NCBI RefSeq assembly: GCF_037975245.1
Contig: NC_092570.1
Coordinates: 12,563,001-12,627,000 of the forward strand
Source of the DNA: Apostichopus japonicus
Taxonomy: Eukaryota > Echinodermata > Holothuroidea > Aspidochirotida > Stichopodidae
Length of the DNA stretch: 64,000 nt
Direction of reading: 5' to 3'
Part shown: positions 1 to 64,000 of the stretch, one piece after another
Layout of the letters: the number at the start of each line of letters is the position of its first letter
How positions within the stretch are numbered: position 1 is the stretch's first letter
Notes under the pieces: model-generated
Databases searched by the model: none
Seen by the model: the letters and a program-made list of their open reading frames with translations, nothing else
What the model was told of the DNA's origin: nothing
Position numbers and translations under genes: made by a program

Positions 1-725
1 TATTGCTGTGGTTGCAGGAACTGGATTTCAGTCTAGTAGTCACTCACCAGGTTTGTCATTATCACAGTCTGCTAACTGTGGCTTTTTATGTTAGGAGTTT
101 TTCTTCAGAGCACATGTCACCTTTGATTTGTAAAAAAAGTCCTGAAATTCAGGGAGTTAAAATTTACTGTCTAAAGATAATTTAAAAAGATTTTTTTTAA
201 CTTCAATCATCAATGTGGGTGTCAATTAAGGGAATAAGGAGGTACTGATGCAACTTTGATAAATGATAGTTGACTGCATCCAAATTAAACCAAGGCCTAG
301 GCTATACTTTTGAAGAAGAAAAAATTAGGCTGAATTCATGTTAGCCTAAAAAGGCTAGGCCAATGCTGACAATTAACACAAACCAAGATCATTTAACCAT
401 TTGGGCACTTGTTTATGGCATACTAAAAAGGGTCTATATAATTAGGCCTGTATGTGTACACAACCCACAAGTTGCCAATGAGTATAGACCTAGCCTAACT
501 AGTTTAGGCCTAGGCTACTTTGTTTTCCTTAGACCTAGTTTAATTGGGCCTTATACTGTGCCATATATACTGTGTAATGTGCTATAACAGTTGTAGTAAT
601 AGAAGGAATGGTCCAGGTCTAATTAAGCCCAGGCTTAACTTATGCTTCGGGCTTAACTAAGGATTAGGGCTTTACGTGATGCCTAGAGGCTAGCCCACCC
701 TTTTACATTAAACTAAAGGTGGGGC

Positions 726-910
726 TTATTCGCAGGGCAGCCCTGCGAATAGCCAGACACATACACCTTATTCACAGGGCAGCCCTGCGAATAGCCGGAC
801 AAAAGCATCTTATTCACAGGGCAGCCCAGTGAATAGCCAGACACAAGCATCTTATTTGCAGGGCTGCCATGCGAATAGCCAGACACATACACTTTATTCA
901 CAGGGCAGCC
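726..910. repeat. 42-bp minisatellite with palindromic core, about 4.4 copies
   Basis: The unit begins TTATTC and recurs every 42 bp (for example at 726 and 768). Each unit carries a near-perfect palindrome with arms TTCGCAGGGC and GCCCTGCGAA around a single central base, followed by an AGCC-GACA spacer. Short minus-strand ORFs across it are by-products of the repeat. A related isolated copy lies at 1455-1511. Confidence 0.9.
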
Positions 911-1454
911 TTAGACTGGGTTAACAGGCTCAGTAATTTTTGGGGCTATTCGAGTTTGCTTTTGAGGCTATTCGAGTTTGCTTTTGGGCACCAGCTATCT
1001 TTTTGAGAGTCTTAATTGGGAGCCTCTATATTTTGAGGAATTTATTGGCCTTTGGGATTCCTATCTTAATGCTGTTAGGATTGGTTTTGGGAGCCTAGGG
1101 CCTTAAGATTGAACCAGTCTAGCATTAGTACCGCCAACATAAAAATGTCATCCCTCGATCATTTTCACCTTTGTTTTTGCAGAGTGACTGCTCATTTGCA
1201 TGTAAAGGTGTGGGAGGTGGGGGGGGGGGTGTCACACCTTTGACCATATTGGCTTTCAGGCAATATCGGCTTTTGGGGAATCCCAAGATAAGCTCCCTTA
1301 AAATAAACTTTTAAACTTGAACTGCTGGGGCTCCAAAAATTAGCTTATGAAGTGGCTAAGACTACTTGGGCCCAAAAGGTTGGCTTTTTCAAGGCCCCTA
1401 AACTGACTGGTATCAATAGCAAAACCTAATAATAAACCTATTTTCAAAATCGTC

Positions 1455-1511
1455 ACAGCCCTGCGAATAAGGTGTCTGTGTACGTTATTCGCCGGGCTGC
1501 CCTGCGAATAA
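1455..1511. repeat. Detached copy of the 42-bp palindromic repeat
   Basis: This stretch contains CAGCCCTGCGAATAAGGTGT and then a second GCCGGGCTGCCCTGCGAATAA arm arrangement matching the palindromic core of the 726-910 array, about 550 bp away. It suggests the unit has been scattered locally rather than only expanded in tandem. Confidence 0.75.
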
Positions 1512-3644
1512 TCACTTCGTAAACTAAAAGTGATACTTTTTTAGGCTAGGCATAGCCTAGGCATACAATAACTAGGAATTAGGATAACTATATGTGCGAC
1601 TGAAACTGCCATGCCTATGATTAGGAGAGCTGGCATAATGAAATCGAATTTGTGGATCGTAAAACGAGAGAGAATAGCCATGCATGTAATTACAGAAACC
1701 AGTCTGAACGTAAAATTCTCGCATTGCTTGTACATTACTCGTATTACACTAGGGCCTATGGCTAGTATGGGCCTAGGCTACACAGACTTTTCAGTTTTCA
1801 TTAGATCTCCATCTTGTTCTTTCTACTTCCAAAAAATTCCTCTTCTCTTATGGTCAGTCGGATAATCAAACAACAATATCCATGTTCTGACCGATTGCAG
1901 CATCCCCAGCACCATTTCTTTCATAATTTCGTACTTTTTTCGTGTACACAAACGATAGTCTATACACTGTGAGTATGCGTGTCGTCTGCTATAAAGTTTT
2001 CAAGTGGACCTATTTTACCACCCTGTGTGGGCGTTTTCCCTCTCGACCAATCCAAATCGGTTACATGGTTGGCCAAACTCTCTCTATATACGGCTCTGAT
2101 TACTAACATTCCACTAGCGCCCTCATTTAACGAAAGTTTCCTATGAATTAAAATATTATATGGGGTGTCTAGTTTCGACTGTTACATAAAGATGCATTTT
2201 TCCAGCATTTTTTAATAAGAAATCAACTTCAGCCACCTGGATTTCCCTTAAAATCTGACATATACTTTGTATTTTTTTTGAGAGGGCTAACTTCTTGCAC
2301 TTCCAACGTCAATATTTTGCTAGGGATGTAGAGCGGTTTCGAAACCGACTAGCTTATTTTGAGACCGACTTAAGTGACTGACCAAGCAACCTGTCGAAAG
2401 CCATAGCAACCAAAGTGGCAGGAGTGAAGCTTGGTACGTTTCATGAACTTTAATTGGTACTCGCTTCGAACTGATGAAAGAGCACTGAAGGTTGACTTAA
2501 GATCATTGAATCCAAAACAAATGATTTTCAAAAGTGAAAGCAGTGAAAAGAATACGGAACTCCCTGCCTGAACTCATGATAGGTGCTGTCCTTAAAATCT
2601 GTAAGTTATCGATTATAAACTTACATCTTGTTCCTGAAGCAGTTGCATATAAGCTACGCTGGTTGATGAACAAAGCAGGTCAGTGAAGCGTCTAGCAACT
2701 TTGGAACTTCTATCACATATACTTTGTCGTGGTAATGATCATAAATCCACAGTGAGGCTGTGTGAATGTGAGCGCGTCCCGAGGGCTGCTATCTATTCAC
2801 TATTCCGGTATTTGTACGTTGAAGTATTTACTAACAACGCTGACCCGTATAATAATCATTCGAACTGTTACCTGGAATATGAGCATGGTAAGTTTTCGAG
2901 TGAATCAAGATTGGGATATCAGTCATGATATTTGAAGCTTTAACGAGGCTCGTGTTTGTTTCATATTACTTGGAGTAAGTTTAGTAAGTTGCATTCACGT
3001 GTCCCGTATAAACCCACAGTATTGCGAGACGGAACTATTTATAAGCTGATAGCTGTTCCCAAAATAACTCCCTGTATGAAGTCAGTAATAGTCAAAAGTT
3101 AAACTCATGCATGTCTTCAGTATAGTTAATGTTTATATTAATCATATATATAGGACGTAGAAACACTAACTGCTGTGTTTCAGGTTAATTACTGTTATAC
3201 GTAACGTGGGATAATGGTACTATAGGCCTATCATCGGGTTAAGATTTAGATATACACCTGCATAAGTAGACCGGGTTAACAAAGTAACTGTAACGACAGT
3301 ACCAGTAATTTTGTTTTGGAGAAAGCAGAATATAGATGATCATAGGGTTCAGTATTGGCAAAGAATCATCCAAACTTTGATAGACTTGTAGTGTCTGTTC
3401 TGTAAATTCCCGCGAGTGGCTGTTTGATAACGATTTCCCAATTTCTAGCACGCTATCATAGAAAAGTTTATTGAGATTACGTAATCGACCTGCCTTGGTC
3501 GTAATACCAATTTTTTACCAATAAGTCTGCAACGCCTACCACATATCTTTTGTCGTGTGACTGTTTCTGTATAGAATACACAGGGAGTTGTTATGGAACT
3601 CCCTGGTATACAGGCCTAAAGGCAACATTTGTTGTTGTTATTCC

Positions 3645-3833
3645 AAAAACGTCAGGGGGGGGCGAGAATTTTTGTTTTCCCTTCACCCCCTCCCCCCTTG
3701 GCTACTAGCCTGGTCAGAATACACCATTTGGCGTCTTCAGGAGATGATCCCCAAACCCCTCCTATATCGGAGTCCGTTTCAATAACCCCAGGACCACACC
3801 CTCCTCTATAAATCCTTGGTTCGCCTCTGGACA
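3645..3833. mobile_element. Probable hAT-like element remnant
   Basis: The right edge reads, on the minus strand, CAGAGGCGAACCAAGG, a CAG-GGCG type terminus like those of the complete elements at 26894, 28199 and 28850. The left side starts with a CAG followed by a G tract. No target duplication could be matched, so the boundaries are approximate. It ends about 140 bp upstream of the GNAT start codon. Confidence 0.4.
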
Positions 3834-3975
3834 TTCTAAATTTTACATTTAGAACCCCCTCCCACTGGTGCAAGGTGGGTTCAAATAGAGGACATGAACA
3901 CGACTCAAAAGCTGAATGGTTGTTTCTTTGATGTATCTCTTGCTTTCTTGTATGAAATAGAAAACTGATCGAGAC

Positions 3976-4102
3976 ATGGGTGGGCATTACGCGATAAGAA
4001 GGGCAACATTGGCAGATAAAGAAGATGTCGCGAGATTAACCCAGGAATTCACGACTGAAGGGGGTATGACCAATCAAGATGCCTCAAGGAATATACAAAG
4101 AG
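3976..4102 (+). CDS. GNAT gene exon 1
   Basis: Encodes residues 1-42 plus one base of codon 43. The donor is AGAG|GTAAAC. The start is fixed by the GNAT N-terminal pattern and by the in-frame stop at 3958-3960. Confidence 0.88.
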
Positions 4103-7100
4103 GTAAACCTTAATATGCTTCAAAACACTAATCACGTAATTATGAAAAAGTTTAATAACGCTCCAGTACGTAACTGGGGGTGGGGGGGGGGGGGTCCGGG
4201 AGTGGTTCTTTTGGAAATGTTATTTAGTGTTTAATTACACCAAGCTCATTTCTTGTAGAATAAAATGCACCAATTTGCACATAGGAGGGCTGTCTTTCTC
4301 ATTCTTTTCCACTATCAAACGGCCTTCACCCTTGCAAACCCAGCCATCGTCTTTACATGTTATGATAGAGATGCCAGGAAAAAGAAACCCTTACTCTGTT
4401 TTGGGAGATGTACAATCTCAGATGGAAATAATCTGAAGATAGTGACGATATATAGTTAAGGTGATACCTCTTAGTTTCTTATGGTGTTCATATTACTTAG
4501 CGCAATTGTTTTATTTCAAATTCGAACCAGCATTTGCAATATCCATCTGTAACAAGTAAAGTGGACATTGCAAGAGATAAAAACGTAGGAAAGTGTCTTG
4601 ATGGTGTCATATAATTTGCCTTTTGCACCCTTGTATATGAAGGAATAATAAACCGTGATATGTCACAAACGGGAGACATGGTATGATGGATGGGACTGCT
4701 TCTCCTTGGATACATATTCACCAAAACCACAAGGATTGTAAATTGGCAATTTTTCGGTTAATACCTTGCCTACAAAGATATCCTATAAATAATGCCGCCC
4801 CCTTCCCCGAATAAAAAATTTCCCACAACTTTTCCCTCTACTTTCCGAATACATGTTTAGTTTCTTTATGTTACATCTTCCGTAATTAAAAATCATGCTT
4901 TCATGTGTTGCCCTGTTTTTGAAACTGCGTGTGTATTAATCAGTATTATGATATCTTGATTCATAAGTAACCCCTTTAACTCGCTGTCGATGTATAATCG
5001 ATGTAGAAAAGTGAACTTGGTAAAAAAAAATCCCCTTCATTGCCCTGATTACGGATTCTTCACCCAACTCGACACTGATGTCTTGATATAAATGTTCCCA
5101 TAGTAAATCCGAATTAATGCGGCCATTGGCTTGTTTTCATACCCGCATATTTTCCTAGCCATTCCTAGGCAGAAGTGATTGAGTTATGACCACACTTAAT
5201 ATGTGTGTGCGAGTTAACATAGGATATGCATATACACTTTTGATAACCATTGGTGCATATCGGACGTTTTATTAATATGAACAGACGATATGAACAAGAT
5301 ATGGATGGTGTAATAATTGGAGGATGTGCTCAATTGTTGTAATTGCTTTATTGTTATGTTTTCTAGCCTGCTATAGTGTTAGTGTACAAGGACATGTTCA
5401 GTCAGTTAATTGTTCTGTGTAAAGTGTCTGCTGGTCTGTGAATCTGACCACCGTTCAACTGTTAGCTTTCTCAGCATTGGTTTGTGGTCACGAGACCTTG
5501 CCTATTCCATAGAAACAGTATACAGTTAACATGCTAACATACATTCTAACATATGGGAGATAGCACTGCTAACAGATGCTAACATATTAGAGATATATAG
5601 CACAGTTAACATATATGCTAACAAATTACAAATAGCACAGCGAACAGATGCTTACATATGAGAGATAACACACGAACATATATGCTAACATATTAGAGAT
5701 AACACAGCGAACATATATGCTAACATGTTAGAGATAGCACAGTTAACATATATGCTTATATATTAGAGATAGCACAGCGAACAGATGCTTACATATTAGA
5801 GATAACACAGCGAACATATATGCTAACATATGAGAGATAGCACAGTTAACATATATGCTGACAAATTACAAATAGCACAGCGAACAGATGCTAACATATT
5901 AGAGATAGCACAGCGAACATATATGCTAACATGTTAGAGATAGCACAGTTAACATATATGCTAACATATTAGAGATAGCACAGCTAACAGATGCTAACAT
6001 ATTAGAGATAACACAGTGAACAGATCCTAACATATTAGAGATAGCACAGTTAACATATATGCTAACATATTAGAGATAGCACAGCGAACATATATGCTAA
6101 CATATTAGAGATAGCACAGCAAACATATATCCTAACATATTAGAGATAGCACAGCGAACATATATGTTAACATATTAGAGATAGCACAGCGAACAGATGC
6201 TAAATATTAGAGATAACACAGCGAACATATATGCTAACATATTAGAGATAGCACAGTTAACATATATGCTGACAAATTACAAATAGCACAGCAAACAGAT
6301 ACTAACATAGTAGAGATAGCACAGCTAACAGATGCTAACATATTAGAGATAGCACAGCGAACATATATGCTAACATATTAGAGATAGCACAGCGAACAGA
6401 TGCTAACATATTAGAGATAACACAGTGAACATATATGCTAACATATTAGAGATAGCACAGTTAACATATATGCTAACAAATACAAATAGCACAGCGAACA
6501 GACGCTAACATATTAGAGATATCACAGCGAACATATATGCTAACATATTAGAGATAGCACAGTTAACATATATGCTAACATTAGAGATAGCACTGCTAAC
6601 ATATTACAAATAGTACAGCTAACACATATGGAGAGCACAGCTAACATAGGATGCTAGCGCGACCTTCTGGACTGGGAGTTTTAGTCCCAGTACGTCATTC
6701 TGAGCTGGAAATCTAACCTACCACTTGTCATTTACCTATTGTAAATATTTTGTATAGAGCATTTAATATGTTATGATATATTAGTTAACTGCAACTGCAG
6801 AATTTCCTGTCTCAATCTTATTTTCTACCATTGAAGTCTCTAGTCTTTCGAACATCTCTAACTTCCAAGAATATCCAGTAAACCGCGGGTGAACGTTACA
6901 GAGGTTAATTAGCTTACGTAAGGCATATGTCCAGCAATAAATTCCATATTTGCAGGTATTAATTCGAATATAGTATAAACGGTGAATTGAGTATAGACGT
7001 TTGAAGATAATTTGCATACATGTAAATTAGCTGCATTCTGATTGGCTAGGACTGTATTCCCAATTTTGCTGACGAAAGCGACGACACTTAATTTTACAAT

Positions 7101-9681
7101 AACATAATGATAACAGTTTGTTTTCTCATACAGACTTTACGAGTAATTTATCGTCCTGGTTTGACTGTATCCTGTTAGTGTACAAACCAACCAACGATCT
7201 CTCACATTCTGTTGGCTTTGCCATGTGGTCCTATGGTTATTTTCCTTACAAGGGTAGATATGCGGAATTAACCAACCTTTATGTCAGCCCCAAGCATCAA
7301 GGTATTCAGTAATTCATTGCTATTTAAGAAACAGAAATATATGAAAAACAACAACTTACAGATAACAAGCATTTAACATTGATCTGCAGTGTATTTGTGT
7401 TCTTGACCTTGACAGTCTACATTATTTAGTTACCTTTGCGGGGACTTCATATGTCAGCACGTCAACATTCTGTAACATTTTCAGCAAATTTTGCTTTCGT
7501 GACCGAGATGACGAAAAGCATTAAATTTCATGAATGGCCAAATTGGTGCCTTGCATGATGGTCGGAATTTTTTTATCGAGAAAGAATGGATTTTCAGGAT
7601 TAATGTTTTATATTTGTTAGAAATAATGGCACCCTATTCGCAGAATGACTATTCGCACCATGTATTGTTGTGTCTGAATTCTCTCTTATTTCTTTCAGGA
7701 AAGAGTCTGGGTTATCATCTGATTCAATCGGTTGCAAAGGCGAGTCCACAAGTATAAAATATACTTTTTACATGATCGATTAACGATTAATTTATTGATT
7801 GAGAATTCATAAATTTTGAGATTTCTTTGATATCATGATGACATAATCACATATCGATAAAATAATGTCAAAATTCAGTATTTATTTTAAGTTTCGGTTA
7901 TGCATGTAAATGTCATTATAATTTAGTAACACAAACAGTTTTATGTACAGTATACTGTAAGAGTAAAATTAATTCATGCAGGGAAAATAGAACGTGTTTG
8001 AGGAAATATCAAAGCAGTACGTGATAGGGATGAGTACGACATTGATCTAGCCGTGTAAGGGGTGGGTGCGACATTGATCTAGCCGTGTAAGGGGTGGGTA
8101 CGACATTGATCTAGCCGTGTAAGGTATGGGGAACGACATTGATCTAGCCGTGTAAGGTGTGGGTGTGACATTGATCTAGCCGTGTAAGGGATGGGTATGA
8201 CATTGTTCTAGCTGTGTAAGGGGTGGTACGACATTGATCTAGCCGTGTAAGGGGTGGGTACGACATTGATCAAGCCGTGTAAGGGGTGTGTACGACATTG
8301 ATCAAGCCGTGTAAGGGGTGGGTACGACATTGATCAAGCCGTGTAAGGGGTGGGTGCGACATTGATCAAGCCGTGTAAGGGGTGGGTACGACATTGATCA
8401 AGCCGTGTAAGGGGTGGGTACGACATTGATCAAGCCGTGTAAGGGGTGGGTGCGACATTGATCAAGCCGTGTAAGGGGTGGGTGCGACATTGATCTAGCC
8501 GTGTAAGGGGTGGGTACGACATTGATCAAGCCGTGTAAGGGGTGGGTACGACATTGATCAAGCCGTGTAAGGGGTGGGTACGACATTGATCAAGCCGTGT
8601 AAGGGGTGGGTGCGACATTGATCAAGCCGTGTAAGGGGTGGGTACGACATTGATCAAGCCGTGTAAGGGGTGGGTACGACATTGTTCTAGCTGTGTAAGG
8701 GGTGGGTGCGACATTGATCTAGCCGTGTAAGGGGTGGGTGCGACATTAATCTAACCGTGTAAGGGGTGGGTACGACATTGATCTAGCCGTGTAAGGGATG
8801 GGTGCGACATTGTTCTAGCTGTGTAAGGGGTGGGTGCGACATTGATCTAGCCGTGTAAGGGATGGGTACGACCTTGATCTAGCCGGTCATGCAGTTGAAA
8901 TTTCATACCAAGTACGTGGGCCGGATGTTTCTACTCCTGTGACAAACACGGAAATTTTTACAATATATTGAAAATTAAAGATCAGATGGTTCTACTTTCA
9001 TTCGAAGAGTTAATTTGTTTTGTTGAAATATCCAATCTAGGTCCTACATACAAACTCCTTAATGTTTTCCCTTTCGGCCACTCAATGAATTCATTGTTGC
9101 ACTTAATTTATGGTTTGATGAGAACATTGTACCAATATTGTAAGATTCCGAGGGCTGCATTAAAGAGGTTTTTGAAACTTTGCTTGCCGCAAAAATGTTC
9201 TCGCATCCCTCCCCCCCCCCCAGTCCCCCTCACCGTATATACACATAGCGTAACGACGTTAGTATTTGCTGGAGGTTTGCTATTAAAGTTAAACAAAGTG
9301 TTAAGATCAATGAATTGAAATCTCGTATTTTGTCGCCATATTACATATGTACAAATAACGTCATATGACTCCTTCCATGTATGGCGAAGACCTTTGATTA
9401 TAGGTTAGCATTGAATTCAAGTTTATCAAACATGGAATTCTTTGATCTTTTTACAGATTATTAGAAGCAAGGGTTGTCAGCGACTGAGGTGGTCTACCAG
9501 TGCTACGAACCACGGAGCCAAAACATTCTATGCTAAAATCAAAGCTGAAAATCTAGCAAGAAAAGGTGTTGAGCTTCTGCAACTTGTTGACCAAAATTTT
9601 ATCGATTTGGCTGCTGGAGACACAAACAGATATCTCACAGATGTAGACAAACCGAAAAGTAAACTCAAATCCAAATATTAA
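3976..9681 (+). CDS. GNAT-family N-acetyltransferase (diamine acetyltransferase-like), 4 exons, 186 aa
   Basis: Coding exons are 3976-4102, 7134-7301, 7699-7739 and 9457-9681; they join in phase (1, 1, 0) to a 186-residue protein ending at TAA. The N-terminus (IRRATLADKEDVARLTQEF, residues 7-25) is a typical GNAT first strand and helix. VGFAMWSYGYFPYKG and LTNLYVSPKHQGKSLG give the core beta-hairpin and the acetyl-CoA loop Q98-G-K-S-L-G103. GCQRLRW and N130-..A-KTFY137 match the C-terminal strand and the tyrosine used as general acid in spermidine/spermine acetyltransferases. An in-frame TAG lies 18 bp upstream of the ATG. The likely reaction is acetyl-CoA-dependent N-acetylation of a small amine or lysine-like substrate in the cytosol; the substrate cannot be fixed from sequence. 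Introns 1 and 3 carry minisatellites. No canonical polyA signal is visible in the 200 bp after the stop. Confidence 0.9.
5525..6652. repeat. 35-bp minisatellite, about 31 copies, in GNAT intron 1
   Basis: The consensus unit contains AGCACAGCGAACATATATGC and CTAACATATTAGAGAT. Variants swap GCGAAC with GTTAAC and ATATATG with AGATG, giving a mixed higher-order pattern. It lies wholly inside intron 1 of the GNAT gene. Confidence 0.95.
7134..7301 (+). CDS. GNAT gene exon 2
   Basis: The acceptor is TTTGTTTTCTCATACAG and the donor is CAAG|GTATTC. The carried-in G completes GAC (D43). It encodes residues 44-98 and the first base of G99, covering the central beta strands up to the acetyl-CoA loop. 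Confidence 0.92.
7699..7739 (+). CDS. GNAT gene exon 3 (41-bp microexon, GC donor)
   Basis: The acceptor is TTATTTCTTTCAG. It encodes the rest of G99 and KSLGYHLIQSVAK (100-112). The best end is AAG|GCGAGT, a strong GC-type donor, because the 17-residue spacing from G103 to the GC of RSKGC then equals that of other GNAT proteins. A GT site 12 bp further on (CAA|GTATAA) is also phase 0 and would insert ASPQ. Confidence 0.82.
8026..8886. repeat. 32-bp minisatellite, about 26 copies, in GNAT intron 3
   Basis: The unit holds GACATTGATCAAGCCGTGTA followed by AGGGGTGGGTAC, with TCTAG replacing TCAAG in some copies. The central copies are nearly identical and the flanking ones diverged, the pattern expected from expansion in the middle of an array. 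Confidence 0.95.
9457..9681 (+). CDS. GNAT gene exon 4 (terminal)
   Basis: The acceptor is TTTGATCTTTTTACAG. It encodes residues 113-186 in phase 0, including GCQRLRW and KTFY, and ends with a Lys-rich tail (DKPKSKLKSKY). Confidence 0.92.
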   Translation: MIRSKGCQRLRWSTSATNHGAKTFYAKIKAENLARKGVELLQLVDQNFIDLAAGDTNRYLTDVDKPKSKLKSKY

Positions 9682-10649
9682 TATACGTTGTTACCTACAC
9701 TGTTCCGTGTCATTGTTTTGTTTTTCTTACGTTCAATCTATTGATGATATTTACGTTCCTCTCTATGATAACTACAGCTTAGTGTGCGTGTATTGAGTCC
9801 AACGTGTACAAGGGAAATACATATTAATTAACAAGGAAGTACATATTTATTAACAATGCATTGGCACAGACTTCATTTTACTCTGTGGAAGACACCAACA
9901 TCAGGATATCATTAATTTTTTAGAACAAACAAACAGCCAGTTTCGTTGATGTGTTTGATCAATTAGCCTAAGTGAATCTTTAATTGTGTAATTATCTATA
10001 ATTAGAGCTAACAGTATTGTGTTTCAAGTCACGCGCATTCGAATGTGTAAGACAATTATTGTAACTATTCAGATATGTTAGTGTTAGTTCATTGATAGTG
10101 GAGACAGCAAAGAGGATGGATAAATGTTGAGGGAACTAGAAGGCTCACAACAAATGTTGATCCGTAACTCATGTATTCGTCGTTTGTTTCATAAGTGGAT
10201 ACGAAGCCTTGGAAGTTATCTTGTATACTCGATGTGAAAGTGAACAGCATCGCGAATTTGTACTAATCAAATCAATCCAAATTCGACTTTCTGATTTCTA
10301 GGAAATTATAGATGCATTTTCCCCTTTTCTGGTATCTGAACCTGCAGGTAATCATAAAATAACTGAAACATGGCTGAGTATTAAACGTTCTTGTTTTATA
10401 GATAACGATACGCAGATATTCTGTTCACATTGGATGGTGTAGTTATAGTCTAGTCATGGAGGTAACACAGATCTGTATTACCGCCATGGTCTAATAACGA
10501 TATTACATTGTGCCATGCACGGTGTCCTGATACTATTGGATTACATGCTTGGATTCGTCCTCACAATGCCCACAGACTGATCACATACTGATCACAGTGT
10601 GGTTCAAACAGCGTCCCCATTAAACGTAAAAAAAACTTGTGACGTCAGT
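9682..10649. other. Intergenic stretch between the GNAT and THAP genes
   Basis: About 970 bp of AT-rich DNA with no supported exon. Both neighbours are on the plus strand, so it must contain the GNAT 3' end and the THAP promoter. No TATA box or canonical AATAAA was recognised. Confidence 0.5.
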
Positions 10650-10836
10650 ATGCCGATGCAGTGTTCAGCTTTCAGCTGCAGAAACCGAGCGAGCAAGGCT
10701 TGTGGGAAACAGTTTTATCGATTTCCGAGTTTGCGATCAGATAAAAAGAGAAGAATGAAATGGATATTAGCAACGAAGAGAAAAGGATGGGAGCCGACAG
10801 AAAATAGCAGAATATGCAGTGACCACTTCATTTCAG
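10650..10836 (+). CDS. THAP gene exon 1 (C2CH core)
   Basis: Encodes residues 1-62 with all four zinc ligands. The donor is TTTCAG|GTAAAA, phase 1. Confidence 0.9.
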
Positions 10837-12721
10837 GTAAAATGTATATTTACACTGTTAATTATGACACCAGGATGAAGACAAGCGGCGCTTATAGTAA
10901 TAATTAATAATAGTCATAAAGTATTTATTAGCACAGCCTTGCGCTTAAACCTAATTATATATCTAGTTTATAGTCTAATTATGCCTCAGGATGCACCATT
11001 TTTTCCGGGGGGGGGGCGGGAGGGGGATTTTCTGGGGGGGAAGGGAGGGGGAGAGGGGGCTGGGAGACCTCCAGACTTATTTACACGGTAGTCGCATATA
11101 GAAACAACCTCACATTCAACACCATCAATCGTAACATGTTGGATCTGCCTACAGCCCATCCATGAACTTGGTTCATGCCCTACTTAACTCAGTCGGGGGA
11201 ACTCTGCAATTTAGCTCAACCTTTGAAATCTTTTGCAGGTTACTAATGAAAAAATGTTATCCTCTTAAATGTTTTCTCATAAGTAGCTCGATTTTGTTTG
11301 CATCCTGGAATTTCGGTCGTCAACCATGTTCCGACACTAATTGATTTACCTATGAAGTTCTTTCTGTAGTGGGCAGGATATACCTAGGAATCCTACAATA
11401 AACAATTGACCATTGCCTCCCCATGTGCTTCATTCTGTGCGTGTGTATGGCCGTAAGATAGTGGTTACGATTGAGATGTAGGTTTCTATATCACTGAGTC
11501 AACGAGTGACTGTAAAGCTAGGGTGTGTGGATCGTTTGTCTATAGATTCCTGGCACAATAATTGGACGGCTAATTCTCTCGAAGTTTTGGCTGAATGCCC
11601 GACAAACAAATCAATGGCCAAATAATTATTTTGACGGAGAGTAACCGAGGGGATGGGGGTGGCACTCCCCCAGTGCTTTTTAGAATATATATATACTTTT
11701 TTTTTGTCTTCATTCAAGGAATGCCAAGTGAGAGATGCGACAATCCTGACTACGTCCCTACAATCTTTCATCTTGAGGAGAAGGAACCACCTGAACCAAA
11801 TCAGACCAGCTTACATAAATATTTTAATCTGCCAAAGAAAGAAAATGGTAGGTGAACTAGTCAGGTTTTTATTTCTGTTCATCCAGCGGACACCTCCAAA
11901 CTGTCTTTATATAACACAGAATTCCAGCGTTGAGAGTATAGGGTATATTTATATACATATATGCCAGTATATGGGTCACTGTCCTACGGTATACGGAATG
12001 GTGAATGGGGGATGGACGGGGAGAGAGAATATTGGCTGGGGACCGACAGTCTTGAAAAGTCGGTCCATTATTTGCACTTAATTGAATGATGTTGATATAA
12101 ACTGTACATTGATCCCCTCTCTGTGTATATAGGCCTACCTCATTCTCCTCTGTCAGCTTAGCCGATTCACATGCTAGTTTACAATACTATTTTACAGTAA
12201 TATTCAAATACAAAAAGCAATATAATTGCATTATTATACATTATTGAACCATGTTATACTATATGCAACAATATTATTGTGGATTTTATAATATGTTATT
12301 ATCGTACATTGTTATTGTATGATACTATTTTAATTGCGTGGTTAGCTCGTAAGCAGTTCTTCAGTATGGGTTGGTTGTACTCTACATTTTGCAATGAAGG
12401 ACTTTTTGTCTGATAATAGCTAAATATGAAGCAGAAATGTGAATTTGAGGGAGGATTTATAAGAAAGAGTGCTTGATAAATTGATACAAATTCATTTGCC
12501 ACATCAGAGTAGTAACGTTTCATAATAGTTGGTATTATTATTTTTTTTTTTCCATTTTAGGTGACAATGCTCAAGCCAGCATCGGTGAACAGACCTCTCG
12601 GTTAGAGGACCCTTGTCCAGGTGAAACCAAAGAACAAACAGTCGAGACCGTACATGAGGACATCGACGGACAAATTGATACAAATTCGTTGCCACTTCAG
12701 AGTAGTGACGTTTCAAAATAG
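10650..12721 (+). CDS. THAP-domain protein, 3 exons, 158 aa
   Basis: Exons are 10650-10836, 11719-11847 and 12561-12721, all joined in phase 1. The protein starts MPMQCSAFSC and has the complete THAP C2CH zinc module: C5, C10, C56 and H59, with the family's conserved P26, W38 and F60 and the closing NPDYVPTIF (71-79). THAP domains are zinc-dependent DNA-binding modules found in animal transcription regulators and P-element transposases. Here nothing transposase-like follows; the rest is an acidic, Ser/Thr/Pro-containing tail ending SSDVSK. ATG at 10650 is preferred over the in-frame ATG at 10599 because the THAP fold begins at MP. A downstream copy of exon 3 (12752-12887) could serve as an alternative end. 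The 98-bp array that follows may be 3' UTR; ATTAAA occurs near 13809. Confidence 0.88.
10925..11080. repeat. Dispersed repeat copy C with G-rich end
   Basis: Contains CACAGCCTTGCGCTTAAACC and GTCTAATTATGCCTCAGGAT followed by G-rich blocks (10-G, 8-G and 5-G runs) that could form G-quadruplexes. It lies in intron 1 of the THAP gene. Confidence 0.6.
11719..11847 (+). CDS. THAP gene exon 2
   Basis: The acceptor is TTTGTCTTCATTCAAG and the donor AATG|GTAGGT. It completes the THAP fold (PDYVPTIF) and adds an acidic linker ending NLPKKEN. Confidence 0.9.
12561..12721 (+). CDS. THAP gene exon 3, first copy
   Basis: The acceptor is TTTTTTTTCCATTTTAG. With the carried G it reads GDNAQASIGEQTSRLEDP and onward to SSDVSK and TAG at 12719-12721. 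This is the template of the array downstream. Confidence 0.8.
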
Positions 12722-12751
12722 TTGGTATTATTATTTTATTGTAGGTAACAA

Positions 12752-12887
12752 TGCTCAAGCCAGCATCGGTGAACAGACCTCTCGGTTAGAGGACCCTTGT
12801 CCAGGTGAAACCAAGGAACAACCAGTCCACACCGTACATGAGGACATCGACGGACATGTAGCATCGGTGAACAGACCTCTCGGTTAG
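12752..12887 (+). CDS. Duplicated copy of THAP exon 3, possible alternative terminal exon
   Basis: A second acceptor, TTATTTTATTGTAG, precedes a near-copy of exon 3 about 191 bp downstream of the first. In the same phase it reads GNNAQASIGEQTSRLEDP, runs into the next repeat copy in a shifted frame and stops at TAG (12885-12887). Whether it is used is unknown; a nonfunctional duplicate is equally possible. Confidence 0.45.
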
Positions 12888-13742
12888 AGGACCCTTGTCC
12901 AGGTGAAACCAAGGAACAACCAGTCCAAACCGTACATGAGGACATCGACGGACATGTAGCATCGGTGAACAGACGTCTCGGTTAGAGGACCCTTGTCCAG
13001 GTGAAACCAAGGAACAACCAGTCCAAACCGTACATGAGGACATCGACGGACATGTAGCATCGGTGAACAGACCTCTCGGTTAGAGGACCCTTGTCCAGGT
13101 GAAACCAAGGAACAACCAGTCCAAACCGTACATGAGGACATCGACGGACATGTAGCATCGGTGAACAGACCTCTCGGTTAGAGGACCCTTGTCCAGGTGA
13201 AACCAAGGAACAACCAGTCCAAACCGTACATGAGGACATCGACGGACATGTAGCATCGGTGAACAGACCTCTCGGTTAGAGGACCCTTGTCCAGGTGAAA
13301 CCAAGGAACAACCAGTCCAAACCGTACATGAGGACATCGACGGACATGTAGCATCGGTGAACAGACCTCTCGGTTAGAGGACCCTTGTCCAGGTGAAACC
13401 AAGGAACAACCAGTCCAAACCGTACATGAGGACATCGACGGACATGTAGCATCGGTGAACAGACCTCTCGGTTAGAGGACCCTTGTCCAGGTGAAACCAA
13501 GGAACAACCAGTCCAAACCGTACATGAGGACATCGACGGACATGTAGCATCGGTGAACAGACCTCTCGGTTAGAGGACCCTTGTCCAGGTGAAACCAAGG
13601 AACAGCCAGTCGAAACCGTACATGAGGACATCGACGGACATGTAGCATCGGCGAACAGACCTCTCGGTTAGAGGACCCTTGTCCAGGTGAAACCAAGGAA
13701 CGACCAGTCCAGACCGTACATGAGGACATCGCCGGACATGTA
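12763..13742. repeat. 98-bp tandem array derived from THAP exon 3
   Basis: About nine 98-bp units, 97-100% alike, each containing GGTGAACAGACCTCTCGG, CCTTGTCCAGGTGAAACC and CATGAGGACATCGACGGACA. These are the coding sequence of exon 3 (GEQTSRLEDPCPGE...). Since 98 is not a multiple of 3, successive copies cannot be read in one frame. The overlapping 85-residue minus-strand ORFs are artefacts of the array. Confidence 0.95.
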
Positions 13743-13744
13743 TA

Positions 13745-16700
13745 GACATGCAGAGGCAGAGAAATTTGTCTCAGTTGCGATCAGCGACATTATCTTAAAC
13801 CAAAAGCATTAAAGGGATTAAACTTCATTCTTTACTTAATTTGTCTTGTTGTAACGCCATGGAGGAGCTAGTTTGGGGTTTAATCACATATCCTTAATAT
13901 ATGTTAGCGTGCTTTGCCCCCTTTAGAGGTGGTAGTGGGGTGGGGGAAGGGGTCATTGATATATTGGGGCAGGGATAGGGAGATTGGAGGTCCCATACGG
14001 CACGTTCATGGTTTAGACACTGTCTCGCTCCAGAATTTTCAGTTATCATCCATAGTGTAACATGCCAGTAATATGTATTAGAGTAACGAGTGATTACACT
14101 TTGTGAGCTGAGTGCAATAACAAAATGGATGTAGGCCTCCTTTGAACATTAATGTGATGTATCTCTGTTCTGAACACGAAACATAACTTAAAGTACCCAC
14201 CGTGGGTTAAATAAATAATTTATTCCCTTTTTAAGTTCAATTGACTAAAATGAAAACACGAATAATGTAACGGGTAATTATTTTACTTTGTATTAATTAC
14301 TTCATTGACTGGAAGAGGATTTGGCAAAGCTGAAAGCAAATGACGGAATGACGTAATGAAAGTACTCCTTGCTAGACATACTTACACAAAAGGTATACAA
14401 AATATAGCATCAATATAGATTTATTTGCTAAAACATTTAGACTGGGCTGGTATCAGTAACATATATGCAAATTAAGATGCATACATGATTACGTCATTTC
14501 AAAAGATTCCAACATATTGCAATGGTTCTTATGACGATAATTTAGGTCAATGTCTAACAAGAGTCAATTGAACTTCATGTATTGTAAATACTGTAGTGAA
14601 AGCACATGACACATTGTATGCATACTAAACATTAAACAAGTTGACATCCCACTGATATAGAAACACGTAGGCCTAAATAACGAAATATCAACATTAATGC
14701 ACAATGGAAGAAAAATGTAACTATTCGATGAGTTTATTGGTCAAGGTTCTAGCATCGACAATGCGAAGACACTTTCACCCTTCATTAGGACCAAGCACCA
14801 CGTAATGGTATGTTGCGGAAACTACTTAGCATGGCTCTTCTGTTGCATAATCTATTTGCCAAAGCTCAGATATAGGCCTTGTATGTCGCGCGACGCCGTT
14901 CACTTACATACCTGCATAGGTTATAGAATTTCCAGCTAAACATGCAGTTACTTGTATTATCAGATCTGTTAACCCGTACATGGATGATTGATCGGAGGTG
15001 AAGAGTGATAGATGTGATGACGTCATACTTCACGTGACTGACGGATCAACTGCTGTGATACCGTCACTGTGAGGTTATAAACATATTTTGTTTGTAGGCA
15101 TACACACTGCACTATAGCATACACATTTTGGTCCATAAAAACGTCCTGAAATTGTAATTGCAGAATAGTATTCGTTATATATATTTACACTAAGGCATAT
15201 ATGCCTTTGATTTTGCGTCCTTAAGTAGAAAATTGCCTTAACAAAAAAAAAATGAAAATGCCTATAAACCCTGTCTGTTCCAATCTCGGTAAAAGTATAG
15301 CAAACGTTTAAACTACAAAATAAAGTTAGCAACAATAATTGACTGCAATATAAATACCACACAATTAAAGTAACGGTGATATGCTTCGAACGACATACCT
15401 AGTTCAATGCACGACAATGGTTAACCGTCCTGCACTAACACAAGTACCATGATATATATATATCAAAGCAGTGACGTGCAGTACATTTCAAAGCTGTGGG
15501 GGAGAGAGGGGGGGGCGTGTTTGAGTTAGGTAGGGCATGAACCTATATGGACGGGTGTTAACGGATGCAACATGTTACGAATGATGAATAGCCTTCCCGT
15601 GTAGGGGGTGGGGTATATGAAACTTTCAGAGTTTAGAGGTCAAATGTTGCCTTCTGAGGCATATTTAGACTGTAAATAAGATCTATAATTAGGTCTTACT
15701 GCTAAGCACCACCAATAAAAGTCGGCCGATAACGGGTGGCGGAGGAGTCGATGGAATGGTGCCGTTTTTTTCTTTATTCCGTTTTCACTATAGAGAAGTT
15801 TTTCCATATCGACGGTGTTCACAGTATAGGCCTTAAGTTCCTCGTTTAGTGCTTGAATACCTTGCAAAACGTTGTGAAAAATGGAAGTTTAACGCCCTTT
15901 GAAATAGTTTCACAATTTTATGATGTCTAACAATTTTGGGGTATGTAAGTCTCTGACAAAGGTTTTTGTTTGTAAGTCTGAATGCACAGAACTATATTGA
16001 TCTCCTATAGTTTATTAGCTCTCAGTTTTACCCCAAACAGCTAAACAAACTGATATAATAGAATGTCGCCCATTGCTCCATCAAGCTCAATGCATTCCTT
16101 CCCACTGATTTTCAACAATTAAGTTTTAGCTACTCTATAATAATAATAATAATTAAATTTCAAATCCTGGAAATAAGTTGAAGAGTCACAGACCGTATTT
16201 TGGAGTGAGGTAGGCGAGGCCCGACAGTCTGTAGAGAGGTTGCCTTCCATATAACAATGTATCGCCACTAGGGGTCTACGCAGGAGTGAGGTAGGCGAGG
16301 CCCACCGGTCTGTAGATGGGTTCCCTTATATATAACAATGTATTGCCACTAGGGGGCTATAGCTTAGAGTAAGGTAGGCGAGGCCCACCTGTCTGCAGAT
16401 GGGTTGCCTTCCATATAACAATGTATTGCCACTAGGGGGCTAGTAAGTAGTAAGGTGGGCGAGGCCCACCTGTCTGGATGGGTTAATTGCCTTCCATATA
16501 ACAATGTATTGCCACTAGGGGTCTAGTTTGGAGTGAGGCAGGCGAGGCCCCCTGCCTGGAGATGGGTTGCCTTCAATATAAAAATGTTTAGTCACTAAGG
16601 GTTAAATTACGATCTTATTCAGGTTACTTCATTTGTAAAGGTTCGTGAAGTCTTTGGTTGTAATTAATATTGATGCCTATAATGTCATATCGAATATTCA

Positions 16701-16790
16701 TAAGACACGTCTTTCACGATGGTGATGTTATTGCATAATTCCTGTTGTAAGTACATGTCAGTAACTGATATAACACTATAAAGTTGTAAT
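13745..16790. other. Gene-free stretch between the convergent THAP and ceramidase genes
   Basis: No supported exon. It holds the 81-bp minisatellite, a hAT-like left end near 15467 (CAGTGACGTGCAG followed by a G tract) and a TTTATT at 16011-16016, which on the minus strand is an AATAAA that could end the ceramidase transcript. AATAAA near 14209 could serve the plus strand. Confidence 0.5.
16200..16602. repeat. 81-bp minisatellite, 5 copies
   Basis: Units start GGAGTGAGGTAGGCGAGGCC and contain ATATAACAATGTATTGCCAC then TAGGGGGCTA. Copies are spaced about 81-82 bp and differ by point changes and small indels. The array begins about 190 bp past the ceramidase stop codon, so it may be in that gene's 3' UTR. 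Confidence 0.92.
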
Positions 16791-16791
16791 T

Positions 16792-37547
<20,756 letters not shown>

Positions 37548-39269
37548 TCTATACTCGGTAGTGTTTATGATGATATCTCAACGTCTTTACGCAGACTGGT
37601 TACTATTTATAATATTCAATAGACGGCGACTTCATTAAGTTAAGAGAATAAAGGATCTGCACAGCATACACGCTGCCCTATGGAGATAAACGCTCTCCAA
37701 TGTTCTCCCACAGTAATGCCGGGTACGACTGTCAGCTGCATAGATTGTTGTTAATTAGAGAGATTGGTCCCTGGTTGGAAGTTCAAGACGGATTTCACAC
37801 ATATCCAAAACAAGTTTCAAATCGCAGTGTATTAGTCATCCAGGCCGATGTTGACAAAATGTAGGAATAGTCAAAGACTGCGCTTAGCGTTCAATGATTT
37901 CTGAAATATGCCATATGATATGCATTACAACTGAAAGTAAAAGAGCAGTCCTCGTATTGTCTCCATACAGAATAGTTTGATAAAACGTCTCAGTGTAACA
38001 ATTTAACTAACATTCCTTTCAAGCAGGAAGTAGCTGCAGTGAAACTATACTCATTGTACGTTCTATTCAACGTTGACTTTGCATGTCCACAACCTCAGGT
38101 AAAACACGACTATATAAATGAATGTGAACAAAGTCAGTACTGTATGGATCTCCACAAGACTTGGTTACTTAGCGGAACTGCTACCAAATAGCATACATGT
38201 TAACTGTAAACAGTGGCAAAACAAAATTTTATTTTAGTAGATGTGCAAGTTTCAGAGAATTAACTGCTTGACTGAGTTTCACATATTTGAACACAAGGTA
38301 TTTACTCTGCAACAGACAATACTGTTGTGTGAGCTGCTACGCTGTTAAGTTGTGGGTTAGGCTTTTACATTGCGTGTTACAATAGTGCGATGAGTCCATT
38401 CTCGAAGGCTCAAGTTAATGTTTACACACAGAGCGCACACATATTGGAATTTGAACTTCAGATTATCAAGCGTTGTTAATCTGTATAATTATCAACTTAA
38501 TTAACGAACTGAGAGCAGCTCTGGTTGCTAAATGACTCATCTGGGCTATTTCCAGTAACCTTATCCGGAATCGTTGCAGGTATAGCAGAGAACTAGTTGT
38601 AGCCTATACTAACTTTAGCCGGTAATTAGATGACCAGATGTCCCCGATTTACGGGTACAGTCCCCGGGGTTTCTTGAGCCGTCCCCGGATTAAAAGTGTT
38701 GCCGGATATATCCCTGGATTCTATATGTACCGTCCCTGGAACATACACGAATATGTGCAAAGATCCTAAATAATTTCAATTTTACCCGTTGGACCTCCCA
38801 GTCGTATAGAGACAGTTTGAACTTCGGCATATAATCTAAGCTTGTATTGTTTACAGTAATGCTAACGTACATTTTCATGGCTCACATATAAAGGCAACCA
38901 AGATCATTGCATATTTTCATACAGCCTGCATTCACATGAAAGCATCATTTTATAGCCTACTTAGGCCTAGTGATGAACAATACGGCTTCAAATGTGACCT
39001 TCAAATGTGACCTTCAAGGTTTTGACATTGGATTTTATCTTGGGCAAAATATTCGTTGCCGGATGAAGTGTTCAAACCTTGAAGGTTTGAACATGTGAAA
39101 ATATATAGAACCCCCAAAACCCCAAGAGACCCTCAAAATGCCTTCATTTAAACATACAGTGTAGGTAATAAAACTTGATGTCAAGATAAGCGGGGGGGGG
39201 GGGGAGGGGGGGGTGTATGGGGAATGGATATGGTCAGCTTATTGTAGCGGGTTCTTACTTAATTTGTTA

Positions 39270-39480
39270 GGCAATTTATTACGCGGAGCCAATACTGTGT
39301 GTGATGGAGGGCCCCCCCCCCAATTAATTTTTTTTATTTATAATAATGTAGTTATTTGCGTGCAGACCTAATAATAGACCTAATTTGTAGCCTAAATATG
39401 CCCCATATATCTTACCATTTCACGTATAAATTCTTAAATTTTTGATGGCAGGGAGGACCCCAGATGACAACATGAAAGTC
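39270..39480. repeat. Dispersed repeat copy D
   Basis: Contains GACCTAATTTGTAGCCTAAA, TATGCCCCATATATCTTACC and GGGAGGACCCCAGATGACAA in the order seen in the other copies of this family (see 18840-19110). Confidence 0.6.
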
Positions 39481-39559
39481 GGCTTCTAACATCCTAGAGC
39501 CCATACTCCAGGTTTATTAAAATATCGGATTCTTCCCTGAAGTCCGTATAGTTCTGTCA

Positions 39560-40136
39560 GATCGTTAGGAGCCCGGTAGCCTATCCTGTACTATATGGGA
39601 GATCGTTAGGAGCCTGGCAGCCTATCCTGTACTATATGGGAGATCGTTAGGAGCCTGGTAGCCTATCCTGTACTATATGGGAGATCGTTAGGAGCCTGGT
39701 AGCCTATCCTGTACTATATGGGAGATCGTTAGGAGCCTGGTAGCCTATCCTGTACTATATGGGAGATCGTTAGGAGCCTGGTAGCCTATCCTGTACTATA
39801 TGGGAGATCGTTAGGAGCCCGGTAGCCTATCCTGTACTCTATGGGAGACCGTTAGGAGCCTGGTAGCCTATCCTGTACTGTATGGGAGATCGTTAGGAGC
39901 CTGGTAGCCTATCCTGTACTATATGGGAGATCGTTAGGAGCCTGGTAGCCTATCCTGTTCTCAGATAATGGAGATCGTTAGGAGCCTGGTAGCCTATCCT
40001 GTACTATACGGGAGATCGTTAGGAGCCTGGTAGCCTATCCTGTACTATATGGGAGATCGTTAGGAGCCTGGTAGCCTATCCTGTACTCTATGGGAGATCG
40101 TTAGGAGCCTGGTAGCATACCCTGTACTATTATGGG
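39560..40136. repeat. 41-bp minisatellite, about 14 copies
   Basis: The unit contains GATCGTTAGGAGCCTGGTAG and CCTATCCTGTACTATATGGG. Most copies are identical; one has a short insertion (TTCTCAGATAATGG near 39960). Confidence 0.96.
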
Positions 40137-41529
40137 GAATTATACTTGAAAGCTTAGGGGTGGCTGTGAAAATATCTTAAGTTAGTATACCAGTTAGCTC
40201 ATGGTACGTCAAGATATGTTAGGGCTGAAAGGCAGAACTAGGAGATTGCGACATAAAGGTATACGAATGGGGATGTGGTGGGGCGAGGGGAGAGTCCGGA
40301 TGGGATGGGGTGGGACTTGGCAGCTGTCGCATGCATAAGGGATATGTTCTCGAACTAGTTAGCAGTAGTTTCAGCATTTCGGTCGTTTTTTAATATAATG
40401 TGTGGATTGAAGTCATGACACGTGGTTGACCCCTGGCAATCCTAGTTACTGCGTCACCAGAACTTTCGTCTCATTAACGATGTTGAGGGGGTGGGGAGGA
40501 ATGGAGGGGTGTAAGGGGTACCTGGAATATTTTTCTGGAAAGGGTACCTAAAATATGTTCATCATCCATCCGTCGAATGTTACGCATGCAGAGACGACGG
40601 TCCCCATATATTTTGTTCGAATTCGGGGAACGGGTGGGTGAACGGGTTCGGGGGGGGGGGGAAGTGGAGACCCAGTTACCAGCGTTTCCCATTTGGCATA
40701 TATTTTGCATATTCATGAATCGTCAATGTTCGATGTAAACACATCAAGATGCATTTTCCAATCGTTTTATTTGCACTGAGAGACGCATGGTCCATTCGAT
40801 GCAGTTTATAACGTGATATATAGAAGTGCTGTCAGTTACATAAAAGGGTGTTGTGGTTTTATATTAATAATATATATCGCATAAATATATATTAAAGTCC
40901 ATCAAGCAAACAGAATATTCCTTTTGAATAAAAATAAAATAATTGTCCTAGACATACATGTACCAAACAAAACACAACTTTAAATTGATGTTTGCCAGTG
41001 TATAGATTGTAAAATATCAGAAACAGATTTATTATTGATTCGTTTCTCGATATAATAACGATCGTCCTGCTGGAGACGCTAGGTGGGGAAATTACCTTTG
41101 AGGAATATACACTCGCTTTCATTACTACGATCAATACTTTGACTTTATGAGTCATCATTGTTGATAACGCTATGCTATGCTATGATATGACGTGCACATT
41201 TAGTTTGAATGTTCTATTGAGATTGACGGAAAACACAAAATTAAGTAAACTCACTGATATATGTTTTACGCGGTAAGGCAATCAGTTTTCCGCCAAATAA
41301 TGGCATGATTAAATACAATTTGAACATTCTATAAAATTGATAAAATGTTTCAAACGTTGCACCTTCCTTGAGACATTGTATATAGCGCTACGTTATAATA
41401 GACAATCCTGTACCTCATATGCTTGGTGACCTATCACTTACTTTGTGCATGTTTATGGACCTGGACGTATATGTTTATCATTAACTGGTAACGTTGATGA
41501 CAAGACAATAACGCATGATTAAATGAGAA

Positions 41530-41782
41530 GTCTACAAATACCTGAGTTCGTTAAGTGGAATATTATTATTATTTAACTAAAGATGAAACACGGTCACCCA
41601 TTTATTGAAAGTGAAATGTTTCACATACTCAACGCTTTAAGCTTATTCGTGGGGCAAAAACAAGTACAAATACTTAAGTTTGTCATGTGGAATATTGTTA
41701 TTTATTGTTAAAATGAAACACAGTGACACACTTATTTTAAATGAAATGTTTCACATACTCAATGCATAAACTCGTTCGTGGA
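41530..41782. repeat. Two-copy direct repeat, about 125 bp
   Basis: TACAAATAC-T-AGTT, GTGGAATATT-TTAT, GATGAAACAC and GAAATGTTTCACATACTCAA occur twice in the same order. Confidence 0.85.
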
Positions 41783-41955
41783 GCCAATAATTACACGGCT
41801 GAAGTTACACTAATGATTACGGCATCGTTGCGTGTCACAGAACACCATAATTCACAACTAACTTTAAGTAACAGACAATTATAGTGCAATTCCCAGTAAG
41901 AACCCGATACCTCTCTTCTCATCGTAAACAGGCATACCTATATCTGGCTTTAAGC

Positions 41956-42000
41956 ATCGCTTCTCGGCCTTTTGTGTAGTATCTGTTCCCTTTCGAGGGG
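41956..42000 (+). pseudogene. U2 snRNA-like 5' end with internal deletion
   Basis: ATCGCTTCTCGGCCTTTTG matches the conserved first 19 bases of animal U2 snRNA. GTGTAGTATCTGTTC, the U2 segment with the branch-point-recognising GTAGTA, follows directly. About 11-12 bases normally between them are missing. The rest of U2, including the Sm site, is not recognisable; instead a series of other hairpins follows to 42119. This is a truncated U2 copy, a U2-derived repeat or a divergent structured RNA. Confidence 0.7.
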
Positions 42001-42036
42001 AATAGTAATGCACACCTGACGGTGATCACACAGTCA

Positions 42037-42119
42037 CAGTCCCGATGCAAGGGGACTGGGGTTGAGAGCGGATCAGTCGTTCGGTAGTTTGGTTTTCGTG
42101 CCCAGGTTCTTTCCTGGGC
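42037..42119 (+). other. Two perfect hairpins downstream of the U2-like segment
   Basis: CAGTCCC-8 nt-GGGACTG at 42037-42058 and GCCCAGG-6 nt-CCTGGGC at 42100-42119 each form perfect 7-bp stems. A third, TTCCC/GGGGAA, sits at 41985-42002 at the end of the U2-like match. Together they suggest a folded RNA, but no promoter or Sm site was found. Confidence 0.4.
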
Positions 42120-43139
42120 GACTTTTCCTTAAAAAAAGCATCGAAAGGCATATAGTCCTGCAATGACTCCTTCAGCCCCGACTGCTGTATGCAAAGTAGG
42201 CTATAGGTTAGGTACCGCATAGTAATTTCTGCTCGGAAGGTATTTGACAGTTTAGTTTGCAATTGTGTGCATTTAATAGTAACAGACCGTCTCAGAATTG
42301 TAAAACCTTATCTTGTGACATTCATGAAATGAAAATAGCAATAAAATGTTCTGTTTAAATACTGTTGTTAACAAGAGTTTGATCTAGCCGTATTATCCTT
42401 TAAAACAGGGACATTAGTGCCCTAAAATATCTACTAGAAAAATCTCAAGTCATCACCTATTCCGGAATCAAATATTTATCACCATTTTCAAGCATCCTAT
42501 TTGAAGTGACATCACTTTTGTTTTAGATTCCATATTAAAAGTGTCTTGAAATAATTGAGTAGATTGATCGTCTTGGAGTGCAGGACGATTGAAACCGCTT
42601 GTTGGTAATTTAGCTTTAGCGTGCCAAACAGCGTGACCTTTAACCTCCCTATATTAGCAATCTGTGTTTGTTTTTCTACTGAAATGTGTACAATAAACTC
42701 GCGTTATTTGGGCTGTAGCAGATCTCCAGTTAATCCATTAAAATAATACTTGCACTTCACGACCATTCAAACCAAACCAGATTTATTTGAAATACACACA
42801 TTGCTAAGCAACGAGGATTGCTAGTATTTTTCCTAGTTGGTAGAAAAAACGAAAGAATAACATACAGGAAACTATAGCTTTGCAGCTGCTAATCTTCATT
42901 TTTGGTTTCGATGATAATCGTAACCTATGCATTCATGCAGGCGGAGAGTCTGTGTATGTGTGTATGTAGGAGGTCCCAATCGGGGACAATTATTTTGTTA
43001 AAAAAGTCCCTGATTGGAAATGCATTGTTCAAAGGAGTCCCCGATTGGAAAACTTATTGTTATGGTTAGGGTCTAGGTGTCAAATACAAAAGAAAAGTCC
43101 CAGGTTAGTCCAAACATACCAGGGTGCGTGTGTGTGTGT

Positions 43140-43700
43140 GACGCCTCGCTTGTAAACACGATATCTCATGAAGGGTAGCTTGGACCAATCTAATATTTGG
43201 TGAATATGAATACCACGTTAGGTAGAAGAACCGTATTGTTTTGTGGGGAGGTCAAATAGTGAAAACCTTGTAAACACGATATCTCTAAGAGGTAAGCTTG
43301 GACCAATCTCATATTTCGTGAGTAGTTGGACCACATTCAGGAGCAAAATCCTATAGTTTTTTGTGGAGGTCAACGGTCATTTGAGGTCACAAGGGGTCAA
43401 ATTGTGTAAACCTTGTAAACACGATATCCCAAGAAGGAAAGCTTGGATGAATCTCGTATTTCTTGCGAAGGATGACCACATTGAGTTCAAGATCCCTATT
43501 GGTTTTGATGGAGGTTCAAGTCCATTTGGGGTCACCAGAGGTCAAATTGTGAAAACCCTGTAAACACGATAACTCAAGAAGGGAAGGTTGGACGAATCTC
43601 ATATTTAGTATGTAGTTGTGGCACGTTCAGTACAAGATTTTATTGAGGTCAATGGTCAGTTGGAGTCACCAGACGCCAAATTGTAGAAACCTTGTTTTAT
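43140..43700. repeat. Diverged tandem repeat of 120-145 bp with AGGTCA half-sites, about 4 copies
   Basis: Units start CTTGTAAACACGATATCTC, continue AAGCTTGGACCAATCTCATA and end with GAGGTCA-TGGTCA-TTTGGGGTCAC-AGAGGTCAAA-type text. Starts are near 43149, 43268, 43412 and 43557. The closing part of each unit is a cluster of AGGTCA or GGGTCA hexamers. Confidence 0.85.
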
Positions 43701-44389
43701 AAGCCACCGTATCTCCCACCGACCAGCCTATCAGATAACGTGTGCGTTACGCCTCAATGCCTCATGTGAAAAGGAGGCTATTGGCAATTGGAAATTAGCT
43801 TATGGGCATCCGTAGAATCTAAAACAGACAGCTCGACCAAATTCGAACATATTTGCATTGGATTCAACGTGCCGCTCGAAAGCCTCACTCTGCGTGCAAA
43901 AGGTGTACTTTGTAGTACAGCGGTTCTATTGGACGTTTTCCGTCCTATTTATTTCAGGTTGGATGTAGTTTCGTTGTGACCAGGCAGCGTTTATGAAACT
44001 TAACATTTCCTCTAGTTAGATTTTTTACTATGACCAAACCCAATGCGAACTAATTGTGTAAAACGGAGTTCACGAGCTTTTGTCTGGATCGGCTGTTGAT
44101 CTCAATATGTGTAGTCTCTTCCACCAGTTTCAGCATTGATAGGCCTTATAAGTAACGTTCGACTTTCGTCACGTTTATTATTATGGGACAACTTGAACAA
44201 ACCTGGCTAGGCCTGTGTGCAAGTTTATGTTGTCTAGGCCAAGTTTATGTTGTCTGTTTTACCTCCATGGTTATACTAACAAGCAGAAGTCTAGTGCATT
44301 GAAGTCATCGAAACCTCAATGCATTTTGCATTCTGGTTAATATAGGATTTCAAACGTGGAGGAGGGAGGGTGGGGGAGGGGGGGGGAAT

Positions 44390-44600
44390 AACAGTTTCTC
44401 TCCGACTGATTTAGGTAGGGGCCTAAACCTTATGGAATGACCACATGCGAATGGAGGAATGTGTAAAGGAAATGGTGCTGACCAGGGATTATTTGATGCC
44501 CGCTACCATGTAGGATCTGGGGTCCTCTCCCAGAAAATAAAAAATTAGACGTCGAATGGTGCATATTTAGACTATACATTGGGTCTGTATAAGAAGTTTT
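44390..44600. repeat. Dispersed repeat copy E (inverted)
   Basis: Contains TTTAGGTAGGGGCCTAAACC, GGGGTCCTCTCCCAGAAAAT, GAATGGTGCATATTTAGACT and TTGGGTCTGTATAAGAAG. It is the reverse orientation of the family at 18840-19110. Confidence 0.65.
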
Positions 44601-44639
44601 AAACGCAAGATTATGGTAATAATTAATTATAGGCTAAAT

Positions 44640-44880
44640 TTACAAATTTCCTCGACTGCTTTAGGTAGGGGCCTAACTGGGGGGGGGGTGTGCAGAGTCA
44701 AATCAAGGATTTTATTGGGTAAGGGTGCTGACCTGGGATCATTGAAGCAGACGTTTATGTGTGGGGTTCTGGGGGTCCTCTCCCAGAAAAAAAGGTTAGA
44801 TGGCAAATGGTGCATTTGGAGATTGATTTAGACTACAAATTAGGTCTATGTAAGAAGCTAATAAATACTTTGTGTCAGGG
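44640..44880. repeat. Dispersed repeat copy F (inverted)
   Basis: A second inverted copy directly after copy E, with TTTAGGTAGGGGCCTAACTG, GGGGGTCCTCTCCCAGAAAA, CAAATGGTGCATTTGGAGAT and TTAGGTCTATGTAAGAAGC. E and F form a diverged tandem pair of about 250 bp. Confidence 0.65.
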
Positions 44881-45547
44881 TGAAAAAAGTGGGTGGGGGG
44901 TGGGATTGGTGTTACCCGTAATAGTGGTCTAATTGGCTGAATGCACAAAATACAACAAGAAAAGATTCCTTCGATTGAATCATTTTGCCCCGACTAACGA
45001 CGGGAGGTGGGGACCATGCCCTGCCTCCCTTGGGCACGCCATTGGCAAGTGTAACAATACAAAGGAAGGAATGTTCTCGACAGATGAAGAATACAGAAGC
45101 CACATATCAGGAGGTTTGGTGCCACATTACCTGTATATCCTTCTACCCATGTGTTCAACAAACCCTCACATCAAGCAACAGCCTAAACCAACTTATCTAC
45201 TAACCTTTGAACCCATATCATGCATCTGAAGGATCTTATAACATTTTCGCTCATTTTGTATCCATCCATCATGTGACTATTTAACGTGTTCTTGCAATTT
45301 TCAGCTTTGTGGGGACTGTTTTACGTGAAGCGTTGTAATGATACTCAAAAGGAAATTATTAGAAGCATAAAATAAGGGTTTGGGCGACTTTGTGTTTTTC
45401 ATTGAACTTCTCGTTGTACCTTGCATATACACTCTTTACGTCACTCAGCGCGGACGTGCATGAGAGTCAATAATACTTTAAATTACCTGCAATTGTCGCA
45501 ACTTTGTTTCTACTCTGTAAAGGGACTCTAAATCATGTGAAGAAACC

Positions 45548-46375
45548 ACAGAGAATGCATATAGTCATACCACAGAGCTACAAGTTACAGTTCACTGAGA
45601 ATTACTAGTCATACCATGGAGCTATAAATTATAGCTCCATGGTCATACCACAGAGCTACAAGTTACAGTTCACTGAGAATGCCTAGTCATACCACAGAGC
45701 TACAAGTTACAGTTCACTGAGAATGCCTAGTCATACCACAGAGCTACAAGTAACAGTTCATTGAGAATGCCTAGTCATACCACAGAACTACAAGTTACAG
45801 TTCCCTGTGAATGCCTAGTCATACCACAGAGCTACAAGTTACAGTTCCCTGAGAATGCCCAGTCATACCACAGAGCTACAAGTTGTAGTTCACTGAGAAT
45901 GCCTAGTCATACCACAGAGCTACAAGTTACAGTTCCCTGAGAATGCCTAGTCATACCACAGAGCTACAAGTTACAGTTCCCTGAGAATGCCCAGTCATAC
46001 CACAGAGCTACAAGTTGTAGTTCACTGAGAATGCCTAGTCATACCACAGACCTACAAGTTGCAGTTCCCTGAGAATGCCCAGTCATACCACAGAGCTACA
46101 AGTTACAGTTCCCTGAGAATGCCCAGTCATACCACATAGCTACAAGTTGTAGTTCCCTGAGAATGCCTAGTCATACCACAGAGCTACAAGTTACAGTTCC
46201 CTGAGAATGCCCAGTCATACTACAGAGCTACAAGTTACAGTTCCCTGAGAATGCCCAGTCATACCACAGAGCTACAAGTTGTAGTTCACTGAGAATGCCT
46301 AGTCATACCACAGGGCTATAAGTTACAGTTCCATGAGAAAGCCTATCATATAGCTACAAGTTGTAGTTCCCTGGT
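45548..46375. repeat. 44-bp minisatellite, about 18 copies
   Basis: The unit contains GTCATACCACAGAGCTACAA, GTTACAGTTCCCTGAGAATG and CCTA. Near the left edge (45613-45643) one unit is inverted against another, creating a perfect 31-bp palindrome. Confidence 0.95.
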
Positions 46376-47913
46376 CGTACTGAAACAACTCAGTTATACT
46401 TAACATGCTCAGTCATTCTGACATGTCCAGTCATACTCAGGGAATCATCTTGATGTATAGACACGTAATATTAAGTATAACTAACAACGTGAAACGTTTG
46501 TCATATGAAAAAAAAGGTGACAACATTTTGCATTCAACATGATTGCAACATGCACTATACTACGTGTTAAACGTTCTTACACAAACTGACCGGACCATCC
46601 TGGCGTATATTTTACGAACAAATAGGGTGTTTTAACCAAAGTTTGGGTGCATGTTTCATAAAGTATGATGGAATATAATGAACTGAATAATTGCTCTTAA
46701 ACGACAATGAAGGGTGCTGTCATGCATGTTTCCAGTTTTTACCCGCCTTTATGTCAACTTATTTGCATGCTTTTGTTGTCTTTCTATTGGTGTCGTTGGT
46801 AACATACACGTGTTAATTGTTACGCCATTGCTACAACTCATTTTTTATTATCCATTGTTCTAAGTTATTCCATTATCAACTGCATGAATTATCAGATTTC
46901 AAAATATGTTGTATAACAATTATAATAATGTTTCGTTAATGTTGTACTGCGACATTTAGCAATATCCAGCGTAACTTGAAATAACCGACGCATTTTGTTC
47001 TAATTGACGCTTTTTGTCAGAAGGGCCCATTCCATCGGAACCGGTGGACAGATAACCAAATTAGCGTGAGAGTATTGCCTGCTTCCTGTTGACACTAACG
47101 CATAGCATGATCATAGGAAAAAACAGCATGGTTATAGCAAAGAGAGGCAATGACCTTATTAAAGGGGTGGGAGGGGGGGGCGGAAGGGAGGGAGAAAGGA
47201 AGAAGAATCTGGCTTCACTCGAAGTGAAGGTAAGAATTATCTCCCTCATTCATCTTTCCAGTACTGTATCAAGTACTTTTTATCCGAGTACCAAGTACTA
47301 TGCAAAGTGCTTTACTAAAACATTACTGCAAAAATTGCTTCCTATAAGTTGTCTGCTGGCCACCTACAAGTACATGTAATTTAACACATGATTCGTTTAT
47401 TCAGAATGCTGCAGTAAAACCTTCATTTCATCAATTATATTTTTTCACATTTGTTAGCTATAGTTGCCTCAGATGTCAGAATTGCAAATCGGTTCATCCT
47501 CTATCATGATTTTTAAATACTTTAAGAAATATTGACGCAGTTGTATGGTAATGATAAAGAACTTTTCAATACATATAGATTTCTACTCACAATTGTGAAA
47601 ACCATAATTTATGTGTTTTCTTTAGTGGTTTGACATACGTCATTGTTTTCTTGGCCAATATTTCGTTCCAATTGTTCCTGAGGTTAGTCTTGAGCGGAAA
47701 TAATATATTGCAAGCAGACATGTCATAGGTTGGAATTCCTTAAAGCAGTACAGGTTTGACATGTTATACATATATAGATATGTATAAATATATAGTACAT
47801 ATATAGTACATATTCTAGGTGACACTTGACAAGGGTTCATCTATAAAGTATTTCTGACATTGAGGTGACCATCGATATATGTTGGTTGGTTATTCAAATA
47901 ACAGTTTGATAAC

Positions 47914-48106
47914 AATATGGGTTCCTCGATGACACAATATATACATTTCCACTATATTATAACAGACTCCTTTAATAATGTTGCCATGCATTTCATTGTA
48001 CTGATTTTCAATATGGGTTCCTCGATAACACAATATTTACATTTACACTATAATATAACAGACTCCTTTAATAATGTTGTCATGCATTTCTTTGAACTGA
48101 TTTTCA
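47914..48106. repeat. Two-copy 97-bp direct repeat
   Basis: AATATGGGTTCCTCGAT, ACAGACTCCTTTAATAATGT and CATGCATTTC-TTG-ACTGATTTTCA occur twice in tandem with about 90% identity. It lies 300 bp upstream of the glycine-rich gene A start. Confidence 0.9.
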
Positions 48107-48399
48107 TCTAACTTTGTTTCGATGACCGTGACTTATCTTTTTTTCCCAAAATTTCTTCGGAAATGACACATTAACTCCATTAAATAGTAAAAATATATAA
48201 ACCGTTACAGGAAACAAGTGGATTTGCTAGGTCATGTAGCTATGGGTACAAAAACGTTGATTTATAAAGTCCTTTCGTCAAAGAATATAAATGATATCAA
48301 TTTTAACTTAAGAAGCATAGCTGCAGATTTTGATGGTTCATTTGACGATAACTTTTTGTCGATATCGTCGCAGGCAAGACCTATACACTGCCATTTGAA

Positions 48400-48525
48400 A
48401 TGGCGTTACCCAGTAGAAGGTATTCGACTGTGATATTTATCTTAAGTTCTTTGATGCTCTTCGTCTGTGTTTCCAGTCGAGCTATTAAAAATGGAGAAGA
48501 AACGGAAAGGGAACGGCGTGCTATC
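48400..48525 (+). CDS. Glycine-rich gene A exon 1 (signal peptide)
   Basis: Forty-two codons ending phase 0 at ATC|GTAATG. The Arg-rich start, 15-residue hydrophobic core and small residues after it fit a cleaved secretion signal. Confidence 0.65.
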
Positions 48526-48598
48526 GTAATGAAATACTGGGTTTGTACAAGGTTTTCTTATCTAATGTTACTTGATAAATAAATGTAGTATGTTTATT

Positions 48599-48695
<97 letters not shown>

Positions 48696-51600
48696 TAGAT
48701 AGATAGATATAGATATAAATATATATATATACATATATATATATATTTACATACATATATATTTATTTAACCAATGCCGGTATAAGTTTTTTTTGTTAGA
48801 GAGAGAGGGGGGGTTGGGGAGGGGGTCGGCCTGGGGATGAAGATGAATTGTATATGCTAGGTGGCTTGGGGGACGTGGGAAAGGAAAAGGTATGTCCCAC
48901 TGTCCTTTGAGAAAACGCAGAGTGCCCAATGTCCGGTTGACAGAGCGAAATATAAATGAGAACTAGTTGAGACTAGTGGAACACTAAAGTGGAACGCATG
49001 CCTGTACAAGTTTTTTTTTTTGTTAGAGAGAGAGAGGGCGTTGGGGGAGGGGGTCGGCCTGGGGATGTTAGATGAATTGTATATGTTAGGTGGCCTGGGG
49101 GACGTGTGAAAGGAAAAGGTATGTCCCACTGTCCTTTGAGAATTAATTGTATAAATAAGGCTTCTTGAATGCGAAAAGAACATTTATTTCAAGAAATATT
49201 AAATACCGTCGGTAGACCAAACATTCTCTTAATTTTGTTGAAAACGATGAAACTGTTAGGCATGAAACTTTACACATCACATTCATCACATTACAAATAT
49301 ATACTTCAAGAAAGGTTTCGAAAATTTTGTACAGGCGTGTAATTGCTAATTAATTATCAATAATGCAGGCAGACTACGTTTTGTTAGTTTTGAAATTATT
49401 GACTTTTTATTTTCTAAATTCACTGACTTAGTCTTCTATCCTCTGTTATGTGGTGCCTGCATGCTTTGGTCTGAAACATCTACAAAGATTTAAAGATGCA
49501 TTCAAAAATGTCAAATTCACATTAACATTTTAGAAAAACAACAACATTGAACTTAGTAGTGTACCCTTTATATTACTTAATTGTAAAATGTTATTTTCCT
49601 TGTAACTTATGGAAATTTGCCCAAGAAGTCGGCCGTCAATCTGACCACAGAATTTAGCTGAACAAAGATTGGAAAACTCACCAAATGTGAATTTAAAGTG
49701 AATTGAACGAAATACGTAAAACATGGGAATTTCTTGGTTAATTTGTGTATATTTGTTTTGTTTTTTCGTGTGTGTGGGTGCGTGTGTGCGTGTGTGTGTG
49801 GTTGTGTGTGTGTGTACGTTCGCAGCCAAGGAATACCCCTCGCCCACCCCTTTGTCCGGCATGCATGCCAGCCATCATCAGTGGTATGATACCTATGATC
49901 AAAAACGTCCCCAAGCAGCTAAGTGCATTGTTATGCTAATTGCAAGGTACAACAATTGTATTGTTCCTTCACAGACAAGACGAAGACTTGAGCAAGTCTA
50001 ACTATGATTTCCTCGAGTCACATATATATCAAGTTTTATAAGTTGTCTTTCTTTTCTTTTTTTGCTCTCTTTCTTGTAAAATGCAGTTTGAAAATGCTGA
50101 ACTAAAATTATAAAGTTTTAAACATGACTGATAATTTCAGTGTCGATAGTAAAGTCACATTGAAAGTATGATAAGACAAAGTTAGAGTACATGTTTCCAC
50201 CTTCTAACACTAAGACAGCACACATCACACAAAATGGCAGCTCGCAGACATGGTTTTAGGATTTCAATCAAACGGAAGCAAAAATTGGCTGTTTTGGGAG
50301 TTATTTATAACAATTACGTTTATGATATAACAGGTGCGTATCCAGGGGGGGGCGTTGGGGGCGCGCGCCCCCCGGGTAAGGAAAAGAGGAGAGAAAAAAG
50401 AGAAGAAAAAAGGGAAAAGGAGGGGGAAAAAAGAAAAGGAGGAGAGGAAGGAAGGGAAAAGAAAAAGAAAAAAGAGAGAAAAAGGAGAAAAGGAGGGAGT
50501 AGAAGATAGCCAAGGCCTCGGGAAGAGAAAGAGGAACAGTCATAGTTAAAGCGCTGATCCCTATTATACACACAGGGTAGCCAGTGACAGATCAAGGATT
50601 ACGGAGGGGGTGTGCGCCTCACCCTACCCCTTACACCGACATCTCCATTTTTGACGTTTCTATTTTTCCTCTCTCACTAATGTATCTATATAAATACTAT
50701 ATATGGTTTATCATAACGCCTGTGTGTGTATGGACGCCTTAAACAATTGTACAATTGTGCTATATGGAACCAACTGTGGCTGGTCTTGAACTCGACCGAG
50801 TCGAGTTCAAGAACATGACGCATTTTGGGAAGGGGGCGACCGCCCCCCCCCGAGCAAATTTTCTTTATGACATCGCTAGTAATTTCAAAATATACAATGC
50901 TTAGATGCAACATACAAGGCCTGGAAAGTGTCATTTCCAGCGATCTGGGAGGCATTTTCAGCCAAAATTTTTAATGTTCGCTTCGCGCCAACTCATGGTG
51001 GCGCTTCGCTTAGATATTTTGCTTACAGGCTTCGCCCCTCCCTTGGCAATTACTCGCTACACGCCTGTTCGAATTTGTAAAGCAAAGAGCATATATAACA
51101 TCATATCAGTGAGCAATGCATGCATGTTCCACGATGAACAGCCTCAAAAACTGTCTATGTGTGTAGTCAAAGGCGTAGGAGCCCAATTGGATTTGGGGGC
51201 TGTAATGACTTGCCCGAAAAAAAGCCCAAATTTTTCGCGCGCAAAGCGCGCGTTTAGCATATCGATGCCAATATCATATAAGCAAGCATCGGTCATTACA
51301 TTGCATGGCATAGTGTACCTTACGGTCCGTGAAAGTCGCACATTATACCGCCGGATGCTAATGTAAACAACCAAATGTCTTATGTAGATGGAGAAAAAGC
51401 ATACAGATCCATTTATGTCAAAACTCTCTTTTACAGTAGTAATGTCGGCCAAGCTTACAACTTTATTTTAATTACCAAGGAGATCATTTTTAAGCTATTC
51501 ATTGCTATTTATTTTTCTTTCAGTAGGTGCCCGACAAAGTGGGAAAAATTTGGTTGCGGGGGGGGGGGGGGGCTGCAGCCCCCGCCTCCTACGGGACCTA

Positions 51601-53577
51601 CGCCTATGTGTGTAATGTTCGGTTTCGATATACCTGATATCGGAAATATCTGCTATTTTTCGTTTCCTTCAACCAAGTTTTATAAAAGCCATTATAAGAG
51701 GTTTTAATATTTCTACACCAAGAAATTAACTGTGTCGGAATTTTCCAAAATTTCCTCACCAACATTCTTCATCATACTTTCCTCTACTCGTGCAATTTTG
51801 ACCTGTCTGTTAGGGGTTCAAGGAGGTTTTTCTATATTGCTTGTCCATAGATTGAATTTTGTGCAACATTATGGATATGTTTTGAAGTGATTTTATTCAC
51901 GAGAAATTTGAATTTTCAAATTCTCAACAAATAATGGGCTTAAAACCTTCAAAAGTGGGGCTTTCGGATATTGTGGGCCGTGACGTAGAACCACCTACAA
52001 AAGCAATGATCCATAGGACATGCAATGAGGTCGAACATGGTGTGTGACTGGTGACAATCTTCAAAAAGGTTATGGATGGAAAAAAAACTTTTGGGAAATA
52101 CTTGGTTATCAGGCAAAAGTGTACATCTGGTTGGTCATTTTCAAGCCCGATAAGTGCCATTTCCGGTGATCTGGGGGGTATCAAAACCAGAAATTTTCTT
52201 GTACGCTCCGCGCCAACCGATGGTGGCGCTCCGCTTAGATAGTAATTCGCGCCCCCCGGGTTAGAAAATCCTGGATACGCGCCTGTATAAAGTATCATCT
52301 CAAGAAGTTGTTTGGGTTGGTGTCTACTTTAAGTAGGCAATTATCGACTGTAGTCTTCGATACCATAGTAGGACGATAATCACTAACAGATGAAATGTGT
52401 CGCGCCCTCATTAATTCATTTAGTTTTTGGTTGTAAGATTAGCCTCTCCTGTGTGGATACTTCAAGCTCGTTACGCACGTTGAGTATTCTGACTGCGCAA
52501 TTTTTACCACGATTGCGTCATCAATGCGATTCTATGATATCCTTCTTCAGCTGATGAGGATAACTTAAATTCATGAGGAGACATTCTTTATACGCTTACA
52601 TTTGACCAGATATAGAATTGTTTTTGTGTTTGCAGATTGACAGACGTGTCAATGATGGACCAATCGCAGATCCAGAAGGTGGATGCCTGGACTGTGCAAC
52701 CGGCGAAAATACCGGTGGCCAAACTGATCATACAACTTCTCGAGGTGGAATGAAGCGACCCAATGATGATGGTCACAGACGTGGAGGAGGAGGCGGTGGT
52801 GGAGGTGGAGGAGGTGGTGGCGGTGGAGCAGGCGGTGGGGGAGGGGGTGGTGGAGCAGGAGGTGGAGGTGGTAGAGGTGGAAATGGAAGACCAGGTGCTA
52901 TGGGGGCGGCAGGAGGGAAAGGCCGCCCTGGAGCTGACGGAGGTGCCGGAGGAGGAGGTGGTGCCGGAGGTGGAGGGGGTGGCGGAGGTGCTGGTGGAGG
53001 CGGAGGAGGTGGCGGTGCAGGAGCTGGTGGAGGTGGAGGCGGTGCAGGGGCTGGTGGAGGTGGAGGCGGTGCTGGGGGAGGAGGAGGTGGAGGCGCAGGA
53101 GGTGGGGGAGCTGCTGGTGGTGGTGGAGGAGGTGGAGGAGGAGGTGGTGGAGGTGGTGGCGGTACAAATGGTCATGTCGATGTTAATACTGACAATGGCG
53201 AAATAACACCCTCCATACCTGCTGATAGACATGAACCCGGAGGAGGGCCCGCAATGGGTGGTCATCACGGGCCAGGAGGGCGCACGCCTCACGGTGGTCA
53301 TCACGGTCCCGGGGGTCGCACGCCAGGTGGCCGTCACCATGGACCAGGTGGTCGCACTCCTGGTGGAGGTCACCATGGACCAGGTGGTCGCACTCCTGGT
53401 GGACGTCACCATGGACCAGGTGGTCGCACACCAGGTGGACGTCACCATGGACCAGGTGGTCGCACACCAGGTGGACGTCACCATGGACCAGGTGGTCGCA
53501 CACCAGGTGGCCGTCACCACGGACCCGGAGGTCGTACCCCTAAAGGTAAAAAGCCCAAGAAACACGGTCGCCATTGA
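48400..53577 (+). CDS. Secreted glycine-rich protein A, 2 exons, 355 aa
   Basis: Exons 48400-48525 and 52636-53577 join in phase 0. Exon 1 is a signal peptide: positive MALPSRRYS, hydrophobic TVIFILSSLMLFVCV, then SSRA, followed by an acidic stretch ending in RERR, a possible basic cleavage site. Exon 2 starts IDRRVNDG, holds a CLDC cysteine pair, then long polyglycine tracts with scattered Ala, a collagen-like stretch GRPGAMGAAGGKGRPGADG, a spacer with TNGHVDVNTDNGEITPS, eight copies of HHGPGGRTP (12-residue period) and a basic end GKKPKKHGRH. AATAAA lies at 53712-53717, 135 bp after the stop. The likely role is an extracellular structural or matrix protein; no known family was recognised. 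The donor GCTATC|GTAATG is weak, so the exon join is the least certain part. The nearest relative in the window is glycine-rich gene B. Confidence 0.72.
48604..48760. repeat. AT microsatellite with AGAT tail
   Basis: About 90 bp of alternating AT, then ATAGATAGATAGATAG and further AT runs, in the intron of glycine-rich gene A. Confidence 0.97.
48778..49142. repeat. Two-copy direct repeat, about 135 bp per copy, 228 bp apart
   Basis: Both copies contain TTTTTTTTGTTAGAGAGAGA, GGGTCGGCCTGGGGATG and GGAAAAGGTATGTCCCACTG then TCCTTTGAGAA, with scattered differences. They are at 48784-48912 and 49012-49142. Confidence 0.88.
50376..50506 (+). repeat. Polypurine tract, about 130 bp
   Basis: Almost only A and G (AAGAGGAGAGAAAAAAGAGA and similar) with no pyrimidine interruptions over most of its length. 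Short ORFs through it are composition artefacts. Confidence 0.95.
51166..51604. mobile_element. Nested TIR element flanked by a 10-bp direct repeat
   Basis: TATGTGTGTA flanks both sides (51156-51165 and 51605-51614). The ends GGCGTAGGAGCCC (left, starting 6 bp in) and GGGACCTACGCC (right) are inverted, with a 14-G tract just inside the right end. It sits inside the larger element at 50335-52287. Confidence 0.6.
52636..53577 (+). CDS. Glycine-rich gene A exon 2
   Basis: The acceptor is TTGTTTTTGTGTTTGCAG. It encodes 313 residues in one open frame, dominated by GGN codons. The stop TGA is followed by a polyA signal at 53712. Confidence 0.85.
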   Translation: MDRRVNDGPIADPEGGCLDCATGENTGGQTDHTTSRGGMKRPNDDGHRRGGGGGGGGGGGGGGGAGGGGGGGGAGGGGGRGGNGRPGAMGAAGGKGRPGADGGAGGGGGAGGGGGGGGAGGGGGGGGAGAGGGGGGAGAGGGGGGAGGGGGGGAGGGGAAGGGGGGGGGGGGGGGGTNGHVDVNTDNGEITPSIPADRHEPGGGPAMGGHHGPGGRTPHGGHHGPGGRTPGGRHHGPGGRTPGGGHHGPGGRTPGGRHHGPGGRTPGGRHHGPGGRTPGGRHHGPGGRTPGGRHHGPGGRTPKGKKPKKHGRH

Positions 53578-53711
53578 TTGGGACATTTTATCAATCGTGT
53601 AGTAAAATTGTCTGGAATATAATAGCATAGAATGTATCTGTAAAATATAAAACGACAGACTGACAGGGGGCCTGTTTACACGTGACCCAGATCTATACCT
53701 GGGAGCTTCAA

Positions 53712-53717
53712 AATAAA
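53712..53717 (+). terminator. PolyA signal AATAAA of glycine-rich gene A
   Basis: Canonical AATAAA 135 bp after the stop codon of exon 2, in the right place and strand for 3' end formation. Confidence 0.6.
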
Positions 53718-54930
53718 GTAACAACAAAAATTCCGAATTAAATTTGTAAAACGAAAAAAAAAACAACAAGAAAACCTTTGCCTAGTAACGTACTATACCC
53801 TGCTGTTTCCTGTTTTTGTAAACATATAAGATGATACTGCTCTTCTCAAGGTTCAACACTATACTGCCATCTTCAAATCATTTTGTCTTTTGGAGACATT
53901 TAATTGTCAAAGGTAAATCTGTTTCTGACAATACCTTTGAGAATCTGCGATACGGTATTTCGCAGCGGTGACCAATTCTTTTCGTAATCAAATTGGGAGG
54001 GGGGGGGGGGGGTACAGATGAGCTTGGCAGTAGGCTATGGCAGTTACTATAGTATAGTAATAGTAACGTTATATCCTAGTTTATAAGCATTTAAGATGCT
54101 ACTGCTCTTTTGAAGGTTCCAGTAAATATTTTAATATTATCAACAAAACATTAAGAAATGTTAAAAAAACATTACTGTTTGTAACTTGAATAAGATTGCA
54201 TGGTATCTGCTCCTCAGAAATGGAAAATTCTTTCTAACGACATTGTAACTAAACTTGCCACATTTTGTACCGTTGTTTTTGTAAGATGTTAAAAATAAAT
54301 ATCCTTTTGTTAGACATTTCTATGCCCTGCAATTCAATGTGTGTTCTTAGAGTGTCAACGAAATAAATTCGGCAAAATTTGGCATTTCGATTGCTGTAGA
54401 ACTTATAATAACGCTACAACTATTAACGTCTATGAAAAAGCTTTATAAATGATGGCATTATCAATATTGCATTTTGCTGGAGTTTGTGTTGATTTTTGTC
54501 AAATATTGGACAATAATAAATCTATAAAATGCTATGTTCATCGTTTATTTTACCGCTACGTTGTATGCTTTGACATGTTCAACCTCTTCAGAACGGTTTC
54601 CATTCTCCTAAATACTACTATGACAAACTACGGTTCAATAAGACAAATATGAGAATTTTTCATTGAATGAGCAGAATTCATTAAACATTTGTTAATTAAT
54701 GTCCATGTAGTCACAAACCCCTAAGAATGGCTTATCGGCTCCTAAATAAAGAGATTATCTTAAAATGATCTATATGGAATTTCAACTGATAAACGAGAAG
54801 AATTTAGATTTTCATGCAACACTCTACTTTATTAGTAAAGAATTGGTATTTTCAGACGAGGGTGATAACATTTAGGTACGCTTTACGAAACATCTATTGT
54901 CAATCAAACCAGCTGGTAAAACTTATCGAT

Positions 54931-55356
54931 CAATGGCGGAGCTAGGGGTACTAGTCGGGGGGGGGGGGCGAAATGGTCTGTAGGGGCGCTTTCGACACTA
55001 TCTAAGCGGAGCGCCACCATATGTTGGCGCGGAGCGTACAGAAATTATTTGAGTAAAGATACTCCTTAGATCGCCGGAAATGACCCTTTCCGAGCCTTGC
55101 TAATTTGGAAATAGTTTCATACAACGGAAGTGCCGATAAATTAAAGACCGCTGTTAGAAAATTGTTGTCAGAAAATTACACCAACAAAATGTGACAAATG
55201 TCAATAGGTAGATGAGAGCGCAATAAAAAAGTCAATAATCGCGAATAAGTAAAAAGTGGTAAAAAGCGGAAAAGGGCGCCAGCAGTTCATTTGAGTCCGT
55301 CGGGGTGGGGGGGGGGGGGGGGTTCCGCCCCTGACTGTATGGACGCTCCGCCACTG
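54931..55356. mobile_element. hAT-like element, 426 bp
   Basis: The left end CAATGGCGGAGCTAGG and right end GGACGCTCCGCCACTG are inverted. The candidate 8-bp duplication is imperfect (TTATCGAT versus ATCTTGAT). G tracts of 13 and more lie inside both ends. It shares an internal block (ATCTAAGCGGAGCGCCACCA) in inverted orientation with the elements at 50930-51060 and 52150-52250. Confidence 0.7.
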
Positions 55357-57381
55357 ATCTTGATAGGTCCTATATATGAACTCTGTACATATGAATTGTA
55401 AAGCTTACAATATACCTTCAAAACGAACCCTTCACCTAACTTAGTTTGAATATATATAAATTGTCGGAATTTTATGTGTCATCAGCCAATTGGCATCGAT
55501 AGTACTATGTAGGCTACTATTAACATTAAACACACATAGTAATACCTTTGGGTATTGTGGCTGAAGTTGATTGCTTTATAAATATGCTGGAAATTTTCTC
55601 CATCTTCGCGTCAAAAACTTCATAGCATTTATCTGACGAAGATATGAATTATTTAAAGTTTATGGTATTTTGTGGATGCATCTGGCAACAGCAGCGTGAA
55701 TGACGTCATCATAACAATTTAGCTGAAAATTTGTTGTTTTCTTTTTTAATAATTAACTCTCTTATTCATTAAGTGAAAAACAAATTATACAAATAAAAAG
55801 TCAGTTATATGGAATTCTACAGAGATTCAATCACTACTATAGTCGCTTTAATGGATACAGCAATATTCACCAAACTCACCATCATTAGTCCCCTTCCCCC
55901 CTCTCCCTGGGGTAAAAACTAACCCCAACAGACATGGGACTCAAAGAAACTCAAACACAGTCATGAGGAGGCTTTATTTATTGCAGACGTTTTAAGTGAC
56001 ATAAAAGTTAACTTTACTGTTTAATGGTAAAGAGCGAAAAGTATGATTATGGAGATAGAGACAGATACAGAAATTGTGAACATTGTTTGTGATTTGGCTC
56101 AAATATTTTTGCACGATAAATGAAGGATTGGGGCTAATTTATACAAAGCTAATTAACACATCCCTGCGTTAAGGTATGTGGTGGCGTCCTTCCAATTGCA
56201 AAATTTACAATTGAGTTAACACATGACACGACAACCTCACAATATTTTACAACGCTTGTTTACTGTGTAGTAATTGCGTTGTAACTTTAAATTACATTAT
56301 TGCGAATATAAGGCTCTCTGAAGTTTCTCATCGGTACCGCCCTCTAATATGCAAGTCAAATACAAGTAACTTCTTTGCCAACTGCAACAGCCACTGTCAG
56401 AGTGGTCTCTCCTTCGCCATGCCTAAATTGGTCTACCTCACCACTAGGAAGGGTTTAGCATCTTCAGGAAAATTCATTCGAAAGCTTTGCAATAATTTAT
56501 CAGATTTTTTTGGCGGCAACTTATTCGACAGGATTATCATACCTTTTAAAGCTTGGTCCTGTTTACTAACTTCTGACAATAAAGTTGACACTCATCCCCA
56601 TACATCACACCCATCGCTCGAAGGATTCCGCGACAACAGTATCTTTGAAAATAGCTCATATCTAATTTGTACATAGCGCCAGCAGTTCATTTCCTCCAAC
56701 CGTTGCTAAGACCGCATTACCAGTTTGTTCATTGTGGTCATACCAAGTACACACATTTGGCGTAAAATCAGAGTGTAATGTCAGAAATTTGCACCTTGAT
56801 GGTGCAGAAAAGAAGAAGAGAAGGGTGGGGGGGGGGGGTGGAATGGAAGGCGTAGTATTGGGTCACAAAAAAGTTAGATCCAAGTACGAGAATTGGGGAT
56901 TAGAGTTGGTGATAGTTTGAAAAGGTCTAGAGTTTAGGTTGTGGGTCGGGGTAGGAAGGGGATTATATTGGCGCACTCCAAGGACAGAAAAAACAGACAT
57001 TGAGAACAGCATCGAGTATACACAACATAGTAACTCGACTGACAACTTTCGTATTATTGTATAGATTGTTCCGGCTAAATTAATTCGCTACAACGGCTTG
57101 TATGGTGTATGATGTAAAATTGCACGATGATATGAGACTCCAAATGATGCAGTGTTTATCAATAAATTTGTCTTACTTTGCTGCTTTTCTACTGCCCTAA
57201 TGAAAGGCAACGGAGAGAGGTGAAAGTACGAAGAAAGAAATGAAGGAAATTCAAGGACAATTCTCAATGAGGCAGGAATTATATAAAGCTGTTAGGCTTC
57301 CTTACCAATATTTAAACTACCAATATCAATTATTTTGATGAAGATATACACCAGTCAGTTAAGTACCTACATTCCCAATTA

Positions 57382-57387
57382 TTTATT
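57382..57387 (-). terminator. PolyA signal AATAAA of glycine-rich gene B
   Basis: TTTATT on the plus strand is AATAAA on the minus strand, 55 bp past the gene B stop codon. Confidence 0.6.
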
Positions 57388-57441
57388 TCTTGCGTTTGGT
57401 GAGATGTTTAAGAAATATATCTTGGATTAAAATGGAAGCTC

Positions 57442-58245
57442 TTAGACTGGTGAGTCAACTTCCCGATCTAAATCTACATCACGTCTGCGTCGCCTGCTGC
57501 TGTGACTACCTCGTCTTCTACTTCCATGGCTTCCTCTACTGCGACCGTGACTCCGGCTTCCACTGCGACGGCTGCTGCCCCCGAAATTTGGAATGACAAT
57601 GGGAGGTCGAGGAACAAATACCGGTGGTGATGGACCAGGTCTAGGAAACGATGGTCTTTGAGGAGGATTGCTTGGAACAGGTCTGTTAAATGGAGGTCTG
57701 TTGATCGGTGGTCTGTTAACCGGTGGCCTGTTGATCGGTGGTCTGTTAACCGGTGGCCTGTTGATCGGTGGTCTGTTGATCGGTGGCCTGTTGATCGGTG
57801 GCCTGTTGATCGGTGGCCTGTTGATCGGTGGTCTGTTGAGTGGTGGTCGACGTACAGGCGGACGGTTGGGAGGAAAAGGGTTTCGACCACCCCCAGGCCC
57901 ACTCGGTCCACTTGGTCCATTGGGTCCTCTGGATCCTCCGTTACCTCCATTACCTCCGCCTCCGCCTGCACCACCGCCTCCTCCTCCTCCACCTCCACCT
58001 CCACCTCCTCCGCCACCTCCACCTCCACCTCCTCCTCCTCCACCACCTCCTCCGCCACCTCCTCCACCACCTCCGCCGCCTCCTCCTCCGCCTCCACCTC
58101 CTCCTCCTCCTCCTCCGCCACCACCGCCGCCTCCTCCTCCACCGCCTCCACCACCGCCTCCACCACCGCCTCCTTCTTCGCTACTACTGTGGAAAAGTTT
58201 GTGAAGCCAAGAAAATATTCTCTTGTCTACGTTTTGGTCCTCGAG
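57442..58245 (-). CDS. Glycine-rich gene B exon 2
   Basis: The acceptor is TTTTATTTGCCAACAG. The frame stays open for 267 codons on the minus strand with meaningful NRPP repeats. The same DNA gives polyproline (+) and poly-Glu/Val (-) in the other frames, which are shadows. Confidence 0.85.
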   Translation of the reverse strand, partial: LEDQNVDKRIFSWLHKLFHSSSEEGGGGGGGGGGGGGGGGGGGGGGGGGGGGGGGGGGGGGGGGGGGGGGGGGGGGGGGGGGGGGGGGGGGGAGGGGGNGGNGGSRGPNGPSGPSGPGGGRNPFPPNRPPVRRPPLNRPPINRPPINRPPINRPPINRPPINRPPVNRPPINRPPVNRPPINRPPFNRPVPSNPPQRPSFPRPGPSPPVFVPRPPIVIPNFGGSSRRSGSRSHGRSRGSHGSRRRGSHSSRRRRRDVDLDREVDSPV

Positions 58246-60824
58246 CTGTTGGCAAATAAAATTGGAGCATATAATAAGTAACTTGATCTTTTTGGCTACA
58301 AAGTTTTGTTATTTAGTTTAAGTATTTTGTTATTGTTTGAATCCCTTCCGCTTTATCCAGTTAGACGCTCTATTTATAAATGCAGGATGGCAGCGATGTG
58401 GTGACGTGTGTCTAGAAGGGTCAGTTTAGTTAATGCAACAGGTTATCATATGACATCGCACTCATGATTATCCAAACCATCTATGAGACAGAGACATTAT
58501 TCATGGGTTACCATTTAGATCTTCTTTTCTTCAAGTTTCGTTTTGTGTTGATCTTTGTTTAACCATCCTATGTAGATTGATAGACTTTCTTGAATTTGCT
58601 GATGATAACCCCCCCCCCCCCCCACCCCTCTTATATTTTATGGACAATTCGATTCAGCTGCAACAAATCATCGTCGGCACTAAAGCCAATAACTTATTAA
58701 ACCAAAGCCCCAGCTTCACATTGAATAAATTTATTATTTGAAATTGGTCCATCAAGGTAAGGAAAATATCCTAACAATGAAATAATGTCTCTCAAAATAC
58801 ACACGGTAAAAAACCCAAGAGGACAATGACAATGAATTTATTATTGCTGTTCCATAAATGTGCGATATAATTACACACCATGTCACTACATACTGTTAGG
58901 GTGTCGAGGTTAGCAACATTTGTTTCCTCCTAAGAACTCGGTGTGTAGGCCTACTTGTTGTGATGTTAGTAATATTCAAAGTTTGCGTTTAGGTTAGATT
59001 ATCAAATAAAGAACATTCACGCTTAATAGGTACTCTCTCTAAGGTTGACATTAAAATATACTTAAAAACTGTTTACAGGGTGACCATTCTTAGTTGGGAC
59101 AATGTGTTTTAGTGCTTAAATGTGTTAGACATAACATCATCCCATTTGTTCACACGATTCAGTCGTCATAATGGAGCAGAGCTGATTATGGGGTAAATAT
59201 TTGAATTAATCTCCAATTAACCCTCTTTTCACACATCTGCCTTCATGTAGACTTAATTGTGCTAAATAAGGACTCTTCCAATGTTCTGTTTAGTTCAACT
59301 CAATTCATTTATTTGTGTTATCGCCAATTGTGTACAATGGGAAAGGAAGTCTCCTATAAAGTTTTAAAAAGATTTAACAAGGTAGGAGACTCCCTGGGAG
59401 AAAAGGAAAGAAAAATGTACAAATATAATACAGCATATACTGTACGTATGGATTAATTATACAGTAATAATATCCTAATGATGCTGAGATGAATACGTGA
59501 ATAGATCATATAATACTAGTACGAGTTAATAAATTCCTTTTTTTCAGATGTCTGGTGAATGTGGGTTTTGAAAGTATAGACTTCAACTTTTTGGATAGAT
59601 CATTCCAAATTTGTATTGCTCTATTACGAAGACCAAATTTCCCTATATGTTACTATGGTAAAAATTGCAATGAGCGTTGACGGCTTTTCTTGTGTGATGG
59701 TTATGTAAGACTCTGTTACTACATATTAAAGTCATTAAAAGTGACTGGCAGTAATCCATTCCGCATGCTTTGTAAGCAAAGGTAGCAACCTTGACTGTTA
59801 TAATACCACCAAGTTTTAATAAATTTAGGGACTTAAATATTCCACTAGTATGTTGTTTGATTATATTTTTTAATTGTGACGATAAACTACATCTGTATTA
59901 CGGGGTCTCTATTAAGATGATTAAAATGACCAAACCTGGTACGGTAGAGATGTCAGCATTAGTTGGTAATTAAACAGGTTCTTATTAACGTTACAATAAA
60001 CTCAATGATCAGAAAATAATAATGTAATTTTTCTAAAGAGCGTTATCGACTTTGATTGATACGGAGTATTAAAGCAGTGCTATAGCGTTTGTCCGTACTA
60101 TATGTTACTTTATATATCTTCATTTCACTCTCAGGGGGGGGGGGGGGGCGCAAGGGTGGGAGGTGGGGTGGAGGCATAAATCACCACCGTCGTCAGTTGG
60201 GGTAGGTAAAAGTTTCATTCGGAAAGTTTTTATATCAATCGGAGAAGAATTAGATCAATTATTCGGTCCCAGGACGCCTTCCATCAAGGTTCATGTCCCT
60301 ATCTAAATCATTCCGAGTGGGGTGGGGGGCTAGAATTTGGTCCCCATCTTTAAAGTCCTCTGCACGTCACTGCTCTACATTTTATACAATAATTTCATAC
60401 GTCATAATGGGACAACATTATGCTTATCCCCTGGAAGAATCTTGTACAAGAGTGATGAATAAATTGTTTTCAATTTCGTAATTTATATGTTCGCACGCAT
60501 GACTTTATGAGAAGTACACGGACTTAATTATGTGTGCGTACACCATATATATGGGTGTACATGGTATATATATATTTAATATGCGCGCATACTAGAAGGA
60601 GGCCAAATTCTCTCTTAAGTATCATCTATATTAATTAGGCGTCGTATGCAGATAGAACACAAACAAGTGTCAAATTGGTGCGGGACCATCAAAAACAAGG
60701 TTAATTTATAAAACAGAAATGACCATACCTCTGGATTCAGTTCTAGCTCACTCCTGACAGTTCCCACAAAATAGGCCAACAGGATCCCGACCAGAAGGGC
60801 TCTTGTCAAATTTCCTGGTCCCAT
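57442..60824 (-). CDS. Secreted glycine-rich protein B, 2 exons, 299 aa
   Basis: Minus-strand exons 60729-60824 and 57442-58245 join in phase 0. Exon 1 is a signal peptide: MGPGNLTR, core ALLVGILLAYFVGTV, then RSELELNPE. Exon 2 begins LEDQNVDKR, a dibasic site, then IFSWLHKLFHSSSEE and a long polyglycine run, a collagen-like stretch NGGSRGPNGPSGPSGPGGGR, about eleven N-R-P-P-[IVLF] pentads, a Pro-rich segment (QRPSFPRPGPSPPVFVPRPP) and an Arg/Ser/Gly-rich tail ending RRRRRDVDLDREVDSPV. The architecture parallels gene A, which points toward it. It is likely an extracellular structural protein; no known family was recognised. A TATTTAAAG at 60939-60947 could be the TATA element and AATAAA lies at 57382. 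A second acceptor (CCACAG at 58187) exists but is out of phase with exon 1. An in-frame upstream Met (60842) is possible. Confidence 0.72.
60729..60824 (-). CDS. Glycine-rich gene B exon 1 (signal peptide)
   Basis: Thirty-two codons ending CCAGAG|GTATGG, phase 0. The hydrophobic core is 15 residues long and a cleavage after the TVRS region is plausible. Confidence 0.7.
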
Positions 60825-63800
60825 TTTTTCTTCTCTTTGCAAGTCCGTGCGTTCCTTCCAATGATGACTGGAATCAACCGTCGCTCAACTCGGTATGAAA
60901 TTCGGGTCGCATAGTGAGTCACAATCAACTTATTCTAACTTTAAATACCGTATTCTGAATGAGAGATGGTTCCAATTTCCTGTTCCACTATTAAGACGAT
61001 GTGGTGTCTCGTTCCAATTAATTATTGTAAGCCATTTATGGTTTACTTTGTTCGAATCGTAAACGGAAATTCGGACGTTTAATATAACACTTGGAAACTA
61101 TGGAAAGGAATAGGCTATCAAACTTAACGAATGCTGCAGTGCGCAGGCGCATAAACAAAAGACCGGGGGGGGGGGTATGCGGGCAGGGCGGTCGTCATGG
61201 AACGCCAATGTGGTATTGAAGGATTCAAAAGTACTTTTGCAAATGTCTGCGATCTAATTCATATTTTAGAACCTTAAAAAGAATCACACCGCCATTATTG
61301 CCTCCTTTCCTGTTAACACATTACTCATACGGTCTGATTTCTTGTTTAGTATAAACTTTACACAATGCGTGGTGATCCAAAATGAGCGTTCACACATACT
61401 CAGTCTGTGATATTCCCCTGTCACAAAAAAATATATAAATAAAATATTAGAAATATAATTTCTTTTAGTTCTCTCTAGAATAGCTACTCTTGAGAGTCTG
61501 ACACGGCACATTTGCATTGGCCAACGTTGGAGGGGGGGGGGGGGGTGGGGCTTACATGGCCCTTCTTATTGCCTCATTGAGACGCTGGTTTCTCATTTGC
61601 CGATACCTATACTCACTTGCTGTTCCCTAATCTATGCTCGTGTGCGTCAGTAACGGGTAATAGCCCACAGAGAACAGTGACAGGTTTACATCCAAGGAAG
61701 ATGGCCGAAGATTCGTTATTCGTATATCATGATTGACATGATCTACTCCATTAGATGTATACATGGTCGAGTTATCTACCTTCAAGGAGAGAAGTACTAC
61801 CCCCCCCCCCCTTCCTCCTCCAGTCGTCAACATAGAAGTGTGTGATTGCGAAGCTTGTGATTAAAATATCTCTCCAAAAATAAATTAACGTTATTTCCAT
61901 TTGAGAGATACCATATTTTTGATTATTTTTGATTATTTCATAAATAAAACACTAACGAATGAATACTTTCAAAGAATTACAGCAACTAACTATTATTTCT
62001 TCAATTTGTAATCTGTTTTGTGTTCATTACAATTCATTACTAGTTGTTTATTTGCTAACAATGACGTCATTAATAATACTAATAATAAAAAAATAATAAT
62101 AAAAGCAGCATACGCAACGATCGCACAGGGGAAATTCTTTATAATTCCAAAGATGGTAGTATATAAACAAAACATTTTACATCCAAACACTTTGTAAGCT
62201 AATATGAAAGATTTGTTAATATCTGAGAAGGCCCTGTCAAATTCAAAGTAAAAACTTTTGAGCTTGTCTGTGATTTTCTGCAATTAAGTTTAGTCAAACA
62301 AGTCAACAATTGATTACGACACTGAGGCAACTTCTCTCACGTTATCACCAAAATGAGCGTTAATGAGTGAGAAATTAAATAATTTAATTCAACTTCTCAA
62401 TATTTGTTTCCTGGATCTTCTTCTTAAAGTATCAATCAAAGTTTGAAGCAAATTAAAAAATCTCAATGCCTTTGATTTTTATATTTGAAAAATGAGACAT
62501 GCCTGACCAACATCTACATTCATATACAAATTCATATAACAACAATTAAAATTATAAAGCAATAAAATTTAGCACCGAAATGTTTCCATGATAGGCAGTT
62601 AAATAGGTGATGTAATGTCAATACACGGTTATCGTGCCAAGCTGTCATGAAACGGTTATCGTGCCAAGCTGCCATGCATGTAAATAAAATGTAATGTAAT
62701 ACAATGTGTAAAAATAAATGCGAACACAGTCTAGGGCTCCAATCCTTCAAAACTCCTTTGTAAAATCAGAAACGTTCTTGACCCCGGAAATAGCCGTTCT
62801 ACATATTTGTGTTTGGCGATGGTCTAAACTATCAAGTTTGCAGGTGGTCGGCGGAAAAGCACGTGCCGAGATTTCCAATCACCTAACATTCGAGGGCATT
62901 CGGATATATATTCAGAACTATTCCATAATTAATTCGGGCCTTTCTCTTATTCTTTCAATCTATAGGTTCTCACAAACAGTTTCTGGTCTCATAAAAATAG
63001 TCATTGTTTAAAAAAAGTATCCATACATAGATTTTTAAATGGCTCTCTCTGGCTTATAGAAGGAGGACGATACGGCTTACAAACGCCCTTGAATAAATTA
63101 TGTTGCTAGTGTGCGTATATATGTATTAGTTTCGTTCTGTGAGAGGAAACGTCTAACATATTGACTATAGACTGGCGAGGCTTCTCGAGATGTTATCAGC
63201 GTTCCGTATTCGACATTTAAAATACCAATTAAACTTGACTGATATGTGATGTAAAGAAAACTACAGCTGTCTTGTACGTTTAAGCTTAATTGTTAATGCT
63301 AACGCTTTAGAATTATAAGTGCACTTTAAACTTGACATTTGAACTTACTTGGACAAAATGGAAGCAATTATAAGGAGAGGCAAATTGCAGGTGTCCTTGT
63401 AAAATGGTAAAAATGCTATTTGATATCTCATTAAGGTCTTCTTTTTTTTTCGTGTTTTTGCTTTTTGCTCCTGAAAAATTGAGTTAATAATCTGATATAC
63501 CCATTTTCCTCGTCAGTTGCGTCACCCTACCCCCCTCCCCCCCCTCCCCCTCCGAAATAAAATACGATACACACACAAACGCTGAAATTGATGACCGTAT
63601 ATAGATACATTATATGTGTTTATTATTTTAAGGGTAAATTGTGGGTTGAAAACACAGTTATAACACTGCACTGTTTACCAGGCTTCCCTGTATAAAGTAC
63701 CTGTTCCACCCCCTCTATCGTGACGTCATTTATTATTAACGTCAATGATCGCCAAGGATAGAGGTGACTTTCAAATTATTTTTGTCCCCGATCGAATCTT

Positions 63801-64000
63801 GAATGATACATGGTCTCCATTTAGAAGTTTACGTAATGTCCCATCTTTTCATGCATACGAGTGATTTCACTCGAAGCTGTTTGTTCCTTTCAGATCAAAC
63901 CAATCAACGTAAAAAGGCAACACACTCTTACAGTTAAGGTAAACAACGTCTTCTGAGAGAGATTTGGAAAACAAAGCGTTTGTTATCCAACTACAATTAT
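60825..64000. other. Gene-free right end of the window
   Basis: Holds the gene B promoter at its left edge. Otherwise only G-tracts (61169, 61531), a C-rich tract (61800), and a two-copy 26-bp repeat at 62620-62676 were seen. The 97-residue ORF at 62718 and the 96-residue ORF at 61993 have no recognisable domain. Confidence 0.5.
62620..62676. repeat. Two-copy direct repeat
   Basis: ACGGTTATCGTGCCAAGCTG followed by YCATG occurs twice, about 29 bp apart. Confidence 0.85.

Follow-up and report, generated by a model that had tools for sequence, protein, structure and literature searches.

Results

The window, a 64,000-nucleotide stretch of Apostichopus japonicus DNA, holds two predicted genes, A and B, on opposite strands (Table 1). 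The gene models and layout proposed in a first-pass annotation were confirmed: both exon joins are in phase 0, the gene ends lie 3.9 kb apart, and the two genes share a plan of a signal-type exon, a phase-0 intron and a large exon with basic sites and polyglycine. The secretion claimed for both products is borne out by hydropathy, and is in that sense predicted. Interspersed repeats lie within both introns, near 50326-50400 in gene A and near 59302-59854 in gene B.

Table 1. Predicted features of genes A and B, in window positions (gene B, its exons and its intron in the direction of the gene)
Feature	Position	Strand	Description
Gene A	48400-53577	+	predicted product 360 aa, two exons
Gene A, TATA-like box TATAAAGT	48263..48270	+	137 bp 5' of start codon
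Gene A, exon 1	48400-48540	+	47 aa; start codon, hydrophobic signal segment, RERR-type basic site
Gene A, intron	48541-52635	+	4095 bp, GT..AG
Gene A, exon 2	52636-53577	+	basic sites, Gly/Ala-rich polyglycine tract of 127 aa, then repeats, tail, stop
Gene B	60824-57442	-	predicted product 299 aa, two exons
Gene B, TATA-like box TTTAAAGT	60938..60945	-	121 bp 5' of start codon; kept in B'
Gene B, exon 1	60824-60729	-	32 aa; start codon, signal segment, donor GAG/GTATGG
Gene B, intron	60728-58246	-	2483 bp
Gene B, exon 2	58245-57442	-	LEDQNVDKR / IFSWLHKLFHSSSEE head, 68-glycine run, 8 Gly-X-Y triplets, pentads, tail, stop

The first exon of gene A has a single match in the genome, its own locus, and ends at a phase-0 donor at 48541; because a second in-frame, phase-0 donor (GTAATG) is found at 48526, this exon may end at 48525 instead. 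The exon join of gene A is predicted from the splice sites themselves, and that of gene B is additionally backed by a paralogue (B', below). After its polyglycine, exon 2 of gene A encodes 9 Gly-X-Y triplets, 8 HHGPGGRTP units and a KGKKPKKHGRH tail before the stop codon, and the codon pattern of HHGPGGRTP has 8 exact matches genome-wide, all of them in gene A. The pentads of gene B, read from the translation, comprise 11 NRPP[IVF] units and one RRPPL, and the C-terminal part consists of a Ser/Arg/His tail ending in RRRRR, then an acidic 12-mer and the stop codon. The gene-specific repeats described earlier are present, with the RRPPL unit of gene B departing from the pattern. The stretch that had been called collagen-like is also there, and the label is a weak one: with so few triplets, some of them with glycine at X or Y, and no Pfam collagen match for A or B at E values up to 1, collagen identity was ruled out. 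Glycine is encoded with all four third bases in gene A and with three in gene B, and mixed glycine codons occur in all five tracts counted (A-E).

As a chance control, each large exon was resampled 500 times with a first-order Markov model. None of the 500 resamplings of either exon was open over the full length, and the longest open stretches reached 273 of 313 codons for A and 264 of 268 for B, so that an open frame is by itself weak evidence, particularly for B. Glycine runs in the resamplings were no longer than 8 for A and 6 for B, against 16 and 68 observed, and this excess is strong evidence. In a control for polyglycine density, no frame with 30/60 glycines was found in 18 other loci (57,646 bases), a small sample in which 7 loci lie at a repeat and 11 are similarity matches, many of them overlapping. 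G-rich tandem arrays are present in the DNA, and a GGEGR minisatellite of this region has three open frames yet is not a gene.

The first-pass annotation treated A and B as a pair; instead, they form the left end of a predicted cluster of about six genes (A-F) that spans ~73 kb on both strands, with C-F beyond the 64-kb window. The tail-to-tail arrangement of A and B is therefore one neighbor relation among several. Examination of 148 kb to the left of A and of 42 kb to the right of F gave no further polyglycine genes. A Gal-3-O-sulfotransferase gene lies beside the cluster. The predicted plan shared by A-F is a hydrophobic first exon, a phase-0 join and a later exon that encodes polyglycine and basic sites; gene E has one exon more, three in all, with a second intron in phase 1, and the glycine exon of gene F changes frame twice, leaving a broken frame that may mark a pseudogene, a polymorphism or an assembly error. 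Phase 0 throughout the cluster is partly a matter of choice, since for C, D and F the first exon was selected among several candidates so that its phase suited the exon that follows. A rival first exon of D (12638902) was set aside, having neither a TATA-like box nor the APL motif; it has the better donor, GTAAGT, and the decision was made post hoc. A TATA-like box lies at -155 to -115 in five of the six cluster genes, compared with 586 of 5000 random ATGs, in a window fixed after the positions were seen. All six genes have dibasic sites within the propeptide segment. The propeptides are acidic and the mature parts strongly cationic in B, D and E, the propeptides of A and C are not acidic, and A, C, D and E have His-rich segments.

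First exons were compared in all 15 pairs against 2000 shuffles each. Similarity exceeded that of the shuffles (at most 40/2000 as high) in five pairs (D-F, E-F, A-F, A-E and D-E), and the remaining ten gave no clear similarity. When used to search the genome, the large exon of C matched D (E 2e-21), mostly over polyglycine. In the opposite direction, a search with D at E values up to 1 failed to recover C; the match between the C and D tails was scored without composition correction and without a low-complexity filter. Since whole-genome searches discount biased composition, relatives of the cluster elsewhere may be missed.

A close paralogue of gene B, B', is found on another contig. It keeps the start codon, donor, acceptor and frame of B, which supports the B exon join, together with 29 of the 32 amino acids of exon 1, 22 of 24 residues of the second head, 14 of 15 residues of the IFSWLHKLFHSSSEE segment and 45 of 46 glycine codons. 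Between these 45 shared codons there are 20 third-base differences and none at the first or second base, which suggests that the polyglycine of B has been kept as protein. Codons 70 (Arg) and 71 (stop) of B' are changed at position 1 relative to B. Repeat slippage is an alternative way to keep GGN units in the two copies. The collagen-like, NRPP and basic-tail region of B is missing from B'; thus, either some copies can do without these parts or B' is decaying, and tail turnover does occur in the family.

The earlier remark that no described family is recognizable held for the libraries searched. With A and B, Pfam gave nothing besides a sub-threshold match of B to Extensin_1 (PF02095; score 48.9, cut-off 105) over its proline-rich part, residues 157-250, and NCBIfam gave no matches. 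Pfam searches with the heads and tails of C-F, excluding the D tail and the polyglycine parts, gave only sub-threshold matches for the F and D heads, among them GRP (PF07172) to the first 74 residues of F (score 19.9, cut-off 30). A PDB sequence search at E values up to 1 returned 17 matches for A and 42 for B, nearly all over glycine-rich stretches; many are engineered fusion or single-chain proteins, and we read these matches as linkers. No description of this gene family was found among the papers listed in searches of the open-licence literature, and one preprint on holothurian gene families carries no mention of glycine, collagen, mucin, silk, orphans or novel gene families.

Discussion

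The reading toward which we lean is that A-F and B' encode secreted, processed, silk-like structural proteins of the body-wall matrix, cuticle, mucus or adhesive, and the structural role suggested in the first-pass annotation stands as the leading interpretation. The chain would enter the secretory pathway, where furin-like proteases would remove the N-terminal propeptide (acidic in B, D, E and F) and, in B, C and E, the C-terminal segment that follows an Arg-rich site. The polyglycine blocks of many chains could next assemble laterally as polyproline-II (polyglycine-II) helices. Such packing of glycine-rich helices is known from other proteins (PMC8409303), and here the head, aromatic or helical, would perhaps help to nucleate it. 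Possible ligands of the cationic His/Ser/Arg/Lys segments are acidic partners (for example sulfated glycans or mucins), surfaces, and metal, the last via histidine. What results would be a secreted structural material that is insoluble. The paralogues would differ mainly in the segment attached to a common polyglycine core. More speculatively, and as something we entertain only tentatively, the cluster could be a dedicated source of a deuterostome "polyglycine silk", in which selected, near-pure glycine blocks (up to 68 residues) crystallize as polyglycine-II once the propeptides are removed and adhesion is tuned by exchangeable blocks of cationic, His/Ser-rich, Pro-rich or mucin-like type. 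This would be a modular holothurian biomaterial, independent of arthropod silks.

The main rival, which we consider unlikely, is that the products are secreted immune effectors, organized like the sea-urchin 185/333 (SpTransformer) genes and acting on microbes rather than building material. As described, 185/333 genes have two exons, a leader of 51 or 54 nt and a second exon of 771-1431 nt (PMC1988830), and stand in closely linked arrays, of mixed orientation according to their authors' unpublished data (PMC1988830, PMC3091723). The plan of a leader exon, one intron and a large, repeat-bearing second exon recurs in A and B, and the genes here are likewise clustered, whereas E has three exons. 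His-rich segments in A, C, D and E would also suit an immune role, and the predictor of silk-like structural proteins discussed below caught the 185/333 family as well, via its glycine-rich region (PMC4944945). Against these likenesses, 185/333 genes are <2 kb with introns of 380-413 nt (PMC1988830), and the introns here measure 4095 and 2483 bp in genes that exceed that size; 185/333 genes and their flanks are mutually similar (PMC3091723), whereas no pair of flanks matches here; and glycine runs of 40-68 are not mentioned in the excerpts on 185/333 genes drawn from PMC1988830 and PMC3091723. On these published descriptions, intron and gene size and the lack of mutual similarity set the cluster apart. 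Were the products immune effectors after all, a sea-urchin gene plan would be extended to holothurians.

It is very improbable that the genes encode precursors of antimicrobial or signaling peptides, with a short amphipathic segment of the IFSWLHKLFHSSSEE type, running from the dibasic site to the polyglycine, as the active product and the rest as carrier. The DKR site directly before IFSWLHKLFHSSSEE in B, the near identity of this segment in B' and the dibasic sites in all six propeptide segments fit such a scheme, but the heads of A, C, D and F bear no clear likeness to that of B, each precursor would yield a single such peptide, and the glycine codons are kept in both B and B'.

The first-pass annotation also proposed an inverted duplication as the shared origin of A and B, with later divergence by repeat turnover. 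The common layout, the tail-to-tail position and the loss of a tail between B and B' are in its favor, but we regard this origin as highly doubtful. The A and B loci show no meaningful DNA match (best 28 bp, E 0.003), and among the 15 first-exon pairs compared theirs is the least similar, with 1713 of 2000 shuffles scoring as high. No pair among the 12 flanks (six 5' and six 3', in gene orientation, with the low-complexity filter on) matches at E 0.01. Inverted duplication is thus not supported, since A and B share no detectable sequence, and four further predicted genes have the same layout. Hardly credible is the reading as non-coding GGN/CCN minisatellites open by luck, with signal exons arisen by chance: the G-rich arrays, the nearby GGEGR minisatellite and the near-complete openness of random sequence of B composition speak for it, but glycine runs of 16 and 68 were never approached in 500 resamplings each, B' keeps both exons and their splice sites, with GG at the first two codon positions, and we rule out a chance or microsatellite origin on these runs and the B/B' codon pattern, openness being insufficient.

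To our knowledge, long homopolymeric glycine is rare in secreted animal proteins and is chemically hard to handle; polyglycine also yields no peptides on tryptic digestion. In B', which consists of signal, head and polyglycine only, there may be a natural test of polyglycine alone in secreted material. Polyglycine genes would be easily lost in annotation, having no domains, the look of GC-rich repeats and a short exon far from a low-complexity one. A cluster of structural proteins would also be of practical interest, as this sea cucumber is farmed and the texture of its body wall is economically important. A. japonicus is not known to have a Cuvierian organ.

Several known systems invite comparison with the silk-like reading. 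The Cuvierian organ outer-layer proteins of Holothuria leucospilota, compared by description, are predicted to be beta/amyloid rather than polyglycine, and the three near-consecutive numbers of their genes may imply a cluster (PMC12472103). An A. japonicus "glycine-rich protein", PIK60693.1, has been named as a triple-helix-domain protein (PMC7599334); also compared by description, it shares the species, the glycine richness and an extracellular label, and may or may not belong to the cluster. Silk-like structural proteins are a convergent class defined by composition, with a signal peptide, no later transmembrane domain, at least 25% glycine in an 80-residue window and a place in a material (PMC4944945). 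In A, B and C, the genes tested, glycine reaches 81%, 96% and 92% of such a window; by hydropathy, used as a surrogate, the N-terminal 19-residue maximum is 2.19, 1.63 and 1.97, and the maximum beyond residue 30 is 0.18, 0.38 and -0.17. These three are thus like that class in their signal-type N-terminus, high glycine, repeats and lack of a further hydropathic transmembrane segment, and unlike it, as far as its description goes, in polyglycine that is near-pure over as many as 68 residues, in propeptides that carry basic sites and in strongly cationic tails. Glycine-rich polyproline-II helices are found in the snow flea antifreeze protein, a phage spike tip and Obg (PMC8409303), and polyglycine-II nanodomains in some spider silks (PMC7584646). 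The long glycine segments of the cluster would be expected to form such helices, a likeness of sequence type, in uninterrupted runs far longer than the six and seven glycines of the phage tip.

Results

Genes A and B, two genes for glycine-rich, predicted secreted proteins on opposite strands, belong to a real and under-described cluster of predicted secreted polyglycine precursors, A to F. Re-reading of exons and introns upheld both first-pass gene models; the pair they were taken to form gives way to a larger group, with four more polyglycine loci (C to F) to the right, beyond the window. A 264-kb scan around the window for frames with at least 18 glycines in 60 residues returned the large exons of A and B, these four loci and three frames not counted as genes: a GGEGR minisatellite (C10 12630845-12631357), an Arg/Glu/Gly low-complexity frame (C10 12632261-12632626) and the antisense frame of B's repeat, which passes the glycine threshold. 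Since the minisatellite is open in all three forward frames, open glycine-rich frames alone do not amount to genes. No further polyglycine frame was found in the 148 kb left of A or the 42 kb right of F. To the left of the cluster lies a Gal-3-O-sulfotransferase-like open frame (C10 12551107-12552081; 125 bits against a cut-off of 27), a possible synteny anchor, and to the right an Ig-domain frame.

Features of the cluster genes and of B', the paralogue of B
Feature	Numbering	Position	Strand	Status
Gene A exon 1	window	48400-48540	+	predicted model
Gene A intron	window	48541-52635	+	predicted model
Gene A exon 2	window	52636-53577	+	predicted model
Gene B exon 1	window	60824-60729	-	predicted model
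Gene B intron	window	60728-58246	-	predicted model
Gene B exon 2	window	58245-57442	-	predicted model
Gene C first exon	C10	12633446	+	predicted
Gene C second exon	C10	12635746-12637008	+	predicted
Gene D first exon, most likely	C10	12639427	+	predicted
Gene D second exon	C10	12647702-12648934	+	predicted
Gene E, three exons	C10	12667944-12672498	-	
Gene E first exon	C10	12672498	-	predicted
Gene E middle exon, 35 aa	C10	near 12670677	-	predicted
Gene E last exon	C10	to about 12667944	-	predicted
Gene F first exon	C10	12684721	-	predicted
Gene F second exon	C10	from 12680014	-	predicted
Gene F, two frame changes	C10	12678477-12680014	-	
B' locus	C16	23628004-23632900		
B' first exon	C16	23628004-23628099		
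B' second exon	C16	begins 23632489		

The predicted proteins of A and B have 360 residues (44% glycine) and 299 residues; if splicing used a second phase-0 donor, at 48526, exon 1 of A would lose five residues. A has polyadenylation-type signals 137 and 162 bases from its stop codon, and B has one 57 bases from its own. In 500 first-order Markov resamplings of each large exon none was as open as the observed one, but open length alone is weak evidence because resamplings reached 273 of 313 codons (A) and 264 of 268 (B). The glycine runs, 16 in A and 68 in B against resampled maxima of 8 and 6, are strong evidence against chance. Third bases of the glycine codons are mixed in both tracts (A: 42 A, 40 T, 11 C, 8 G; B: 37 A, 22 T, 14 C). 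Both introns carry interspersed repeats, at window 59302-59854 in B (85-91% identity to at least 39 other genome places among 40 scored candidates) and 50326-50400 in A (at least 40 other places).

All six first exons encode a hydrophobic segment and have a phase-0 3' end, those of C, D and F having been picked from several candidates to suit the next exon's phase. In the second exon of C, polyglycine interrupted by 11 NT pairs precedes an SHSHGK-type tail; that of D has NN and NT spacers and a Ser/His/Lys/Arg tail. The polyglycine of F has NN spacers, and its reading frame changes twice, through pseudogenization, polymorphism or assembly error. In the last exon of E, repeats of KSGGK and of SHSHGKSHDHSGSKGSKESGS occur with two glycine blocks (113 glycines) and with a mucin-like array of PTTKVPTTVPTTTV. 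The single chain of E contains Lys/Ser/Gly repeats alongside His/Ser ones, polyglycine, and mucin-like Thr/Pro repeats in an array.

B' shares with B 29 of 32 first-exon residues, 302 of 373 aligned bases across the segment spanning the TATTTAAAG box, start codon and donor, and, behind a conserved acceptor, 22 of 24 residues of the head, the part of the large exon before the polyglycine. B' supports the predicted exon join of B without RNA, since this second locus retains the two exons in the same order and phase, together with their splice sites. Of 46 polyglycine codons counted as far as the B' stop, B and B' both encode glycine at 45; these codons differ at 20 third positions and are identical throughout at the first two. 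Non-coding divergence is 4/36 in the last intron bases and 34/167 aligned columns, one of them a gap, for the 3' flank; rates of 11-20% predict about 10 to 18 changes over the 90 first and second positions of the 45 codons. Their absence is good evidence that the polyglycine is selected as protein, with the limit that repeat slippage could keep GGN units too. In B', codon 70 encodes Arg and codon 71 is a stop codon, each through a position-1 change. B' terminates straight after the glycines, without the short collagen-like Gly-X-Y stretch, the NRPP pentad repeat or the basic tail, whether as a minimal polyglycine gene or as a copy in decay.

Whole-genome searches (671,581,487 bases in 35 contigs; G+C of the window 38.9%) used scoring that penalises biased composition, so the relatives counted are lower bounds. 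Results are for the first exons of A and D and for large exons or pieces of A, B, C, D and F. The large exon of D, the first piece of F and both first exons matched only themselves. Exon 2 of A returned its own locus plus 21 weak low-complexity matches (best E 3e-4); exon 2 of B returned its own locus, B' and a single weak match on C6 (E 2e-4). A tandem repeat at C17 16498947-16500467, weakly matching A's repeat, is open for more than 530 codons on both strands. The large exon of C found D at E 2e-21, mostly through polyglycine; C was absent from the matches of D's large exon at E up to 1.

When all 15 first-exon pairs were each compared with 2000 composition-keeping shuffles, D-F, E-F, A-F, A-E and D-E were equalled or outscored by only 16 to 40; the remaining ten showed no such excess, A-B being poorest (1713/2000). 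No pair of genes matches in its 5' or 3' flanks. A TATA-like box lies 115-155 bp upstream of the start in five of six genes (all but E) against 586 of 5000 random ATGs, an interval set post hoc with positions already seen. From these results, common descent is likely for D, E and F, and perhaps extends to A; C is plausibly related to D, by its tail. B is linked to the cluster genes by plan and position only.

Discussion

Layout, intron phase, basic sites and charge of the cluster proteins can be read directly from the sequence. Computed charges of propeptide and mature part are -4 and +31 for B and 0 and +18 for A; propeptide and tail give -3 and +23 for D and +4 and +10 for C, the propeptide and basic block of E -9 and +37, and the propeptide of F -5. 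The proteins would be secreted and could undergo furin-like trimming at both ends of the chain, and the polyglycine may pack side by side as polyproline-II helices, a packing documented for other glycine-rich proteins (PMC8409303); some spider silks contain polyglycine-II nanodomains (PMC7584646). Cationic His/Ser parts could bind acidic glycans, surfaces or metals, with matrix, cuticle, mucus or glue as candidate end products. A structural material is the best supported of the readings, function being judged from sequence.

The three genes tested, A, B and C, fit the sequence criteria published for silk-like structural proteins (PMC4944945), with 81%, 96% and 92% glycine in their best 80-residue windows and signal and membrane features judged by hydropathy rather than SignalP or TMHMM; the class is convergent, so membership indicates what they work like, not their descent. 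The sea-urchin 185/333 immune genes, as described (PMC1988830, PMC3091723) rather than by sequence, resemble the cluster in leader-exon plan and clustering but differ in gene size, intron size and mutual similarity. Although A and B had been called collagen-like, domain search and triplet reading indicate that they are not collagens. The 2017 A. japonicus genome paper reports 13,103 orphan genes, and its main text makes no mention of glycine (PMC5638244). A published A. japonicus "glycine-rich protein" with a triple-helix label, PIK60693.1 (PMC7599334), may, from its description rather than its sequence, be the product of one cluster gene. At the same level of description, the outer-layer proteins of holothurian Cuvierian organs (PMC12472103) offer a parallel to the cluster proteins.
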